Below are positions 1 through 64,000 of a stretch of DNA of 64,000 nt, piece by piece. The notes under the pieces were generated by a model. That model ran no database searches. It worked only from the letters and a program-made list of their open reading frames with translations, and was not told the origin of the DNA. Source of the DNA: Candidatus Nitrosotenuis cloacae (GTDB lineage: Archaea > Thermoproteota > Nitrososphaeria > Nitrososphaerales > Nitrosopumilaceae). The stretch's first letter is position 1, and every line of letters begins with the position of its first letter. The position numbers and the translations under genes were made by a program. The stretch spans positions 1 to 64,000 of the forward strand of contig NZ_JAPPVQ010000005.1 in NCBI RefSeq assembly GCF_026768455.1, given 5' to 3'.

Positions 1-469
1 AGACAAGCTTTCCTGACGCAAACAGCAGGATGACCGTCTTTGGGTCAAGCATTCGGTGGATTAGTCCTGGGAACTGCTCCGGCTCGTACATGCTTCTTGG
101 CAGAGTCCTTGCGGCATGCTCTAGGTGGATCTTTCCTCCAAGGTTGATTGCCGCAACTATGTTCTGAACTACGATCTCTGCGTCGTTTTTGATTTTAATT
201 CCGCCTTTTCGTAGTCGTCCTACGACCGTCTGGACCGCCTTTACTGCCATGTCCTCTGACTTTGCGCCGGTGCATACCATCTTGCCCGTTCTGAAAATCA
301 GCGTGGCAGTTCTTGGCGTCTTGATTCTAAAGACCAGCCCTGGAAATTGGTCCGGGTGGTATTCGGTGTCTGGAAACTTTTTCGTTACTTCGTTGAGGTC
401 GATCTTCTGATCTACTGATGCAGACGCTACTACATTCTCGATGCTTACTATGGGCTTTGTCTGAGGCAT
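1..469 (-). CDS. tbp: TATA-binding protein (TBP), C-terminus cut by window edge
   Basis: General transcription factor that binds the TATA box and recruits TFB and RNA polymerase. The reverse strand encodes MPQTKPIVSIENVVASASVD followed by the first saddle repeat (FPGLVFRIKTPRTATLIF..GKMVCTGAKS) and the start of the second repeat (FPGLIHRMLDPKTVILLFASGK). About 156 residues are present; archaeal TBPs are about 185, so only the C-terminal end lies outside the window. ATG at 467-469 sits about 28 bp from a TATA-like element (about 493-502), consistent with a leaderless mRNA. Identification is secure from the twofold repeat. Confidence 0.95.
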   Translation of the reverse strand, partial: MPQTKPIVSIENVVASASVDQKIDLNEVTKKFPDTEYHPDQFPGLVFRIKTPRTATLIFRTGKMVCTGAKSEDMAVKAVQTVVGRLRKGGIKIKNDAEIVVQNIVAAINLGGKIHLEHAARTLPRSMYEPEQFPGLIHRMLDPKTVILLFASGKLV

Positions 470-522
470 TTACGGTTTTTAAATACTGGCTTTATATATA
501 CATAGGATGTCGATTTCGTGCA

Positions 523-990
523 CTAATGATGGTTAATCCACTGAGTGCGATACTCCTCGTCAAATATCTCGGTAGTGATGTCGCCCTCCTTGGGCTTGGG
601 CGGCCTTACTTGGACATCAAAAAACCCCAAGCTTCCCTTGTATGGGATTGGCACCTTGAATGCCTTGGCGCCTTTTAGCAGAAAGCCGTATCTTTTCTCG
701 GAATGGTCGCCTGCGGCAAAATGATACTTTTTGTCGCGCTGCCACTCTGACTTGGTGGTGTATTTTTTTACGTCGTACAGGACGGCCTTGCCAATTATGG
801 CGCCTGTGACAAGCGCCTTTTCATCAATGTGAAGTCTTTTGCAATCATGCGTTCTGATCCTTGTTGGTGAGTGTATGAGAAATTCGCCGCGGAACTTGGT
901 GTTCCATGATCTGATCTCAATTGTCTTCTTTCCGCGTACGATCAAATCTGCAAACGGCTGTGATACTGAGAGGCACTTGAACGCCGACAT
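523..990 (-). CDS. ASCH-domain protein
   Basis: A 155-residue protein opening with SVSQPFADLIVRGKKTIEIRSW, the G-x-K-x-x-E-x-R motif of the ASCH fold (PUA-like, RNA or modified-nucleotide binding). ASCH proteins are proposed RNA-binding regulators; some act as amidohydrolases on modified cytidine. The exact ligand cannot be read from sequence. Its ATG directly follows the stop codon of the upstream rhodanese/MBL gene (TAG then ATG, no gap), so the two are almost certainly cotranscribed. The domain call is good; the function is open. Confidence 0.8.
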   Translation of the reverse strand: MSAFKCLSVSQPFADLIVRGKKTIEIRSWNTKFRGEFLIHSPTRIRTHDCKRLHIDEKALVTGAIIGKAVLYDVKKYTTKSEWQRDKKYHFAAGDHSEKRYGFLLKGAKAFKVPIPYKGSLGFFDVQVRPPKPKEGDITTEIFDEEYRTQWINHH

Positions 991-2391
991 CTAGGTTCTG
1001 ATGCTGCATCTGTTCGGGCCCATCTCCAGGTCCGGAATCTGCATCGGGGAGACCGGGATGACGCCCTTGTTTATCTTAATTATCATGGAATAGTTCATCG
1101 GCCTTGGGGTCGTGATGCTGACGACCTTTGAGATGAATTCCAGCTGCGCAAGGTCGAGCAGAGGCAGAGTCTTTGCATCCCGTATTGTGGTGAAAAACAA
1201 TCCGTCCTTTGATTTGACACCTTCCCCGTGGTGTGTCGGAAATACCTTGGTGTCGTCTGGAAACTTTAGTAGTTTGTTGTGTAGCGTGTTGTACAGATTT
1301 GCTGCAAATTCTTCTGCCTGGTCCCTCAGGTCCGGTCTGCCGATTCCTTCAACAAACAAAGTGTCGCCGCTAAAGACATACTTGTCGTCGAGCACAAACG
1401 ACATGCTTCCGGACGTGTGGCCCGGAGTGTGGATTGCTTTTAGGTGCTTTGAGCCAAACGAAATCACTGTGCCGTCCTCGATTTTTTCGCACTCTATCTT
1501 GTATTCTTCAAGCTTGCTGAGGTGCAGTTTTGCGCCGGCAATCTGCGCAAGGTCTCTTGCAGCAGAGACGTGGTCTGCGTGCTGATGAGTGTCTATTACT
1601 TTGGTGATCTTGAGTCCCTCTTTTTGCGCAAACTCGACGTATTTTGCGGCAGGATATGTCGGGTCGATTACTACTGCTTCGCCATCTGCACCTATTATGT
1701 GGGAGAGACAACCCTTGCCAATTTTTTCTACCTGAATTATCGTTGTGTCTCCGTCTTTGAGTGTGGTGGCGTTTAGCACCTGGTTCCACATTGCCATGCC
1801 TCCCACCAATGACGTTGCCTCTATGCCGCTTTTAGCAAGCGCAAAAGTTGCGACCATGGAGCGGTTTCCATGTGAGCAGATGGTGACAATTTTTTTGCCC
1901 TTTGGAATCGCTTCCTGCGATTCCGACATGAACAGCTGGGACAGAGGAATGTTTACAGCTCCTGGAATTTTGAAATCTGAAAACTCTGACGGCTCTCTTA
2001 CATCAAGCAGAAACACATCATCACTTTGCTTTAGTGCGGACCACAGCGCATCGCCACTGATTGCGGTGTCCTGGGTGCTCTTTACTAGGTCTTTTTTCCA
2101 GCTCTTGATGCCGTCCTTTAGATAATGTGCATCAAAACCAAAGCGCGCCATCATGGTGGCATTTTCCTTTGCCGTAGTCGCGTCCTCATCAATTAGTATT
2201 ATTTTCATGTTCGGTGGAATCTTTGACATTATTACCTGTTTTTGCTGCATGGAATCGCATACTGCATTTGCAGCCCCTGGAATGTGGCCTTCCATGTAAC
2301 TCTGCTTTGGCCTGATGTCCAAAACTAGGACTGGCGTCTTGCTGTCGAGCATTTGTAGTAACTCGTCGGAGCCTACCTCGATTGAACTCAT
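991..2391 (-). CDS. Double-rhodanese / metallo-beta-lactamase-fold protein (persulfide dioxygenase-like)
   Basis: Three domains in the order rhodanese, rhodanese, MBL. From the ATG at 2391 the first rhodanese (LVLDIRPKQSYMEGHIPGA) has no evident catalytic Cys loop. The second has a CSHGNRS active loop. The MBL domain has THQHADH, HTPGHTSGSM and SGDTLFVEGIGRPD, matching ETHE1-type persulfide dioxygenases and glyoxalase II relatives. Likely role: sulfane-sulfur oxidation or transfer. An upstream in-frame start at 2457 adds 22 residues. I prefer 2391 because the homologous part starts there (MSSIEVGSDELLQ) and an AT-rich TATA-like element lies about 27 bp upstream, but this is not certain. Confidence 0.85.
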   Translation of the reverse strand: MSSIEVGSDELLQMLDSKTPVLVLDIRPKQSYMEGHIPGAANAVCDSMQQKQVIMSKIPPNMKIILIDEDATTAKENATMMARFGFDAHYLKDGIKSWKKDLVKSTQDTAISGDALWSALKQSDDVFLLDVREPSEFSDFKIPGAVNIPLSQLFMSESQEAIPKGKKIVTICSHGNRSMVATFALAKSGIEATSLVGGMAMWNQVLNATTLKDGDTTIIQVEKIGKGCLSHIIGADGEAVVIDPTYPAAKYVEFAQKEGLKITKVIDTHQHADHVSAARDLAQIAGAKLHLSKLEEYKIECEKIEDGTVISFGSKHLKAIHTPGHTSGSMSFVLDDKYVFSGDTLFVEGIGRPDLRDQAEEFAANLYNTLHNKLLKFPDDTKVFPTHHGEGVKSKDGLFFTTIRDAKTLPLLDLAQLEFISKVVSITTPRPMNYSMIIKINKGVIPVSPMQIPDLEMGPNRCSIRT

Positions 2392-2517
2392 ATACCTGAA
2401 AAAACCCGTGCCAAATTTAGAACTTGCGCTATGGTTGCAATTCGTGTCATACTGCAAACAAGCTCATCTAATTCGAACACATGATTCGATATTAAATGCG
2501 ACTTCAAGTGATCTGTA

Positions 2518-3525
2518 TTGCCGCGATTCATCAACAAAAAAGACCCAAACGAGAATGCAAATGATGGCAGGATGATCTTCTTCTCAAAGGCTCCAGTTCA
2601 GGGTGCGGAAACGGAGACTGGGCTAAAGTCTTCGGAGCCGGGTCACAAGACCGAATTTGAGAGAATACTTGGAGATTCGGACGAGGCATTTCAATCAAAG
2701 AACCCACTGCAGGTAGAAGACAGGTACATGATGCTCACTGGGATAATCGAGGACGAACGAAAGGAACTAAGCAACATTCAGGAACTAATCCGGAAGCGCT
2801 CAGAGACTCTGGATGCGGCAAAAAAGCTGCTAAGAGAAAGGCAGAACCTGCTTCAGACACACCTTGACAGGAGGCTTAACAAGTTTACCGTAGTCGGAGA
2901 GATGTCCTCCAAGATGGTCCACGACATAAAGAACCCACTAACCGTGATCAAAGTGCAGGTGGATCTTTTGAAGCTGCGATACTCAAAGGAAGAAGACACT
3001 ACACTGCTCAACTCTCTGGATAGAATGGCACAGGCAGTGAACGGAATATCAAACCAGATAAACGACATATTGAACTTTATTAGAGAAACGCCATCCGCGT
3101 TTGAAAACAACAGCATTCTGAAAATACTAACCGATTCTATTGCATGCATAGACAAACCAAACAACGTCTCAATCGAGCTTCCTGAAAGCGATCTTACTGT
3201 GCCGTGCGATGCGACAAAACTGCAGAGGGTATTTGGCAACATGATTGCAAACTCTATTCAAGCTCTTGAAAAAGGCGGCACGATAACAATTGGTCTATCT
3301 GAGCATGACGGTAGCGTACTGGTACAGATAAGCGACAGCGGACCTGGCATTCCCACCGAGATACTGCCGAAAATTTTTGATCCGCTATTTACCACAAAGA
3401 GCGACGGAACGGGACTTGGCCTGTCAACGTGCAAGAAGATAATTGAGGAAGAGCACAACGGCTCCATCTCTGTGAAGAACAATCCGACCACATTTACAAT
3501 AAAAATTCCAAAAAACCCTCAATGA
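2518..3525 (+). CDS. Soluble sensor histidine kinase
   Basis: A 335-residue kinase without membrane segments. A helical, probably coiled-coil input region (about residues 75-115) precedes the H-box (GEMSSKMVHDIKNPLTV, phospho-acceptor His near residue 135). It continues with the N-box (NMIANSIQALEKGG), G1 (DSGPGIP), F-box (IFDPLFTTK) and G2 (GTGLGLSTCKKI). No receiver-domain gene is nearby, so the partner is unknown. TTG at 2518 lies about 27 bp after a TATA-like box (about 2486-2495), which favours it. An ATG at 2572 is the alternative and would remove 18 residues. Confidence 0.9.
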   Translation: MPRFINKKDPNENANDGRMIFFSKAPVQGAETETGLKSSEPGHKTEFERILGDSDEAFQSKNPLQVEDRYMMLTGIIEDERKELSNIQELIRKRSETLDAAKKLLRERQNLLQTHLDRRLNKFTVVGEMSSKMVHDIKNPLTVIKVQVDLLKLRYSKEEDTTLLNSLDRMAQAVNGISNQINDILNFIRETPSAFENNSILKILTDSIACIDKPNNVSIELPESDLTVPCDATKLQRVFGNMIANSIQALEKGGTITIGLSEHDGSVLVQISDSGPGIPTEILPKIFDPLFTTKSDGTGLGLSTCKKIIEEEHNGSISVKNNPTTFTIKIPKNPQ

Positions 3526-3527
3526 GA

Positions 3528-5096
3528 TCAGCTTGTCTGCAGGACGCTGAGAACCCTACTTGGAATGTCTTTGAGCCTTGACACTGCAAGCGTTTTTTCA
3601 TAGTTTAGGTACTTGAGGTTGTTTGCGATTCTAGTCGAGCTTATGGTGTCATGGCCGATTCCTATTGCCACCATCTTGATCCCAACGGATCTAAGTGACT
3701 TTACCATGAGCCTGACTGCATCCGGATCCGACGGCTCTCCGTCTGAGAGCGTCAGAAATATGTCTGGTTTTTTTGAGCGCAGAATAGGGTACATCTTTTG
3801 ATACACGTCAGCAAGCGGGGTCCCGCCGTTTGCCTCTATCTGTGCCAGTCTCTTTGCCGACGCACTGCTCCACTTGATGTCCTCTGGTTTTACCAGCCAG
3901 CACACCACCTGCTTTTGCGTGGTGTTGAACGCGTACACTGAGAATTTTATCTTCAGGAATGAGAGGACTTCGCACAGTGCGAGCGTGACTTTTTTGTATT
4001 GGGTCTGGACGTCGTTGATGCTGGATGAGTGATCAAGCAGTATGACGATCTTTGCGTTAATTGATCTTTTGACGTCAGTTACAAACGGCTTGTAATGTCC
4101 CTCAATGTATGACTCCTCGTCAAACTCGTCGCCTGTTGCCGCATGCTGCTCCTTCCAGCTGGTCTTCCATTCCTTGAATTTTGTCTTTAGATTGCTTATC
4201 AGATCCTGATCATAGATTCGCGTCTCGTCCACGTTGGTGGAGCCTGGCACCTGTATGCCAATGGTCTGGCTGCCGAGTCCCCTGTTCTCGCTCTTCTTGT
4301 TCTCATCATTTAACACCTTGAACTCTTCTGCAATTGCCTGCCCTGCCAGGACGTTTTTTACGTCCACCTTTCCAAAATCCGCCTCCTTGTTTTCCGCAAT
4401 CTTTTGCACGGCCTTTACCAGGTCTTGCTGCGTTACCATTAGGCCTGGTGCCCTCCACGGCATGGAGATTGGAATCGTCACAAGCGCGTCAATGTCCAGT
4501 ATGCTGAGGATCTCCGGCACCTTTTTCTCAAGCCATTCGGTGTCGTAGTTTTTCTCAAGCGCCTCTGCGACAATCTTCTTTGCATGGTTTGCCGCATTTG
4601 CCACTCTCTCGGAATATCTTGGAGGCAACTCTCCTTTGACCCCGCCGAACAGAAACTGCTGGTAGAACGCCTCGACAATTCTGGTCTTTCCGAGCACGTC
4701 TGACATCTGAGGCCTGTAGAGCCAGCCATACGTATAGCTGAAGATGAGTTCCTCGTCCATTCCGCGCCAGATTTTCCTTCCGAGCATCTCGATCCTCCTG
4801 GTCTCAAGCGTGTTCAAAATGAATCCGAATGCGTGGTCGTTGCTTAGGACCTTCTTGCAGAATCTGGCCCTCATGGACTCGTACCATATTGCCGTCCTGA
4901 ACTGCCTGTACCTTCCAAGGTCGTCTCCGGAGTACCTGTCAGGCGATATCAGGCTTATCTTGTTGTCCTTTATCTTGGTCTGCGTCTCCTTTTTCTCTGA
5001 AAACTCTACTGTGATTCTGCTCTTTTCCGACCATCTTCTTGCAAGAAACGTGGCAATCTCAACTAGCGTGTCGTTTCGTAGGTGTAATGATTGCAT
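3528..5096 (-). CDS. VWA-domain protein paired with a MoxR ATPase (CobT/NorD-like)
   Basis: A 522-residue protein with a C-terminal von Willebrand A domain: MIDAS motif D-x-S-x-S in ILLDHSSSINDV, a later Thr position, and LTLSDGEPSDPDA. The N-terminal half is helical and charged, with no membrane segment. VWA proteins paired with MoxR/CobS-type AAA+ ATPases act as metal-insertion or maturation machines (CobST, NorQD, CoxD-type). The gene start overlaps the ATPase stop by one base (TGATG), so they are translationally coupled. The client is unknown; no cobaltochelatase large subunit or terminal oxidase gene lies nearby. Confidence 0.85.
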   Translation of the reverse strand: MQSLHLRNDTLVEIATFLARRWSEKSRITVEFSEKKETQTKIKDNKISLISPDRYSGDDLGRYRQFRTAIWYESMRARFCKKVLSNDHAFGFILNTLETRRIEMLGRKIWRGMDEELIFSYTYGWLYRPQMSDVLGKTRIVEAFYQQFLFGGVKGELPPRYSERVANAANHAKKIVAEALEKNYDTEWLEKKVPEILSILDIDALVTIPISMPWRAPGLMVTQQDLVKAVQKIAENKEADFGKVDVKNVLAGQAIAEEFKVLNDENKKSENRGLGSQTIGIQVPGSTNVDETRIYDQDLISNLKTKFKEWKTSWKEQHAATGDEFDEESYIEGHYKPFVTDVKRSINAKIVILLDHSSSINDVQTQYKKVTLALCEVLSFLKIKFSVYAFNTTQKQVVCWLVKPEDIKWSSASAKRLAQIEANGGTPLADVYQKMYPILRSKKPDIFLTLSDGEPSDPDAVRLMVKSLRSVGIKMVAIGIGHDTISSTRIANNLKYLNYEKTLAVSRLKDIPSRVLSVLQTS

Positions 5097-5896
5097 CAGT
5101 TACCAAACATCGACGTGATGATGTCGTTTACCTTCTGATACTCGACGTTTCCCCATTGCGCATACACGTTGCCAAAAACTATTACTGCTGCCTGTTTTGC
5201 ATTCATTCCTGAATCGACGAGTCTTGCAAATGCTATTGTCTCGCGAAGGCTGGGAGAATAATACAGCTCCTCGACTGCGGCTGCCTGCCTCAGTGTGTTT
5301 GCAAGCTTTACTCCCTGCATTATCTTGTCGTCATGATTTCCCGCAACGTATCTTCTGACTATCTCGACTTCGGTTGCCTCCGGCGGATAGTCAAGCCTTA
5401 TTCTGATTGGGAACCTACTGAGAATTTGGGGAGGAAGCTCCTTTGTGCCGATGTGCGTGAGCGGATTGATGGTAGCTACTACAAACCATTTTGGGTGCGC
5501 CCTTATTGTCTCGCCAGTTGACTCTTTGAGAACTATCTGCCTTCTGTCGTCAAGTGCCTCGTCAAGTCGTAGCAACACGTCTGCCTCCGCGGCGTTTAGT
5601 TCGTCAAGGTACAGCATGCTTCCGTCCTTCATAGATTTTATCAAAACTCCCTCATCAAATCCGATGTTGCCATCAGTCATAGTCTTCGTTCCAATCAGGT
5701 GGCTCTCCCTTGTTCTGAGACTAAAGTTGATCGACTCTAGCTTTGCGCCCTTCATTGCCGCAAACTCGCGCACAAGCGACGTCTTGCCGGTTCCCTTTGG
5801 GCCGATTATCAGAACGAATAGCCCTGCATCAAATCCCTTGTTTAGTGTGTCGAGCGAACTGTTCCAGTCAAGATACGTGGACGATGTCTGCAACAC
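5096..5896 (-). CDS. MoxR-family AAA+ ATPase
   Basis: A 266-residue ATPase with Walker A GPKGTGKTS (about residues 32-40), Walker B MLYLDELNAAE, a sensor-1 region VVATINPLTH and an arginine-finger region ILSRFPIRI. The family (MoxR/CobS/NorQ/GvpN) remodels or activates metalloenzymes together with a VWA partner, which here is the next gene downstream. The start is GTG at 5896, only 30 bp after the end of the upstream reductase gene. A short T/A-rich TATA-like stretch lies in that gap, so the pair may have its own promoter. Confidence 0.88.
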   Translation of the reverse strand: MLQTSSTYLDWNSSLDTLNKGFDAGLFVLIIGPKGTGKTSLVREFAAMKGAKLESINFSLRTRESHLIGTKTMTDGNIGFDEGVLIKSMKDGSMLYLDELNAAEADVLLRLDEALDDRRQIVLKESTGETIRAHPKWFVVATINPLTHIGTKELPPQILSRFPIRIRLDYPPEATEVEIVRRYVAGNHDDKIMQGVKLANTLRQAAAVEELYYSPSLRETIAFARLVDSGMNAKQAAVIVFGNVYAQWGNVEYQKVNDIITSMFGN

Positions 5897-5926
5897 TGTC
5901 TTGGGAGTTTTATTCCTTAAAAATCA

Positions 5927-7387
5927 TCAGTTGTCCCACTTTGCTAGGTGCTCATAGGACTCGTTCATGGTCTTTAGCAGCTTTTTGTTCCATTCTTCAA
6001 ATCCGTCCGGACTCTTTGGATAGTTTGCGTAATGCTCTGTGAGCCACTTGTTTTGCTGTGTTGTATATCTTAATCCGTCTGCAAGCTTTTTGTTTAGCGC
6101 GCCGCGGATTATCATTCCCATCTTTCCTATCATGGAAAAGTCCGGGTGCTCCCCCTTGCTGATTGCCTCTACGTCCATGTTTCCCAAAAAGTGCTTCATT
6201 CCGTAATTGATCTGCTCGTTTGTGAGTAATTGCAGCAGCCTTCTGAACACCTCAAGGCCTGCCGTCTTGTACCCGTATTCCTTTACGTAATCTACGTTGT
6301 ACTGCCACAGCCCCTTCTCCGTGACATCGCCTGCCTCTATTGCATGTGCGATGTTTTTGCCGATTATGGTTCCTGCAATCAGCGCTGGTCCTATTCCTCC
6401 TGCATCAAGCGGCTTTGGCATCCACGCAGAGTCTCCTACAAGCATGAATCCTCCTGACACCATGCAGTCATTCTGCCTTCTCACCGACACTTGGAAGTTT
6501 CCAGTCGCATTGTTCGCATCCGATGGGTCAGTTGAGAGTCTTGCGTTTTTGATTGCCTTGTTCCTTGCTACATATTGATTAATCAGACTTGTGACGTCGT
6601 CGTGTTTTCCGAGTCTCTTGTTTCTCTTGTCGAGTAGAGTCTTTTCCACACCAAGGCCGATGTTGACCTTGTTCTGCCCCTTTGGGAAGACCCATCCGTA
6701 CCCACCAGGAGCTATGTCTTGGTCTAGGTGAATCAAGCAGTAATCCGGGTCGAACTCTGAGAGATCTTCCTCTCCCTTGTCAAAGTACATTATGTGCCTG
6801 CCAGTTGACTCGAGGTCTGTCCTGTTGATCTTTTTCTCCATCTTTGTGGTGTTCTTGACTCCGTTTCTTAGCATGGATGCGACACCTGTTGCGTCCACTA
6901 CTATCCTGGCAGTCTTTTTGTATGGCTCGTTTGTCTTTCTGTTGGTCCCCTCTACTCCTATTACCTGGCTTCCGTCGTAAATCAAACCGTTCAGATTGAC
7001 CTCGAACTCTACGTTGATTCCACGCTTTAGTGCCTCCTTGTACTGCGTCTGCGGGAGAACCTGCCTGTTTAGCAAAAATCCGTCGCCGTCAAACGGGATG
7101 GACGTCTCCCTGTCTGGCGAGAGTGCCATGACTCCCTTCACCTTGTGCTCAAGCTCGGGCTTACCCCACACGACCTTGATTCGTTCAGTCATGTAGTTGA
7201 CTGCCTCGCCCGATACTGCGTCTCCGCAGACCCAGCCGTTGACGGACTTGCGTCCAAGCAATAGTGGTGGGTTCCTATCAATTACCAAAATGGACATGTT
7301 TTGTTTTGAGTAATGTGCGGCAGAGTGGGCAGCTATCATTCCTGCTAGCCCTCCGCCGGCAACTATCAAATCGTAATCTGCTTTCAC
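5927..7387 (-). CDS. FAD-dependent oxidoreductase, geranylgeranyl reductase family
   Basis: A 486-residue flavoprotein. The N-terminal dinucleotide fold is LIVAGGGLAGMIAAHSAA. Later conserved blocks are GWVFPKGQNKVNIGLGV and FMLVGDSAWMPKPLDAGGIGPAL, typical of the geranylgeranyl reductase / digeranylgeranylglycerophospholipid reductase family. In archaea these saturate the isoprenoid chains of membrane lipids or of menaquinone. Several paralogs usually exist per thaumarchaeal genome, so lipid versus quinone side-chain as substrate is undecided. The ATG follows an AT-rich TATA-like segment (about 7405-7416). Confidence 0.88.
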   Translation of the reverse strand: MKADYDLIVAGGGLAGMIAAHSAAHYSKQNMSILVIDRNPPLLLGRKSVNGWVCGDAVSGEAVNYMTERIKVVWGKPELEHKVKGVMALSPDRETSIPFDGDGFLLNRQVLPQTQYKEALKRGINVEFEVNLNGLIYDGSQVIGVEGTNRKTNEPYKKTARIVVDATGVASMLRNGVKNTTKMEKKINRTDLESTGRHIMYFDKGEEDLSEFDPDYCLIHLDQDIAPGGYGWVFPKGQNKVNIGLGVEKTLLDKRNKRLGKHDDVTSLINQYVARNKAIKNARLSTDPSDANNATGNFQVSVRRQNDCMVSGGFMLVGDSAWMPKPLDAGGIGPALIAGTIIGKNIAHAIEAGDVTEKGLWQYNVDYVKEYGYKTAGLEVFRRLLQLLTNEQINYGMKHFLGNMDVEAISKGEHPDFSMIGKMGMIIRGALNKKLADGLRYTTQQNKWLTEHYANYPKSPDGFEEWNKKLLKTMNESYEHLAKWDN

Positions 7388-7439
7388 TACCAGCCAGCTG
7401 AATGAACATTATTTAAAATAATCTTACGACTCGATTTTT

Positions 7440-7510
7440 TGGGGTCAGATCGTCGCGGCGTCTTCACAGATGCGTAACTCAGACTGGAGCGGCTTCCTCT
7501 TCATTCCCAT
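7440..7510 (-). ncRNA. Candidate C/D-box guide sRNA
   Basis: On the reverse strand the order is C box ATGAAGA (7498-7504), a 15-nt spacer, D' box CTGA (7479-7482), an 11-nt linker, C' box GTGAAGA (7461-7467), a 12-nt spacer and D box CTGA (7445-7448). The ends can pair (GGG before C, CCCC after D), as needed for the terminal kink-turn. The 12-nt spacing before D is the classic archaeal guide length. Such RNAs direct 2'-O-methylation of rRNA or tRNA via fibrillarin. The fifth base of both C-type boxes deviates from the RUGAUGA consensus. Targets were not identified. Confidence 0.7.
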
Positions 7511-7532
7511 CTTTTTATGACTCTGAATTGTA

Positions 7533-7961
7533 TTAAACTGTGCCCTGCATGATGGCAGAGTATGTCCTGATGAGATCCTTTTGCGTGTATATTGGAGTGT
7601 AGATTTTCAGCTTTACTGGATCCTGGTCCGCAAGGTACACTCTTTTCTGTACCAGCCCCTGCTTTGAGATCCTCAGGAACAGGGCAGATTGGTCGCACCT
7701 GTTTTCCAAGTCGTCAATTATCTCCTGGCGCTCCTCGTTTGAGATGTTCTCAGTTAGTGCCTTGACAAATCCCCTTGATTTCTTTTTTTTCAGCTTGCAC
7801 TGGAGGAACAGTATGGGGTTCTCAAAGTGGCCCTGAAGATTTTGCACTGCAAAGTCCTCCTCATCCACTCCGAACATCTCCTTGAATGAGTCAAGTATCT
7901 TTTGCAGGTCTTCGGTTGCGTGTATGATGACTTGGATGTCTACTTCAAGTCTTTTTTCCAT
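7533..7961 (-). CDS. RNA-binding protein of the COG1325/DUF54 family
   Basis: A 142-residue protein (MEKRLEVDIQVIIHATEDLQ...) resembling the archaeal COG1325 family, often annotated as an exosome-associated or ribosomal L5-fold RNA-binding protein. Features: an N-terminal beta-alpha segment, the FENPILFLQC core, a basic KLKKKKSRG patch and a C-terminal strand region (VKLKIYTPIYTQKDL). It lies 16 bp downstream of S3Ae, matching a translation-linked role. No catalytic residues are evident. Confidence 0.75.
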   Translation of the reverse strand: MEKRLEVDIQVIIHATEDLQKILDSFKEMFGVDEEDFAVQNLQGHFENPILFLQCKLKKKKSRGFVKALTENISNEERQEIIDDLENRCDQSALFLRISKQGLVQKRVYLADQDPVKLKIYTPIYTQKDLIRTYSAIMQGTV

Positions 7962-7977
7962 GAGTGAAAGGTCTGCC

Positions 7978-8592
7978 CTATGCTTGCAGTAGTGCCACTT
8001 CGGCTTCCGCAGTTCTGATGAGCTTTACCTTTTCAAGTCCGACGTGTCTTATTCTGATGACCTTCTTTGCTGCCGCCATGATGTCAGAGTTTATCTTTCC
8101 GTAGCATGTGGCCTGCACAAACTGGTCGATTGTCATCTCTGGGACGGTCTTGCCCATCACGTCTCTTGCAATCAGTCTGAGGGCGTGCTTTCTTGATGTG
8201 TTTAGCTTTTTGTGGGTTAGTGCGATAACCTTGATCCTAAAGATGTAGTTGTCCTTTGTCTTTACGTCCATTACAAAGCTGACCTTACTTGATCCCCGTC
8301 TGATGAGGCTTCGCAGGAACTCTTTTGCATACTCGTATCTCTTGAAGATGGAATACGCCTTGTCCCCGTCTATCTTGCTTATCTGGAAGTAAATCTTGTA
8401 CTGGTACTGGGACGGATCCCCTTTTAGAATATCGAATAGTGTGACCTCTAGCACTCGGCCTATTGCCTTTTTCTCGTCGGTGATTGGAATGTATGCGATT
8501 GGTGCATTGTTAAATGACTCTGGAGCAATTACAGTGACCCATTTTTTCTCACGCCACTTGTCCTTTACTCTAGCACCCTTTCTTCGAGCCAA
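7978..8592 (-). CDS. rps3ae: Small-subunit ribosomal protein S3Ae (eS1)
   Basis: A 204-residue protein starting MARRKGARVKDKWREKKWVT, with the eS1 signatures IGRVLEVTLFDILKGD, SKVSFVMDVKTKDNYIFRIK and RKHALRLIARDVM. It binds the 30S platform near the mRNA exit, a universal archaeal/eukaryotic protein. It starts with ATG and a TATA-like segment (ATATAA around 8615-8622) lies upstream. Gene order with a COG1325 protein, Pcc1, RecJ-like DHH protein and S15 is a recurrent archaeal cluster. Confidence 0.93.
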   Translation of the reverse strand: MARRKGARVKDKWREKKWVTVIAPESFNNAPIAYIPITDEKKAIGRVLEVTLFDILKGDPSQYQYKIYFQISKIDGDKAYSIFKRYEYAKEFLRSLIRRGSSKVSFVMDVKTKDNYIFRIKVIALTHKKLNTSRKHALRLIARDVMGKTVPEMTIDQFVQATCYGKINSDIMAAAKKVIRIRHVGLEKVKLIRTAEAEVALLQA

Positions 8593-8672
8593 TTATTATC
8601 GACGTCTGAAGCCAAAATATAAGTTGTAGGCTCGTTTGGGCGCCGATTTCAGTCTGCCTCCAAATGTGCCTG

Positions 8673-9938
8673 CTAGATCAAGCTTGCTCCAAGATAACGT
8701 TGCAACGGCTTTGGCACCTCTACGTGGCCGTCCCTTGTCTGAAAGTTCTCCATAATTGCCACAAGCGTCCTAGTGGTTGCCACAAGCGTGCTGTTCAACG
8801 AGTGCAGATACTGCGTCTGCTCGTTGGTCTTGTCGCGGAATCGTATCTTTAGGCGCCTTGTCTGAAAGTCAAGGCAGTTTGAACATGACACCACCTCTCG
8901 GTACGCGTTCTGGCCTGCCATCCACGCCTCCATATCGTATGTTTTTGCAGACACCTTGCCAAGGTCCCCGCTTGAAAGCAGCATGACTCTGTACGGGATG
9001 CCTAGATTTTGGTAAAACTCTTCTGCAACTGCGATCATCTTTTCGTGCTCCTTCCACGACTCTTCCGGTCTTGCAAATACGTACTGCTCTACCTTTTCAA
9101 ACTGGTGAACTCTGAATATCCCCTTCTGGTCGCGGCCGTGTGCCCCTGCCTCCTTTCTAAAGCACGGGCTGACGCCTGCATATCGTATGGGCAGGTCCTT
9201 TCCGTCAAGTATCTCGTCTGAGTGCATTGCCGCAATGGAGTGCTCTGACGTACCAATCAAAAACAGGTCCTCGTCCTGCACCTTGTATATCACATCTTCA
9301 AAGTCCTGCGCAATCACCGCCCCCTCCATGGAGTTTTTGTTTATCATGTATGGCGGCTGGATAAGCGTGTATTTTTTTTCGTCAAGAAAGTCAAGGGCAT
9401 AGTGAATCAGCGCCTGGTTCAGCTTGACTAGCGACTTTTTCAGATAGTAGAATCTTGCGCCTGCCGTCTTTGCGGCTCGCTCCAAGTCGACTAGGCCCAA
9501 CTCAGACGAAATGTCGATGTGGTCTTTTACCTTAAAGTCAAAGCTTGGCACGCTGCCCCACTTTCGTACCTCGCGGTTTGCGCTTTCATCGGGGCCTATT
9601 GGAACGGAGTCGTGAACTAAATTTGGAATTGTAAGCGCAAGTCTGGAATAATCTGCATCCACTTTGAGCTGCTCTGCCTCAAGCAACTGCAGTTCTTGGG
9701 ACACCGACTGCATCTGCGAGATTGCGTCTGTGGCGTCCTGGCCCGTCTTTTTCTTACTTGCAATCTCGACTGCAACGGTGTTCTTCTTTTTTCGCAGCTC
9801 GTCCGTCTTTGTCATGAGGTCGCGCCTGCGCAAGTCCAGGCTTATCATGGAGTCAAGGTCAAAGTCAACATTTCTGTCCCTGAGCATCCTGCGAATGAGA
9901 TCGGGCTTTTCCCTGAGGATCTTTGGATCCAGCATCAC
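8673..9938 (-). CDS. serS: Seryl-tRNA synthetase
   Basis: A 421-residue class II aminoacyl-tRNA synthetase of the common (non-methanogen) type. The N-terminal helical hairpin (about residues 30-110, rich in K/E/Q) is the tRNA-binding arm. The catalytic core shows GTSEHSIAAM (TxE substrate loop), motif 2 FRKEAGAHGRDQKGIFRVHQF and motif 3 with NSTLVATTRTLVAIMENFQ. Length matches the family. The gene's start overlaps the Pcc1 stop by 4 bp (ATGA type), so it is translated from the same transcript. Confidence 0.96.
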   Translation of the reverse strand: MMLDPKILREKPDLIRRMLRDRNVDFDLDSMISLDLRRRDLMTKTDELRKKKNTVAVEIASKKKTGQDATDAISQMQSVSQELQLLEAEQLKVDADYSRLALTIPNLVHDSVPIGPDESANREVRKWGSVPSFDFKVKDHIDISSELGLVDLERAAKTAGARFYYLKKSLVKLNQALIHYALDFLDEKKYTLIQPPYMINKNSMEGAVIAQDFEDVIYKVQDEDLFLIGTSEHSIAAMHSDEILDGKDLPIRYAGVSPCFRKEAGAHGRDQKGIFRVHQFEKVEQYVFARPEESWKEHEKMIAVAEEFYQNLGIPYRVMLLSSGDLGKVSAKTYDMEAWMAGQNAYREVVSCSNCLDFQTRRLKIRFRDKTNEQTQYLHSLNSTLVATTRTLVAIMENFQTRDGHVEVPKPLQRYLGASLI

Positions 9939-10171
9939 TCTATCACCTTGAGTGCCATCTGGACATGGGCCAAAACCTCGTCGATTGTAGCTGTCATCTT
10001 TTTCATGTTGCCTGTACTGTGGAAGTTAAAGACAAGCGCATTATCAAGATTTTCCATGCTCATCTGCAGTCCGTCCGGAAAGTTGACGTTGTCCGGCTCG
10101 AGCGCACGTCGTATGGCATCTGCCTTTTTGCCGGAGATGCCGCTAACTGTTATTTTGATTTTGGATTCCAT
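9935..10171 (-). CDS. pcc1: KEOPS complex subunit Pcc1
   Basis: A 78-residue protein with the Pcc1/CTAG fold pattern: MESKIKITVSGISGKKADAIRRALEPDN, then NLDNALVFNFHSTGNMKKMTATIDEVLAHVQMALKVI. Pcc1 is the dimerizing scaffold of KEOPS, which makes N6-threonylcarbamoyladenosine at A37 of ANN-decoding tRNAs. It overlaps the RecJ-like gene (10143-10171) and is coupled to serS. Another KEOPS component, Cgi121, is encoded at 57030 as a fusion. Confidence 0.85.
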   Translation of the reverse strand: MESKIKITVSGISGKKADAIRRALEPDNVNFPDGLQMSMENLDNALVFNFHSTGNMKKMTATIDEVLAHVQMALKVIE

Positions 10172-11561
10172 TTACGCTGTCTTCCAAAAAGTCTAGAAAT
10201 CCGTCAAGCTTGTCCTTTGTGATCCTTGCGCCAGCTGCCGCATCGTGGCCGCCGCCGATTCCGTTGAACTTTTCTGCGCCTGTCTTCATCAGCACGCTTA
10301 GGTTTACATCCGTCTTGCAGCCGATGGACTTTCTGGACGAGAACTTGACCGTGTTCTCCTCGCCGTCCGTCCTCAGTATGATTATCTTGCCTGCGTTCTT
10401 TGGCGAGCCTGCAAGAAGTGACGAGATGGTGCCAGTCATTGTCTCGGGGATGACTCCCTCACCGTTCACCATGACGCAGCTTGTGGTGCCGTTGATGCGC
10501 CACCTCTCGTTTGTCAAAATGTTCATGTACTCTCTGATCATCTTTCTGTATTCCACCAGTATGTTTTCTCCCTCCTGTAGCATCCTGTTTCTGTCCCCCA
10601 TGCAGATTGCCATTCCGACTCCGGCCCTGCCGATCCTTCCGCAGGAGTTGAGCATGGTGGAGAACTCTCGCGCGTCGCGCAAAAAGCTGCGCCTCTCCTC
10701 GCTTGGGAACGTGTAGGTGTGCCCGATTAGTTCATCCATGATCTGGGTCGCGTTCTGCGAGCTTGCAAATTTTGTAATTGCCTCGATGAGCACGCGCTTT
10801 TCGTCGTCGGTAAGATCCGATGGAGTCCTGAATCTGCCGCCGTCCTTTAGGCTGATTCCTGCCGACTTGAAGAGCGAAAAGCAAGAGTCGCGGCTCCATG
10901 TCAGCCCCTCGATGAACGGCTGCGACGTGAATGCAAGCGCGTCTACAAGCTGGCGCGTCTCGCGGCCCACCAGCAGTAGGTCCATGTCTATCTGCAGCCT
11001 CCCTCCAGACTTTGCCTCCTCGACTATCTCTGCGTTTTTTCCTGTGAATGACTTTTTCTCACCCTGGTCCTGTCTGTCGCCTAGTGCTGAGACGACGGCT
11101 ATTGGTGCAAGGTCCGTGTTGTGTCTGTCAAGTGCCTTTGACGCAAAATATGCCATGCCGCCTGCGCAGATCTCGGTACCTCCATTGATGCCGTACTTCC
11201 AGGCGTTTATCACCCTGTCATTATCATGCTCTTCGTCTGGTATCTCGTGATGGTCCAAGACAAGCCATTGCTCGCCTAGCGCCTCGTCAAGCTGTCTTGC
11301 AAATCCGCCGCCAAGATCCGTTACTATGTGAAAGTCGCGCGAGTCCTGCTGCATGTTTTTGATGACAGATCCGTTCATCTCCTTGACCGTCCTTGCAGTC
11401 ACCTTTGCGCCTGCCCGAATCAGGGCCTTTGTGATTATGCTGCCAGACGTTATGCCGTCGCAGTCGATGTGGGTTGTAATGGAAATGTCCTTTCCTGCCT
11501 TGATTGCGTCTGTTATGCGATCTGAAAAATTTGATAATGCTTCGTTAAGATTTTTTACCAT
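10143..11561 (-). CDS. RecJ-like DHH/DHHA1 phosphoesterase
   Basis: A 472-residue single-strand nuclease-type protein. DHH-domain motifs are THIDCDGITSGS, VTDLGGGF and LDHHEIPDEEHDND. The C-terminal DHHA1 motif is GIGGGHDAAAGARI. Archaeal relatives (RecJ1/GAN) associate with GINS and the replicative CMG complex or act in RNA decay. All metal-ligand motifs look intact, so it is probably an active nuclease. Its ATG overlaps the stop of rps15 by one base. The rps15-recJ-pcc1 order is widely conserved in archaea. Confidence 0.88.
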   Translation of the reverse strand: MVKNLNEALSNFSDRITDAIKAGKDISITTHIDCDGITSGSIITKALIRAGAKVTARTVKEMNGSVIKNMQQDSRDFHIVTDLGGGFARQLDEALGEQWLVLDHHEIPDEEHDNDRVINAWKYGINGGTEICAGGMAYFASKALDRHNTDLAPIAVVSALGDRQDQGEKKSFTGKNAEIVEEAKSGGRLQIDMDLLLVGRETRQLVDALAFTSQPFIEGLTWSRDSCFSLFKSAGISLKDGGRFRTPSDLTDDEKRVLIEAITKFASSQNATQIMDELIGHTYTFPSEERRSFLRDAREFSTMLNSCGRIGRAGVGMAICMGDRNRMLQEGENILVEYRKMIREYMNILTNERWRINGTTSCVMVNGEGVIPETMTGTISSLLAGSPKNAGKIIILRTDGEENTVKFSSRKSIGCKTDVNLSVLMKTGAEKFNGIGGGHDAAAGARITKDKLDGFLDFLEDSVNGIQNQNNS

Positions 11562-12007
11562 TACTCAAGCTGGGCAACGACTGATTTATACTTCCAGTTT
11601 TGCGGAAGCGCGCCGATTCTCTTGTAGTATGTTGAAATCCTGTGGACCTTTGCCTCTACCAGTTCGAGCGATCTTACGTTTCTCTTGTCAGAGTTGTTGC
11701 TTCTGAGGTGTCTTTGCAGGTTTACTGCCTTTTTGACTATGTTGTTTAGGTCCTCTGGGATGTCCGGCTTGATTCCGTTGTCGTCGAGGATCTTTTTGAT
11801 GGACTTTTTTACGATCGGCTTTACTAGGGGCACTGCGTGCTGGTCTCTCATCTTGATGCCGATCTGGCTCATTGGGACTCCGTCCTTGCCATACTTTACG
11901 ACCAGCTCCTCTATCTCCTTTGGATTTGATATCCATGAAGGGGTTCGTTGCGTGATCGGCCTAGTCGAGTGCGACTGACCGTGTCTGTGTGTATGTACAC
12001 GTCCCAT
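11561..12007 (-). CDS. rps15: Small-subunit ribosomal protein S15 (uS15)
   Basis: A 148-residue archaeal-type S15 with the N-terminal extension MGRVHTHRHGQSHSTRP and PSWISNPKEIEELVVKYGKDG, then the four-helix S15 domain (VNLQRHLRSNNSDKRNVRSLELVEAKVHRISTYYK split by loops). It binds the 16S rRNA three-way junction. It is the first gene of an operon continuing into the DHH phosphoesterase, pcc1 and serS, each overlapping the next. The amo-linked gene at 12121 is divergent to it. Confidence 0.95.
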   Translation of the reverse strand: MGRVHTHRHGQSHSTRPITQRTPSWISNPKEIEELVVKYGKDGVPMSQIGIKMRDQHAVPLVKPIVKKSIKKILDDNGIKPDIPEDLNNIVKKAVNLQRHLRSNNSDKRNVRSLELVEAKVHRISTYYKRIGALPQNWKYKSVVAQLE

Positions 12008-12078
12008 GGCTGGGGTGATCTTGGTTCAAACATAAACGTTGCCCCGAAATAATTCCCAAATCTGCACATTAGAAAAAA

Positions 12079-12088
12079 GTTAAATAGA
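12079..12088 (+). promoter_or_regulatory. TATA-like box of the 12121 gene
   Basis: GTTAAATAGA lies about 38 bp before the ATG at 12121. The predicted transcript would start near 12110 and have a leader of about ten bases, unlike the leaderless amo genes. Inferred from position and composition only. Confidence 0.55.
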
Positions 12089-12120
12089 AACCATGGCTCC
12101 CATGAAAACAGGTAAACACT

Positions 12121-12450
12121 ATGAATCGAGCATTATTTGGAGCAGCAATACTTGCAGTTGCCTTCATTTCAGTAGGAATGATGACAGAGCAAGCATTTGC
12201 CCAATACATGGGTAACGTTGATCAGTCAGGTAAAACTGGCAAGAACACCCTAGAGGAGACACTCAAACTCCAGAGAGAGCGAGTTGAATCCGCACAGGAC
12301 AACCCATCGACAGGTTCTGGTACTCCATATCTGGCAGCAGACGGTGTGTTAGGCGCTTCTGCAATCTCAGCAGCCGTCTTTGGTGGAATCGCAGCAGCGT
12401 TCTTCATCAGAGGTCGTTCTGGCAGGTATGCAGCACAAGGACGAGGATAA
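12121..12450 (+). CDS. Small secreted/membrane protein next to the amo locus, candidate AmoY/AmoZ-type AMO subunit
   Basis: A 109-residue protein with an N-terminal signal peptide ending at AFA (about residue 27). A charged extracytoplasmic segment follows (KNTLEETLKLQRERVESAQD), then a C-terminal transmembrane helix (about 80-101) and a basic tail RGRSGRYAAQGRG. It lies with a second one-helix protein beside amoB. Established work on Nitrososphaera viennensis defined extra AMO subunits AmoY and AmoZ and noted that they are genetically linked to amo in streamlined genomes. Position, size and topology fit, but I cannot align it from memory, so which of the two it is remains undecided. Confidence 0.7.
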   Translation: MNRALFGAAILAVAFISVGMMTEQAFAQYMGNVDQSGKTGKNTLEETLKLQRERVESAQDNPSTGSGTPYLAADGVLGASAISAAVFGGIAAAFFIRGRSGRYAAQGRG

Positions 12451-12530
12451 ACAACCTCTCTTTTTCCATTTTATTGATTTCCTTCCTAGGTGACTTTGCG
12501 ATCTTTGCCGAATCCGCTTTTTAGAGAAAT

Positions 12531-12539
12531 GTATATATC
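12531..12539 (+). promoter_or_regulatory. TATA box of the 12564 gene
   Basis: GTATATATC is centred about 29 bp before the ATG at 12564, giving an essentially leaderless mRNA. The upstream gene ends in a T-rich stretch near 12460-12475, so this gene is separately transcribed. Confidence 0.65.
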
Positions 12540-12563
12540 GCACATAATTAGGTTAGTAATTCA

Positions 12564-12833
12564 ATGACTCCATTACTCGGTACAGTGTTTAGTATTCTGT
12601 CTACCGTATTTGGACAACTAGGACCAAACTATGATCCATTGTTCTATGATGTCATGGTATACATCTTTGGAACAATGATGTTTACGATTTTCCTTCTAGG
12701 AATCATAGCATATTGGCTTAGAGTTCACGGATGGTCCTACAAAGACAACCGTGAAAGATGGGTTGACGAATTAGACAGACACTTCGAGAGAGAAGGTATC
12801 GGCCTGATACCAGACAACGGTAAATACTGGTAA
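12564..12833 (+). CDS. One-helix membrane protein next to the amo locus, candidate AmoY/AmoZ-type AMO subunit
   Basis: An 89-residue protein: a hydrophobic N-terminal stretch, a strong transmembrane helix (about residues 32-52, VYIFGTMMFTIFLLGIIAYW) and a charged, aromatic C-terminal domain ending GLIPDNGKYW. Codon use and a strong own TATA box resemble the amo genes, suggesting high expression. By location and size it is, with the 12121 product, a candidate for the AmoY/AmoZ accessory subunits reported in Nitrososphaera viennensis. A T-rich terminator-like stretch follows the stop (12837-12865). Confidence 0.72.
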   Translation: MTPLLGTVFSILSTVFGQLGPNYDPLFYDVMVYIFGTMMFTIFLLGIIAYWLRVHGWSYKDNRERWVDELDRHFEREGIGLIPDNGKYW

Positions 12834-12932
12834 CTCTCTTTTTTCATTCTTTTTAGTTTTATTTTGATTCTGTATTCCCACGACTATGCATTTTTTGCCA
12901 AAGTCCGCATGTACCTGATTTGCTAAAACGGC

Positions 12933-13451
12933 CTATTTGGGAGGTGCAAAGTCATGTTCTTGGGACTCATCATACGACTTTGTTATGAACTCGGCCCTGT
13001 AGTGGCTTCCATCAACTAGGGGCGTTTTGATAAAGTCAGGCGACTCTACTCCGTTTACGAATATCTTTGATCTTTCCTCCTGCATCTCTCTTAGTGGAAA
13101 GTCCCACATCCACAGAAAGTGCCCTATCTCAAACGGGTACTTGTCTGTCCATGCCGCATGGATGACGCCGTCGTCGGTTGTAGTATAGACGGACCTCTGG
13201 CAGCCGTTTTCAAAGCCGACGTTTGCAGGTATTGGCGCCCTTTCCTTGTCTACGTAGACTTCGAGCGTTGCGCTCACCCGGTATGTTACATCCTTGTCAT
13301 TTATGCAGACTTTGAGCGGATCATTTTGGCCAAGCAGAATCCATAGGCTGGACATGCCTGCTGCGACGCCTATTCCTACCGCGGCAGTTATTGCAAGGTA
13401 CCTGAGCGTCGCCTTTCGCTTTCTTGGGTCGCCCATTCCAGGCCAGATCAT
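12933..13451 (-). CDS. Membrane-anchored extracytoplasmic protein downstream of amoB
   Basis: A 172-residue protein with a short basic N-terminus (DPRKRKATLRY), one transmembrane helix (about residues 18-40) and a beta-rich outer domain with two cysteines (KVCINDKDVTY and FENGCQRSVY) that could form a disulfide. No family was recognised. It lies 73 bp downstream of amoB on the same strand, between amoB and the two small AMO-linked genes. Co-location suggests a link to AMO assembly or the periplasmic-type space, but that is inference. Confidence 0.75.
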   Translation of the reverse strand: MIWPGMGDPRKRKATLRYLAITAAVGIGVAAGMSSLWILLGQNDPLKVCINDKDVTYRVSATLEVYVDKERAPIPANVGFENGCQRSVYTTTDDGVIHAAWTDKYPFEIGHFLWMWDFPLREMQEERSKIFVNGVESPDFIKTPLVDGSHYRAEFITKSYDESQEHDFAPPK

Positions 13452-13524
13452 GGCAGGACTCGGTCAAAATGACATAAAGTCGTTTCTAAACGTGAATAAT
13501 AAAATGAAAAGAGAGGATGTTGGT

Positions 13525-14091
13525 TTAGATTACTTGCCAGGGGCGAGTTGCAAACGTGATCACGTAGCCAACTGCAATGATTATTGATTGGTACATGATG
13601 TTTGTGTACGGAATTGGTTTGAGTATTGGTTCGCCTGAAACTACTACTGTTTGTCCTGGGCCTAATCCTGGTCCAACTGATGCTACGTTAAGCTGTGTGT
13701 GTACGTGGTATACGCCTGGCTCTAGTGCCTTTGCTCTGATTTCGTAATCGATAACTGAGTTACCTGGAATTACGAAGACGTTTCCTGGTGGGCTTCTTGC
13801 TAGAATTTCCCATCTGTTACCTGCGTTGGTGGACTCTGAGAATATAGAGTTCCATCCTCTCAGGTCTCTTTCAACAAGACTTACGAACTTGCCGGATAGG
13901 ACTAGTTCCTCACCAGTGTTCAGTGATTGTCTGTTAAAGGTCTCGTCTTCGATCTTTACGAAACGACTTTGGAGCTGTGCCTGTACACCGTGTGCTTCTG
14001 CAGTTTGAACCATTTGGGCCAAGCTTGGGCCTAATGTTCCAAGTGCCAAAACCACACTCAGCGCTACTACGAATATTTTCTTGTCGACCAT
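13525..14091 (-). CDS. amoB: Ammonia monooxygenase subunit B (archaeal AmoB)
   Basis: A 188-residue archaeal AmoB, much shorter than bacterial AmoB/PmoB. A signal peptide ends at AEA, so the mature protein would start at His34 (HGVQAQLQSRF). A later H-x-H occurs in GVYHVHTQLN (His129, His131). Together these match the three-histidine copper-B site of particulate methane monooxygenase, with the mature N-terminal His as ligand. One transmembrane helix lies near the C-terminus (about 165-183); the second cupredoxin domain of the bacterial protein is absent. It is divergent from amoC. Family identity is secure; the copper-ligand assignment follows the pMMO model. Confidence 0.97.
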   Translation of the reverse strand: MVDKKIFVVALSVVLALGTLGPSLAQMVQTAEAHGVQAQLQSRFVKIEDETFNRQSLNTGEELVLSGKFVSLVERDLRGWNSIFSESTNAGNRWEILARSPPGNVFVIPGNSVIDYEIRAKALEPGVYHVHTQLNVASVGPGLGPGQTVVVSGEPILKPIPYTNIMYQSIIIAVGYVITFATRPWQVI

Positions 14092-14129
14092 AGTTATCCC
14101 TTTAATTAATCAAAAACTAAACATAGAAC

Positions 14130-14140
14130 GATATATGTTT
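14130..14140 (-). promoter_or_regulatory. amoB TATA box
   Basis: On the reverse strand ACATATATCG is centred about 43 bp before the amoB ATG. Transcription would start near 14107, leaving a leader of about 16 nt containing AAAGGGAT, a possible weak ribosome-binding site. This differs from the leaderless amoC, amoX and amoA. Confidence 0.6.
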
Positions 14141-14197
14141 TACCTTGCAAACCGTGTCTTTAAGTGTGAAATTTGTTACCGATCATTGATCTATCAG

Positions 14198-14218
14198 TTG
14201 AACATCAATGTTGAACAT
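14198..14218 (+). promoter_or_regulatory. Possible operator between amoB and amoC: direct repeat TTGAACAT
   Basis: TTGAACAT occurs at 14198-14205 and again at 14211-14218. The middle also reads AACAT-ca-ATGTT, an interrupted inverted repeat. It lies in the 282-bp divergent amoB/amoC region, away from both TATA boxes, where a shared regulator could act. The rest of the region is AT-rich with no other strong element seen. Purely pattern-based. Confidence 0.35.
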
Positions 14219-14342
14219 ATGGTCCCTCAAATTTTGGGTATATGAGAATTACTCATAACAGATTATTGTTGTTGTATAATTGGTCTTTTTGGAATGATTT
14301 TTTGTAATAATTTCAAGAAATTTGGCGTATTGTGAACTCATG

Positions 14343-14351
14343 CTTTATATT
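14343..14351 (+). promoter_or_regulatory. amoC TATA box
   Basis: CTTTATATT is centred about 27 bp before the ATG at 14374, predicting a leaderless mRNA. This supports starting AmoC at MAQMPALIPK rather than at the upstream in-frame codon at 14332. Confidence 0.7.
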
Positions 14352-14373
14352 GCAAAATTATGTACTGTCGTAC

Positions 14374-14937
14374 ATGGCACAGATGCCGGCATTAATCCCA
14401 AAAGAAGTTGAGATCCAGAGACTAAAGAAGATCTGGCTCATCGTAATCGCAATGGGATCAACTGCAGCATCAGTGGAAGTAGACAACTTTGTAGATGGCT
14501 CTCTACATCAAACATCTATCAGAGATTCTGCATTCACTCCAGCACACTGGTGGTTGTACTCACACTTTGTAGCACTACCACTAGGTTGGGGAGCAGCAGC
14601 AATCTACGATAGAAAAGTACCAATTCTCAGAGGACCAAACAACTCCATGAACACCGGCTTGAAGATGACCATCCTTGGTTACCTTGCAACCATGTTTACA
14701 ATCGGAGTCAATGAGATGTGGCACTTCTGGTTTGTAGAGGAGATCTTCGCAGTTCCAAACCACTGGATGTTCAATATGGGCGTAGTCGTGGCCTTCATGG
14801 GCGCTCTAGCATATGTAGTTAGAGTATACGCACGACTGGTCGAACTAGGTGCAGAAACACCAGGTGAGAACCCATATGTCGCAGAAATGTACAAGATGGC
14901 CCTAGAAGGCAAATTGTACAGCAGATCCATCCCATAA
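14374..14937 (+). CDS. amoC: Ammonia monooxygenase subunit C (archaeal AmoC)
   Basis: A 187-residue polytopic protein (about five or six helices) starting MAQMPALIPKEVEIQRLKKI, clearly archaeal AmoC. An N-x3-H-x12-H set (Asn113, His117, His130 in GVNEMWHFWF...VPNHW) has the spacing of the D-x3-H-x12-H copper-C site of pMMO, with Asn where pMMO has Asp. Additional polar residues in DSAFTPAHWWLYSHF could also bind metal. The start at 14374 is fixed by the TATA position. T-rich runs follow the stop (14949-14970). Confidence 0.97.
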   Translation: MAQMPALIPKEVEIQRLKKIWLIVIAMGSTAASVEVDNFVDGSLHQTSIRDSAFTPAHWWLYSHFVALPLGWGAAAIYDRKVPILRGPNNSMNTGLKMTILGYLATMFTIGVNEMWHFWFVEEIFAVPNHWMFNMGVVVAFMGALAYVVRVYARLVELGAETPGENPYVAEMYKMALEGKLYSRSIP

Positions 14938-14947
14938 GCGCAAAACG

Positions 14948-14972
14948 CTTTTTTCTTATTTTTCATTTTTAA
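14948..14972 (+). terminator. T-rich terminator after amoC
   Basis: Clusters of T (TTTTTT, TTATTTTT, TTTTT) follow the amoC stop, the usual archaeal termination signal. With amoX having its own TATA box downstream, this supports separate amoC and amoX transcripts, though read-through is possible. Confidence 0.5.
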
Positions 14973-15008
14973 CCCCTAGATCGGGCTGGGCTAGGGTTTT
15001 AAGAAAGA

Positions 15009-15017
15009 CTTAAAAGG
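15009..15017 (+). promoter_or_regulatory. amoX TATA-like box
   Basis: CTTAAAAGG is centred about 27 bp before the amoX ATG at 15040, consistent with a leaderless transcript. Confidence 0.55.
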
Positions 15018-15039
15018 ATTCTATCGATTACTAAACCAA

Positions 15040-15399
15040 ATGACTCTACCAAAAGGATTCGGCTCAGGTGGCGGAGGCGCAACCAGTGCTGATGTAGAGA
15101 AGATGATTGGTCGTCGTGTTGAAAACATGACTGGCATAATCACCCTATCATACATCGCTGCATGGCTAGCAACATTTGGTGGTACAGCTGCTGGATACTT
15201 CTATTATCCATGGGCTTATCCAACACCAAGCGGTCACTATGCCTTTATCGTCCTGACAATCGTTGAAGCAATTGGCTATCTCTTCTGTGTCAAAGTAATG
15301 GAAGAAGGTACCAAGAAGAAGAGCAACGCTATCGTGGGTGCAACACTAGGTGCAACCGCTGTCGGAACAGTCTTGATATCTCTATTCGTAGGCGTCTAG
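15040..15399 (+). CDS. amoX: AMO subunit AmoX
   Basis: A 119-residue protein specific to ammonia-oxidizing archaea. A glycine-rich cytosolic N-terminus (GFGSGGGGATS) is followed by about three transmembrane helices (TLSYIAAWLATFGGTAAG, HYAFIVLTIVEAIGYLF, AIVGATLGATAVGTVLISLF). It lies between amoC and amoA, the invariant archaeal position. AmoX has been shown in Nitrososphaera viennensis to belong to the AMO complex. It has no metal-binding motif, so a structural role is likely. T-rich stretches follow the stop. Confidence 0.95.
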   Translation: MTLPKGFGSGGGGATSADVEKMIGRRVENMTGIITLSYIAAWLATFGGTAAGYFYYPWAYPTPSGHYAFIVLTIVEAIGYLFCVKVMEEGTKKKSNAIVGATLGATAVGTVLISLFVGV

Positions 15400-15478
15400 A
15401 GAACGTTCCTGACTTTTTCTTATTTTTAATTTGATTTTGTGCTGTGCTGATCCCGCCGATCTTCATAATCGTCTAAAA

Positions 15479-15487
15479 TTTTATATA
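15479..15487 (+). promoter_or_regulatory. amoA TATA box
   Basis: TTTTATATA is centred about 28 bp before the amoA ATG at 15511, the strongest TATA match in the cluster and consistent with a highly expressed leaderless mRNA. Confidence 0.7.
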
Positions 15488-15510
15488 CTCATATCATCCG
15501 TACTGGTTTA

Positions 15511-16161
15511 ATGGTCTGGCTTAGACGATGTACTCACTACTTATTCATAGTAGTGGTTGCAGTCAACTCAACCCTGCTGACAATCAATGCAGGCGACTAC
15601 ATCTTCTACACTGACTGGGCCTGGACTTCATTTGTTGTGTTTTCAATATCACAAACACTGATGTTGGTAGTCGGCGCATGCTACTATCTCACATTCACTG
15701 GAGTACCAGGAACGGCAACGTATTACGCGTTGATCATGACAGTCTATACATGGATTGCCAAAGGTGCATGGTTTGCACTCGGATATCCATATGACTTCAT
15801 TGTCACACCAGTTTGGCTCCCATCAGCAATGCTGTTGGATCTGGCATACTGGGCTACAAAGAAGAACAAGCACTCACTGATTCTATTCGGTGGTGTGATG
15901 GCAGGACTATCTTTGCCATTGTTCAACATGGTCAACTTGATCACGGTTGCTGACCCATTAGAGACTGCATTCAAATATCCAAGACCAACTTTGCCACCAT
16001 ACATGACTCCAATCGAGCCCGCTGTAGGTAAATTCTATAACAGTCCGGTTGCACTCGGTGCAGGCGCAGGTGCTGTATTATCAGTCACCATGTGTGCCCT
16101 GGGATGCAAGCTAAACACATGGACGTATAGATGGATGGCAGCTTGGTCAAAGTGGGACTAA
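15511..16161 (+). CDS. amoA: Ammonia monooxygenase subunit A (archaeal AmoA)
   Basis: A 216-residue polytopic membrane protein with MVWLRRCTHYLFIVVVAVNS at the N-terminus and SKWD at the C-terminus, the standard archaeal AmoA length. The conserved stretches STLLTINAGDYIFYTDWAWT and GYPYDFIVTPVWLP are the regions used for archaeal amoA surveys. About six helices are visible. It forms the membrane core of AMO with AmoC; bacterial-type AmoA carries no established catalytic metal of its own. The gene ends 90 bp before an orphan DNA methylase. Confidence 0.98.
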   Translation: MVWLRRCTHYLFIVVVAVNSTLLTINAGDYIFYTDWAWTSFVVFSISQTLMLVVGACYYLTFTGVPGTATYYALIMTVYTWIAKGAWFALGYPYDFIVTPVWLPSAMLLDLAYWATKKNKHSLILFGGVMAGLSLPLFNMVNLITVADPLETAFKYPRPTLPPYMTPIEPAVGKFYNSPVALGAGAGAVLSVTMCALGCKLNTWTYRWMAAWSKWD

Positions 16162-16250
16162 AACCCTACACTCTTTTCCTTTATCTTTTCTAGCCCCTAC
16201 CGCAAGGTTTTGATCAAAAAATATTGCATATGTTGTGATCTTTTGTTGTC

Positions 16251-17141
16251 TTGTGTTGGGATATGATTTTCCGACATTTGGTATTATTGAGCCAGCACCA
16301 GATACTCTCAACTGAGCCAAAGCCGTTCGTAAAGTGGGCGGGTGGGAAAAGACAGTTGATGCCAATCATAGAAAGGCACGTCCCGTCAGATTTTGGCACG
16401 TACTTTGAGCCGTTCTTGGGTGGTGGCGCATTGCTATTCCATTTGATATCAAAAAACCCTGAGATTCGGTGCAAGGCATCGGATCTGAACTCGGACCTGG
16501 TTCTTGCATATGTGACAATCCGGGATAGGGTGGACGAATTAATCACATCGTTGCAAAATCATGCTAAAAACTACAAGAAGAGTCCTGACTCTTATTATTA
16601 CCAGACAAGGGAGAGCGAGCCGACGGGCCAGATTGAAAAAGTCTCACGCCTCTTGTTCCTGAACAGGACGTGCTTTAACGGGCTGTATCGGGTAAACAGC
16701 AAGGGCAAGTTCAACGTCCCGCTTGGAAGATACGCAAACCCAAACATCGTCAACGAGGAGAACCTCATTTCCACAAGTCACGCATTGCGCTCCAAAAAAA
16801 TCCAGTTCAGCTGCCGTGACTTTACGTCAGTTCTATCTGATGCCAAAAAGGGCGACTTTGTCTACTTTGATCCGCCGTACCAGCCGGTGAGCAGAACTGC
16901 CAACTTTACCAGCTATACAAACAAGGATTTTACGCACGAGGATCTGGAAAAATTGGTCAGGGTGTCTGAGAAGCTGGCAGACCGGGGCTGCAAGGTGCTT
17001 CACTCCAACTCCAACACAAGGCAGGTGCGCGACCTGTTTTCAGGCGACTGGAAGGTGGTGGAGATTCGTGCAAACAGGGCCATCAATTCCGACTCTGCAA
17101 AGCGGACAGGACACACGGAACTTTTGATCAAGAATTATTGA
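16251..17141 (+). CDS. D12-class N6-adenine DNA methyltransferase (Dam-like), orphan
   Basis: A 296-residue enzyme with the D12/Dam order of motifs: KPFVKWAGGKRQLMPII (AdoMet-binding variant loop), FEPFLGGGALLF, ASDLNSDLV, FLNRTCFNGLYRVN and catalytic DPPYQPVSRTANFTSYT. Relatives methylate adenine in GATC-like sites. No restriction nuclease gene lies next to it, so it looks like a solitary methylase, used for regulation or as protection against restriction. TTG at 16251 fits a TATA-like AAAATATT about 25 bp upstream; ATG at 16263 is the alternative. A position between amoA and tRNA genes suggests insertion at a tRNA site. Confidence 0.88.
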   Translation: MCWDMIFRHLVLLSQHQILSTEPKPFVKWAGGKRQLMPIIERHVPSDFGTYFEPFLGGGALLFHLISKNPEIRCKASDLNSDLVLAYVTIRDRVDELITSLQNHAKNYKKSPDSYYYQTRESEPTGQIEKVSRLLFLNRTCFNGLYRVNSKGKFNVPLGRYANPNIVNEENLISTSHALRSKKIQFSCRDFTSVLSDAKKGDFVYFDPPYQPVSRTANFTSYTNKDFTHEDLEKLVRVSEKLADRGCKVLHSNSNTRQVRDLFSGDWKVVEIRANRAINSDSAKRTGHTELLIKNY

Positions 17142-17143
17142 AA

Positions 17144-17217
17144 AGCTTCGAACGGGATCCGAACCCGCGACCTTTACCTTACCAAGGTAACGCTCTACCA
17201 GGCTGAGCTATCGAAGC
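17144..17217 (-). tRNA. tRNA-Thr (GGU anticodon)
   Basis: Complete cloverleaf on the reverse strand: acceptor GCTTCGA/TCGAAGC, D-stem GCTC/GAGC, anticodon stem TTACC/GGTAA with loop TTGGTAA (anticodon GGT), T-stem GCGGG/CCCGT with loop TTCGGAT, and discriminator U. No intron. A second threonine tRNA (CGU) lies at 51183. Confidence 0.95.
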
Positions 17218-17311
17218 ACAAATTTTTGCTTAAATGATTCCTTATTATTCTTTGACGAATTTTTCCAAATGCCAGTAAACCGTTAAATCTTGCTCAAAGC
17301 GTAGCTAGTTT

Positions 17312-17433
17312 GCAGGGATAGCCGAGCCTGGCCAAAGTAAGCAAACAATGCTTTTGGATGCGCGGGACTTAAGATCTAATAATGGGTGATCCCGTCTCTT
17401 AGGGGTTCGTGGGTTCAAATCCCACTCCCTGCA
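17312..17433 (+). tRNA. tRNA-Leu (UAA anticodon) with two introns
   Basis: Acceptor GCAGGGA/TCCCTGC, discriminator A, long variable arm and T-arm (CGTGGGTTCAAATCCCAC) identify a type II leucine tRNA. Anticodon stem CGGGA (17363-17367) pairs with TCCCG, with loop CTTAAGA and anticodon TAA at 17370-17372. The mature tRNA requires removal of 22 nt in the D-arm region (about 17338-17359) and 15 nt after position 37 (17374-17388). This leaves 85 nt, normal for Leu. Intron borders could shift by a few bases. Confidence 0.9.
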
Positions 17434-17471
17434 TTTTTTATCTTTAGCAAAAACCTGAAAAAGCGTTTATG

Positions 17472-17858
17472 TTATTTTGGGTGCTTGATGCCCTTTGAGT
17501 TCAATACCTCGTAGACATCCGGCAGTGAAAAGACATATCCTACGTGAACGCAGTCCTTCTCCTCGCAAAGCTGGCAGAATAGTTCTCCCCTCTGGATGGT
17601 CACCTCGGAGATTCTGTTCTTGATGTTGTCCTTTAGGATGACCCGGTCCTCGTCCACTGCGACCTTTTCTATCTTTGGTGCGTATCTTGCAAAGGTCTTG
17701 TCCTTTTGCATCGTCTCCTCTAGCATGTATGTTACATACCCTGAAAAACTGTTGATGCCCTTCATCATCAGTTCGGGCTTGTTCTTTTCGAATACGTCAA
17801 AGAACTTGTCATATACCTCTTCTGAGACTGTGATGGACTTGAAACCTGCTTTTGGCAT
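17472..17858 (-). CDS. Ribbon-helix-helix-like regulator with C-terminal Cys/His cluster
   Basis: A 128-residue protein. The N-terminus reads like a ribbon-helix-helix DNA-binding domain (FKSITVSEEVYDKFF, then SFSGYVTYMLEETM). The C-terminal half has CQLCEEKDCVHVGYV, a plausible zinc or metal site. A perfect palindrome TACCTTAAGGTA lies between its TATA-like box and its ATG, where binding would block its own transcription. A metal- or redox-sensing autorepressor is a reasonable inference; no regulon can be assigned. Confidence 0.7.
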   Translation of the reverse strand: MPKAGFKSITVSEEVYDKFFDVFEKNKPELMMKGINSFSGYVTYMLEETMQKDKTFARYAPKIEKVAVDEDRVILKDNIKNRISEVTIQRGELFCQLCEEKDCVHVGYVFSLPDVYEVLNSKGIKHPK

Positions 17859-17876
17859 TTTACTTACCTGTTACCG

Positions 17877-17888
17877 TACCTTAAGGTA
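17877..17888. promoter_or_regulatory. Palindromic operator TACCTTAAGGTA
   Basis: A perfect 12-bp palindrome 18 bp before the ATG of the 17472-17858 regulator and next to its AT-rich TATA-like segment (about 17887-17900). A half-copy (GTTACC) lies just beside it at 17870-17875. The arrangement is that of an autoregulatory operator. Confidence 0.5.
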
Positions 17889-17953
17889 ATATACTATTTA
17901 ATGTTTCTTGTGGGGCGGTTTGGCTTTGGGCCGAACCTAGTGCTAACCATTCC

Positions 17954-18163
17954 ATGACAGTCTGTTATCTCATATACCAAAATACGGCAAGACACACTAG
18001 TTTGCTAAAACAATGCCTAAACTGCGGCAAGGAATTTGAGGGAGCAGAAAGAAAGTTCTGCTCCTGGCAGTGTGATAAATCATATGTCAAAAAGATAAAG
18101 ACAAAGCTGGCAAATGCAATGAAAAACGACGTGGGACATACTGAGAGTCTTGGTCGGTGCTGA
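17954..18163 (+). CDS. Small zinc-finger protein
   Basis: A 69-residue basic protein with CLNCGKEFEGAERKFCSWQC, a C-x2-C...C-x3-C treble-clef or ribbon type zinc site, followed by a lysine-rich helix (KSYVKKIKTKLANAMK). Many such micro zinc proteins occur in thaumarchaea; DNA, RNA or protein binding are all possible. The start is uncertain. The 48-bp gap to the next gene contains an AT-rich promoter-like stretch. Confidence 0.6.
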   Translation: MTVCYLIYQNTARHTSLLKQCLNCGKEFEGAERKFCSWQCDKSYVKKIKTKLANAMKNDVGHTESLGRC

Positions 18164-18210
18164 CTGGCAAAAATAGATTAAATAATTATCACTTGTACTA
18201 AAAACGCTCA

Positions 18211-19101
18211 ATGGTTAGAGGTTATCAGCAAGAAGACGTACAACAGAGATTGTTTGAGATTCTGTCAGAGTCAAAGACCGGACTGTCCGGCGTAGAGATT
18301 GCAGAAAAGCTGGGCCTCAACCGGGCCACCATGGCAAAATACCTCAACGTGTTCGCAGCAGAGGGGATAATAAAACAGAAAAGCATCGGAAATGCCAACC
18401 TGTGGTTTTTAGAATCTGGAACGGAAAAACTCCAGTTCCCAGACGACTATTTTCACGTAAAGGAACGGTTCTTGGAATTTCTAACGTCCGGCTCGCAGTA
18501 CCAAGTGTACCAGCTGATAAGAAACTGCCAGTATTCTGGCGCCAGCATTGCAAAGATTGTAGGCGAGGTGATAATGCCGGCAATATCTTCAATTGAGGAC
18601 CAGTACCTAAAGGCAAAGATTGGCAAGTCTGAGGCAAAGCTGTTCTACGGGATAATCTCAAACTCTATTCGCATCCTGCTGCTTACGCCGCGCGATGTTG
18701 ACTCTAAGAAGAACTTGGTTACAATTGCAGCAGATACAACAAGTGCAATTTACGCAGAGGCCGCATCCTGCGCCTTGTGTTCCGGCGGCTGGCAAGTAAT
18801 GGATCTTGGCGATATGTCCGGGGCAATCGATGTGATGTATGATTTGGATCTGCAAAAGCTACTGACTCGAATATGGAAACAAAAGCAGGGCGTCCTAGTG
18901 GTTGCAGTGTTTTCTGCAACTGACGAGGGCACCAAGTTCTTCTCAGAGTCGGTGAACTCGATTAAGCCAAAGTTTGGGAAAAACCTGCATGTTGTGGTGC
19001 ACTCAAGAACTGAGACAAGGCCCAACATCAAGGCCGAGTTTGTGTCTGAGAGCTTTGATGCTGTTTTGCAATGGACAGACTCGATTGCAGGTTCTGTATA
19101 A
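18211..19101 (+). CDS. HTH protein with cobalamin-binding-like C-terminal domain
   Basis: A 296-residue protein. An N-terminal winged helix (residues about 10-65, GVEIAEKLGLNRATMAKYLN) is followed by a helical domain and then an alpha/beta segment with GGWQVMDLGDMSGAIDVM. That segment resembles the G-x-x-V-x-D-L-G turn of B12-binding Rossmann domains as in CarH or methionine synthase. The cobalamin lower-ligand motif D-x-H-x-x-G is not evident (AADTTSAIYAEA occupies that place). It could be a sensor that lost, or never had, base-off B12 binding. The start has a TATA-like box (TAAATAATTA) just upstream. Confidence 0.65.
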   Translation: MVRGYQQEDVQQRLFEILSESKTGLSGVEIAEKLGLNRATMAKYLNVFAAEGIIKQKSIGNANLWFLESGTEKLQFPDDYFHVKERFLEFLTSGSQYQVYQLIRNCQYSGASIAKIVGEVIMPAISSIEDQYLKAKIGKSEAKLFYGIISNSIRILLLTPRDVDSKKNLVTIAADTTSAIYAEAASCALCSGGWQVMDLGDMSGAIDVMYDLDLQKLLTRIWKQKQGVLVVAVFSATDEGTKFFSESVNSIKPKFGKNLHVVVHSRTETRPNIKAEFVSESFDAVLQWTDSIAGSV

Positions 19102-19109
19102 TAAAATGG

Positions 19110-19200
19110 TGGGCCGAGAGAGATTCGAACTCTCGACCTTTCGATCTCTGAAAGGTTGTTTTATCAGTCGAACGCTCCAGCCAAGCTGAGCTACCGGCCC
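19110..19200 (-). tRNA. tRNA-Ile (GAU anticodon) with a 16-nt intron
   Basis: Reverse-strand acceptor GGGCCGG pairs with the 3' strand, with T-arm GAGAGTTCGAATCTCTC and anticodon stem TTCGA/TCGAA. The loop reads CTGATA then A after removal of 16 nt (19146-19161) at the canonical 37/38 site. Anticodon GAT. After splicing the tRNA is 75 nt. The intron can pair with the 3' exon side (CCTTTC region), as expected for a bulge-helix-bulge. Confidence 0.92.
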
Positions 19201-19239
19201 TGAAAATTTCTCAATTAGGACTGTCTTTTAAGTTTGCGG

Positions 19240-19782
19240 TTATTTTTTCCACTTTATCGAGCAACCAATTGAAGGGTCGAAATCTTTTGCAATCGGCTTG
19301 CCTTCTAGGAGGCGCTCGATGTTTACAATCATCGTCTTCTCGGTTGCCTTGTCCTCAGGCTTCATTGCATTGTCGATTCTTCCATGGAAGACAAGCTTTC
19401 CTTCCTTGTTGAAGAGGAACGGGTCGGGGGTGCATATTGCACCATATTTTTTGGCAACCTCCTGCGTATCATCCACAAGATACGAGAACTTGATTCCTTT
19501 TTCCTGCGCAAACTTTTTCATGCTCTCAAAACTGTCATCTGGATAAGCTACCGCATCGTTACTGTTGATTCCAACAACTGCCACCTTTCCCTGAAACCTA
19601 TTGTGGATCTCGTTTATTGCATCCACCTTTGCCTTCACATACGGACAATGGTTACACATGAAGATTATCAGAACCGCCTCACTGTCTCCATAGCTGGAAA
19701 ATGTGTGCTTTTTGTCGTCTACTCCAAGTAGTTCAAATTCTGGCGCCCTGTCCCCCGTTTTCAGTACAACTTGGGATTCCAT
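19240..19782 (-). CDS. Thioredoxin-fold peroxiredoxin/redoxin family protein
   Basis: From ATG at 19782 (MESQVVLKTGDRAPEFELLG) a 180-residue AhpC/TSA-type redoxin with CNHCPYVKAKVD as the CxxC active site, PDDSFESMKKFA and the cis-Pro region GAICTPDPFLF. These soluble redoxins reduce peroxides or disulfides. An upstream in-frame extension to 19845 (MLSSNRQEFLF) lacks homology-like features, so the shorter form is preferred. It stands alone between two tRNA genes. Confidence 0.82.
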   Translation of the reverse strand: MESQVVLKTGDRAPEFELLGVDDKKHTFSSYGDSEAVLIIFMCNHCPYVKAKVDAINEIHNRFQGKVAVVGINSNDAVAYPDDSFESMKKFAQEKGIKFSYLVDDTQEVAKKYGAICTPDPFLFNKEGKLVFHGRIDNAMKPEDKATEKTMIVNIERLLEGKPIAKDFDPSIGCSIKWKK

Positions 19783-19876
19783 GACGACCATGTCCTGCGC
19801 TCGATTTTTTACAAATAAAAATTCTTGCCTATTTGAGGACAACAATTAAAATCCACGCGGCTGAGCCTCTTTCTGA

Positions 19877-19951
19877 GGGCTGATAGTTCAGTGGTAGAAT
19901 GCCCGCCTTGCACGCGGGAGGTCAGGGGTTCAAGTCCCCTTCAGTCCACCA
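19877..19951 (+). tRNA. tRNA-Ala (UGC anticodon), CCA-encoded
   Basis: Acceptor GGGCTGA/TCAGTCC, D-arm GTTC/GAAT, anticodon stem CCCGC/GCGGG with loop CTTGCAC (anticodon TGC), T-arm CAGGGGTTCAAGTCCCCTT, discriminator A followed by CCA in the DNA. No intron. Confidence 0.95.
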
Positions 19952-20020
19952 CCTCTTTTATTGTGCGAGATCGATTCTAAGAGATGGATTTAAATATGAT
20001 ATTTTGGCAGTACCGCTAGC

Positions 20021-20128
20021 ATGGCAGCATCAACAGACGCAATCGCCGTATGGATACCGCTCATCGTCGGTTTAGCACCAGGATTAGTATACTGGTTCGT
20101 TATTACTGGCATGAGAAGCAAGAAGTAA
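20021..20128 (+). CDS. 35-residue single-helix membrane protein
   Basis: A tiny ORF, MAASTDAIAVWIPLIVGLAP followed by GLVYWFVITGMRSKK: a short polar N-terminus, one transmembrane helix and a basic end, so an N-out or integral microprotein. A strong TATA box (GATTTAAATAT, about 19988-19998) lies about 28 bp before the ATG, and T-rich termination signals follow (20131-20160). It looks like a separate, well-expressed transcription unit. It could be a small subunit of a respiratory or AMO-type complex; no family was recognised. Confidence 0.7.
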   Translation: MAASTDAIAVWIPLIVGLAPGLVYWFVITGMRSKK

Positions 20129-20244
20129 AAATCATTTCTTCTCTTTTATTATTGTTTTTTGAATTTTTGTAAAAGCTTCTAATCCACATTGTTTAGATTA
20201 TGATATTGCTTACGTATTAAGCCGATGCGTACATCTAAAATCAC

Positions 20245-21333
20245 ATGAGGAATCTGCTTGTGGGACTGTTCGCACTGTTGTTGCTTTTGCCAGTTGTTCA
20301 CATATTTGCACAAACCACCAACACGCAGTCCACGCTTGGAGTCAAGCTGACAAGCACAGAGCCGTTCAGCTACAAAGACGAGGAGGGCTATACCGTCGTG
20401 ATTGGGGAGGTGGAGAACACCAAAAGCTTTCCTGTCACCAACGTGAAGATACAGGCAGGATTCTACGACGACGCAGCGGCAGGGCCTGGTGGAAAATCAC
20501 CGCTAGAGACCGCAACTGGAACCACACTCCTTACAATAATTCCACCATATGGCAAATCTCCATTTATGATAGTGTCAGAGTCACCCGACCCTGACATTAC
20601 GCATATCAATCTCAACATACTTGGATTCAACTCTGCAGGAACTGCACAAAAGCAGCAGCTTTTGGAGATAAAGCCGTCATCTGCATCAATTGGCAATACG
20701 GTAAAGATGTCAGCAGAGATAACAAACAAGGGGCAGCAGGAAAGCACCGGAACGAGCGTCCACCTAATAGCCCTTGACGCCTTTAACCCGCCACGAATTG
20801 TGGACATTGAGACCATGCAGGTTGACGACATAGGCGTAGGCGACAGCCAGGACGTAGAGTTTGACGTAGACGTCGATTATCGTGCATCATCATTTAAGCT
20901 GATTGCAGAGTCTGACAAATACCAGTCAAAGCTTACCGATGTCACCAAGGTGACGCTTGAGACCATGACAAAGCTGATCACAATAAACAATGTACAGCTT
21001 GAGGACCAGTCCGGAGTGAGAATATCTCAGGTAAAGATTGGAACTCCTGTAAACATAACAAGTGATCTGACCATCCAGTATGGAGCAAAGACAAATGAAA
21101 AGCAAGAATATGTGTACTATGCGCAGGTAAAACAGTTTGGAGAAAAGGCACCAGTGGAATTCCTGGGATTCTCCGAAGGCGCATTTGCATCTCCTGACTT
21201 GCAGACTGCATCTGTGGAATGGACGCCACAGAGTGAGGGTGGGTTCTTTGTTGAGGCGTACGTCTGGGACCGTGACGGAATGGCACTTGCAGCACCAAGC
21301 AAGACAATCTCAATCATACTGGTAAAGCCATAG
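20245..21333 (+). CDS. Secreted beta-rich protein, CARDB/FxLYD-like repeats
   Basis: A 362-residue exported protein with a signal peptide (MRNLLVGLFALLLLLPVVHI...FAQ). Two to three Ig-like beta domains follow, with patterns such as GEVENTKSFPVTNVKIQAGFYD (FxLYD-type) and AEITNKGQQESTGTSVHLIA (CARDB-type), and a last domain EYVYYAQVKQFG...GFFVEAYVWDRDG. Such modular adhesion or surface proteins are frequent in Nitrosopumilales. There is no C-terminal anchor, so it is likely secreted or associated with the S-layer. Confidence 0.75.
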   Translation: MRNLLVGLFALLLLLPVVHIFAQTTNTQSTLGVKLTSTEPFSYKDEEGYTVVIGEVENTKSFPVTNVKIQAGFYDDAAAGPGGKSPLETATGTTLLTIIPPYGKSPFMIVSESPDPDITHINLNILGFNSAGTAQKQQLLEIKPSSASIGNTVKMSAEITNKGQQESTGTSVHLIALDAFNPPRIVDIETMQVDDIGVGDSQDVEFDVDVDYRASSFKLIAESDKYQSKLTDVTKVTLETMTKLITINNVQLEDQSGVRISQVKIGTPVNITSDLTIQYGAKTNEKQEYVYYAQVKQFGEKAPVEFLGFSEGAFASPDLQTASVEWTPQSEGGFFVEAYVWDRDGMALAAPSKTISIILVKP

Positions 21334-21363
21334 ATTTTATCTCAACGCAGCATATTCCACACG

Positions 21364-21828
21364 TTGGCAAGATTCAACGTCGTGGCGATGGGCGGCACGT
21401 TTGATATAATACACAAGGGTCACATCGCGCTGCTTGACGGGGCATTTTCAATATCCTCAAAGGTGATAATCGGGCTGACTGGGGACGAGCTGGCAAAAAG
21501 AAAGGGCAAGAATCTGCGCCACACGTACGAGCATAGACTGAACACGCTAAAGAAACTGATTGACTCCAGGTTTCAGAACAAGTCGTACGTGATAAGCAAG
21601 CTTGACAATGATTTTGGGCCTGCGGTGATCGAAGGGGATGTAGAGGCACTGGTCGTAAGCGACGAGACTGCCCACCAAGGTGACGCGCTAAACTCACTTA
21701 GGGCACAGAGGAATCTTGGGAGGGTGGACGTGATTGTGGTGCCGATGGTGCTTGCAGGGGACGGCAAGCGCATCTCGACTACTAGGATACGTAACATGGA
21801 AATCGACTCCGACGGCAATATGCTATAA
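21364..21828 (+). CDS. coaD: Archaeal phosphopantetheine adenylyltransferase
   Basis: A 154-residue nucleotidyltransferase with GGTFDIIHKGHIALLDGAF (the GxFDxxHxGH adenylyltransferase motif) and ISTTRIR at the C-terminus, as in archaeal PPAT. It converts 4'-phosphopantetheine plus ATP to dephospho-CoA. The start is TTG (MARFNVVAMGG), about 27 bp after a TATA-like ATTTTATC, again leaderless. Confidence 0.9.
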   Translation: MARFNVVAMGGTFDIIHKGHIALLDGAFSISSKVIIGLTGDELAKRKGKNLRHTYEHRLNTLKKLIDSRFQNKSYVISKLDNDFGPAVIEGDVEALVVSDETAHQGDALNSLRAQRNLGRVDVIVVPMVLAGDGKRISTTRIRNMEIDSDGNML

Positions 21829-21885
21829 TTGACAAAGTGCTTGCCGATCTTTGATTTATCGAGATAAAACGAAAATTCTGGAGCA

Positions 21886-22224
21886 ATGGCTGGCTTGACC
21901 ATAATCAACCACATGATGAAAAAGTTCGCCAGCAACGTGACTGATCTGCAGGAGGGACTTCATCCTGAGAATCTTGCGTTCTGGTACGACAAGATAATTC
22001 GTGAGGCAAAGGATATGGCACCGCCGTGGCTTGTGGACAAGATCAAAGTAAAGCAGGACCCGATACTCCCAATGAAGTTCAACTTGGACATATCAAAGAG
22101 GGCCGTGAGATACTTTATGATTGCAGTTGACAACAACGCAGAACACATGCCGCATTCCACTAAACTATACTTTCTAAAGGTTCAGGAGACACTGTCAGGC
22201 GAAATGGACAAGTCTTTGGTCTGA
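21886..22224 (+). CDS. Conserved-looking hypothetical protein
   Basis: A 112-residue soluble alpha-rich protein (MAGLTIINHMMKKFASNVTD...PPWLVDKIKVKQDPILPMKFNLDISKRAVRYFMIAVDNN). No family recognised. It has an own AT-rich promoter region and normal codon use, so it is probably real. It converges on, and overlaps by 43 bp, the end of the 22182-22502 gene. Confidence 0.65.
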   Translation: MAGLTIINHMMKKFASNVTDLQEGLHPENLAFWYDKIIREAKDMAPPWLVDKIKVKQDPILPMKFNLDISKRAVRYFMIAVDNNAEHMPHSTKLYFLKVQETLSGEMDKSLV

Positions 22225-22502
22225 CTCTTCTCTATTGAGACCATCTCCTCATGCGCCTTTGTCGTGACTATCTCGTCTATCTGGTCCAGTACGGACTGGA
22301 TAAAGTCTGCAAAGACCTCGACTTGCGAGTTGTCCCTTAGCACTATGGCGTGAACAGAGTGGTCCTTTAGGGATATGACAAGCTCGTTGTCGTAAATGTT
22401 CACAATGGACGAGATGAATGTCTCCTTTCCGTCGCTTATGAATATGAGGCTAGCAAGCTTTGTTGCCTCGTGCTTGTCCCTGCAGACAATCTGTACTCTC
22501 AT
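22182..22502 (-). CDS. Hypothetical protein cotranscribed with trpS
   Basis: A 106-residue protein with a beta-alpha core (MRVQIVCRDKHEATKLASLI, then FISSIVNIYDNELVISLKDHSVHAIVLRDNSQVEVF) and a charged, probably disordered C-terminus. Its ATG overlaps the trpS stop (ATGA), so the two are coupled. No known domain recognised. The 3' end overlaps the convergent 21886-22224 gene. Confidence 0.65.
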   Translation of the reverse strand: MRVQIVCRDKHEATKLASLIFISDGKETFISSIVNIYDNELVISLKDHSVHAIVLRDNSQVEVFADFIQSVLDQIDEIVTTKAHEEMVSIEKSQTKDLSISPDSVS

Positions 22503-23611
22503 TTGTCCTCAAAGAGGAATTTCTCAAGCTGGCTTTTTGCCTTTTCCCTTTTCTTCTGGTGTTCGCCTAGGAATGCGTTGACCTTGTCGATGAGTATTGC
22601 TTTGAGCTCGCCTGTGAGCATCTTGCCGGACTTGTAGTCGTCGTATATTGTCTTGAGCTTTTTGTCGTCCGGCTCAAAGAAGATCCTAAGGTACTGGTAC
22701 GGAACGTCGATGTCTGGGTTGCCTCCAATTTTTCGGTGCTCCTCGACTGTAGGCTGACCGCCGGAAAACGCGTATTTGTTTATCTTCTTTTTTACAACCT
22801 CTGGGGCATCGGTGGTGTAGATGGTACCTGCCTCCTCTGATGCGGACATCTTTCCACCAGGCCCCGTCAGTGCCGGGATCATGATGTTGTGGATTAGTGA
22901 CGGCTTGGGCTTGCCGATTCTCGGCGCCACGTCGCGAGTTATCCTAAAGTGCGGGTCTTGGTCGACCCCGAGCGGGATTAGCACCTGCCTGTCCTCGATA
23001 AAGCACGGCGCGGACTGCAGTGCTGTGTAAAATATCATGCCGATGTTCGTCTCGTTTTTGAATCCAAACACTGCCTTTGTGTTTGAAAAGTTGATCTTTT
23101 TTGCGACCTGCGCCGCGATGGGGTACAGTGTCTTTATGTTCTGCGTGTTGATGATTATCTTTGTCTTTTCTGGGTTAAAGCCGAGGGCGATAAAGTCTAG
23201 GGCGTTTTCGTATGCGAACAGCTTCGTCTCCTCCAGCGTAAGGCCCTCCTTTGCAAAGAATTTCTCATCGTCTGTTAGCTGAAAGTATAGGGTGGTGTCG
23301 AACTTCTCCTGCAGCCACTTTGCAAAGACCCATGGGACTAGGTGTCCTATGTGGGTGTGTCCTGAGGGGCCGCGTCCCGTATACAGAAAGAACTTTTTCC
23401 CCTTGGAATAGTCATCCAAAAGCGCACCAAGGTCACGGTGCGAGAAGAATATTCCGCGCCGCAGCATAAAATGGGATTCGCCTGTGATCTTCTCGATCTT
23501 CTTTAGAAGTTCTACAGTAATTTTCTCGGTGCCGAATTGTTTGATGAGCTTGTCGTAATCGATTTCGCCCTCCACATGCCACGGTGTGACAATGAACTCA
23601 TCGGCTGGCAT
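22499..23611 (-). CDS. trpS: Tryptophanyl-tRNA synthetase
   Basis: A 370-residue class I synthetase of archaeal/eukaryotic type. The HIGH-like motif is GRGPSGHTHIGH, the KMSKS-like motif is KMSASEEAGTIYTTD, and characteristic blocks are QLTDDEKFF, LIPLGVDQDPHFRITRDVA and PSLIHNIMIPALTGPGGK. Length is normal. It shares a TATA element with the divergent pheS. Confidence 0.96.
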   Translation of the reverse strand: MPADEFIVTPWHVEGEIDYDKLIKQFGTEKITVELLKKIEKITGESHFMLRRGIFFSHRDLGALLDDYSKGKKFFLYTGRGPSGHTHIGHLVPWVFAKWLQEKFDTTLYFQLTDDEKFFAKEGLTLEETKLFAYENALDFIALGFNPEKTKIIINTQNIKTLYPIAAQVAKKINFSNTKAVFGFKNETNIGMIFYTALQSAPCFIEDRQVLIPLGVDQDPHFRITRDVAPRIGKPKPSLIHNIMIPALTGPGGKMSASEEAGTIYTTDAPEVVKKKINKYAFSGGQPTVEEHRKIGGNPDIDVPYQYLRIFFEPDDKKLKTIYDDYKSGKMLTGELKAILIDKVNAFLGEHQKKREKAKSQLEKFLFEDK

Positions 23612-23628
23612 TCATGTTTGAGTCAGGT

Positions 23629-23643
23629 TAAGGTTTAAAAAGT
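23629..23643. promoter_or_regulatory. Shared TATA element between trpS and pheS
   Basis: AGGTTTAAAAAGTCT lies about midway between the trpS ATG (23611) and the pheS TTG (23664). On each strand the AT-rich core is about 25-27 bp before the start codon. One TATA box may therefore serve both leaderless genes. Confidence 0.5.
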
Positions 23644-23663
23644 CTTTTCGGATCGTTTTTCTG

Positions 23664-25070
23664 TTGTCTCAAGTTCTTCATCCAATTGAGAAGACAATAA
23701 TCAAACTACTAAGGAATTCGCCAAATCTTACAGAACAGGAAATTGCAGAAAAAACAAATCTGCATCTGGACCAGACGCGACGCGGAATAGAATGGCTCAA
23801 GCTGAAGAGTCTTGCAAAAGTGGTGGAAAAAGAAGAATCGTTTGTAAAGCTTGGAAAGAACGGGCTTGCTGCAAAGCAGGAGGGACTGCCAGAAAGAAAG
23901 CTTGTCAATCTGGTCGCATCGCAGCCTGCATCGTTTGACGATCTGAGAAAAAAACTACTCGACGAAGTCAACATCGCAATTGCCAACGCAAAAAGAAACG
24001 ACTGGATATCGATTACAAAGTCTGATTCTGGAAACATCGTATCGATTAAGCAAAAGCCGGACCAGACAAACGAGGAAAAACTGATTGCTCAAATTGGCGA
24101 CGGAAGAATCCCGCTGGGAGCTATTGCCGATTCGGCGGCGTTAGAGTCGCTCAAAAAGAGGCCGGACTTTATTCTGATCGAGTCTGTAAAGTCGAGGACA
24201 GTGTCGCTTTCTGAGAATGCGAAAAACGTGGACACCGACGTGGCAGACGTTGGCGCAATAGATGTGGAAGCAGACGTTCCTCGAATCTACGCTGCAAGGA
24301 CGCATCCACTCAAGGACACGATAAACGAGATCAGGGAGGTCTTTGTGAGCTTGGGCTTTGCGGAGATACTTGGTAATTTTGCGCAGCCAAGCTTTTGGAA
24401 TTTTGACGCCCTGTTTACGCCGCAGGATCATCCTGCAAGGGAGATGCAGGACACGTTTTACATAAAGGACAAGTTGGCCGACAAGTTTGCCACACCTGCG
24501 CAGATAAGGCAGGTATCCGGCTCGCACAAGAAGGGATGGAAGTACGACTGGAGCATAGATGCAGCAAGGAGGATGGTGCTGCGAACACACACCACGTGCG
24601 TTACGATAAAGTATCTTGCGGAAAACAAGCCGGACGAGGCCCGCGTGTTCTCGCTTGGGCGCGTGTTCAGAAACGAGAAGGTAAGCTACAAACACCTAGT
24701 GGAGTTCAACCAGGTGGAGGGCATAGTGGTCGGAAGAAACGTCTCGCTGCGCGACCTGATGGGAATTCAGACAGAGTTTTACAAAAAGATGGGAATCAAC
24801 AAAATAAAGTTCTGGCCGACGTTCTTTCCGTATACTGAGCCGTCGCTTCAGACTATGGTGTACAACGAGAGACTGGACAAGTGGGTCGAACTGTTCGGCA
24901 TGGGAATATTCCGACCTGAGGTGACAAGGCCGTTTGGAATCACAAAGCCGGTGCTTGCATGGGGAGGTGGAATCGAGAGGATCGCGATGCTAAAGTACGG
25001 GCTTGACGACGTCCGCGAGTTTTACAACAACAATCTCAACTGGCTGAGGAGTGTACCAAAATGCCAGTAG
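23664..25070 (+). CDS. pheS: Phenylalanyl-tRNA synthetase alpha subunit
   Basis: A 468-residue class II catalytic subunit. The N-terminus carries two winged-helix domains (LTEQEIAEKTNLHLDQTRRGIEWL) typical of archaeal/eukaryotic PheRS alpha. The core shows HPLKDTINEIREVFVSLGF, FDALFTPQDHPAREMQDTFY, LRTHTTCVTIKYL, FSLGRVFRNEKVSYKHLVEF (motif 2) and LAWGGGIERIAMLKYG (motif 3). The TTG start fits the TATA spacing. Its end overlaps pheT by 10 bp. Confidence 0.96.
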   Translation: MSQVLHPIEKTIIKLLRNSPNLTEQEIAEKTNLHLDQTRRGIEWLKLKSLAKVVEKEESFVKLGKNGLAAKQEGLPERKLVNLVASQPASFDDLRKKLLDEVNIAIANAKRNDWISITKSDSGNIVSIKQKPDQTNEEKLIAQIGDGRIPLGAIADSAALESLKKRPDFILIESVKSRTVSLSENAKNVDTDVADVGAIDVEADVPRIYAARTHPLKDTINEIREVFVSLGFAEILGNFAQPSFWNFDALFTPQDHPAREMQDTFYIKDKLADKFATPAQIRQVSGSHKKGWKYDWSIDAARRMVLRTHTTCVTIKYLAENKPDEARVFSLGRVFRNEKVSYKHLVEFNQVEGIVVGRNVSLRDLMGIQTEFYKKMGINKIKFWPTFFPYTEPSLQTMVYNERLDKWVELFGMGIFRPEVTRPFGITKPVLAWGGGIERIAMLKYGLDDVREFYNNNLNWLRSVPKCQ

Positions 25071-26689
25071 TCACACTATACCTGAAAAGACTGGAAAAAC
25101 TCGTCGGGGCAAAGGCAAGCAGGATAGTAGACGCTCTCCCGTTTCTGGGACTGGACATAGAGGAGCAGACTCAGGAATACATCAGGGTGGAATATAGCCC
25201 CAACCGGCCGGACTATGCAACAGATGTCGGGGTGGCGTCAGGACTGCAGGGGCTGCTTGGGATAAGAACTGGTCTTGCAAAGTTTAGCGTAAAAAAGTCA
25301 AAGTTGTACTCGATAAAAGTCGACTCTGCTACAAAGAAGATCAGGCCGTGCATCTCAGGACTGGTCGCAAAAGGCGGCACACTTGATGATGAGTCCATAC
25401 GACAGCTGATTGCACTGCAGGAGGATCTTCACTTTGGCGTGGGAAGGCGTCGCAAAAAGGCGTCAATTGGAATCCACAACCTTGACGCAGTATCGTTTCC
25501 GCTGCTCTATACGGTAAAACCAAAGGACCACAAATTCGTGCCGCTTGCAACAAACGCCGAGATGTCCGTGCAACAGATTCTGGAAAATACTGATGTGGGG
25601 CGCGACTATGGCAAGGTGCTCGGGGAAGGCCACAAGGTGCCGATGATACTTGATGCATCAGGCAACACCGTTTCATTTCCGCCGATAATCAACTCGTCGC
25701 TTACCACCGTATCTACTTCGAATACCAATCTACTAGTGGAGGTGACAGGCAACGACCAGTCGGCAGTGGACGACTCACTTGCAGTTGTCGCATCAGCTCT
25801 TCACAATTTGGGATTTACGATATATGACGTTGTGATAAACTCAAAGAGCACATCATCTGCATTTGTCACGCGAATGATGGGACTTGATTCAGACCTGGTA
25901 AACCAGACGCTGGGACTGCACATGACGCCACAAAGCATCTGCACCTCGCTCAAAAAGTGCCGACTCGACGCCAAAGCTAGAGGCAAAAAGATCACATGCA
26001 CCATCCCGAGATTCAGGTTTGACATTCTGGGACCGATGGACCTCGTAGAAGAGGTGGCACTGGGGTATGGCATAAAGAATCTCGGGCCGACACTTCCAGC
26101 ATCCGCATCGGTTGGGCAAAAAAATCCGACAACTCTAAGACTTGATAGCATCAGTCAGGTGATGGTGGGCCTCGGGTTCACAGAGGCGCTCAACTCAGGA
26201 CTTACAAGCAAGCATACACTGTACGACAACTGCAAGCGAGACTCGACAGATATGATAGAGGTTGCAGAGTCAAAGAGTCAGGAACACACCATCCTGCGCG
26301 ACATGATACTTCCAGGATTGCTTGAGAACTTGTCGCGAAATGTACACGAGTCGTACCCTCAAAAACTGTTTGAGACTGGAACTGTTTTTTCCAAGGGCGC
26401 GCCAATCAAGGAATCTATCAGCATTGCGTGCGTCAGCGCCCACAAGGATACAGGGTACACGGAGATCAAATCGGTACTGCAGTCGTTGCTCAAGACTGAC
26501 TCTAACATAGAATGCATAACAAAGACTGCCGTAAATCCGATGTTTGCTGCAGGCAAGATGGCAGACGTGGTGATTAATGGGAAAAAGGTCGGCGTGGTAG
26601 GTGAGATAGATCCTACCGTTGCCGAGAATTTTAAGATGCGAGTCCCAATCTCCGGCTTTGAGATGGTGCTTTCCGACTCTGTGCTGTGA
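25061..26689 (+). CDS. pheT: Phenylalanyl-tRNA synthetase beta subunit
   Basis: A 542-residue beta subunit with EYSPNRPDYATDVGVASGL near the N-terminus, the B3/B4 editing region (FGVGRRRKKASIGIHNLDA, then MILDASGNTVSFPPIINS), the B5 domain (ITCTIPRFRFDILGPMDLVEEVALGYG) and a catalytic-like C-terminal domain. It is of the archaeal/eukaryotic (shorter) type, as expected. It overlaps pheS, so both come from one mRNA and form the alpha2beta2 enzyme. Confidence 0.95.
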   Translation: MPVVTLYLKRLEKLVGAKASRIVDALPFLGLDIEEQTQEYIRVEYSPNRPDYATDVGVASGLQGLLGIRTGLAKFSVKKSKLYSIKVDSATKKIRPCISGLVAKGGTLDDESIRQLIALQEDLHFGVGRRRKKASIGIHNLDAVSFPLLYTVKPKDHKFVPLATNAEMSVQQILENTDVGRDYGKVLGEGHKVPMILDASGNTVSFPPIINSSLTTVSTSNTNLLVEVTGNDQSAVDDSLAVVASALHNLGFTIYDVVINSKSTSSAFVTRMMGLDSDLVNQTLGLHMTPQSICTSLKKCRLDAKARGKKITCTIPRFRFDILGPMDLVEEVALGYGIKNLGPTLPASASVGQKNPTTLRLDSISQVMVGLGFTEALNSGLTSKHTLYDNCKRDSTDMIEVAESKSQEHTILRDMILPGLLENLSRNVHESYPQKLFETGTVFSKGAPIKESISIACVSAHKDTGYTEIKSVLQSLLKTDSNIECITKTAVNPMFAAGKMADVVINGKKVGVVGEIDPTVAENFKMRVPISGFEMVLSDSVL

Positions 26690-26758
26690 CGCACTGAAAT
26701 GTCTGCTTAATATTTGAGAAAGCACCACAACTCGTTGCCCTAAAAAGGCACACAGACG

Positions 26759-26903
26759 GACTGGAATGACTATGATGCTAAACCATGATTTCCGGGTCCA
26801 CCCAGGTGTGCGACATGGGGCATACCCCGGCCACAGAGCATATTTGAGGATTAGGCTAAAACCTTTGATAATATGTGAGTCAGTGCCGGGGTACATTCCA
26901 GTC
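26759..26903. ncRNA. Candidate structured RNA of about 145 nt bounded by a 10-bp stem
   Basis: GACTGGAATG (26759-26768) and CATTCCAGTC (26894-26903) are perfectly complementary and bracket a GC-richer insert in an intergenic region. The insert contains further hairpins: GGGG-CATA-CCCC (26817-26828) and CATATT...AATATG. A TATA-like CTTAATATTT lies upstream on the plus strand. On the minus strand a GCC/T-run/GGC terminator-like hairpin lies at about 26735-26752, so the direction is unclear. It does not match tRNA, 5S, SRP or RNase P signatures that I can recognise. Confidence 0.45.
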
Positions 26904-26940
26904 AAAGCAAATATTAGATTTGTACTAGGACTACCAACTG

Positions 26941-27348
26941 ATGGCATACTGGCTGTGCAAGCAGGAACCTAGCAGCTACAACTTGGACCGTTTGGAAAAG
27001 GAGAAAAAAACCGCGTGGGACGACGTGCACAACAATCTGGCGCTAAAGAATATGAGGCAAATGAAAAAGGGGGATCTCGCATTTTTCTACCACAGCGGTG
27101 ACGAAAAGCAGATTGTCGGCATAATGGAGATAGCATCCAAGGCGTATCCAAACCCAAAAGAAAATGACACCAGGTTCGTCACCATCGATGTCAGATTCAA
27201 AAAGCGACTAAAAAGACCGGTCACACTTGCTGAGATCAAAGCAGACAAGATGTTTCAGGACTGGGATCTCTTGCGGATCTCGCGACTGTCGGTGATGCCA
27301 GTACCCGCCCAGATTTGGAACAAAATAATCAAGATTTCCCAAAAATAG
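26941..27348 (+). CDS. EVE-domain protein
   Basis: A 135-residue protein starting MAYWLCKQEPSSYNLDRLEK, with WDDVHNNLALKNMRQMKKGDLAFFYHSG and a C-terminal LLRISRLSVMPVPAQIW, matching EVE-domain (PUA-like) proteins. These bind modified bases in nucleic acids and often occur in modification-dependent restriction systems, though stand-alone forms like this one are widespread housekeeping genes. The ATG is about 28 bp after a TATA-like AATATTAG, so it is leaderless. Confidence 0.88.
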   Translation: MAYWLCKQEPSSYNLDRLEKEKKTAWDDVHNNLALKNMRQMKKGDLAFFYHSGDEKQIVGIMEIASKAYPNPKENDTRFVTIDVRFKKRLKRPVTLAEIKADKMFQDWDLLRISRLSVMPVPAQIWNKIIKISQK

Positions 27349-27395
27349 GCGCCGCAATAGCTTTATTCATATATGCCAGAGTCTATAGTTTAGTC

Positions 27396-27635
27396 ATGGC
27401 GACAGCTTACGTTTTAATAAACTGCGAACTAGGATCTGAAGAAGCCATCATAAAGCAACTAAAGTCTCTTGATGGTGTAAAGGAAGTTCATGGCACTTTC
27501 GGTGCATATGACATCTTGGCCAAAATCGAGTCTCCGACCGTTGAGGCCCTACGTGAGACCATCACATGGAAGATTCGAAAAATCGAGAAAATTCGATCTA
27601 CCTTAACCCTGATGGGCATTGAGGGTCAATCGTAA
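27396..27635 (+). CDS. Stand-alone Lrp/AsnC ligand-binding (RAM) domain protein
   Basis: From ATG at 27396 a 79-residue protein, MATAYVLINCELGSEEAIIK, with GVKEVHGTFGAYDILAKIES and the C-terminal strand IRSTLTLMGIEG. This is the effector-binding RAM domain of Lrp/AsnC regulators without the HTH. Such proteins oligomerise and may sense amino acids or modulate full-length Lrp proteins. A TATA box (TTTATTCATATA) about 25-30 bp upstream supports the start. Confidence 0.85.
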   Translation: MATAYVLINCELGSEEAIIKQLKSLDGVKEVHGTFGAYDILAKIESPTVEALRETITWKIRKIEKIRSTLTLMGIEGQS

Positions 27636-27653
27636 TCACTCCTTTTTCTTGTC

Positions 27654-28217
27654 ATGCTACTCCATTTCATATTTGTCATAGACAAAGATGATCTAGGCAA
27701 GCGCACATGGGAGTTTGAGTACGTCAAGGAGATGGGCAGGTTTTACAAAAAATGGATCAAAGACACGTTCTCAAGGGACGTGGAGGTGCAATGCGACGAA
27801 ATGGTTACTCCAAAGCAGAGCCTCCTGCAGAGACTTGATATCAGCACGCTGACGCAGGATCACAGGGCAAGGGGTGAGGACATATTCCACTTCTATCTGT
27901 GTCACTTTAGGCCGATGTGGACTGACTGCACATGCGAGGGTTACTATGCGGAAAACTTTGGGATGACTTTGTGGGTCAAGCCAAAGGACAAGGACGACAT
28001 TTTATTTTTGGCGCAAAAAAACTGCACGACTGTGTCACATGAGCTGTCACACGAGTTTCTACGGCAAAACAAAGTGAAAAAACATGTGGAGCTTGTACAC
28101 GACGTCTGGCTAAAGCACACATTCAGTGATCTGCCTTTTGTGCAGTATGACAAAAACTCTGAGAGAACAGATACAGCCCCGTACTTTATGACACTTGATG
28201 CATCAAGCTTTGGGTAA
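27654..28217 (+). CDS. Putative zinc metalloprotease-like protein (HELSH motif)
   Basis: A 187-residue soluble protein with no recognised family. It contains VSHELSHEFLR (His129-Glu130-x2-His133), the H-E-x-x-H zinc-protease signature in a predicted helix, plus a histidine further on (HVELVHDVW) that could be the third ligand. It also has a Cys pair DCTCEG. The metallopeptidase idea rests only on this motif. It lies 19 bp after the RAM-domain gene on the same strand. Confidence 0.65.
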   Translation: MLLHFIFVIDKDDLGKRTWEFEYVKEMGRFYKKWIKDTFSRDVEVQCDEMVTPKQSLLQRLDISTLTQDHRARGEDIFHFYLCHFRPMWTDCTCEGYYAENFGMTLWVKPKDKDDILFLAQKNCTTVSHELSHEFLRQNKVKKHVELVHDVWLKHTFSDLPFVQYDKNSERTDTAPYFMTLDASSFG

Positions 28218-28264
28218 TTAGATAATCACCTACCGTTTTAATTTTCAGATGACGCAATGCGTTC

Positions 28265-28486
28265 ATGTTGAAATGTAAGGGAATATGTAAAACAAAATAC
28301 CGTGAGTCTCTGGGGCAAGTGTCGCTAAGGTACACCGGCGGACAGAAGAGGTGTGGCGTATGCGACGTCTACCTAAAGTGGGATGATTCTAAATGTCCAT
28401 GTTGCAACTCGATTCTGCACGTGAGGCCTAGACATTCGCGAGCTAAGGGAAAGTATTACGAGAACGAGGGGGTGCAGTGGCTTTAG
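28265..28486 (+). CDS. Small zinc-ribbon protein
   Basis: A 73-residue basic protein with two Cys pairs of ribbon type (RCGVCDVYLKWDDSKCPCCNS) and an additional CKGIC near the N-terminus. The tail (VRPRHSRAKGKYY) is basic, suggesting nucleic-acid binding. It is convergent with, and overlaps by 4 bp, the following minus-strand gene. No specific family. Confidence 0.7.
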   Translation: MLKCKGICKTKYRESLGQVSLRYTGGQKRCGVCDVYLKWDDSKCPCCNSILHVRPRHSRAKGKYYENEGVQWL

Positions 28487-29088
28487 CTGCACTTTGTGAC
28501 AGAGTAAATTCTGTTCTCAAAGTTTGCAGTCTTGATTTCCAATCTGTTTTCAGCATCTGACTTGCGGGTCTTGCTGAGTCTTTCTAGTTCCACCAGCGAT
28601 TCGCCCTTGAAGCCTACCGAAGTTCCAAATATTGCATCGGTGAGCATGGTGCCATGATCGCCTTTTTTGACATCATCTATTATTCCATAAAACTTGATTG
28701 CCTCCCTCTTTTGGACGGGGGTGCCAGTTGACTTGTTGAACGCAACCGCAATGTACATGCCGTTGTTCTTTACTGCGACTGGAACCTTGTGATTTTTCCC
28801 AGATGCGCCTGGGATGGATTCGTTAATCAAAATGTCGCACTTGTGGTACATGCTTGCCACGTAGGCGTAAAATCTGAAATCTGCAAACTTGCCTGCCACG
28901 TCACTTTCGCAGTCGATAAAGATTCGGTGCAGCATGGTGAGCGCCTCGTCATTCATGCTTTGAAGCCTGTCGTCGAGTCGGCCTCTTTCTAAAAGATTTG
29001 AGTTGCATTCTTTTGCAACCTTTTTCAAAATGAAATCAGGAAGATTGTAATTTTTCAGAGCGGCAATGAACGCGCCTGCCTGCGACAT
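28483..29088 (-). CDS. Hypothetical protein
   Basis: About 201 residues from ATG at 29088 (MSQAGAFIAALKNYNLPDFI). An in-frame extension to 29178 exists (MVYTNRCRSWYIFC) but looks less natural. Mixed alpha/beta, soluble: LDDRLQSMNDEALTMLHRIFIDCES, then VPVAVKNNGMYIAVAFNKSTGTPVQKREAIKFYGIIDDV, which reads like a central beta sheet. The pattern VAVKNN..YIAVAFNKS resembles a nuclease-like core, but no catalytic signature is firm. No function assigned. Confidence 0.6.
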   Translation of the reverse strand: MSQAGAFIAALKNYNLPDFILKKVAKECNSNLLERGRLDDRLQSMNDEALTMLHRIFIDCESDVAGKFADFRFYAYVASMYHKCDILINESIPGASGKNHKVPVAVKNNGMYIAVAFNKSTGTPVQKREAIKFYGIIDDVKKGDHGTMLTDAIFGTSVGFKGESLVELERLSKTRKSDAENRLEIKTANFENRIYSVTKCS

Positions 29089-29288
29089 GCCAAACGTGGG
29101 GAAACCTTTATTGACCAAACAGATTGCCTCCCGACGGCAGAAGATGTACCATGACCTGCACCTATTAGTATAGACCATTTTTGGCTTATAACTGTTAGCA
29201 AGTAGTTTGCTTTTGAATTATTTGGGATCACAATCTCTGACTTGATTTATAACTAATTATTGCGCTGTGTAGTTACTGGGAACCACAA

Positions 29289-31559
29289 ATGGAAATTGAA
29301 ACTACACCAAATCTCGTGCTTGATGTTTATAAAAAATTGGAACAGAATGTTTTGCAATTTAGAAACTCTGTCCGCAGACCGCTGACACTTTCTGAAAAGA
29401 TTCTCGTCGGACATTTGGCAGAGTTTGACTCTGCGGAATCAGAGCGCGGAAAGAGCTATGTATTTTTAAAACCTGACAGGGTCGCACTGCAGGATGTGAC
29501 GGGGCAGACCGTGATGCTGGAGTTCATGCAGGCAGGACTAAAGCAGGTAGGCCTTCCGACTACCGTACATTGCGATCACTTGATTCAGGCAAAGGTGGGT
29601 GCGGCAGAGGACACCAAGCTTGCAATATATGAGAACAACGAAGTCTACAAGTTTCTGGAATCTGCCGCAAGAAAATACGGGGCGGGATTCTGGAGGCCTG
29701 GGGCAGGCATCATCCATCAGGTGGTGCTGGAAAATTATGCGTTCCCGGGCGGTCTGATGATTGGAACCGACTCTCATACACCAAACGCCGGCGGACTGGG
29801 GATGATTGCAGTGGGCGTAGGGGGAATGGATGCAGCAGAGGTGATGGCGGGCATGCCGTGGGAACTCTTGTACCCAAAGAGAATAGGGGTGTATCTAAAG
29901 GGCTCGCTCAACGGATGGACTGCGCCAAAGGACATCATACTGTATGTGGCAGGACACCTGACTGTATCTGGCGGAACCAACGCGATAATTGAGTACTTTG
30001 GGCCGGGTGCAAAGACTATCAGCTGCACCGGCAAGGCAACCATAACCAACATGGGTGCCGAGATTGGCGCAACATGCTCGATATTTCCGTACGATGAGAA
30101 AATGGAGACGTACCTTAGGGCAACTGGAAGGGGCCAGATAGCAGATCTTGCAAACAAGCACAAGCACCTGCTCACGGAGGATCCAGAGGTGGAGCAGGAG
30201 CCTGCCAGGTATTTTGACAAAGTAATAGAGATTGATCTTTCAAAACTGGAGCCGCATATGGTCGGGCCGCACACGCCTGACTTGGCAAGGCCAATCTCAA
30301 AGCTTGCGGACGCAGTAAAGGAGAACAACTACATCGATGACATCTCTGTGGCACTCATTGGAAGCTGCACCAACTCATCATACGAGGACATGTCACGCGC
30401 GTCATCTGTCGCAAAGCAGGCAATGGAAAAGGGAATCAAGGCAAAGGTGCCACTGCTTGTAACTCCTGGCTCTGAACAGATCAGGGCGACAATTGAGCGG
30501 GACGGACAGATGCAGACGTTGCAAAATATCGGCGCAACAGTTCTTGCAAACGCGTGCGGTCCATGCATCGGACAATGGTCAAGACCTGAACTGAAAAAAG
30601 ACGAGCCAAACACCATCATTACTTCATTTAACAGAAACTTTCCTGGAAGAAATGATGGAAAAAGGAATACGATGAACTTTATCGCAAGCCCTGAGCTGAT
30701 AATAGCAATGTCGCTTGGCGGCAGGCTTTCGTTTAATCCTCTTACTGACGAGCTTACTGCAAAAGATGGAACAAAGTTCAAGCTGCAGCCGCCCGAGGTG
30801 GCACCCGATGTTCCGTCAGGTGGGTTCAAGCTTGGAACGGACGTCTATGTGGGACCTGCAAGCAATCCCGATTCCGTGGAGGTGCTAGTTGACAAAAACA
30901 GCACGCGACTGCAGCTTTTGGAGCCGTTTGCAAAGTGGGACGGACGAGATCTTGTCGACATGCCGATAATGGTAAAGGCAAAGGGCAAGTGCACAACTGA
31001 TCACATATCTCCCGCAGGGCCGTGGCTCATGTACAGGGGGCACTTGGACAGACTCAGCGACAACCTGCTCTTGGGGGCTGTGAACGCGTTTTCGGGCGAG
31101 GTCGGCAAGGGAATGAACACGCTTTCTGGCAGTGTGGAGCCGTTTCCAAGCATTGCGCGGCAGTACAAGGCAAAGGGTATGAAGTGGGTGGTAATAGGCG
31201 ATAACAATTATGGTGAGGGCAGCAGCAGGGAGCATGCAGCACTTACCCCAAGATTCCTTGGATGCGGCGCAGTGATTGCAAAGAGCTTTGCCAGAATACA
31301 CGAGACGAACCTCAAAAAGCAGGGACTGCTTGCGCTTACATTCTCCGACATGTCAGATTACGACAAGATTCTGGAAACTGACAGGCTATCTTTGGTGGAC
31401 CTGGACAAGATGGCAGAAGGCAAGCCGATCAAGTGCATCCTGCGACATGCGGACGGGACCACACACGAGATATCACTTTCCCACACATACAACTCGTCGC
31501 AGATAGAGTGGTTCCGCAAGGGATCCGCCCTGAACGTACTCAGGGAAAAAAACAGATAG
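29289..31559 (+). CDS. Aconitate hydratase
   Basis: A 756-residue aconitase with the iron-sulfur cysteines in GSCTNSSYEDM and ANACGPCIGQW, the substrate regions GTDSHTPNAGGLGMIAVGVGG and HISPAGPWLMYRGH, and the swivelling-domain GDNNYGEGSSREHAAL. It interconverts citrate and isocitrate in the TCA-type cycle. Length and order match the mitochondrial-like aconitase class. It has its own promoter region (TTTATAAC near 29244) and is monocistronic. Confidence 0.95.
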   Translation: MEIETTPNLVLDVYKKLEQNVLQFRNSVRRPLTLSEKILVGHLAEFDSAESERGKSYVFLKPDRVALQDVTGQTVMLEFMQAGLKQVGLPTTVHCDHLIQAKVGAAEDTKLAIYENNEVYKFLESAARKYGAGFWRPGAGIIHQVVLENYAFPGGLMIGTDSHTPNAGGLGMIAVGVGGMDAAEVMAGMPWELLYPKRIGVYLKGSLNGWTAPKDIILYVAGHLTVSGGTNAIIEYFGPGAKTISCTGKATITNMGAEIGATCSIFPYDEKMETYLRATGRGQIADLANKHKHLLTEDPEVEQEPARYFDKVIEIDLSKLEPHMVGPHTPDLARPISKLADAVKENNYIDDISVALIGSCTNSSYEDMSRASSVAKQAMEKGIKAKVPLLVTPGSEQIRATIERDGQMQTLQNIGATVLANACGPCIGQWSRPELKKDEPNTIITSFNRNFPGRNDGKRNTMNFIASPELIIAMSLGGRLSFNPLTDELTAKDGTKFKLQPPEVAPDVPSGGFKLGTDVYVGPASNPDSVEVLVDKNSTRLQLLEPFAKWDGRDLVDMPIMVKAKGKCTTDHISPAGPWLMYRGHLDRLSDNLLLGAVNAFSGEVGKGMNTLSGSVEPFPSIARQYKAKGMKWVVIGDNNYGEGSSREHAALTPRFLGCGAVIAKSFARIHETNLKKQGLLALTFSDMSDYDKILETDRLSLVDLDKMAEGKPIKCILRHADGTTHEISLSHTYNSSQIEWFRKGSALNVLREKNR

Positions 31560-31753
31560 TGTGGAATCTACCTGAGAAATAATCTATGCTTTCCTTGCCG
31601 TTGACCTTCTAGTTTTTTGATACTATGCCGTGCCTTTGGGCAATTGCGTTGCATCTGCCGCAGTAGGGTTTTAAAGGCATGGTTGTACGAACAGTTAGAA
31701 TTTGACTGCCTGTTGAAAACAGGATGAGATCAAATCGAAAATGGATGTAATTT

Positions 31754-33181
31754 ATGACAGATACTCAAAATAAGAACGGTTCTGGATGGCGAACGCTTGC
31801 CATACTTAGCTCTCTTGGGCTGATAGTGATGTTTGATGAGACCATGATCCTTCCTGCCATCCCTGATTTTGTTCGCGACTTTGGCATCTCTTACAGTACA
31901 TCGTCATGGCTTCTCTCCGCTTACATAATTGCGGCAGCAGTCATGACGCCGATTGCAGGCAGACTGTCTGACATCTATGGCAAGAAAAAGATGCTGCTAA
32001 TAGTGATGGCAATATACACAGTAGGCGTCATCGCAGGACGATTTGCCACCAACATCGAGTTCATGCTGTTTGCAAGGGCGTTGCAGGGTGTGGGAATGGC
32101 GATGTTTCCGATCGCCTTTGGGATAATCAGGGAGTCTGTTCCGGAAAAGAGATTTGCAACCGCTCAGACAATGTTCAGCTCCACATTTCCTGCTGGGGCA
32201 GTTATCGGCCTTGTTGGCGGCGCGGTGATAATACAAAACTTTGGCTGGCAGGCCACATTCCTAGTGATATTGCCTGTGGCTGTGGCTCTTTGGATTGTGA
32301 TACTGAAGTTCATGCACATTCCGGGTCCGACTCGAGGTGATCATGAGCAGGCAGACAAGTCAATTGACATAAAGGGCACGGTGTTACTTGCTGCCACAAT
32401 CGTACTGTTTCTAAGCGGCATCACGTTTCTGGAAGGCGGGGACGTATCGTTCTACTATGTGGCGGGTCTCTTTGCCGCATCTGGAATATCTCTTGCAATG
32501 TTCATTATGACAGAAAAGCGAGCACGCCTGCCGCTTCTTGATTTGAATCTGATGGCAAGCAGGAATTTTCTTCCTCCTACGGTTATTCTGATGCTGATCT
32601 TCCTTTCAATCTTCACGGTGTACCTTACCATTCCTGTGATGGTGAGGAGTCCAGTGCCACTGGGATTTGGAGGGGATGCACTGGCAGTAGCAAACGTACA
32701 GCTGCCGTTCATGGTTGTTTTCTTGGTAACCACTATTATCTCGGGCTTTATCCTGAACAGGATCAGAAACACCAAACTCACGCTAATTGGTACTACGACT
32801 GCAACAGTCGGGTTTTTTTTGCTAATCGTGTTTCACTCGACTGAAACCATGGTGGCGCTTGGGCTCACGGTACTTGCAGTTGGCCTGTCACTTTCAATAG
32901 CAGGCGGGTTTAACGTGATCCTAGTCTCGGTGCCGATGAGGGTCACCGGCATTGCGCTTGGAATGACGATGCTCTTAGATCTGGTCGGAATGTCCGTGGG
33001 GCCTGTCTTTGCAGGAATATTTCAGGATGTGTACCGAGGAACGGTAGACGGTGTGGCAGGCGAATTCCCAACAGATACTGCATATGTGATGATATTTGCC
33101 GCAGCAGCTATGATATCGCTGACATCTGTCATTCTGTCGCTAATTGTCAGCAGAAGACCCATAGTTCGGCCTGTCGACTAG
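31754..33181 (+). CDS. MFS drug/H+ antiporter, DHA2 family (14 TM)
   Basis: A 475-residue polytopic transporter with about 14 hydrophobic helices. Motif A is GRLSDIYGKKKMLL after TM2, with MFDETMILPAIPDFVRDFG at TM1 and the antiporter motif C-like region SSTFPAGAVIGLVGGAVI. The family exports drugs, siderophores or metabolites using the proton gradient. A small hairpin CCTGTT-gaa-AACAGG (about 31709-31723) lies upstream of the start and might be regulatory. Substrate unknown. Confidence 0.85.
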   Translation: MTDTQNKNGSGWRTLAILSSLGLIVMFDETMILPAIPDFVRDFGISYSTSSWLLSAYIIAAAVMTPIAGRLSDIYGKKKMLLIVMAIYTVGVIAGRFATNIEFMLFARALQGVGMAMFPIAFGIIRESVPEKRFATAQTMFSSTFPAGAVIGLVGGAVIIQNFGWQATFLVILPVAVALWIVILKFMHIPGPTRGDHEQADKSIDIKGTVLLAATIVLFLSGITFLEGGDVSFYYVAGLFAASGISLAMFIMTEKRARLPLLDLNLMASRNFLPPTVILMLIFLSIFTVYLTIPVMVRSPVPLGFGGDALAVANVQLPFMVVFLVTTIISGFILNRIRNTKLTLIGTTTATVGFFLLIVFHSTETMVALGLTVLAVGLSLSIAGGFNVILVSVPMRVTGIALGMTMLLDLVGMSVGPVFAGIFQDVYRGTVDGVAGEFPTDTAYVMIFAAAAMISLTSVILSLIVSRRPIVRPVD

Positions 33182-33255
33182 AACTCTGAAATGACCTGCG
33201 GCTGTCTAGTGCAATTTCTGCCTGAATTTGTATGCCTGTCTCAAAATAGATAACG

Positions 33256-33407
33256 TGGGGCCGACCGGAGTTGAACCGGCGATCTACAGGTCACTGCAGC
33301 TCCAAACTCACATCATCTTGTGAAATCAGTTTGGGTTTTTACTTCTGGAGCCTCTAGCGATGACTTTTTTCAATCATAGTCGCCCTACCAGGCTAGGCTA
33401 CGACCCC
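33256..33407 (-). tRNA. tRNA-Trp (CCA anticodon) with two introns
   Basis: Acceptor GGGGTCG/CGGCCCC, D-arm GCCT/GGGC and T-arm GCCGG-TTCAACT-CCGGT are clear. Removing 25 nt (33354-33378) inside the anticodon stem and 53 nt (33292-33344) at 37/38 gives a perfect stem ACAGG/CCTGT with loop CTCCAGA (anticodon CCA) and a 74-nt tRNA. Without the first intron's removal the stem has a mismatch, supporting the two-intron model. Confidence 0.88.
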
Positions 33408-33507
33408 ACGAAATACAAGAATTGGGACTTGGATTTATTCTATCTGCTGTGACTCGACTGAGTTAAAAAATTAGATTTAATAGAAAACCAAAAACCAACA
33501 CAGTAGA

Positions 33508-34044
33508 ATGGCAAAACCACTCATACTGATCGTGGCGGCAATTCCTGTAGTTCTGGCAATCATGATTGCAATTCCGATGATCTCAAACCCTCAAATCCCA
33601 TTCAACGCTGCAAACGCAGATGATCACATATCTGTGGAATTTACAAAGCATCATCTCAAAAAGATCTCATTTGGGCTAACCGACAGGCTTTCTGCGGATC
33701 GTACTGAGATTCTCCGAATATCAAATGACGGCACGGCAAGATACCTGCTCACCTCCGAGGGGACGCCAAGACCAGAAAAGACTGTGCTTCTGGAAAAGGC
33801 AGACGTCAAGAGATTGACCGCACTCGTCAAAGAGACTGGCTTTATGCAGATTCCAATAGACTCCATATCTGCGGACGAGCAAAAGACCGAGTACACAAAA
33901 TTCTCGCTCAAGGTGGTACTCAATGGAAACACAAAGCAGATCCAGTGGGTCGAGCAAAACGCAACGTCCGCCCTGGTTCCGCCCATCGTGTCTCAAGTTG
34001 AGTCAAGTCTTGAGTCGCTACTCCGGAAAGTAAATTCGCAATGA
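33508..34044 (+). CDS. Membrane-anchored hypothetical protein upstream of the NnrS-like gene
   Basis: A 178-residue protein with an N-terminal hydrophobic helix (LILIVAAIPVVLAIMIAIPM), acting as signal anchor. An extracytoplasmic domain follows (HISVEFTKHHLKKISFGLTD, YTKFSLKVVLNGNTKQIQWV), probably beta-rich. No family recognised. Its stop overlaps the ATG of the NnrS-like gene (ATGA), so the two are translationally coupled and may work together. A TATA-like TTAGATTTAATAG lies about 30 bp upstream. Confidence 0.75.
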   Translation: MAKPLILIVAAIPVVLAIMIAIPMISNPQIPFNAANADDHISVEFTKHHLKKISFGLTDRLSADRTEILRISNDGTARYLLTSEGTPRPEKTVLLEKADVKRLTALVKETGFMQIPIDSISADEQKTEYTKFSLKVVLNGNTKQIQWVEQNATSALVPPIVSQVESSLESLLRKVNSQ

Positions 34045-35279
34045 GCAGCATCAACTATTCGCCAGTAAGCCGCCCGTTTGTGGTATCTGCAGTAATACTT
34101 TCGTTTGTGGGTGTGTCAATAGGCTCGTTATGGATGCTGTCCCTTCTGGGGTTGAAGGTTCCGGAAATCCACAGCGTGTTCTCGATTCACAGGGTGATTC
34201 AGCTGGAGGGATTTCTGACCTTGCTGATAATGGGCATAAGCTACATGATAATTCCGCGGTTTAGGAACTCGTCACTGCCTTCAAACAAGCTGGCAACTGT
34301 CTCGTTTCTGCTCGTTGTGATCTCCGTGGTGATGGAATCGGTGCAGAGAGTAACAGGATACGACGATCTGTTTTATGCGGATGTGATCCGGCTTACAGGG
34401 GTTCTGATCTTTGCAGGCATGATATTTTACGTGATGAGGGTTGTCCCAAAACTGCTCAAGGAGGCGGATTATTTTTTTGTCATATCGATTTCCATGTTGG
34501 TTGCAGTGCATATTCTTTCCATGCTGGGGGCGCCTCAGACAGGATCGCTGAGCCAGATTCATTTGTGGCTGCTGTTTCCGATTCTTGCAATATTTGGAGT
34601 AGAACACAAGACGCTTCCGTCGTTTCTAGGATTCATTCGCCCGCGCAGAACTCTCACTGCTCTGTGCCTTGCGGCAGCAGTAGCAAGCTGTGGTCTTGGG
34701 GTGTCATCTGTGTATCTGCAAATACCAGAAGTCGCAGTTGCGTTTGACGGTGCGGTGATACTGACGGCATCCCTGTTTGCACTGTCTGTCTACATCTTTG
34801 GTGGCCATGACAACAGCGAGATGCTCAAGCTGATGCCTGGAGAAAAAAAGGCGCGATACGACATGATTGTTCGCCACACGAGGATTGCTTTTTCCTTTCT
34901 TGTCGCAGGATTCTCCCTTGGAATTGCGTCGCATCTGCAGAACAGCTTTTTGTTCTACGACCTTGCGATTCACTATGTCGCAATAGGGTTCATCGGAGTG
35001 ACGATAATGGTGTTCCTGCCGCTGATGCTACCTCCGATTATAGGTAAGACAATACACTTTCTCAAGTTCAACAAAATCCCCATCGTCTTGATACTGTCTG
35101 CTCTGGCACTTAGGACCATCGGTGATTACGTCATCGATGACTCTGCTGGGAATCCAGCGCTGTCGTTTTTTGGAATATCTGGGATAGTGGTCCTGGCAGG
35201 TATGGTCTGCTTTGTTGTAATGATTCACAAGGCCATGTCTGCGATTCCATCAGTCGATGTGGAATTTAAAAAGCGATGA
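34041..35279 (+). CDS. NnrS-like polytopic membrane protein
   Basis: A 412-residue protein with about 12 transmembrane helices. VFSIHRVIQLEGFLTLLIMGISYMIIPRF resembles the His/Gly pattern of NnrS/heme-copper-related membrane proteins, and conserved histidines recur (SQIHLWLLFP, AIHYVAIGFIGV). NnrS is linked to nitric-oxide stress, and NO is an intermediate in archaeal ammonia oxidation, so a role in NO tolerance is plausible. Family assignment is moderate. It is coupled to the upstream anchor protein and followed closely by pdxS. Confidence 0.7.
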   Translation: MSSINYSPVSRPFVVSAVILSFVGVSIGSLWMLSLLGLKVPEIHSVFSIHRVIQLEGFLTLLIMGISYMIIPRFRNSSLPSNKLATVSFLLVVISVVMESVQRVTGYDDLFYADVIRLTGVLIFAGMIFYVMRVVPKLLKEADYFFVISISMLVAVHILSMLGAPQTGSLSQIHLWLLFPILAIFGVEHKTLPSFLGFIRPRRTLTALCLAAAVASCGLGVSSVYLQIPEVAVAFDGAVILTASLFALSVYIFGGHDNSEMLKLMPGEKKARYDMIVRHTRIAFSFLVAGFSLGIASHLQNSFLFYDLAIHYVAIGFIGVTIMVFLPLMLPPIIGKTIHFLKFNKIPIVLILSALALRTIGDYVIDDSAGNPALSFFGISGIVVLAGMVCFVVMIHKAMSAIPSVDVEFKKR

Positions 35280-35289
35280 TTGAGTTCGT

Positions 35290-35302
35290 GTATTATAAAT
35301 AA
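35290..35302 (+). promoter_or_regulatory. pdxS TATA box
   Basis: GTATTATAAATAA is centred about 28 bp before the ATG at 35325, indicating a leaderless pdxS transcript and excluding the upstream in-frame TTG at 35280 as the start. Confidence 0.65.
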
Positions 35303-35324
35303 TCAGACGGGAGAATCTGTTAAT

Positions 35325-36293
35325 ATGATCCCGCTGTCCGGCAACATAGACAACGCCAAGGGTAAAATACATCACAAGGTGGGTAACTTTCAGGTTTCCC
35401 GCGGAACTTCCACGCTAAAGCGCGGATTTGCACACATGCTCAAAAACGGCGTCGTAATGGATGTCACAACAGTGGAGCAAGCCCAGATTGCAGAGGAAGC
35501 AGGGGCAGTATCAGTTATGGTTTTAGACAAACTCCCATCCGATGTTAGAAAGGCAGGAGGGGTGGCAAGGACTGCCAGCATCAGAGTGATTGAAGAGATA
35601 ATGGATGCGGTAACTATTCCAGTAATGGCAAAATGCAGAATTGGTCATGTGTACGAGGCTCGCGTATTGGAGGAGACAAACGTGGACATGATAGACGAGT
35701 CCGAGGTGCTCACACCGGCAGATGAGACACACCACATATGGAAGTGGGACTTTACAACTCCGTTTGTAAACGGTGCACGATCACTTGCAGAGGCACTGCG
35801 AAGAGTGGAGGAGGGTGCAGCAATGATTAGGACAAAGGGGGAACCTGGCACGGGCAACGTTGCAGAGGCTATAACTCACATCAAAAAGGTAAATGACGAA
35901 TTACGATTAATCAAATCCATCTATGATTCTGGTGACAACCAAGACCTGGTAAGAATGGCGCGCGAGTTCAAGGTGTCGTACGAATTGGTGGAACAGACTG
36001 CAAAGCTTGGCAGGCTACCTGTTGTCAACTTTGCGGCAGGCGGAATTGCAACTCCTGCAGATGCGGCATACCTGATGTCGCTTGGATGCGACGGAATCTT
36101 TGTCGGCTCTGGAATATTCAAGGCAGAGGATGCAAAGGAGAGGGCGCGAGCAGTGGTCCTTGCCACAACGTTCTGGGAGGACGCAGACAAGGTAAAGGAG
36201 GCGCAAAAGATGATTGATGAAAGACAGTCGATGCTGGGACTGGATGTAAAGAATTTGGATCTTAGGATGCAAGAGCGTGGTAGTACGGCATGA
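35325..36293 (+). CDS. pdxS: Pyridoxal 5'-phosphate synthase subunit PdxS
   Basis: About 322 residues from ATG 35325 ([13 protein letters not shown]). Typical PdxS blocks: [86 protein letters not shown] and [19 protein letters not shown]. It builds PLP from ribose 5-phosphate, glyceraldehyde 3-phosphate and ammonia from PdxT. The next gene is pdxT, overlapping by 4 bp. Confidence 0.95.
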
Positions 36294-36901
36294 ATGTTGG
36301 CATATTGAGCGTGCAGGGGGATGTGGCAGAAAACGTGTCCGCAGTGCGCGCAGCAATGAGCGCACTTGGTATCAAGGGTACTGTATCTCAGGTAAAGACA
36401 CCTGACCAGATATCAAAGCTCGACGGCTTGATAATTCCTGGCGGCGAAAGCACCATGATTGGGCAGATGTCGCTTGTAAGCGGCGCAATCAAGACGATAA
36501 AGGAAAAGATTCAGGCAGGAATGCCTGTATTTGGAATATGCGCGGGGCTGATTTTGCTTTCAAAAAATGCAAAGGACCGCGTGGTAGGGAAGACAGGTCA
36601 GCCACTGCTGGACCTGCTTGATGTACGAGTGGAGAGGAACTCTTTTGGAAGACAAAAGGACTCGTTTGAAGCAGACATATCTGCGCAGCCGCTCGGAATT
36701 GCAAAGACAAAGGGCGTGTTCATCAGGGCGCCATCAATTGAGGACATAGGAAAGGGCGTGGAGGTCGTGTCAAAGTTCAATGAAAAGATTGTCGCAGTAA
36801 AGCAGAAAAACATACTTGCCACATCGTTTCATCCGGAGCTAACTAACGACATCTCGCTGCACAAGTACTTTGTCGGCATGATTGCAAAAAAGAAAAAATA
36901 A
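36290..36901 (+). CDS. pdxT: Pyridoxal 5'-phosphate synthase glutaminase PdxT
   Basis: A 203-residue class I glutamine amidotransferase-like protein. N-terminus [29 protein letters not shown], nucleophile [11 protein letters not shown] (Cys in FGICAGL) and the His-Glu pair in [10 protein letters not shown]. It supplies ammonia to PdxS within the 12+12 PLP synthase complex. Coupled to pdxS by ATGA overlap. Confidence 0.95.
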
Positions 36902-36935
36902 CTCTTATTCTAGCATAAACAATTTCGTAATGATT

Positions 36936-39257
36936 CTATCTTGATTCTATCTTGTGCATCTGGATAAGATCCTTTGCAAATATCGCAAGAGATTCCGGGA
37001 TAGCAATTGAGATAGAGTCCTTTAATGAGAGGCCCTTTGACTTTTTCTCGTTCCACACCTGGGAGTTAAAGTCGGCAATGTCTTTTGTGAATTTGCTCAT
37101 ATCTTCCAGTCCCTGCGGATTGGGATGTGTCTGCATGTGGATTGTCTCCTTGGAGTACAGCGTCTGCCACATAAAGTCGGTGATGAACGGCGATATGGGA
37201 GCAAGCAGCAAAAGTATGGTGGACAGCACCTTGTGCAGGGTGTAAATTGCGGCGTTTTTCTCCTCCTCTGTCACGCCGTCACCGTATGCGCGCACCTTGA
37301 CCATCTCGATATAGTTTGCAGCAAAGGTGTTCCATGTGAACTCGCGTATTGCCACGGCAGGCACGAAAAAGTTGTATTCTAAGTACCCTTTTTTGCACTC
37401 CTTGATCAGGTTGTCAAGTTCGGAGAGAATCCACTGGTCTGTCGCAGTGGGTTTTGCATTATCTACAACCGGATAGCTTGAGATGAATCGCGAGACGTTC
37501 CAAAGCTTTGAGAGGAACTTTCTAGTTGACTCTATTTTTTGCTCAGAGCACCTAAAGTCGTATCCGTGATTTATCTCGCTTGCGCTCCAAAATCTGAATG
37601 TGTCTGCGCCGAACTTTTGGATCACCGGCAGGGGATCCACCACGTTACCCTTGCTCTTGCTCATCTTCATTCCCTTTTCGTCAAGGCCGTATCCCATTAT
37701 CCACGCCTCAGACCATGGCGCCTTGCCGGTCAGCTGATCGCATCTTAGAATGGTATAGTACAGCCACGTCCTGACGATGTCTTTTGCCTGCGGTCTCAGA
37801 GTCGCAGGATATGTCTTTTTGAAAAACTCCTCGTCCTTGCCGAATTTTGAGATGAACAGGGGGGACACAGAAGAGTCCATCCACGTGTCAAACGTTCTGG
37901 TCTCTCCAACAAACTCTGTGGAGTCACACTTGGCGCATTTTGCAAATGGAGCGTTTTCCTGCCACGGCCTGTAGTATTTTCCAGGCTCTGGCACGTGAGG
38001 CTCAGAGCATCTCTTGCAGTACCATATTGGGATCTCAGTTCCGTAGTATCTTCTGCGTGATATTGGCCAGTCTATGCTGATTGAGTCAAGCCAGTTCATC
38101 AGAATCTGTTTGTGCATTTCTGGGAAGAATCGTATCTTTTGCCCAATGTCGCGAATCTTGTCTACTGCATCAAGCTGCTTTACGTAATATTCCTCCATTG
38201 GGATTATCTCAATTGGGATCTTGCTGCGCTCAGAAACGGGGGTTCTGTGCGTGATCTCATCGATTTTTTCAACAAGATCTGCATTTTTCAAATCCTCGAT
38301 TATCTGGGTTCGAGCTGCCTTTACCTTCAGTCCCGCATACTTGCCAGCAGCGTCAGTCATCAATCCATTCATGCCTACTGCGACAATCTCTTCAAGCTTC
38401 ATCTCTCGGAACAGCGCAACGTCGTTCTGATCACCATAGCTACACACCATCACGGCCCCTGAGCCGAACTCCATCTGTGCAGAATGGTGCGCCCTGATCG
38501 TGACTTCACGGTTGATTACCGGCACGATTATCTTTTTTCCGATTACGTCTGCATATCTTTGATCCTCTGGGTTTACTATCACCGTCTGGCATGCACACAG
38601 AAGCTCAGGCCTGGTACTTGCGATGATTACCGTCCTCTCAGAGTCTTTGATCTTGAATTTCATGTAGACGAGCTTTGTCGGAATGTCCTGGTATACTATC
38701 TCGGCATCTGCAATGGTCGTCCCGGACACCCAGTCGTAGTTGTTGGGCCTCGTCGCCTTGTAGATTATCCCCTTTTTCCACAGTTCTATGAATGTGGACT
38801 GGGTCAGGATTCTGTACTCCTCAGAGTCGGTTCGGTAATAGTTGTCAAAGTTTCCAGAAAGGCCGAGACTCTTCATTATCTGAATCATCTCTGCTTCCAG
38901 GTCGTCAAGGGAGTTTCTACATAATTCCAAAAACTTGCTGCGCTCCGTCTCCTGCATTCGGATGCCGTGTTTTTTCTCAGTATACAGTTCTACTGGCAGA
39001 CCGTTTCTGTCTATTCCGATTGGAAAGTATACGTTGTTTCCTGACATCCTTGCAGTTCTTGCAATCATGTCAATTTGAGAATAATGGGCTGCGGCCCCTA
39101 TGTGCCACGGCCTTCCGGAGGGATATGGCGGCGGCGTGTCTATTACAAAGTTCTTGTCTTTAGGCACAAAATTGTACAGGCGTGTTTCTTCCCACTGCTT
39201 TAGTATCTGGTTTTCGAGCTCCGGATTCCATGCTGTCTCTTTTATCTTCGGCTCCAT
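36936..39257 (-). CDS. valS: Valyl-tRNA synthetase
   Basis: A 773-residue class I synthetase. HIGH region PPPYPSGRPWHIGAA, editing (CP1) domain with ASTRPELLCACQTVIVNP, DWPISRRRYYGTEIPIWYC, FDTWMDSSVSPLF, and KMSKSKGNVVDPLPVIQKFG. These fit archaeal ValRS better than IleRS or LeuRS. It follows the PTPS-like gene by 4 bp on the same strand, implying cotranscription. Confidence 0.92.
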   Translation of the reverse strand: MEPKIKETAWNPELENQILKQWEETRLYNFVPKDKNFVIDTPPPYPSGRPWHIGAAAHYSQIDMIARTARMSGNNVYFPIGIDRNGLPVELYTEKKHGIRMQETERSKFLELCRNSLDDLEAEMIQIMKSLGLSGNFDNYYRTDSEEYRILTQSTFIELWKKGIIYKATRPNNYDWVSGTTIADAEIVYQDIPTKLVYMKFKIKDSERTVIIASTRPELLCACQTVIVNPEDQRYADVIGKKIIVPVINREVTIRAHHSAQMEFGSGAVMVCSYGDQNDVALFREMKLEEIVAVGMNGLMTDAAGKYAGLKVKAARTQIIEDLKNADLVEKIDEITHRTPVSERSKIPIEIIPMEEYYVKQLDAVDKIRDIGQKIRFFPEMHKQILMNWLDSISIDWPISRRRYYGTEIPIWYCKRCSEPHVPEPGKYYRPWQENAPFAKCAKCDSTEFVGETRTFDTWMDSSVSPLFISKFGKDEEFFKKTYPATLRPQAKDIVRTWLYYTILRCDQLTGKAPWSEAWIMGYGLDEKGMKMSKSKGNVVDPLPVIQKFGADTFRFWSASEINHGYDFRCSEQKIESTRKFLSKLWNVSRFISSYPVVDNAKPTATDQWILSELDNLIKECKKGYLEYNFFVPAVAIREFTWNTFAANYIEMVKVRAYGDGVTEEEKNAAIYTLHKVLSTILLLLAPISPFITDFMWQTLYSKETIHMQTHPNPQGLEDMSKFTKDIADFNSQVWNEKKSKGLSLKDSISIAIPESLAIFAKDLIQMHKIESR

Positions 39258-39261
39258 GGTC

Positions 39262-40086
39262 CTAGGCCTTTGAGATTTTGGAAATTAGGTGCGCTCCCTT
39301 GTTGTATCCTTCGTAGATGTATACTCCTACTGCCTCGATGTTTCTTGGGAGCTTGGGTACTAGGCTCTTTATTATTTCGGTGGATAGGTTCTCAACTGTC
39401 GCCTCACCCTCGAGAAGGTACGCCGTATTCTTTGGGACCTGCATGTCAAACATGCCCTTTGGACCCTCAAACGTTATCCTAAAGTGCGACTCGTCCTCGC
39501 TTTTCAGATATTTTCTGTTGATGAAGAATTTGTGATCCAGAATTCCTATGGTCTCCTTGATTATTCTCTTTGCCTCTCCAAAGTCTATCAGCAAGTTATT
39601 TTTCATGTCGCCCACAAGCTCAACTAGCACTGTCGATGTGTGCCCGTGTAGTATGGAACACTTCTCCACGAGCGGTAAAATATGTGCATAGTCAAATGCA
39701 AAAGATGGATCCTCTATGAATATGGAGCCGGACTGCGCGTCCTTTGTGTCGTAGAAAAATACCTCGTCTAACTCTTTTAGCTTTGCTGCAAACTTTGAGC
39801 TGCCTATTGCCATCACATTTGATTCCGGATTGGCTTGTTTTACCTGCTTGTACTTTTCAATTTCCTGCTCCGAATCAATCACCTCGATTAGCTTTCCGTC
39901 GCTTGTCCTAAAGTCGACTGTGACTACGGCACCGTTTGCAAGTGTCACTTTGTGCTGATAGGAATACTCTACTCCAAGAAATGTCAGCATCTGGGCAACG
40001 GATAGCTCAGTTCGTGACTTGAGGAGCGTACCTTTTTTGTCTATGTACCTAAAATCAGAATCAAGTATGGCTGGACTTGCACTCAT
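39262..40086 (-). CDS. PTPS/QueD-family protein fused to a nuclease-like N-terminal domain
   Basis: 274 residues. The C-terminal part (about 120-274) is 6-pyruvoyltetrahydropterin synthase-like: FDYAHILPLVEKCSILHGHTSTV with zinc histidines, LIDFGEAKRIIKETIGILDHKF. The N-terminal 115 residues (SRTELSVAQMLTFLGVEYSY, VTVDFRTSDGKLIEVID) recall a PD-(D/E)xK nuclease core (Glu27, Asp58, Glu68) but lack the final Lys. PTPS homologs serve biopterin or 7-deazaguanine (archaeosine) synthesis. A strong TATA box (CTTTATATAAACTC, 40106-40119) makes it leaderless. Confidence 0.82.
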   Translation of the reverse strand: MSASPAILDSDFRYIDKKGTLLKSRTELSVAQMLTFLGVEYSYQHKVTLANGAVVTVDFRTSDGKLIEVIDSEQEIEKYKQVKQANPESNVMAIGSSKFAAKLKELDEVFFYDTKDAQSGSIFIEDPSFAFDYAHILPLVEKCSILHGHTSTVLVELVGDMKNNLLIDFGEAKRIIKETIGILDHKFFINRKYLKSEDESHFRITFEGPKGMFDMQVPKNTAYLLEGEATVENLSTEIIKSLVPKLPRNIEAVGVYIYEGYNKGAHLISKISKA

Positions 40087-40127
40087 TTGGTGAATTTGGT
40101 CTTTGTTCTTTATATAAACTCATTAAG

Positions 40128-40412
40128 TCATTTCAGGGAGTTTAGCAATTTTGCCAGCATTATGTCATTTTGCGTGATTCCGCCTGCATCGTGGGTCGTC
40201 AGGTCTACGCTAAGTCTGTTGTAGACGTTGAACCATTCTGGATGGTGGTTCATCTTTTCTATGTGTAGTGACGCCTTTGTCATAAAGCCGAACGCCTCGA
40301 TAAAGTCGTCAAAAGCAAAGTCCTTGTGTAGTTTTCCGTCTTTGACAGTCCATCCATCGAGTTCCCTCAGACTCGCATTGATTTGGTCTTCTGTGAGTCT
40401 CTCCAATCTCAT
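40128..40412 (-). CDS. Pterin-4a-carbinolamine dehydratase
   Basis: From ATG 40412 ([20 protein letters not shown]) a 94-residue protein with [42 protein letters not shown] and [15 protein letters not shown]: the full PCD/DCoH signature with its E-x-x-H-H-P-E-W block. It recycles 4a-hydroxytetrahydropterin. It neighbours the PTPS-like gene on the same strand, hinting at pterin metabolism. The start is set by a TATA-like TTAATAATTT about 26 bp upstream; an in-frame extension to 40454 is unlikely. Confidence 0.88.
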
Positions 40413-40474
40413 GGTGTTTGATGTCTGAAATGGAATTAATAATTTTCCCTGCATGCGTCTAAAAAAAGTTCAAT

Positions 40475-41575
40475 ATGTGTGCAGTAAAGACATGTCTTGT
40501 GAAGGCACTAGTATACGACGAATACGCACCTGATAATGACTTTGCTAGGATTTTGAAGATAAAGGAGGTCCCCGATCCTGTGCCAAAACACGGCGAGGTC
40601 GTGTTCCGAGTAAAGTCTGCTGGACTGAACCATGACGACATCTGGGGGATGAGGGGAAAGCCGCTGCAGATACCACTACCACACATCTCCGGCTCGGATG
40701 CGGCAGGTGAGGTGGTTGCAGTAGGTGAGGATGTGACTGGCATCAAGATAGGGGACCGGGTCGTCTCCCACGGGAATCTGTCATGCAGGGTGTGCCAGGC
40801 GTGCACCAGCGGAAGGGAGTTTGACTGCAAGAGCAGAAAGGTCTGGGGATTTCAGACTGGGCCGCTGTGGGGCGGATACTGCGAGTATACACACCTGCCT
40901 GAGACAAACGTCGCAAAGATTCCAGACAACGTGACGTATGATGAGGCAGCCGCTGCATCAATGACTATGATGACGTCGTGGCACATGTTGGTCGGCCGCG
41001 CAAAAATCAGACCGGGTCAGACAGTGCTGATTATGGGAGGCGGATCCGGCATGGGAATCTTTGGAATCCAGATTGCAAAGATGCATGGTTGCACCGTAAT
41101 TGCAACTGCCAGTCCAAGCAAGCTTGAGGATTGTATGAAGATAGGTGCAGACTATGCAGTGGATCACAGAAAGGATGACTGGCATAAGGAGGTATTTGCA
41201 ATATCAAAGGAGATTGCCAAAGGAAACGGGGGAATACCTGGAATTGACGTCATCTTTGAGCACATTGGAGGCACTCACTGGAACAAGGAGCTTACACTCC
41301 TCAAATATGGCGCCACATTGGTGACAACCGGGGCAACTACCGGATACGACGTTACGACCGATCTGAGGCACATCTTCTTCAAAGGAACAAACGTCCTTGG
41401 CTCAACACTTGGTACAAAGGGAGAGCTTGAGGACGGATTGTACTGGATGTCAAAGGGGAAACTAAAGTCTGTAATCGATTCTGTGCATCCTCTTGAGGAT
41501 GCCGTGACAGCCCACACAAAGATGCTAAAGGGTGACCACTTTGGCAAAATACTGATGCATCCTGACTCTACGTAA
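40475..41575 (+). CDS. Zinc-binding medium-chain dehydrogenase/reductase
   Basis: A 366-residue MDR-family oxidoreductase. GroES-like domain: HISGSDAAGEVVAVGEDVTG, structural-zinc-like CRVCQACTSGREFDC. Rossmann domain: VLIMGGGSGMGIFGIQIAKMHG. C-terminal part: LYWMSKGKLKSVIDSVHPLEDAVTAH. The quinone-reductase / crotonyl- or acryloyl-CoA reductase subgroup is possible, and thaumarchaea need an acryloyl-CoA reductase for the 3-hydroxypropionate/4-hydroxybutyrate cycle, but the substrate cannot be decided. It overlaps the Lon-type gene at the 3' end by 8 bp (convergent). Confidence 0.82.
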   Translation: MCAVKTCLVKALVYDEYAPDNDFARILKIKEVPDPVPKHGEVVFRVKSAGLNHDDIWGMRGKPLQIPLPHISGSDAAGEVVAVGEDVTGIKIGDRVVSHGNLSCRVCQACTSGREFDCKSRKVWGFQTGPLWGGYCEYTHLPETNVAKIPDNVTYDEAAAASMTMMTSWHMLVGRAKIRPGQTVLIMGGGSGMGIFGIQIAKMHGCTVIATASPSKLEDCMKIGADYAVDHRKDDWHKEVFAISKEIAKGNGGIPGIDVIFEHIGGTHWNKELTLLKYGATLVTTGATTGYDVTTDLRHIFFKGTNVLGSTLGTKGELEDGLYWMSKGKLKSVIDSVHPLEDAVTAHTKMLKGDHFGKILMHPDST

Positions 41576-42545
41576 AGTGACTCAGTACAGATTCTATATT
41601 GTCTGCCTCCACCACTTTCATTCCGTACATCTCTTCCATGATTGGTGACAACTGTCTTGCTTCTGATTTACAACTCTTGTACAGGAAGGGCCCCTCGCGC
41701 GACTCTTGGCACTCTTGGACGTATGTGACTGCAAGTCCCTTTGGCACGATGAACGTCTTTGCGCCGTGCTTGGCGGCAGCTTCTGCCTTTTCAAATATTC
41801 CGCCGACGGGGCCTAGCGCGCCATTCTGCTCTATGGTGCCTGTCATGAGGACGCTCTCTGGAATTTCCTTTCCCTGTATCTCCAAGACGAGCAGGACTGT
41901 CATTGCCATGCCGGCGCTTGGGCCGTCCACTGCCTGAAGCTCCTCGTTGCTTTTTGCGGTGATTGAAAATATGATGTCCTTGTTCGACAGGTCTGCGCCG
42001 GTGTACTGCTGGGCTACATTTACTGCAGTCTTTGCCGATGTCTGAAAGTCCACGCCAGTTGGAACTGCGGTGTTTACAAGGACCAGCCCTGTCCCGTCCC
42101 GGATGTCTACTTTGATGCTCATGGTGGTGCCCTGATACCTGACGTCCCGGAAGAATCCGTCGCTTACTAGTACTGGCCTTACTGCTACTGCCGTGATTGA
42201 TTTAGAATGAGGGCCATCTCCGATGCTTTGAACCTCGGCGCTAGTCTTTGGCACATGTTTTTCCGACTTGACAGGCTCGATCTTTTGTTGCGACACTTGG
42301 CTCTGCAGATCATCTACCTGTCTGACCAGCTCCTGCATTCTGCTGTTTTGCTGCTGATTGTCTTGCAGCAGGATATAGTTGCCAAAAAGCGATGCTGTCA
42401 GAACAATTGCCAGTACGACTATTCCCTTGCCGATCATCTGACTGCCAACTGTGTGCTTGGAGATTTTATTGTTTTTTGCTTTCTGAATGTATTGTGCCAG
42501 GAGTGGGTGTAGAAAGCGGGTATACGCACTGCTCGGATTCTGCAT
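41568..42545 (-). CDS. Membrane-anchored S16 (Lon-type) protease without ATPase domain
   Basis: 325 residues: transmembrane helix about 38-58 (IGKGIVVLAIVLTASLFGNY), a Gln-rich coiled coil (about 59-90) and a Lon proteolytic domain with the Ser-Lys dyad DGPSAGMAM (Ser210) and GGIFEKAEAA (Lys253). Archaeal LonB carries an AAA+ domain; here it is absent, as in stand-alone S16 proteases. With the N-terminal anchor and uncertain topology it could process membrane or exported proteins. ATG 42437 (MIGKGIVV) is an alternative start. Confidence 0.85.
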   Translation of the reverse strand: MQNPSSAYTRFLHPLLAQYIQKAKNNKISKHTVGSQMIGKGIVVLAIVLTASLFGNYILLQDNQQQNSRMQELVRQVDDLQSQVSQQKIEPVKSEKHVPKTSAEVQSIGDGPHSKSITAVAVRPVLVSDGFFRDVRYQGTTMSIKVDIRDGTGLVLVNTAVPTGVDFQTSAKTAVNVAQQYTGADLSNKDIIFSITAKSNEELQAVDGPSAGMAMTVLLVLEIQGKEIPESVLMTGTIEQNGALGPVGGIFEKAEAAAKHGAKTFIVPKGLAVTYVQECQESREGPFLYKSCKSEARQLSPIMEEMYGMKVVEADNIESVLSHFT

Positions 42546-42688
42546 GTGGCAGGCAAGTCGAATAGGTAATACCTGATTTTGTATTTATGGGGCAGGTAGA
42601 ATTGATGAGTAAAAAATATCTATCCTGTCCGAGTCTGCCCCATTCTCGCATGGGTATGTTATTTTATTGGAAAGCCTGCAACAGAATC

Positions 42689-43441
42689 ATGCAAGATACT
42701 GACGTGCTGCTGGAAAAAATCCGCACCGCGATATCTCAAACTGTTCCTGAAAAGAGAATAGGCATCGCGTTTTCCGGTGGGGTAGACAGCACCCTGATTG
42801 CAAAGATATGCAGTGACATGAACTACGACGTCACATTGCTGACTATGGGGTTTTTAGGATCGCATGATATCGAGTTTTCAAAAAAGGTAAACGAAGCTCT
42901 CAATCTTCCCCACCACATCTTAGAGATAGTGCCGCAAGAGTTTGACGGCATATCAAAGAAGATACGATCACAAATAGGCACGGACAATCTCTCATGGAAC
43001 GAGAACTGCATTGCGTTTTATCACGTGGCCCGGCTTGCGCAAAAGCTGGGGCTTGAAACGGTGGTCACGGCAAATGGGATTGACGAATTGTTCTGTGGAT
43101 ACAATGGATACCGTGACGCTATACGGGATGGCGAGCAAAAGGTACTTGATCTGATAGATACCAAGCTTGAGAACGAGACTGCCATGATGGATGCAGTAAA
43201 TCTTGTCTGCTCTGAGTTTGGCGTCAGGGTGGTGCAGCCGCTACTGTCAAAAGATTTCATAAAATATGCAAAGACCGTGCCGATTTCTGACAAGATAACT
43301 GGCCCGGACGATCTTCTTCGAAAGCACATAGTGCGCCGCCTTGCCGTATCTGCAGGCGTTCCTGAGGTATCTGCGGGTGCCAGAAAGAAAGCTATGCAGT
43401 ATGGCTCGCTTATCCACAAAACCTTGATGAAGTCTAGATGA
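42689..43441 (+). CDS. Asparagine-synthase-like ATP-pyrophosphatase
   Basis: About 250 residues from ATG 42689 (MQDTDVLLEKIRTAI). PP-loop IAFSGGVDSTLIAKICSDM, then SWNENCIAFYHVARLAQKLG, VVTANGIDELFCGYNGYRD and VVQPLLSKDFIKYAKTVP, matching the C-terminal asparagine synthase domain. It lacks the glutaminase domain, so ammonia or a partner must provide nitrogen, or it adenylates another carboxylate. Start supported by a TATA-like TTATTTTATT about 24 bp upstream. It overlaps purB by 8 bp (convergent). Confidence 0.82.
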   Translation: MQDTDVLLEKIRTAISQTVPEKRIGIAFSGGVDSTLIAKICSDMNYDVTLLTMGFLGSHDIEFSKKVNEALNLPHHILEIVPQEFDGISKKIRSQIGTDNLSWNENCIAFYHVARLAQKLGLETVVTANGIDELFCGYNGYRDAIRDGEQKVLDLIDTKLENETAMMDAVNLVCSEFGVRVVQPLLSKDFIKYAKTVPISDKITGPDDLLRKHIVRRLAVSAGVPEVSAGARKKAMQYGSLIHKTLMKSR

Positions 43442-44810
43442 TGTTCTTGCAGGCTCTCTGTACTGTGTTGTTTACGTTTGTGATTATCTGAGGCGATGCG
43501 CCTAGGTGAGATTCTGGGGAAAATATCTTGTCTATCTCAGAGTCTGTCAGCTTTGACGATATTGCAGAGTCTGTCTTTACTGCATCGATATAGTCCATTC
43601 CGTTGTCGTGCGCCTCAAATGCCACTCGCTGGACGTCGCGGTATGCCTCAAATCTGGGAATGCCCTTTTTGATTAGCGCCTCCAGCACAAACTCTGCAAA
43701 TATCTGACCGCGTGTGATGTACAGGTTCTGCTGGACCCTGTCCACGTTTACTCTGAGTCTTTCTATGATTCGAATCATTGTTTCTAGCATCTCGTCAAGG
43801 AGGATGGAGCTCATCGGTATTGTAAATCGCTCATTTGCAGAGTTTGACAGGTCACGCTCGTGCCACAGCGGGATGTTCTCAAATGCCGTACTCATCTGAC
43901 TGCGCAAAATCTTTGAGAGTGATGAAACTCGCTCGCTCTTTATCGGGTTTCTTTTCACCGGGACTGCACTGCTGCCCATCTGGCCTTCCTTAAAGTACTC
44001 GGCAACCTCGCCGATCTCCGTTCGCTGCAGGTTTCTTATCTCAACTGAGATCTTGTCCAGCGTACTTCCAAGGAGCGCCAGGTTGAAAATGTACTCTGCA
44101 TACCTTTCGCGCGGCACGATCTGCGTGGTGACTTCGGCCGGATACAGGCCCAGTTTTTTTGCAACGCGACTCTGCACGTCGATTGCCTTTGCCCCCATGA
44201 GCGAGCCGGTGCCGACTACGCCGAGCGTCTTGCAGATCAGGATGCGCTTTTTCATCTCGTCGATTCTCTCAAGGTGCTTTACCATCTCGGCTGCCCAGTT
44301 TGCGAATTTTAGGCCAAACGAGATGATGCTTGCATGCTGTCCGTGTGTGCGTCCCACTGCCGGGACTGTTTTGTATTCGACTGCCCTCTTTGCCAGCGCC
44401 TTTGCAAGTCGTGCAATCTTTGGCTCAATTATTGATATGACCTCTCTCATCTGCATCGAGGTGCTTGTGTCAACTAGGTCGTTGCTGGTAAGTCCATAGT
44501 GGACCCACGGGCGTGACTGCTGGTTGCATCTTTCGCTTAGCGCCTCTACTAGCGCTGCCGTGTCGTGGTCAGACTTTGCCTCAAGTTGCTTTACGCGCTT
44601 TGCGGTGATCTTGCCTGACTTTGATGCGGCAAAGATGTTTCTTCCCGCAGACTTTGGAATCATGCCGATTTCGCTTTGCGCAAGTGCTGCCGCACCCTCG
44701 ATCATTAGCTGGTAATCAATCTTTTTCTGATCATCAAAAATTGCGAGCATCTCCTTTGTTCCGTAACGCCCGCCGTCTATTGGTAAAATTGCCACGATCT
44801 TCTCAATCAC
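43434..44810 (-). CDS. purB: Adenylosuccinate lyase
   Basis: A 458-residue fumarase/aspartase-superfamily lyase. Signature region QMGSSAVPVKRNPIKSERVSS (the SSxMPxKxN-type loop), VGRTHGQHASIISFGLK, HYGLTSNDLVDTSTSMQ. It acts twice in purine synthesis (SAICAR and adenylosuccinate cleavage). The start is probably GTG at 44810 (MIEKIVAILPIDGGRYGT). Partner purA lies far away at 60670. Confidence 0.95.
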   Translation of the reverse strand: MIEKIVAILPIDGGRYGTKEMLAIFDDQKKIDYQLMIEGAAALAQSEIGMIPKSAGRNIFAASKSGKITAKRVKQLEAKSDHDTAALVEALSERCNQQSRPWVHYGLTSNDLVDTSTSMQMREVISIIEPKIARLAKALAKRAVEYKTVPAVGRTHGQHASIISFGLKFANWAAEMVKHLERIDEMKKRILICKTLGVVGTGSLMGAKAIDVQSRVAKKLGLYPAEVTTQIVPRERYAEYIFNLALLGSTLDKISVEIRNLQRTEIGEVAEYFKEGQMGSSAVPVKRNPIKSERVSSLSKILRSQMSTAFENIPLWHERDLSNSANERFTIPMSSILLDEMLETMIRIIERLRVNVDRVQQNLYITRGQIFAEFVLEALIKKGIPRFEAYRDVQRVAFEAHDNGMDYIDAVKTDSAISSKLTDSEIDKIFSPESHLGASPQIITNVNNTVQRACKNII

Positions 44811-44842
44811 ACATCAAAAATAAATCTACTTGTGTCTGTGGG

Positions 44843-45760
44843 TTACAAGTTCAGTGATTTCTTTAGGTCCTTGTACCTGTTGCGTATTGTGACCTCTGTC
44901 ACACCAGCTGCATGCGCAATCTCTCTTTGCGAGACGTCCTCGTTGTACTTCATGCACGAGATGTACAGTGCAGTGGCGGCCATGCCCATGGGGTCCTTGC
45001 CTGCAGTTATCCTCATATCGTTTGCCTCCTTTAGTATTGCAAGTGCACCGCGTTTGACCTTCTCGCTAAGCCCCACCTTGCTGGCTATCTTTGACATGCA
45101 GCTTATGGAATTGACTACTGGCATCCTCAAGTCTAGCTCTATTACCAAGAGCCTGTAGTTCTTGGTAAGGTCCTTTCTCTTTACGTTGATTGCATCTGAT
45201 ACATCACTTAATGTCCTTGGAGTCTCTGCATCTCTGCATGCCGCATAGACTGCAGCTGCAAGTACTCCCTCAATTGATCTTCCTCTGACTAGGCTTTTTG
45301 ATAATGCCTTTCTGTAAATGTAGGCTGCCTTCTCTACTACAGCATCGGATAGTGCAAGCTTGTCCTTTAGTTTATCCAGATGGGTGAACGCCTGCCTTAG
45401 GTTCCTGTCGGTTTGCTCGTGCATCTGGCTTCTGCTGTCCCAAGTCCTAAGCCTTGTCATGTCGTGCTTCATGTGTGCAGAAAGTGGTTTTCCTGTCGCA
45501 TCCTTGTTTACAGTGCCGATTACCGTGGCAAGTCCCATGTCGTGAATGGCAAGTGATGTCGGAATGCCAGACCTGCTTTTATCATCGCGCTCGTCTTTTG
45601 AAAAGTGCCTTTCTGGACCAGAGTCCTCAACCTGCTCTGATATTACAAAACCGCAAGTTGTACAAAATCTCTCTCCGGTCGCACTATCGGTGACCATCAA
45701 TCCTTTACATCGCTTACAACGTCTTTCAGTGTTAATCTGCATAACCATACAAATCGACAC
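44843..45760 (-). CDS. tfb: Transcription initiation factor TFB
   Basis: Up to 305 residues. The N-terminal zinc ribbon is RCKRCKGLMVTDSATGERFC...TCGFVI, then the B-reader/linker (ERHFSKDERDDKSRSGIP) and two cyclin-fold repeats (SIEGVLAAAVYAACRDAETPRTLSDVSD and MGMAATALYISCMKYNEDVSQREIAHAAGVTEVTIRNRYKDL). It bridges TBP-DNA and RNA polymerase. Start options are GTG 45760 or ATG 45748/45742; a TATA-like CTTATTAG about 26 bp before 45760 favours the first. Thaumarchaea usually encode several TFBs. Confidence 0.95.
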   Translation of the reverse strand: MSICMVMQINTERRCKRCKGLMVTDSATGERFCTTCGFVISEQVEDSGPERHFSKDERDDKSRSGIPTSLAIHDMGLATVIGTVNKDATGKPLSAHMKHDMTRLRTWDSRSQMHEQTDRNLRQAFTHLDKLKDKLALSDAVVEKAAYIYRKALSKSLVRGRSIEGVLAAAVYAACRDAETPRTLSDVSDAINVKRKDLTKNYRLLVIELDLRMPVVNSISCMSKIASKVGLSEKVKRGALAILKEANDMRITAGKDPMGMAATALYISCMKYNEDVSQREIAHAAGVTEVTIRNRYKDLKKSLNL

Positions 45761-45892
45761 ACGTGTTGGTCTATCAGCTAATAAGAACTAGTGTATTGCT
45801 CCATACGTGACAGGGAAAAGCGGGAGCGGATTCGGCAACAAACATTCCTTTTTACTAAAAATAAAAAATTTCAATTAAAAGATTGATCGGAT

Positions 45893-46042
45893 TTAATATC
45901 TTCTCTGAAATCTTGGTTTTTGGTGTTTTGGAAAACACTCGTTACAGTATACTGGTCTGTCTTGTTTTGGTTCAAAAGGTACCTGTGACTCCTTGCCGCA
46001 ATCTGAGCAAGTGCATGGATACATTTTTCTGTCATATGACAT
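45893..46042 (-). CDS. CxxC-x17-CxxC zinc-ribbon microprotein
   Basis: 49 residues from ATG 46042: MSYDRKMYPCTCSDCGKESQ, then VPFEPKQDRPVYCNECFPKH and a basic tail. The pattern C-x-x-C-G-K-x-x-x-V-P-F-x-P-x-x-D-R-P-V-Y-C-x-x-C-F is that of a widespread family of CxxC-CxxC zinc-binding small proteins in archaea and bacteria. Function unknown; probable zinc-ribbon adaptor or nucleic-acid binder. A longer in-frame start at 46093 is unlikely. Confidence 0.75.
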   Translation of the reverse strand: MSYDRKMYPCTCSDCGKESQVPFEPKQDRPVYCNECFPKHQKPRFQRRY

Positions 46043-46252
46043 GCCTACCACCAAAACCGTCCAAATAAGAACGATTGTATTAATCTGGCACAATCTGTGA
46101 CTAAGCTGTAGCCAATAATTGCTAGGGTGCAGCTCATTTCATTTTGCGGTTTTTCATTTCGATGATTTTGCATTCTGTGCTCTGCCAATTGGCGCAACTA
46201 TGTACCGTCTTTTCAGTTTGCAAATTCCACAAGTTGCAGATTTTTCTCTCAT

Positions 46253-46261
46253 GATTTAAAT
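46253..46261 (+). promoter_or_regulatory. rtcB TATA box
   Basis: ATTTAAATT is centred about 28 bp before the rtcB ATG at 46286, consistent with a leaderless mRNA. The 190-bp region upstream (46094-46252) otherwise shows only a weak minus-strand 32-codon ORF. Confidence 0.6.
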
Positions 46262-46285
46262 TACTTTCACCAAGTCTATCGGGTA

Positions 46286-47734
46286 ATGTCGTCAATTACT
46301 CCAAAAAAAATCGGTGACATGCAGTATAGGATCGAAGCTGATTCCAGCAAGGGGATGAAAGTCCCAGTTACAATTTACGCAGATGAGCAACTTATCTCAA
46401 AAATGATGACGGACAGAACCCTGATGCAGGCAATGAATGTCGCGACAATTCCTGGCATTCAGGGCCATTCTGTGGTGCTGCCCGACGGGCATGAAGGATA
46501 TGGCTTCCCAGTTGGCGGAGTTGCCGCAATGGATGCGGAGGAGGGAATGATCTCTCCTGGCGGAGTGGGATACGACATAAACTGTGGAGTGAGGCTGCTC
46601 CGAATGAATCTCTCAGAAAAAGATGTCCGTCCAAAATTAAAAGAACTTGTCACTGATCTGTTCAACTCAATTCCGTCCGGCGTTGGCTCAAAGGGCGCAG
46701 TAAAACTGAACTATTCACAGCTTGACGAGGTGCTGGTGCGGGGGGTAAACTGGGCAGTGGACCATGGCTATGGGACAAAGGACGACGCAGACGTTTGCGA
46801 AGAAAACGGGCAGATAAAAAATGCCGACCCGAACAAGGTCTCCGACACCGCAAGAAAGCGCGGCGCGCCGCAGCTTGGCAGCCTTGGTTCCGGAAATCAC
46901 TTTCTCGAAGTACAAAAAATAGAAAAGATCTACGACGAGGAGGCAGCAAAGAGGATGGGAATACAGGAGGGAAACGTCACTGTTCTAATTCATTGCGGCT
47001 CCAGAGGATTTGGACACCAGATATGCTCCGACTATCTTCGTGTGTCCGAGCAGGCGCTGAAAAAATACGACATTAACCTGCCTGACAGGGAGCTTGCATG
47101 TGTTCCAAACAAATCCGAAGAAGGTGAATCGTACCGAAAGGCCATGTTTGCAGCTTTAAACTTTGCATGGAGCAACCGCCAGATGATCACTCACTGGACA
47201 AGAAAGTCATTTGAGCGCGTCTTCAAACAATCAGAGTCTGATCTGGACATGAAACTAGTTTATGATGTGGCGCACAATATTGCCAAAGTTGAAAAGCACA
47301 AAATCGACGGAAAGGAAAAATCCGTCGTGGTGCACAGAAAGGGCGCAACCAGGGCGTTTCCTGCAAACCGGGATGAGATACCGCTCAAGTACCGGGATCT
47401 GGGACAGCCCGTCCTCATTCCAGGTTCCATGGGAACGGGAAGCTGGATACTGCTTGGCAAGCCAAACTCGATGAATCTGAGCTTTGGCTCGACTGCTCAC
47501 GGCGCAGGAAGAATGATGTCCCGCTCAAAGGCAAGACGCGAATACACCGAGGAACAGGTAAAAAAATCACTAAGTGATAAAGGAATTTTCATAAAATCCC
47601 TAACAAGGGAAGGCGTAGTCGAAGAGACACCGGAGGCCTACAAAGACGTGGATGCAGTGGTAAATGTTTCACATGACCTTGGTATTGCAACCAAGGTAGC
47701 AAAACTCGTTCCTATCGGCGTGATTAAGGGATGA
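46286..47734 (+). CDS. rtcB: RNA-splicing ligase RtcB
   Basis: A 482-residue ligase with SPGGVGYDINCGVRLLR (metal Cys), LGSLGSGNHFLEVQ, LIHCGSRGFGHQ and the guanylylation site STAHGAGRMMSRSKAR (catalytic His). It joins tRNA exon halves after intron removal, using 3'-phosphate and 5'-OH ends with GTP. Directly relevant here: at least three tRNA genes in this window need splicing. No intein. Its stop overlaps the next gene by ATGA. Confidence 0.96.
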   Translation: MSSITPKKIGDMQYRIEADSSKGMKVPVTIYADEQLISKMMTDRTLMQAMNVATIPGIQGHSVVLPDGHEGYGFPVGGVAAMDAEEGMISPGGVGYDINCGVRLLRMNLSEKDVRPKLKELVTDLFNSIPSGVGSKGAVKLNYSQLDEVLVRGVNWAVDHGYGTKDDADVCEENGQIKNADPNKVSDTARKRGAPQLGSLGSGNHFLEVQKIEKIYDEEAAKRMGIQEGNVTVLIHCGSRGFGHQICSDYLRVSEQALKKYDINLPDRELACVPNKSEEGESYRKAMFAALNFAWSNRQMITHWTRKSFERVFKQSESDLDMKLVYDVAHNIAKVEKHKIDGKEKSVVVHRKGATRAFPANRDEIPLKYRDLGQPVLIPGSMGTGSWILLGKPNSMNLSFGSTAHGAGRMMSRSKARREYTEEQVKKSLSDKGIFIKSLTREGVVEETPEAYKDVDAVVNVSHDLGIATKVAKLVPIGVIKG

Positions 47735-48141
47735 GCGAGGACAAGGAACTTGAGGCACTAAAGGCCAAGCGCCTTGCGGAGATGAGAAAAAACGTCATCT
47801 CGCAAGCACAAAAACAGGAGACGCCAAAGGAACAGGTGCCTCCAGCATACAGGAGCATCGTAATATCCAAACTCGGATACCGCGGCATGGAGGTTCTTCA
47901 GAATGCGGAAAGACAGTTTCCCACCGAGGCGGGGATGGTAATTGAAAAGTTGGGACAGCTGATACACTCTGGAGAAATCAACGAGGAGCTTGACGGCGGA
48001 AAATTGTTGGCACTGTTTAGATCAGTTGGGATAAACGTGAGGATGGAAACTAAAATCAGCATAGAGCAGGACGGCAAGTTTGTATCTCTCTCAGACAAAC
48101 TCAGCAGCAAAGAGTCAGAAGATGATACAAGCAATATTTGA
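47731..48141 (+). CDS. PDCD5-like DNA-binding protein
   Basis: 136 residues. The N-terminal charged helix (MSEDKELEALKAKRLAEMRK) and the following helical core (YRGMEVLQNAERQFPTEAGM, then a GEINEEL..GKLLALF stretch) resemble archaeal PDCD5/TFAR19-related DNA-binding proteins, but the middle has an unusual Gln/Pro linker and the C-terminus ends in an acidic Ser-rich tail. Moderate call. Coupled to rtcB by a 4-bp overlap; overlaps the next reading frame by 20 bp. Confidence 0.6.
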   Translation: MSEDKELEALKAKRLAEMRKNVISQAQKQETPKEQVPPAYRSIVISKLGYRGMEVLQNAERQFPTEAGMVIEKLGQLIHSGEINEELDGGKLLALFRSVGINVRMETKISIEQDGKFVSLSDKLSSKESEDDTSNI

Positions 48142-48442
48142 AATCAGCAGCACTGACTATCTTGAGGACAAGCGCCTCATCAACAACGCGCTTTCCGATC
48201 TTGCGGCAAAGTGCGGACTGCAGAACGAGTTTGAGTTTGGTGAACCTACTTCAAAATTTGGCTGGACGTTCTTCAAGTTGTGGCTAAAGCCGAGCTTTCA
48301 TGAACAAATTGAGCAGCGACTTGCAGACATGATAAAGAAGACAAAGGGCAGCAAGTCTGACGAAAAATTCACGAATTTTCTATCTGATCTGTTTCAATCC
48401 AAGGGCTGTAGTAAAATCAAAATCAAACTGATAGAAGTCTAG
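48122..48442 (+). CDS. Hypothetical protein in the rtcB operon
   Basis: 106 residues from ATG 48122 ([20 protein letters not shown]), overlapping the end of the PDCD5-like gene by 20 bp. Soluble, alpha/beta with a basic helix ([18 protein letters not shown]) and a C-terminal strand [10 protein letters not shown]. No family recognised. As the third gene of the rtcB operon it may relate to RNA or DNA metabolism. It ends 4 bp into the convergent rps11. Confidence 0.65.
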
Positions 48443-48837
48443 ACTCTACGTCCTCTCTTTCCGCCCTTCTTTCTTGTAGTGTCGTGAGGAATTGGTGTTA
48501 CATCGTCGATTCTTCCAATTCTGAATCCACCTCTTGCAAGGGCTCTAATTGCTGCTTGTGCTCCAGGTCCTGGAACTCTGGATCCCACTCCGCCCACTGC
48601 TCTTACTCGTATGTGGAACGCGGTGAATCCCTTGGTCTTTGCGGCCTCTACTACGGCGTTTGAAGACTTCATTGCAGCAAATGGAGATGATTCGTATCTG
48701 TCTGCGGTAACGTGCACTCCACCGGAGCTTATTGCCACGGTCTCTGCGCCTGTCAGGTCTGTCATGTGTACTATGGTATTGTTGTAGCTGCTGTAGATGT
48801 GAGCAATACCCCACTTTTCGACGGTTTCTTCTGACAT
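48439..48837 (-). CDS. rps11: Small-subunit ribosomal protein S11 (uS11)
   Basis: 132 residues with [75 protein letters not shown] and the basic C-terminus [11 protein letters not shown]: the archaeal S11 hallmark. It sits on the platform near the 16S rRNA decoding region. Unusually it is a single gene here, not with rps13/rps4. A TATA-like TTTTTAAAC lies about 25 bp upstream. Confidence 0.97.
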
Positions 48838-48911
48838 TGGTTACCAAATCTTTGGAGGGTTTAAAAAACATTATTGGCACAGTTCAAGCCCGCGGGCTGT
48901 TTCCGGGAGGA

Positions 48912-49853
48912 CTAGATTCGAAAATGGGTCCAGCCTCTGTCCTTTACAGGACGGTCCTTCAAAAACACTCCTGCACCTTTTTGAACGTAGCCGATCTCGA
49001 TCATACTGATTTGCATTCTTTTGGCAATCTGCCTTACTCTGCTTAGGTGTCTTTGCGGGACGGTTGCCACTATCTCGTATTCCTCACCGCTGTTGAACAC
49101 AAGGTCCGTCACATCCAGCCTGTTTGCACTCGCAAATTGCACCAACTGTGCATCCATTGGGATTTTAGTTATGGTGAATTTCTTCTTGCTCTGAGTGGAC
49201 ATCTCTACTAGGGTGGTGGACAATCCGTCGCTGGAGTCCATAGCAGACGTCATGTATCTTGCGGCGGCAACGCCGAATCTCAGTCTTGGCGACGCATGAT
49301 ATATGGCATGTCTGACTGTCTTTGCAAACTTGGTGTCTGCCTTTTTTTGGTGCAATGCGACTGCCAGTCCTGCACCAGTCCTGCCAAACGGGCCTGTCAC
49401 TATTATCACGTCGCCTGTCCTTGCACCACTCCGATGCGTGATCCTCTGCGTGACGCCGAACATTGCGACGGATATTACAAGGTCGCGGGCCTCGTTGGTG
49501 TCTCCACCCAGTATCTCAAAGCCAAACTCCCTTGATGCGTCTCTGAACCCCCTTGCAAGCTTCACTATATTTGCCCTTGAGAACTGCCTTGGTAGGGAGA
49601 CTGATATTATGCAGTATGATGGCATCACGCCCTTTGACGCAAAGTCTGAGATGCACGCGACCACACTCTTTCTTGCAACATCGCTCAGACTCATCTTTGG
49701 TGGTACATCTGTGCGTGAAACCAGCGTGTCTGTCTTGACCACTATTGTCTGCCTGCCGACTCTAAACTGCTCTACGTCCTCTGATACGAATTTTTTATTT
49801 GCTAATGTCTTTTGAAAAATCGATATGATCTGCCTTTCATCTAGTCTTGCCAT
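48912..49853 (-). CDS. thiL: Thiamine-monophosphate kinase
   Basis: 313 residues with an AIR-synthase-like fold: VKTDTLVSRTDVPPKMSLSDVARKSV, CISDFASKGVMP, EILGGDTNEARDLVISVAMFG and SAMDSSDGLSTTLVEMS (the metal/ATP sites). It phosphorylates TMP to thiamine diphosphate. Its start overlaps the upstream phosphohexomutase gene by 17 bp, so they are cotranscribed. Confidence 0.9.
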   Translation of the reverse strand: MARLDERQIISIFQKTLANKKFVSEDVEQFRVGRQTIVVKTDTLVSRTDVPPKMSLSDVARKSVVACISDFASKGVMPSYCIISVSLPRQFSRANIVKLARGFRDASREFGFEILGGDTNEARDLVISVAMFGVTQRITHRSGARTGDVIIVTGPFGRTGAGLAVALHQKKADTKFAKTVRHAIYHASPRLRFGVAAARYMTSAMDSSDGLSTTLVEMSTQSKKKFTITKIPMDAQLVQFASANRLDVTDLVFNSGEEYEIVATVPQRHLSRVRQIAKRMQISMIEIGYVQKGAGVFLKDRPVKDRGWTHFRI

Positions 49854-51129
49854 AACTTTCCTTTACTAGACTGGTTATCTCCTTTTGGATGCGCCCTGCC
49901 TTGCGCAAGTCGTTTGATTCGACTGAAATTCTGATAATATCCTCGGTGTTTGACTTTCGTACTAGGCACCACGTGTCTTCGTCCACTATTGTCTTTACGC
50001 CGTCCAGCGTGATTACCTCGCTGAATTTTCCCTTGATCTTTTTTTGGAATTTTTCCAGAACCGTATCGTGCATGTCTGATGGAACCTGCAGCTTTGTCCT
50101 GAGCTGGTAGTAGCTTGACACAAATGATATTATCTCGTCGATTCTTTTTTTGTCCGGCATCGCAGCAATCAGGCCTGCCGTCAGAATTCCGTCCCTGCAC
50201 ATGTTGAACTCTGGCAAAATAAATCCGCCACTGCTTCCTTCTCCCCCCGCCTTGCAGTTTTTCTTTCGCATCATGTCTATGACGTTGGCCTCGCCCACCT
50301 TTGAGCGAATGACTGTTCCGCCGTGGCTTGTTATGTATTTTTCAACTGCGATACTTGTGTCAATGCTGAGGCAGAACCTTTTGTATCCCAAGTCAAGCGC
50401 CTTTGACATGCCAAGTGCCAGCGTCGCATCAGGAGACTGCTTTTTCCCATCCTTTACGACAACAAGCCTGTCGCCGTCCAAGTCAAACGCAAATCCAATG
50501 TCTGCGCGTTTGCTCAGCGACGCAAGCTGGACAAGCTTGTCTGCAGTGGGGTCTGCTCCTCGGTTAAACGAATCCTGGTTTATTGTTCTGACCTGGCATC
50601 CAAGACTCCTTAAAAGCTCGGGGGCGACGTTTGCGGCAGCGCCGCCGCCTATGTCTATTACCACCTTGGGGCTGTGTCTTATCTTGCCGATTATCTTTAG
50701 GGCCTGTTTGGTGTAGTCAGACGAGACGTGGTATTCCCTGCCAAATTGCACGCCTGATGGTTTTTTTTCCTCCAGTATCTTGGCAAACTCTGCCTCGTTT
50801 GGACCCCTGCCATCAATTATGAACTTCAGTCCGTTCCACTGTATGGGGTTGTGCGACGACGTTATGATGAGCCCTGCGCCATACTTGCGCGCCTCTCTGA
50901 ACACGACCGGAGTCGGGACCATTCCTAGGTTGTACACGTCCACCCCTCGTGACATGAGGGCAGCTACTGCGACCTCGCGGATTATGTTGCTTGAGGGCCT
51001 CGTGTCGTTTCCGACTGCGCACTTTTTTGACCTGATCAGCGGCGCAAAGTTTGAGCAGAATTGCAAAATGTCTCTTAGCGTCAGATCGTCTCCATAAATT
51101 CCGCGTATGCCGGAAATGGATTTTTTCAA
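49837..51129 (-). CDS. Phosphohexomutase (phosphoglucosamine/phosphomannomutase family)
   Basis: 430 residues with the four-domain alpha-D-phosphohexomutase motifs: phosphoserine loop ITSSHNPIQWNGLKF, metal loop FAFDLDGDRLVVV, sugar-binding region EGSSGGFILPEF (variant of GEExSGH) and the C-terminal phosphate loop (LVRKSNTEDIIRISVES; RxSxTExxxR type). It makes a hexose 1-phosphate for glycan precursors; GlmM or ManB cannot be told apart here. Starts with TTG. Confidence 0.88.
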   Translation of the reverse strand: MKKSISGIRGIYGDDLTLRDILQFCSNFAPLIRSKKCAVGNDTRPSSNIIREVAVAALMSRGVDVYNLGMVPTPVVFREARKYGAGLIITSSHNPIQWNGLKFIIDGRGPNEAEFAKILEEKKPSGVQFGREYHVSSDYTKQALKIIGKIRHSPKVVIDIGGGAAANVAPELLRSLGCQVRTINQDSFNRGADPTADKLVQLASLSKRADIGFAFDLDGDRLVVVKDGKKQSPDATLALGMSKALDLGYKRFCLSIDTSIAVEKYITSHGGTVIRSKVGEANVIDMMRKKNCKAGGEGSSGGFILPEFNMCRDGILTAGLIAAMPDKKRIDEIISFVSSYYQLRTKLQVPSDMHDTVLEKFQKKIKGKFSEVITLDGVKTIVDEDTWCLVRKSNTEDIIRISVESNDLRKAGRIQKEITSLVKESYGKTR

Positions 51130-51182
51130 CGGTACTATGGGCTGAAAGACTTTTTATAAACTCTGATAACAACGGCGTTCAT

Positions 51183-51259
51183 GCCTCGATAGCTCAGCCT
51201 GGTGGAGCGAACGCCTCGTAAGCGTTAGGTCCCGGGATCGAATCCCGGTCGAGGCTCCA
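51183..51259 (+). tRNA. tRNA-Thr (CGU anticodon), CCA-encoded
   Basis: Acceptor GCCTCGA/TCGAGGC, D-stem GCTC/GAGC, anticodon stem AACGC/GCGTT with loop CTCGTAA (anticodon CGT), T-arm CCCGGGATCGAATCCCGG, discriminator U then CCA. No intron. The tRNA borders the accessory-looking stretch 51260-55407. Confidence 0.95.
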
Positions 51260-51289
51260 TAAAACTAAAACTAGAATTAAAAACTAAAC

Positions 51290-51385
51290 TTATTCTTCTG
51301 GGGATTCGATGTCTACTTCGAGTTCCTTTGCAAGACCTAGCCACCACTTGTTCACTTGTTCTGTCATTCTCCCCGAAGGTATCAT
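51290..51385 (-). CDS. 31-residue small protein
   Basis: A tiny ORF, MIPSGRMTEQVNKWWLGLAK followed by ELEVDIESPEE. Amphipathic with a Trp pair and acidic C-terminus. The reverse-strand leader reads TCTATAAAGGAGCATTTT before the ATG, offering both a TATA-like TATAAA and a GGAG ribosome-binding site, so expression is plausible. An internal ATG (MTEQVNKWW) is an alternative. No function known. Confidence 0.5.
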   Translation of the reverse strand: MIPSGRMTEQVNKWWLGLAKELEVDIESPEE

Positions 51386-51454
51386 AAAATGCTCCTTTAT
51401 AGATCTGTCGGTTTCAATATCTGTTAGCTAACACTTTAGGATCATTTGACAAGA

Positions 51455-51619
51455 TCACTTCTTGCGCCTTTTCATGTTTCTGTACATGATTATCACAAGC
51501 GCTCCGCCGGCACAGCTCCAGAAGACTGGCCACCTGTACGGACTCTCCCCCATACCAAGAAACGAGATTACAGTGCCGCCGATCAGTGCAAAGCCCACAA
51601 GCTCTAGGATCTTGCTCAT
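51455..51619 (-). CDS. 54-residue two-helix membrane protein (divergent paralog A)
   Basis: MSKILELVGFALIGGTVISF, then a loop with PYRWPVFW and a second helix AGGALVIIMY ending RNMKRRKK. Two transmembrane helices and a strongly basic cytosolic tail. Its C-terminal half closely resembles that of the divergent neighbour at 51670 (GALVIIMYRNMKR versus GALIIIAYSTYKN), suggesting duplication. Start about 25 bp from a TATA element shared by both genes. Confidence 0.65.
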   Translation of the reverse strand: MSKILELVGFALIGGTVISFLGMGESPYRWPVFWSCAGGALVIIMYRNMKRRKK

Positions 51620-51640
51620 GGTGTTACATGCGGTCGAAAA

Positions 51641-51650
51641 GATATATTGT
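51641..51650. promoter_or_regulatory. Single TATA element between two divergent micro-genes
   Basis: GATATATTGT is the only TATA-like sequence in the 50 bp between the starts at 51619 (minus) and 51670 (plus), about 25 bp from each. It reads as a TATA box on both strands. Confidence 0.55.
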
Positions 51651-51669
51651 TTGGCGTCGCCCCATATCT

Positions 51670-51846
51670 GTGGACAAGTACCTGCTGATAATTCTGATTC
51701 TGCTGGTCGTGGGTATGGGATTTGCGATATTCAAAAACCCGCCAAGCCTTGAGCTGTTCTACGGCCAGCTTGCAGGCGCGCTCATAATAATAGCGTACTC
51801 GACATACAAAAACAGAAACAAACGACAGAGCGAAAGAAGAAGATAA
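51670..51846 (+). CDS. 58-residue two-helix membrane protein (divergent paralog B)
   Basis: GTG start, then DKYLLIILILLVVGMGFAIF, a short loop (KNPPSLELFYG), a second helix GALIIIAYSTY and a basic tail KNRNKRQSERRR. Topology and the C-terminal helix match the divergent 54-residue protein. The GTG is chosen because it is about 25 bp from the shared TATA; longer in-frame versions would cross the promoter. Function unknown. Confidence 0.6.
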   Translation: MDKYLLIILILLVVGMGFAIFKNPPSLELFYGQLAGALIIIAYSTYKNRNKRQSERRR

Positions 51847-51848
51847 TA

Positions 51849-52130
51849 CTACATCTCAAGACCGAATGATTCCGCTAGGTCGTGGAATCGCCCGTATGAT
51901 TCTAGGTACTGTTTTCCTTTTGGTGTTATGACAAAGGTGTTCTTTCCGTCGAACTCTATCTTGTTGATCAGTCCTGCGCCTGTCAGATTCTCGACGAATT
52001 TGGCAAGTCTGGAATGCGATAGATTGGCCCTTGTAAGCAGGGTTGTTACCTTGATTCCCTCTTGTCCACACTGGTCAGTAGCTGTTAGCAGATCTGCTAC
52101 GATTTGCATGCTGGTCCTGTATGTGGCCAT
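51849..52130 (-). CDS. Winged-helix transcriptional regulator (HTH_45-like), paralog of 58478
   Basis: 93 residues: YRTSMQIVADLLTATDQCGQ, recognition-helix region LLTRANLSHSRLAKFVENLTGAGLI, wing FDGKNTFVITPKGKQYLESY and C-terminal helix AESFGLEM. It is clearly a paralog of the 58478-58765 protein (same order, ending DSFGLTI). Such small single-wing regulators are expanded in thaumarchaea. It lies 2 bp after the convergent 51670 gene. Confidence 0.82.
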   Translation of the reverse strand: MATYRTSMQIVADLLTATDQCGQEGIKVTTLLTRANLSHSRLAKFVENLTGAGLINKIEFDGKNTFVITPKGKQYLESYGRFHDLAESFGLEM

Positions 52131-52212
52131 GATGACTTAGTGGAATACTCGCATATAAGGGTATTAACGTTTTTCGCGATCATATTAATAGCCAAACCGG
52201 GGGTTTTTCTCA

Positions 52213-52782
52213 TTGTCTGGCTCTTCTTTTCCGTGGTGTGAAGACTTTATCGGCGTGGCGTATAGGTATTTTGATTTGAGGATGAACGTGGTGCCGCTGT
52301 TTCACAACCAGAAGAAGGCATCCGATCTGTGGAACGAAAATGTTCACTGGTGGTCCGACCACGACATCAAGATAAGATTCGTCGAGTCTGGCGATCAATA
52401 CTGGTTCATACTTGCGTCGGAATCAAGGAGGCCTGATCACAACATGTCGTTTTTCAAACTGCTGCCAAAATCTGAGAACTATGTGCGCTTCAAAAAGGGT
52501 CACCAGGGGGAGGCCTATCTGAGGTTTGCGTCATATTCTGAAAAGGCCGCAAAGGATGTCAAGGACAGCGCCGTGTGCAACTGCGGCCACACAAAGGAGG
52601 ATCACGAGGGAGGCTGCACGGTCGATGAGTGCAGGTGCGGGGAGTTTGCCTCGTTTGAGCTGAAGTTGCTGAAGAAGAAAAAGACGGTCACCGACATCAA
52701 GTTCCTTGAGGAAAAGGATGTCAAGGACGACGCGATCTCTTGGAACTGCCTTTACGTCAACAAGTACAAAAATTCTGAATGA
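52213..52782 (+). CDS. Hypothetical protein with Cys/His cluster
   Basis: 189 residues with TTG start. The N-terminal domain (WCEDFIGVAYRYFDLRMNVV, FRKKGHQGEAYLRF-like part) is soluble. The central segment CNCGHTKEDHEGGCTVDECRCGEF is a C-x-C-G-H...H...C...C-x-C zinc-binding pattern found in many short proteins. No enzymatic motif. It converges with, and ends one base before, the 52783 gene. Start not firm. Confidence 0.65.
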   Translation: MSGSSFPWCEDFIGVAYRYFDLRMNVVPLFHNQKKASDLWNENVHWWSDHDIKIRFVESGDQYWFILASESRRPDHNMSFFKLLPKSENYVRFKKGHQGEAYLRFASYSEKAAKDVKDSAVCNCGHTKEDHEGGCTVDECRCGEFASFELKLLKKKKTVTDIKFLEEKDVKDDAISWNCLYVNKYKNSE

Positions 52783-52947
52783 CTACTTGTCTAGGTTGAC
52801 TCTGCCGTGGGTCCCCGGATAGTGCTCAGAGATTTTTTTGGAATAGCACTTGCCGCATAGAAATCCCTTGAGGCCCCATTTTTCCATCGGGACGTATTTG
52901 TGTTCCATCGGGCCGCTGCATGCAACGCATTTGTCTACTTCTGTCAA
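52783..52947 (-). CDS. 54-residue C4 zinc-ribbon protein
   Basis: TTG start (52947): MTEVDKCVACSGPMEHKYVP, then MEKWGLKGFLCGKCYSKKIS and HYPGTHGRVNLDK. Two CxxC pairs 22 residues apart. A TATA-like TTTTTATATA lies about 28 bp upstream of the start, supporting real expression. No function known. Confidence 0.6.
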   Translation of the reverse strand: MTEVDKCVACSGPMEHKYVPMEKWGLKGFLCGKCYSKKISEHYPGTHGRVNLDK

Positions 52948-53011
52948 CTAACTCGATTTTCTGATCTGTATATAAAAACCATGATCATTTTTTGGCGCGT
53001 CAAAACACTTG

Positions 53012-53020
53012 TTAAATATC
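53012..53020 (+). promoter_or_regulatory. TATA box of the candidate RNA at 53038
   Basis: TTAAATATC is about 26 bp before the base of the predicted stem at 53038-53047, the spacing expected between a TATA box and the transcript start. Confidence 0.5.
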
Positions 53021-53037
53021 GGCACATCTCAGAAAAA

Positions 53038-53104
53038 TTGCGATAGAGCGTCTGGCCAATGTAAATCTCCTGCAATTTTTACTTTGGTTGGGCATCTATC
53101 GCAG
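53038..53104 (+). ncRNA. Candidate small structured RNA (H/ACA-like hairpin)
   Basis: A 67-nt element with its own TATA box. The lower stem is TTGCGATAGA (53038-53047) paired with TCTATCGCAG (53095-53104; 9 bp plus one wobble). An internal loop of 8 x 7 nt follows, then an upper stem CCAATGTAAA (53056-53065) with TTTACTTTGG (53078-53087; one mismatch) and an apical loop. Stem - pocket - stem is the layout of H/ACA guides, but an ANA box right after the stem is not clear. No ORF is present. It is convergent with the AIPR gene. Confidence 0.5.
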
Positions 53105-53116
53105 TAATTGTGACGC

Positions 53117-54871
53117 TCAGAGCAGGCTGCTTACTAGCTTTTTGATTGACTCTATTTCGTCCTCTTCCTGTCGTATCTTCTTGTCGACTACGCGCAGCAT
53201 GGCCTCATTCCACACGTGGTGCGAAAAGAAGTTGTGCTTTGTATTTGCAATCTCCATCTCGTCGTCGACTGCGGTGTCCTCGAGGAATTTTGTCACCACC
53301 ACGTCGGTGAGCCTCATGATTCTCTCGCTCAGCTTGTAGCTCTTGAAGATTGGCTCCAGCTTTACAATGTCCTCCTTAAAGTCGCCCTTTGTTCCAAGTA
53401 TCTTTTTGTGGACTATCCTAAAGAACACCGCCACAAAGAACAGCGTGGCATATCTCTTTGTCTTGTGTCCTCCCCGCTTGCCGTACCCAAGAGATTTCTT
53501 TGCAAACTCTTTTACTAGATACGGGTAGAGCAGCAGCCTGTAGTCGTCCTTGAGGTTCTCATTGAACACGTCGTCGTACTTGCTTCCGCGCGGAAGGAAC
53601 TGTGCAGGTGAGCTGTACGACTCGGTAGGTCTCTGCTCGATTCCCGCAATCAATACCTGGATTGCGTCCTTTGCAACAATTACTTTTTTGTGATTGTCTG
53701 GAAGGTACCTGTTGTAGATGGTATCCCCGGTGAACTCTATTTGCTGCGACTTTGTTTTAGAGTCGAACGAGCCGGCCTGTATCTCGTAAAAATATCCATA
53801 GTTTTCAAGCTGTGACTTGATGGACTTGTGAAAGTCCATGAGTGAGACTAGGTCCTTTCCGCGAACAGAGTTCTGCGAGTTTCGGTACTTTGTGATGTTG
53901 TTTTGGTCATGCTCGTCATCTGCCTTGATTATTGTTACTGTGATACTTCCGTCCAGATTGTTGGTCCTCTTTGCGTGGTCCAGAATGGAGTTAGATGTCT
54001 GCGCGCCGTTGACTATCTGCGGCGCGTGCAGCATCAGGTTGTTGTCCTCAAGTTGCTCAAAATCGGAAACTACTATCGTGATTCCGTTGTTATAGTAGAA
54101 GAATTTGTCAGGCGAGCTCTGAAGCGTCTCGCGGATTCCCTTGTTGACGTTTGTCTTAAACTGCATCCACTGCCTGATGTTTGACTCAAAGACATAGTCG
54201 CGGTTTTTGATCACAAATTCTGTCAGCTCCCTCAGCTTTAGTATGCCTACGACCGTGTTTTTGTAGTGGATCTTGTCCTCCAGCTTTATCTTTGATTTTT
54301 TTCCGGCAGCCGGCTTTTTTATTCGGTCCCAGAGATTCTTGACAATCCTGTCGATGTCCATTATGTCGACCACGTCGTCGCCCTCGTACTCTACCTGCTG
54401 GTTCGTGACGTAGCAGCACTCCACTTTGAGATTCTTCTCTTGGATCTTTGTCACCAGGTTTGCAAGCTCAGGCCTCATCTTTGTGACATCCTTGCTCAGC
54501 AGGCGCCTTACGTCTTCTTTGAACTTGGCAATTGCCTCCTCTGAGTGGGACGTTCCGTATTTTGACTGGAACAGTCTTATCTTGTTGTCAGAAAAGTCCA
54601 CCGGAAGGTATGCGTCTATTCCAAGATCATTTGCCCCGTCGACTATTGCGTCAGATGCGTCGTCCTCCGTAGCTTCAAAGACTCTGGTCAGGACCCAGTG
54701 CAGAAAGTTGTGTCCCTTTTCGACGTCGCTCTTGCCGCTTTCGGTGTACTCTATTATGCTGCCCCTGATGTTCTCAGAAAAGCCCTCCATCGGCTGCTCT
54801 TGCTTTTTTTGGACCAGCAGCGAATGGGCGCCCGGAATGTACTCTAACAGTCCGTTGCTTTTTTCTGCCAC
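53117..54871 (-). CDS. AIPR-domain protein with nuclease-like N-terminus
   Basis: 584 residues. The N-terminal domain has NDLGIDAYLPVDFSDNKIRLFQSKY (Asp86 ... Gln102-x-Lys104), an Mrr/PD-(D/E)xK nuclease pattern. The middle to C-terminal part has APQIVNGAQTSNSI and TKYRNSQNSVRGKDLVSL, hallmarks of the AIPR (abortive infection phage resistance) family. Relatives protect bacteria against phages. No toxin, methylase or helicase partner lies beside it, so it would be a single-gene defence system. GTG start, about 26 bp after TTCTAAATAC. Confidence 0.85.
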   Translation of the reverse strand: MAEKSNGLLEYIPGAHSLLVQKKQEQPMEGFSENIRGSIIEYTESGKSDVEKGHNFLHWVLTRVFEATEDDASDAIVDGANDLGIDAYLPVDFSDNKIRLFQSKYGTSHSEEAIAKFKEDVRRLLSKDVTKMRPELANLVTKIQEKNLKVECCYVTNQQVEYEGDDVVDIMDIDRIVKNLWDRIKKPAAGKKSKIKLEDKIHYKNTVVGILKLRELTEFVIKNRDYVFESNIRQWMQFKTNVNKGIRETLQSSPDKFFYYNNGITIVVSDFEQLEDNNLMLHAPQIVNGAQTSNSILDHAKRTNNLDGSITVTIIKADDEHDQNNITKYRNSQNSVRGKDLVSLMDFHKSIKSQLENYGYFYEIQAGSFDSKTKSQQIEFTGDTIYNRYLPDNHKKVIVAKDAIQVLIAGIEQRPTESYSSPAQFLPRGSKYDDVFNENLKDDYRLLLYPYLVKEFAKKSLGYGKRGGHKTKRYATLFFVAVFFRIVHKKILGTKGDFKEDIVKLEPIFKSYKLSERIMRLTDVVVTKFLEDTAVDDEMEIANTKHNFFSHHVWNEAMLRVVDKKIRQEEDEIESIKKLVSSLL

Positions 54872-54977
54872 GACATGTGTGATGTGTGGTGTATTTAGAA
54901 GGGCGGGTTATTACATAATAACTCACGACGCATCATTTGCGTATACAAAAATAAGGTGGACAAAAACAGCCGCTACA

Positions 54978-55406
54978 TTGCGAAAAAAACACCTCATAGT
55001 GTTGGCTGCAGCATTGTTTGCAGCCGCACTTGCAGCGGCCCTGTACGAGATGGGTGATGCAAATCCTGATGACGCTACTGTGGAGGTGGGAATCGAGTCC
55101 GTGCCTGACGGTGAGAATGTTGTGGCGATATCTATGACGTCGTCGCGGCCGGGTTGCGAGACGGCCAGTCTGTGCTACGTGCCTGCCGAGATTACTGTGA
55201 GCTCCGGCCAGACTATAACTTGGATTAACGAGGACCGTGGGTTTCACACCGTGACGTCCGGGTACTATGATACACCTGATGGTTCATTTGACAGCGAGCA
55301 CCTGGAGCCTGGGCAAAAGTTTCGTCATGCTTTTGACGAGTCCGGGACGTTTCACTACTATTGCCGGCTGCACCCTTGGATGGAAGGGACGGTAGTTGTA
55401 AGTTGA
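54978..55406 (+). CDS. Membrane-anchored type 1 copper protein (plastocyanin-like cupredoxin)
   Basis: 142 residues from TTG 54978: N-terminal helix (HLIVLAAALFAAALAAALYE) as signal/anchor, then a cupredoxin domain with PAEITVSSGQTITWINEDRG, copper ligand His in GFHTVTSG and the Cys-His-Met set in FHYYCRLHPWMEG. All four type 1 copper ligands are present. Thaumarchaea use many such blue copper proteins as electron carriers in ammonia oxidation. A TATA-like GTATACAAAAATA about 28 bp upstream supports the start. Confidence 0.9.
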   Translation: MRKKHLIVLAAALFAAALAAALYEMGDANPDDATVEVGIESVPDGENVVAISMTSSRPGCETASLCYVPAEITVSSGQTITWINEDRGFHTVTSGYYDTPDGSFDSEHLEPGQKFRHAFDESGTFHYYCRLHPWMEGTVVVS

Positions 55407-55407
55407 A

Positions 55408-55480
55408 AGGTGAGGAAGGGATTCGAACCCCTATAAAATTCGCTTTGCAGGCGAACGCATAACCGCTCTGCCACCTCACC
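55408..55480 (-). tRNA. tRNA-Cys (GCA anticodon)
   Basis: Reverse strand: acceptor GGTGAGG/CCTCACC, D-arm GGCAGAGCGGTTATGC, anticodon stem TTCGC/GCGAA with loop CTGCAAA (anticodon GCA), T-arm AGGGGTTCGAATCCCTT, discriminator U. No intron. It begins two bases after the cupredoxin stop, convergent. Confidence 0.93.
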
Positions 55481-55520
55481 GGTAGAAAAAAATCAAATCA
55501 ACGAGAATTAAACTCTTTCA

Positions 55521-55742
55521 CTATGATTTGATGAATGCCTTTGACGCAAGCTTGACGTCTTCACCGCGAATGGTTTTGCGGCCAGCATGGTTTGACATGT
55601 CGACTGCACTTTTTGCTATTGTGGTTGCGACCTCCTCTATTACGCGCCTGAGCTCGTCTGCCGACTCGTCGCTGACTCGCTCGGCCCCGGCCTTTTTGAG
55701 AATGCGATACATTGCAGATAGTCCAAGCTCTGATGACTTCAT
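55521..55742 (-). CDS. Archaeal histone
   Basis: 73 residues with a single histone fold: MKSSELGLSAMYRILKKAGA, ERVSDESADELRRVIEEVATTIAKSAVDMSNHAGRKTIRGEDVKLASKAF read in three helices. NHAGRKTIRGEDVKLA is the conserved loop and RxT region. It forms dimers and multimers wrapping DNA. A TATA-like TTCTTTTATC lies about 30 bp upstream. Divergent from the TatD gene. Confidence 0.95.
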   Translation of the reverse strand: MKSSELGLSAMYRILKKAGAERVSDESADELRRVIEEVATTIAKSAVDMSNHAGRKTIRGEDVKLASKAFIKS

Positions 55743-55846
55743 TTCAATGAATTAACAAGGCGGCCCGATAAAAGAATATGAGTTAAAAATTTCTACCCAC
55801 TTATGGATTTAAGCAGACTTAAAAGAGATTGGAGATCAAAAAATAC

Positions 55847-56602
55847 ATGGCGTGGCTTTTGGACGCACACATACACCTCTCGGATCCGGAATACGCCTCT
55901 AACATGGATGTAATTGTCAACTCGATGGACAGGCTGGGACTGAGGGCGTGTGCGGTGTCTATGGACAACGAGTCGTCAAAGAACACGCTTGCAATTGCCG
56001 CAAGGAGCGACCACGTGCTACCGTTCATCGGGATTCACCCAGAAAAGGCAGCAGACGACCTGGATATGATGGTCGACCTCATACGGAATAATGCGGCCGC
56101 AATCTCGGGAATAGGGGAGATCGGGCTGGACAAGACATATTGTTCCGATGAGGCGCAATTCAAAAGGCAGCACCTTGTGTTCTCCACTCTCTTGGAGGTG
56201 GCAGAAAAGCTGCACAAGCCTGTCTCGGTTCACTCTAGGAAGACGCTGGACGAGGTGCTGGATATGATCCCATCATACAAGACGGGCGGATTTCTTTTGC
56301 ACTGGTTTGATGGGAGCAAAAAGCAGCTTGCACGCGCAATGGACCTTGGGTGCTTTGTCTCATACGGACCTGTCATGGTGTACTCGCAGGACAAGCAGGT
56401 GATGGCGTCTGCATCAAACAGGGACAAGATACTAGTTGAGACTGACGGCCCGGTAAAATTCTCGCACTGCTTTGGTATGAAGGCAGCTCAGATCAGTTTC
56501 ATACCTAGCGTGATGTTCGCTCTGTCAAAAACGCTGGGGCAGTCGTACGACGAGACTGAGGCCATGCTTGAGGGCAACGCCAAACGCTATCTTCGAATAT
56601 AA
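55847..56602 (+). CDS. TatD-family metal-dependent hydrolase
   Basis: About 251 residues from ATG 55847 (MAWLLDAHIHLSDPEY; H-x-H metal motif). Further motifs: PFIGIHPEKAADD, GIGEIGLDKTY (metal Glu), PVSVHSRKTLDEVLDMI, HWFDGSKKQLARAMDLGCFVS and LVETDGPVKF (catalytic Asp). A probable DNase/hydrolase of the amidohydrolase superfamily. Start supported by a TATA-like GACTTAAAAG about 25 bp upstream. The next gene, rps17e, begins 31 bp after its stop. Confidence 0.88.
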   Translation: MAWLLDAHIHLSDPEYASNMDVIVNSMDRLGLRACAVSMDNESSKNTLAIAARSDHVLPFIGIHPEKAADDLDMMVDLIRNNAAAISGIGEIGLDKTYCSDEAQFKRQHLVFSTLLEVAEKLHKPVSVHSRKTLDEVLDMIPSYKTGGFLLHWFDGSKKQLARAMDLGCFVSYGPVMVYSQDKQVMASASNRDKILVETDGPVKFSHCFGMKAAQISFIPSVMFALSKTLGQSYDETEAMLEGNAKRYLRI

Positions 56603-56633
56603 CTATAAAATACCCTGCCTGATAACCACGAAA

Positions 56634-56999
56634 GTGGATAGAATAAACCGACTTGTAATGCAGGTGTTAGCCAAACACAAAGACGAGTTTACCACAGATT
56701 TTGCAAAAAACAAAAAGGTCCTTGACCAGGTAGCAATAATCCGTTCAAAAGGTCTGAAAAACGAGATGGCCGGATACATCACCAAGTTCGTTAAACGAGA
56801 GGCGACATCAAAGGCGCAAAAGGCAGAACAGGACGCACAGATCGAGGCAAGAAGCGAGCAGGCAAAGGCCGCACAGGAAGTTGACGCAGACGTTGAAGAG
56901 ACTGTGGATTCTGAGGATGCCGAAGAAGACGGCGCCGAAGAGACAGTAGAGGACTCGACGCCGCAAGAGATTGTTGTGGAAAGCAAAGCCGAAGAGTAA
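56634..56999 (+). CDS. rps17e: Small-subunit ribosomal protein S17e with acidic C-terminal extension
   Basis: From GTG 56634: MDRINRLVMQVLAKHKDEFT, TDFAKNKKVLDQVAIIRSKG, LKNEMAGYITKFVKRE, the complete S17e (eS17) domain of about 60 residues. A further 60-residue tail rich in Ala/Glu/Asp (VDADVEETVDSEDAEEDGAE) follows, which ordinary archaeal S17e lacks. GTG is chosen because TATA-like AACTATAAAATACC is centred about 26 bp upstream, giving a leaderless mRNA; earlier codons in frame lie inside the tatD gene. Confidence 0.85.
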   Translation: MDRINRLVMQVLAKHKDEFTTDFAKNKKVLDQVAIIRSKGLKNEMAGYITKFVKREATSKAQKAEQDAQIEARSEQAKAAQEVDADVEETVDSEDAEEDGAEETVEDSTPQEIVVESKAEE

Positions 57000-57029
57000 A
57001 ACTAGTAGGCATAGTTTCTAGTCTGTAAC

Positions 57030-57803
57030 TTGATTACCGTAAAACTGCTGGGTGGTGCAAAAAAGTCATTTGGACTGGACCAGATACTTGTGGATCTTCA
57101 AGATGCTGCAATTAGGGACCTGCTTGACCATCTTGTATCAATAAAGCCAAAGAGCACGCCTGAGCTTGACATCAAGAACATGCTAATTGCAGTAAATGGC
57201 GCCGACTCGTCGGCAATGGATGGATTGGAGACAATCATTCGTGACGGCGACGTGGTGAGCATAATTCCGATAATTCATGGCGGCGCACCAAGGACACGGT
57301 TTAGGATCTGCAACAAGTCAGTCGAGCTGTTCTACATCGTGCACAAAAAGGGGGAAAATTACGCTCTGCTTGATTCGATTAGAAAAAAGTTCCCAAGATT
57401 GGTCGTCGAGGGAGTGTCTGCTCAATACGTGCTTAGTGTCACCCATGCAAAAAAGATAGTTGGACTGTCTCTCTTTGCGCAAAAAAATGGACTGTTGCTG
57501 TCAAAAAAGCTGGAGACTGATGTGCTTTTGAGGTTTGCCGCAACAAAGCAGATCTCAGACGCAATGGATGCGGTTGGAATCGAGTCTGCGGACGACTTTG
57601 TACTTGTTGCAATCGGGGAAAGGAAGGCGCAAGACTCCTTGCACCGGTTCGTCGGGCAGTATCTTGGGAGGATGCCAGACAGAACCGACTCTGAGTTTCT
57701 GCAAAAGCACTTTGGAATATCAAAAATGCACCTGTCTGCTGCCGTATCAGAGCGTCCACTTGAGGACATTTTGGTCGAGAGGGCAGCAGTGCTATTCCAT
57801 TGA
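57030..57803 (+). CDS. ThiS/MoaD-like domain fused to KEOPS subunit Cgi121
   Basis: 257 residues with TTG start. Residues 1-85 (ITVKLLGGAKKSFGLDQILV ... DGDVVSIIPIIHGG) are a ubiquitin-like ThiS/MoaD beta-grasp domain ending in Gly-Gly (84-85), here not at the C-terminus. Residues about 90-257 (RICNKSVELFYIVHKKGENY, LLRFAATKQISDAMDAVGIE, DDFVLVAIG) match Cgi121 of the KEOPS t6A complex. The 12-bp overlap with the convergent THUMP gene is minor. The fusion call is by motif; the thiocarboxylate or conjugation role of the GG is unknown. Confidence 0.75.
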   Translation: MITVKLLGGAKKSFGLDQILVDLQDAAIRDLLDHLVSIKPKSTPELDIKNMLIAVNGADSSAMDGLETIIRDGDVVSIIPIIHGGAPRTRFRICNKSVELFYIVHKKGENYALLDSIRKKFPRLVVEGVSAQYVLSVTHAKKIVGLSLFAQKNGLLLSKKLETDVLLRFAATKQISDAMDAVGIESADDFVLVAIGERKAQDSLHRFVGQYLGRMPDRTDSEFLQKHFGISKMHLSAAVSERPLEDILVERAAVLFH

Positions 57804-58328
57804 GCCGCGCTTTGTGCGCTCTACGCTCAAAACCTCGTCGTCCTTTAGTATTGACACGCCGCAGATTGTACCAATAGTCTCGACTAGGACGACCCAGTCA
57901 TATTTCTGAAGCGAGACCTTGTTCTTTATCCTGTCTGCGACGCGCGTTATTATCTCGGCAGAGGATATGTCGGAGTCCCTCTTCTCTATGGTTATCCTGT
58001 ATGTCTCATCCTGCTTGATCTTCTGGGACTGCGCTGCTGCGGCGTCTGCTATTGAGTCCAGGTTGCATTCTACTACATCGAACATTGGGATCACTCTCAT
58101 AGTGTACCTGATGGTCCACGGTTCGTCTTCGAGCTTTTCGCGGATCTTTTTTATCACGTCGGTGTGGGACAGTGTGGTCTTTACTGTGAGTATTCCAGAA
58201 AAGCTTGTTATCACAATCTGCGGCCCTGCATCGCCAATCTCTTTTAGTATTGATGCGATCTCTTCTTTTGTCTCGTCCTCAAAATGCCTTGCACACGTAA
58301 CGATTAGATCCAAGTTTGCTTCAAGCAC
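57792..58328 (-). CDS. THUMP-domain protein (TAN1-like)
   Basis: 178 residues: an N-terminal NFLD-like part (LIVTCARHFEDETKEEIASI, GPQIVITSFSGILTVKT) and a THUMP domain (YRITIEKRDSDISSAEIITR, KYDWVVLVETIGTICGVSIL). This matches archaeal/eukaryotic TAN1/THUMPD1, which helps acetylate C12 of tRNAs. No catalytic domain, so it acts as the tRNA-binding adaptor. Convergent with the KEOPS fusion gene, another tRNA-modification factor. Confidence 0.82.
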   Translation of the reverse strand: MLEANLDLIVTCARHFEDETKEEIASILKEIGDAGPQIVITSFSGILTVKTTLSHTDVIKKIREKLEDEPWTIRYTMRVIPMFDVVECNLDSIADAAAAQSQKIKQDETYRITIEKRDSDISSAEIITRVADRIKNKVSLQKYDWVVLVETIGTICGVSILKDDEVLSVERTKRGSME

Positions 58329-58400
58329 GCATGGTCGTATATTATACTGTTTGACACAGATGTGCTCAAAAATAAATAATGAGACATGGTACTTTCTGCC

Positions 58401-58481
58401 ATGAGTGCAGAGCAGGAAAACAGTTTTGAGGACGAGTTTGAGGACTCTGAAGAAGACGAGATTGAGGATGATGACTTTTAG
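58401..58481 (+). CDS. 26-residue acidic microprotein
   Basis: MSAEQENSFEDEFEDSEEDE followed by IEDDDF: almost half Glu/Asp, so strongly acidic and probably disordered. An ATG 15 bp upstream gives a 31-residue version. TATA-like AAAATAAATA (58368-58377) lies about 28 bp before the 58401 ATG, supporting a leaderless gene. The stop overlaps the end of the convergent HTH gene by 4 bp. Function unknown. Confidence 0.5.
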   Translation: MSAEQENSFEDEFEDSEEDEIEDDDF

Positions 58482-58765
58482 ATTGTCAGACCAAAACTGT
58501 CTGCGAATCTGTTAAACGTGTTGTAGGCCTGCAGGAACTCCCTGCCGACATTGCTTATCTTGTACTTACACGCGCCATCTGAGTTTGTCTGTTCCAGCAG
58601 CCCCTGCGAAACCAGGGTGTTCAGAATCTTGGATATCCTTCCATGGGAGATGTTTGCCTTGCGAATCAGGTATGTGATGCTTGCACCCTGCTCGTCTGGA
58701 AGGTCGTCCCTCGTGGTCGTGAGGATATCACTGACAATCTTCATGTGCGTTCTGTATACTGACAT
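58478..58765 (-). CDS. Winged-helix transcriptional regulator, paralog of 51849
   Basis: 95 residues from ATG 58765: MSVYRTHMKIVSDILTTTRD, recognition region LIRKANISHGRISKILNTLVSQGLL, wing ACKYKISNVGREFLQAYNTF, end ADSFGLTI. It aligns along its whole length with the 51849-52130 protein. An upstream in-frame extension to 58870 has no homologous part in the paralog and is rejected. Target genes unknown. Confidence 0.82.
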   Translation of the reverse strand: MSVYRTHMKIVSDILTTTRDDLPDEQGASITYLIRKANISHGRISKILNTLVSQGLLEQTNSDGACKYKISNVGREFLQAYNTFNRFADSFGLTI

Positions 58766-58853
58766 ATCCTGTAGACTTGTGGTGGTATAGTTGTTCAATA
58801 TATTGAGGGGCAAAACTTTTTTGACAAACAGTCTCATCAAAGTGGATTTAGGC

Positions 58854-59492
58854 TCAAAGACTCTCATCAAACTTGATTCTGGTGAGGGGCACCTTGGTTA
58901 CCGGCACGAACAACATGAGAAGACCGGCAATCTTCATAGTTATGGACACCACGTTTAGAATCGACTGGGGGAACACAAAGTAGTACCATCCGAGGAATTC
59001 GCCAAGTGCGAGGGCCCCAAGCCCGCCGGCTACCAACATTGCGGTTTTCCGCCTGCTCTCCAAGTACGACATGATGGTCTCAATTGCGCCGTACACCAAA
59101 AGTATGAAAGAAAATGATCTGATTATGTTCTCAATTGATATGAATGAAATGAGGAAGAGCGGCATTATGCCAACCGATCTGAGATAGTTTGATCTTGGAA
59201 AGAATGACTTGATTGTATGTGAGAACGCGATGAAAAAGTATCCGACCGTCTGCGCGCCGATGCCGACTGTCTGTACCCATCGCAGGTCGTACGGTGCGGC
59301 AATGGGGGACAGCGTCTGGCCAAGCCACATTATCATGAATCCTGTGCTGATTGAGAAGAATGCAAGTGTCAGCCGGAACAATGTCGGACTGCCTGTGTTC
59401 CTAAATCCGATTGCGGATATTATCCCGATGACAAGTCCCACTGCAAATCCTACCAGATTCAGGATGCTCTCAAGGACAATCTCCGCCATCAC
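58854..59492 (-). CDS. Seven-helix integral membrane protein
   Basis: 212 residues with about seven hydrophobic segments (LNLVGFAVGLVIGIISAIGF, FRLTLAFFSISTGFMIMW, VGIGAQTVGYFFIAFSHTI, GIMPLFLISFISI, SFSFILLVYGAIETIMSY, LVAGGLGALALGEFLGWYYF, VSITMKIAGLLMLFVPV). No catalytic signature, few charged residues in the helices. Seven-helix proteins of this kind adjoin sensor systems in thaumarchaea, but here it stands alone. Unknown function. Confidence 0.78.
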   Translation of the reverse strand: MMAEIVLESILNLVGFAVGLVIGIISAIGFRNTGSPTLFRLTLAFFSISTGFMIMWLGQTLSPIAAPYDLRWVQTVGIGAQTVGYFFIAFSHTIKSFFPRSNYLRSVGIMPLFLISFISIENIIRSFSFILLVYGAIETIMSYLESRRKTAMLVAGGLGALALGEFLGWYYFVFPQSILNVVSITMKIAGLLMLFVPVTKVPLTRIKFDESL

Positions 59493-59545
59493 GCTTCATT
59501 GAATCCGTTTATTTTTAACACTTGCTGGCAAAAGATTGTGGTGTT

Positions 59546-59755
59546 TTAGTCCCACTCGTCCAGCGTCCCGGCACTCTGTCCGGCAGTGGTTCCTGTATAG
59601 TCGCCAAGTATGTCCGAATATGTGACATCGTTGTGCGCCACGAATTTGACATATTCGCCGTATGTCATGTCAAGGTCACAGTTGCCGCATTTTACAAATG
59701 AAAAGTCCGATGCGAGTTCTGCTAGGCCCTTGCACTTGGGACACTTGATCTTCAT
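59546..59755 (-). CDS. Small zinc-ribbon protein
   Basis: 69 residues with the N-terminal ribbon MKIKCPKCKGLAELASDFSF, VKCGNCDLDMTYGEYVKF (two CxxC/CxxC pairs about 16 apart). The C-terminal 30 residues (SDILGDYTGTTAGQSAGTLDEWD) are acidic and look disordered. Typical adaptor-like zinc-ribbon of thaumarchaea, function unknown. Separately transcribed on the minus strand. Confidence 0.7.
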   Translation of the reverse strand: MKIKCPKCKGLAELASDFSFVKCGNCDLDMTYGEYVKFVAHNDVTYSDILGDYTGTTAGQSAGTLDEWD

Positions 59756-59844
59756 GTGCTTGATCGCCCATGTTTGCTTATTATTTTATTGCCACCTGGC
59801 CGGCGTGCCAAAGAATAAATTGAATTTGGAATGCCGGATCAGCA

Positions 59845-60123
59845 ATGGCACGAATATGCACCAAATGCAAGGCAGAAATTCCTGACTCTGAGCAGCTTGA
59901 CGCAATGGCTGCAACCTACCCGTGCTGCAACAAGTGCTGGGCGGAATGGAAGACGTACAGGATAATGGTGATGAACGAACTGCGTCTTGACATGTCTCTT
60001 CCTGAGCACAGAAAGCTGCTAAAAAAGAACGAAAAGATCTTCGTTGGGGTGCTGACTCCTCAGGGTGACGTGATTGACTTTAGCAACGAGGACAACCGCA
60101 AGCCAGACAAGCCGCAGGCCTAG
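59845..60123 (+). CDS. YggX-like (Fe(II)-trafficking-type) protein with zinc-ribbon
   Basis: 92 residues. N-terminal CTKCKAEIPDSEQLDAMAAT, PCCNKCWAEW: two Cys pairs. The middle CWAEWKTYRIMVMNELRLDM, SLPEHRKLLKKNEKIFVGVL resembles the YggX signature (W-x-x-W-x-x-x-Q..INE..L...EHRKLL). YggX in bacteria protects iron-sulfur proteins against oxidative damage. The archaeal version has an added N-terminal ribbon. Moderate call. It overlaps the next, convergent gene by 4 bp. Confidence 0.65.
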   Translation: MARICTKCKAEIPDSEQLDAMAATYPCCNKCWAEWKTYRIMVMNELRLDMSLPEHRKLLKKNEKIFVGVLTPQGDVIDFSNEDNRKPDKPQA

Positions 60124-60581
60124 ATTCCAAGCGCCGCTTTGGCGCTTTGGGGGATTATCAGATCCAGCCTGCGCCTCTGCTCGTCGGTCAACCCGGCAAG
60201 AATCCGCCTAATTGAGTTTGATATGGCATCTTTTTTTGGCTTCTCAAGGCCGTTGAATATCTCTAGTATGCCGTCGAGGTTGAACAGAACAAGCTTTTGG
60301 GGGTTGGTCACAATCTCTGTCAGGTAGGCTGAGAACATGCCTGATCTCTTCTCCTCGTCTATTCCGGCAAGTATCTCAAGCCACGTGCCAAAGAGCTTGG
60401 CAAAATTGGGAAATGGTATGGTGGGACCGGCTGCTAGGGCATTATTGATTATCTCGATTCGGTCCGGTGCGGACAGCGTGAAGAACTCGTCCATTCTTTT
60501 TTTGAGTATGGGCTTGCGCAAAAAGTCCGGCAGGCTTGCCAGATTTACGATGATGTTGCCTGCGTGATTTGGCTCCGACAT
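60120..60581 (-). CDS. Helical hypothetical protein
   Basis: 153 residues of predicted all-alpha structure (MDEFFTLSAPDRIEIINNAL, FAKLFGTWLEILAGIDEEKR, SGMFSAYLTEIVTNPQKLVL, AISNSIRRILAGLTDEQRRR). No family recognised; soluble. Divergent to purA. Probably a conserved thaumarchaeal protein. Confidence 0.65.
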   Translation of the reverse strand: MSEPNHAGNIIVNLASLPDFLRKPILKKRMDEFFTLSAPDRIEIINNALAAGPTIPFPNFAKLFGTWLEILAGIDEEKRSGMFSAYLTEIVTNPQKLVLFNLDGILEIFNGLEKPKKDAISNSIRRILAGLTDEQRRRLDLIIPQSAKAALGI

Positions 60582-60669
60582 GATGCGTGTAGTTTGTGCT
60601 GATTAAAAATTGTATTCTGGGCGATCACGCATATCTTAGCTTAAATTGAGTTAGGCTGTGAAGCAAATC

Positions 60670-61668
60670 ATGCCTTCAACGGTTGTAGTTGGTGGATTTT
60701 TTGGAGATGAGGGAAAGGGCAAGATCATCTCATATCTGGCGCAAAGGGACAATCCGACAATTGTTGTCAGGGGTGGCGCAGGGCCGAACGCAGGGCACAC
60801 AATCGAGGACGGCGACAAAAAGTACAAGGTCCGAATGCTGCCAAGCGGATTTCTCAATAAAAAAGCAAGGCTGATGATTGGGCCTGGAGTCGTGGTGAAC
60901 CCGGACGTACTGCACAAGGAGATTTCGGAGTTTGATGTTTCAAAGAGGACGTTTGTCGATTACAATGCGGGAATAATTGAAAAGTCCCACACGGATGCGG
61001 ATTCGGGCGGCAGGCTCAAAGAAAAGATAGGGAGTACCGGCTCTGGCACGGGACCTGCAAATGCAGACAGGGCCATGCGTACTTTGAAGATGGCAAAGGA
61101 GATTGACTCTCTAAAGCAGTATATGGCAGACGTCCCAGGCGAGGTAAATGCGGCACTTGAGAGAGACGAAAACGTGCTAGTTGAGGGGACTCAGGGGACG
61201 TTTCTCTCGCTGTTCCACGGCTCGTACCCATTTGTGACCTCAAAGGACGTGACTGCCTCTGGAATATGCGCAGACATAGGACTTGGGCCAAAGAATGTGG
61301 ATGATGTGATGGTGGTTTTCAAATCGTACGTTACGCGCGTAGGCGAGGGCCTGCTTGAGGGAGAGATATCGATGGAGGAGACTGCGTCTAGGGGCTGGGC
61401 GGAGGTAGGCACGGTCACAGGCAGGCAGAGGCGGGCGGCCGAGTTTAATTTCAACATGGCCAAGCGGGCAGTCATGCTAAATAGCGCAACACAAATCGGC
61501 CTCACAAAGCTGGACGTGTTGTTCTCAGAGTGCGCGCACAAGCAGTCGTTTGACGATTTGAGCGACAACGCAAAGGCGTTCATAACAAAAATCGAGGACG
61601 TGCTCAACGTGCCTGTCACGCTCATCGGAACCGGGCCGGGCGTGGACGACATCATCGACCTGAGATAA
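60670..61668 (+). CDS. purA: Adenylosuccinate synthetase
   Basis: 332 residues from ATG 60670 (MPSTVVVGGFFGDEGKGKII). The GDEGKGK P-loop, GPNAGHT, GPGVVVNPDVLHKEI and STGSGTGPANADRAM motifs are intact. It is the short archaeal form; enzymes of bacteria and eukaryotes are around 430 residues. It makes adenylosuccinate from IMP, aspartate and GTP. A TATA-like GCTTAAATTG about 27 bp upstream of 60670 disfavours the GTG at 60658. Confidence 0.94.
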   Translation: MPSTVVVGGFFGDEGKGKIISYLAQRDNPTIVVRGGAGPNAGHTIEDGDKKYKVRMLPSGFLNKKARLMIGPGVVVNPDVLHKEISEFDVSKRTFVDYNAGIIEKSHTDADSGGRLKEKIGSTGSGTGPANADRAMRTLKMAKEIDSLKQYMADVPGEVNAALERDENVLVEGTQGTFLSLFHGSYPFVTSKDVTASGICADIGLGPKNVDDVMVVFKSYVTRVGEGLLEGEISMEETASRGWAEVGTVTGRQRRAAEFNFNMAKRAVMLNSATQIGLTKLDVLFSECAHKQSFDDLSDNAKAFITKIEDVLNVPVTLIGTGPGVDDIIDLR

Positions 61669-61722
61669 TTTTTTCAAAAAAAATTTGCTAAGCTTTAATT
61701 TGCCATTTATTTTATTGGGGCT

Positions 61723-62385
61723 GTGGAAAAAATAACTTCTCCAAAATACATTCAAGTTGCCTCCACTCTGGAATTTTCACGCCTGGTGTGTGCACTTGAG
61801 CGTGCCCCGCGCATATCCTTCATGCACGAGCACGACGGAAGGAAGATACTCTCAATTCAGATGGACCTGCTAAAGGAAAACCCAATCATTTACTACGTGC
61901 CTGTTGAAAAAATGGGGCACTATCTTGCGTATGGCTTTAAGAGCGGCAAGGAGGACTGCACGGTAGTCGACTCTATATCTGAGCCTACAAAGCTGTACTC
62001 GCCAATAGTCAAGATAAAGTCGCTTCCACCGTCTCTTAGGCAGCAACTGCAGGACGAGCACAAGAACCGGTACGAACTAATCGAGCTTGAGGACCTGGCG
62101 AGCCTAGCAAAGATAAGCTATGGCTACGAGGAGGCGCCGTTCCCGCTGTTTGCATTTCCACGCGACAGCAAGTGGCTCGTGGGCGTCTTTATGAACTTCA
62201 ACGAGGACGGCCCGTCGTACTTTTGTCACGTCACGCTTGACTCAGAGCCGGACCAGCCGTTTCTCAAGTATGCGATGAACAACGGCAACGCACCCGTGTT
62301 CTCTGCGAACCTCAACGAGCATGGATATTCCTACATCAAGATAATAAAGCTCAAAGAGACCCACCCTCTCATCAATTATGACTAG
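61723..62385 (+). CDS. Hypothetical protein upstream of pyrF
   Basis: 220 residues with GTG start: MEKITSPKYIQVASTLEFSR, FMHEHDGRKILSIQMDLLKE, FPLFAFPRDSKWLVGVFMNF. Mixed alpha/beta, soluble, without a recognised motif. It overlaps pyrF by 8 bp and has a TATA-like TTATTTTATT about 26 bp upstream, so it leads the operon with pyrF. A role in nucleotide metabolism is only suggested by context. Confidence 0.7.
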   Translation: MEKITSPKYIQVASTLEFSRLVCALERAPRISFMHEHDGRKILSIQMDLLKENPIIYYVPVEKMGHYLAYGFKSGKEDCTVVDSISEPTKLYSPIVKIKSLPPSLRQQLQDEHKNRYELIELEDLASLAKISYGYEEAPFPLFAFPRDSKWLVGVFMNFNEDGPSYFCHVTLDSEPDQPFLKYAMNNGNAPVFSANLNEHGYSYIKIIKLKETHPLINYD

Positions 62386-63112
62386 CTACAAGCAGCGGAT
62401 AAAAAAGATCGCCTCCGAAAAAAGCCCACTTATCTTGGCAAACGACTACGATGACAGGCGCCAGGACCTGGAATCAAGGACTATCAAGAACATCCGGGAA
62501 CTACACAAGTACCTATGTGCAATAAAGCTCAACTTTCATGTATTGTTGCCACTGGGGCAAAAGCAGATTCAGAAAATAACTCGGCTTGCGCACGACTCCG
62601 GACTGCAGACGATAGCTGACATCAAGCTAAACGACATAGGCAACACCAACAATGTCACCGTGGAGACTCTGTGGGACCTGGGATTTGATGCAGTAATAGT
62701 AAACCCGATGATGGGGCCTGAAAACCTGGGAAATCTGATCAAACTCTCGCACAAAAACGAAAAAGGAGTGATATCACTGTGCCACATGAGCTCCCCTGAG
62801 GCAAAGGTCACGTACGAGCTGCAGGTTGGCGCAAAAAAGTCGCCCCTCTACCACATGTTCCTGGAATGGGCAACAAAGATGCACTCAGACGGGATAATCG
62901 TGGGGGCTACGTTTCCTGATATTGTGGCATTCTGCAAGAAAAAGAGCGGCGGGTCGCTTAACATCTACTCGCCTGGAATCGGCACGCAGGGTGGGGACAT
63001 ACAAAAGACAATCTCTGCAGGATCTGACTATCTGATTGTGGGCAGGTCGATTCTCACAGCAAAGGATCCTGTGAGTGCAGCAAGGTCGCTCTACGAGTTA
63101 TGCAAAAACTAA
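62378..63112 (+). CDS. pyrF: Orotidine 5'-phosphate decarboxylase
   Basis: 244 residues with the active-site block IADIKLNDIGNTNN (Asp-x-Lys-x-x-Asp charged network), plus LILANDYDDR at the N-terminus, VIVNPMMG and YSPGIGTQGGDIQKTISAGSDYLIVGRSI (phosphate-binding loop). It makes UMP from OMP. Coupled to the upstream hypothetical gene. Its end overlaps the convergent NUDIX gene by 15 bp. Confidence 0.93.
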   Translation: MTSYKQRIKKIASEKSPLILANDYDDRRQDLESRTIKNIRELHKYLCAIKLNFHVLLPLGQKQIQKITRLAHDSGLQTIADIKLNDIGNTNNVTVETLWDLGFDAVIVNPMMGPENLGNLIKLSHKNEKGVISLCHMSSPEAKVTYELQVGAKKSPLYHMFLEWATKMHSDGIIVGATFPDIVAFCKKKSGGSLNIYSPGIGTQGGDIQKTISAGSDYLIVGRSILTAKDPVSAARSLYELCKN

Positions 63113-63511
63113 TTTCTTTGATTTTGCCAAAAGGCTTCTTGCATTCTGGTATGTTATTTTTTTGAGTGCGTCGTCAAACTCTAACCATGTAAAGTTGAGG
63201 TGCTCGTCTGACAGCGTGATGGACGACGTGCAGGTCTTTGCCAAAAAAAAGATTACCTCCTTTCGCACCGCTCTTCCGTCATACTGGTAGCTGTACTGTA
63301 TTCGCTCCTCGTATCCGTCGACGAACTGTATGTCCGTGATGCCTGTCTCCTCTCTTGCCTCCCTGAGCGCAGCCTCCTTTGGCTGCTCGTCTTTTTCGAT
63401 TCGGCCCTTTACAAAATCCCAGTGCCCAGATGGATAGTGCAAAAGCAAAAACATCTTTTTTCCCGCATCGTCCCTGTACAGCACCATTCCTGCGGATCTC
63501 TCGTCAACCAT
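63098..63511 (-). CDS. NUDIX hydrolase
   Basis: 137 residues with the complete Nudix box, starting at GRIEKDEQPKEAALREAREE and continuing TGI (G-x5-E-x7-R-E-x-x-E-E). N-terminal SAGMVLYRDDAGKKMFLLLH and HWDFVKG resemble diadenosine tetraphosphatase-type members. It probably hydrolyses Ap4A or similar nucleotides. It lies 6 bp after the cis-prenyltransferase stop on the same strand, so likely cotranscribed. Confidence 0.9.
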   Translation of the reverse strand: MVDERSAGMVLYRDDAGKKMFLLLHYPSGHWDFVKGRIEKDEQPKEAALREAREETGITDIQFVDGYEERIQYSYQYDGRAVRKEVIFFLAKTCTSSITLSDEHLNFTWLEFDDALKKITYQNARSLLAKSKKLVFA

Positions 63512-63517
63512 TCAGAG

Positions 63518-64000
63518 TCACTTGCCTATTCTCCTATTTCTCTTTTGAAATGTACGTATCGCCCTTAGAAGATCTATCTTTCGAAATTCGGGCCACAGTA
63601 TGTCCATGAAGATGAGCTCGCTGTATGCGCCCTGCCAGAGCAAAAACCCGCTCATTCTCTGCTCGCCGGACGTCCTCAAAATCAGATCCGGCGCAGACTG
63701 CGGCAGGTGCGCGGTGTACAGATTTGATTCTATTGTCTCCTTGTTTATGCTGTCCACGTCAAGCGTGCCGTCTTTTATCTTGGCTCCGATCTTCTTTACT
63801 GCATCAACCAGCTCATTCTGGCCGCCGTATGCTATTGCTATGTTCAGGTAGTGACGGTTGTAATCCTTTGTGGCGTCGTCAAGCCTCTTTAGGACGTCGT
63901 TTATGAAGTCTGGCAGGAGCTCCGTTCTGCCTATTGCCTTGACGCGCATCATGTTTTTGTGGATTCTCGGGTCCCTGTAGAGCTTTTCAAGTCTTTCGTG
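63518..64000 (-). CDS. cis-Prenyltransferase (undecaprenyl/polyprenyl diphosphate synthase family), N-terminus cut
   Basis: About 161 C-terminal residues: HERLEKLYRDPRIHKNMMRV, IAIAYGGQNELVDAVKKIG, DLILRTSGEQRMSGFLLWQG and AYSELIFMDILWPEFRKIDLL. The RTSGEQRxSxFLLWQ and ELxF motifs are diagnostic of UPPS/dolichyl-type cis-prenyltransferases, here making glycan lipid carriers. The catalytic Asp and N-terminus lie beyond the window edge. Confidence 0.93.
   Translation of the reverse strand, partial: HERLEKLYRDPRIHKNMMRVKAIGRTELLPDFINDVLKRLDDATKDYNRHYLNIAIAYGGQNELVDAVKKIGAKIKDGTLDVDSINKETIESNLYTAHLPQSAPDLILRTSGEQRMSGFLLWQGAYSELIFMDILWPEFRKIDLLRAIRTFQKRNRRIGK

Follow-up and report, generated by a model that had tools for sequence, protein, structure and literature searches.

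The question raised by this locus is why a ubiquitin-like protein (Ubl) is encoded in one reading frame with Cgi121, a subunit of KEOPS, and whether the two are meant to remain joined. In the window, which is the whole stretch of 64,000 nucleotides analysed here, positions 57030-57803 of the forward strand form a single uninterrupted open reading frame (ORF) of 257 amino acids, with a TTG start, no internal stop codon and its terminal stop codon at 57801-57803 (Table 1). A preliminary description of the DNA had proposed a fusion of a ThiS/MoaD beta-grasp domain to Cgi121, and this assignment was borne out, as both domains scored above the Pfam cut-offs and were matched in structure comparison. 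The N-terminal domain reached 43.7 bits against a Pfam ThiS cut-off of 22.5 over residues 4-85 and fell below the cut-offs of all NCBIfam equivalogs (MoaD, SAMP1, and Urm1-like), so that it is assigned at the level of the superfamily. The C-terminal domain exceeded the curated cut-off of Pfam CGI-121 over residues 129-253 (E = 9.2e-8), and scored 105 bits with the NCBIfam equivalog for KEOPS Cgi121, for which the cut-off is 40.

Table 1. Features of the fused gene and of its neighbours in the window.
Feature	Coordinates	Strand	Evidence and remarks
TatD-family nuclease, upstream	55829..56602	+	Pfam 7.6e-48; conserved neighbour
Ribosomal protein S17e, upstream (exact start unsure)	56568..56999	+	Pfam 2.7e-16; upstream neighbour in all family f1 fusions read
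ThiS/MoaD/Urm1-type ubiquitin-like (beta-grasp) domain, residues 1-85	57030..57284	+	Pfam ThiS 4.2e-11; model structure Z up to 12.8 against MoaD/Urm1/SAMP
H83-G84-G85 tail, proposed cleavage site after G85	57276..57284	+	Invariant in 54 aligned fusions; split relatives end there or 1-9 residues beyond
Cgi121 (KEOPS subunit) domain, residues 88-257	57291..57800	+	NCBIfam Cgi121 3e-30; model structure Z up to 17.4 against Cgi121/TPRKB
Gln174-Ile175, equivalent to mjCgi121 Gln71-Ile72 (tRNA CCA-tail contacts)	57549..57554	+	Invariant; mapped via profile alignment to mjCgi121 and PMC7718258
THUMP-domain protein, convergent; Tan1/THUMPD1-like inferred from architecture	57792..58328	-	Pfam THUMP 5.7e-8; conserved convergent neighbour

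The AlphaFold model of the fusion (mean pLDDT 92, pTM 0.67) consists of two confident domains connected by a softer joint at residues 81-90 (pLDDT 68), within which the HGG motif falls, its two glycines being residues 84-85 (57279-57284). Structure comparison of the model matched residues 1-85, which are predicted to adopt the beta-grasp fold, with MoaD, Urm1, SAMP1, and CysO, and residues ~85-257 with solved Cgi121/TPRKB structures. After a cut at G85, the Cgi121 half in the model would begin three residues ahead of its first strand, near the N-terminus of the solved Cgi121 chains. The resemblance to KEOPS Cgi121 (M. jannaschii MJ0187 and human TPRKB) extends from the fold to the pair of residues, Gln71 and Ile72 in mjCgi121, that contact the CCA tail of tRNA (PMC7718258), and the equivalent of mjCgi121 Gly80 is kept in at least 90% of the aligned fusions. 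In contrast, the Cgi121 proteins of solved structure carry no Ubl domain, and Met60 and Gln28 of mjCgi121 are not kept in the window protein, which has Thr163 and Glu127 instead. The residue equivalent to mjCgi121 Gln28, a contact of tRNA A76, lies at position 127 (57408-57410), where at least 90% of fusions have Gln and members of the window's genus have Glu or Thr.

A survey of homologues across Nitrososphaerota, suggested in the preliminary description, confirmed the spread of the fusion: searches with the whole protein and with a Cgi121 profile returned 62 distinct fused ORFs, of which 57 belong to the window's family (f1), four to family f3 and one to family f71. Among named organisms, the window is closest to Candidatus Nitrosotenuis and other Nitrosopumilaceae, and in family f1 the gene is fused in essentially the whole family. 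The HGG motif is present in all 62 ORFs. A corresponding count in 80 named loci is partly circular, as one of the scan patterns included HGG; the non-circular evidence is that from the loci found by the Cgi121-profile and whole-protein searches. In an alignment of 54 fusions with a mean column identity of 57%, just 14 columns are invariant, H83, G84, and G85 among them, and the stretch past the glycines differs in both sequence and length. The f71 member (L096, genome G331) is a Ubl-Cgi121 fusion at HGG outside the order, situated at a contig end, and perhaps represents an independent fusion.

Elsewhere in the order, in families other than that of the window, and in one congener of the window (G061), Ubl and Cgi121 are encoded separately, by genes that almost always abut or overlap and mostly lie downstream of S17e as well. 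The Ubl gene ends exactly after HGG in 14 split or separated loci and runs 1-9 residues beyond it in 10 others (ending HGGA, HGGS, HGGCL, HGGMVGV and similar, directly before the stop); four genomes of genus g12 have the Cgi121 gene with no Ubl beside it. A tree of both domains contains six changes between the fused and split states, at least three of them forced by well-supported branches, and the state thus changed at least three to six times. These repeated changes indicate that fusion and splitting occur easily, with the boundary always at the GG. In G061, a single draft, the junction (L002) has an in-frame TGA after HGGA with a TTG directly next, and the HGG codons, GGAGGT, are positioned like a Shine-Dalgarno sequence for that TTG; the stop could be a true split, a site of readthrough or an error. 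Internal initiation of this kind was considered as a general source of free Cgi121 and rejected, as GGAGGN codons are limited to some of the fusions, and the majority of fusions, including that of the window, lack an ATG, GTG, or TTG within 14 codons after HGG.

The gene content of the window's genome (G000, 99.3% complete) was established by profile searches. They detected only two ThiS-family domains, namely the Ubl-Cgi121 fusion and a second Ubl fused to the single E1, and no free Ubl gene. The paired E1-like enzyme for which the preliminary description had proposed a search is thus present, and its Ubl carries an internal AGG kept in all relatives read. E1 enzymes adenylate a free C-terminal glycine (MoeB/ThiF/Uba4 chemistry), and an internal glycine cannot be adenylated. 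The GG of the Cgi121-linked Ubl is invariant but internal and would become free for E1 only after a cut; since the GGs of both Ubls are internal, neither can be activated as translated, and each is either cut or does not work as a carrier. The same genome encodes a JAMM protein with an intact metal-binding and catalytic motif, E...HSHP...S..D (G000:C7:80710-81027, NESC...HSHPHSEARPSSTD), a TtuA/Ncs6-type PP-loop enzyme, and the KEOPS partners Kae1 (C13:61837-62613) and Bud32 (C13:63255-63845). No MoaE was found by profile search, which indicates that the target of the Ubl is not molybdopterin, and a molybdopterin role was therefore rejected for this genome. A second, different JAMM type is encoded at G000:C14:179205-179519 (L131, HPYEGILILRG...HSHPSGPATPSVTD) and occurs alongside the first in most genomes checked. 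The Ubl-E1 gene (L129, G000:C13:36000-41000, frame 1568-3020) adjoins a threonine-synthase-like gene and an S-layer-like gene.

We consider it probable, with a rough probability of 0.6, that the fusion is a precursor cut after the GG by a JAMM to yield a Ubl and Cgi121. In the proposed mechanism, the gene product would comprise the Ubl head to tail with the KEOPS subunit, and a JAMM/MPN+ metalloprotease would cleave it after the invariant HGG. The cut would free the C-terminal glycine of the Ubl that E1 requires and leave Cgi121 with a near-native N-terminus. The freed Ubl would carry sulfur, with tRNA 2-thiolation via the TtuA/Ncs6-type enzyme as the most likely purpose, and/or act as a modifier resembling SAMP, while Cgi121 would associate with Bud32 and Kae1 for t6A formation; the fusion would mainly be a means of producing both operon partners together. 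What has been observed in this genome and its relatives comprises the two domains, the invariant HGG, the equivalent split genes, and the genes for E1, JAMM, a TtuA-like enzyme, Kae1, and Bud32. The cleavage itself is argued by analogy: an artificial fusion of SAMP1 to MoaE is cleaved by HvJAMM1 exactly behind its GG, both in vitro and in cells, and deletion of the GG abolishes the cut (PMC4443979), and the JAMM of C. subterraneum processes its own SAMP precursors (PMC6043591). On these precedents, the most likely fate of the fusion is processing, as a precursor, just after G85. The preliminary description had left open whether the protein is cleaved at the GG or uses the Ubl domain for recruitment, and cleavage is the better-supported option, given the invariant HGG, the split relatives ending at the same place, the lack of a free Ubl gene in the genome, and the presence of a JAMM.

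The distribution of the JAMM was compared with that of the fusion in a set of 46 genomes. The JAMM type with the PxESCALL...HSHP motif is absent from four of the 46 and present in every one of the 22 that encode the fusion. No JAMM of any type was found in two genomes of family f59 (G423 and G436); in this family of small genomes (L112, L113, L052, L057), both Ubls are free ORFs ending in HGG and VSGG directly before the stop, and Cgi121 and E1 are separate genes. Genome G445, which lacks the PxESCALL...HSHP type, has only unfused Ubls, and G413, a 91%-complete draft, lacks both this type and E1; its Ubl extends a little way past the GG, which runs counter to JAMM processing. The co-occurrence is suggestive of JAMM processing, with the contrast resting on one clade and one genome and kinship left uncorrected.

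A different reading, which we regard as unlikely, is that the uncut protein is functional, with the Ubl as a permanent docking or regulatory domain of KEOPS that, for example, recruits thiolation enzymes or E1 to the tRNA held by Cgi121, and with HGG as a binding motif. The fusion of essentially the whole family f1 and the short stretch separating the two domains are in keeping with it, and the HGG tail might indeed be kept for binding without cleavage. Against it, many relatives have two separate proteins, so that a permanent link is unnecessary, the fused and split states flip repeatedly, and, an internal glycine not being adenylatable, the genome would have no usable Ubl despite its kept E1 and JAMM. 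The same reading could draw on several drafts of the family that are 98-99% complete (e.g., G068, G287, G197, and G215), in which no E1 was detected and HGG is retained nonetheless; these would also tell against E1-dependent use of the Ubl. However, the E1-less drafts also lack the neighbour of E1, the threonine-synthase-like gene (G411 has only a contig-edge piece of it), and every one of the family's 23 listed single-contig genomes has E1. The gap thus likely reflects a missing or deleted region, and less likely a true loss of E1 in those drafts; E1 loss as an argument against activation was rejected.

Still less probable is a regulated switch, in which the uncut fusion would function in KEOPS, though in an inhibited or altered form, and controlled cleavage would couple Ubl release with t6A activity. 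Covalent SAMP1-MoaE is inactive in Haloferax when uncut and is reactivated by JAMM (PMC4443979), and regulation of KEOPS by SAMPylation has been proposed by Makarova and Koonin (PMC2948915); set against these precedents, the sequence bears no sign of regulation, and split genes suffice in closely related species. That the fusion is a frameshift, assembly, or gene-calling artefact, a concern for which the stop at the G061 junction gives some cause, can be dismissed with near certainty, as the 62 distinct ORFs are intact over many genera, many of them in single-contig genomes, and the fusion has been published independently (PMC2948915).

Returning to the precursor, the lack of a free Ubl in the genome means that the whole Ubl pathway would have to depend on cutting at the GG. 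This leads to a broader proposal, held tentatively, that in this family of ammonia-oxidising archaea no Ubl is encoded in free form and the whole supply comes from JAMM-released Ubl-Cgi121 and Ubl-E1, so that the Ubl (for U34 thiolation and/or protein modification) would be tied 1:1 to Cgi121 (for t6A37) and one polypeptide would supply two modifications of the anticodon loop. If true, a major, globally abundant archaeal lineage would obtain its ubiquitin-like protein solely from fused precursors, one of which would serve two tRNA modifications. A regulatory coupling, or a functional link of the fusion to t6A, may be inferred at most; the connection between t6A modification and a ubiquitin-like pathway drawn in the preliminary description is a conjecture, since the repeated switching between fused and split genes fits simple co-expression of operon neighbours equally well. 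The THUMP gene cited beside it is convergent.

The fusion itself has been known since 2010, when Makarova and Koonin described it as conserved, beside S17e, throughout the Thaumarchaea sequenced by then and suggested SAMPylation of KEOPS or coordinated function; cleavage at the GG is absent from their text (PMC2948915). The window is an example of that fusion, with the same domain pair, lineage, and S17e neighbour, whereas the wider sample includes members of the order in which the two genes are split or unlinked. What is new is the invariance of HGG in 62 fusions, the boundaries of the split genes, the two-Ubl gene content, and the JAMM-less clade with free Ubls; no functional study of the fusion was found in a literature search. 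Among known systems, the SAMP1-MoaE/MoaD-MoaE fusions (Haloferax HvJAMM1, Deinococcus DR0402) likewise place a GG-bearing Ubl N-terminal to its partner in the presence of a JAMM, with an internal glycine that cannot be thiocarboxylated before the cut. They differ in that the partner in the window is a tRNA-binding KEOPS subunit, that its genome lacks MoaE, and that its cleavage is proposed by analogy. JAMM-processed linear Ubl fusions share the internal GG between Ubl and partner, together with a genomic JAMM of intact motif, and the Thaumarchaeota Ubl-E1 (MoaD-MoeB) fusion (PMC2948915; PMC11237513), which is the other Ubl of the same genome, also has an internal GG, but its partner is the activating enzyme itself.

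Of the surroundings of the gene, the preliminary description had singled out a tRNA-acetylation THUMP protein as the next gene. A THUMP protein does adjoin the fusion, but it is convergent on the opposite strand and therefore does not belong to the fusion's transcription unit. Further upstream in the window, a 584-amino-acid ORF at 53117-54871 on the reverse strand shows a likeness, judged by eye, to AIPR abortive-infection proteins.
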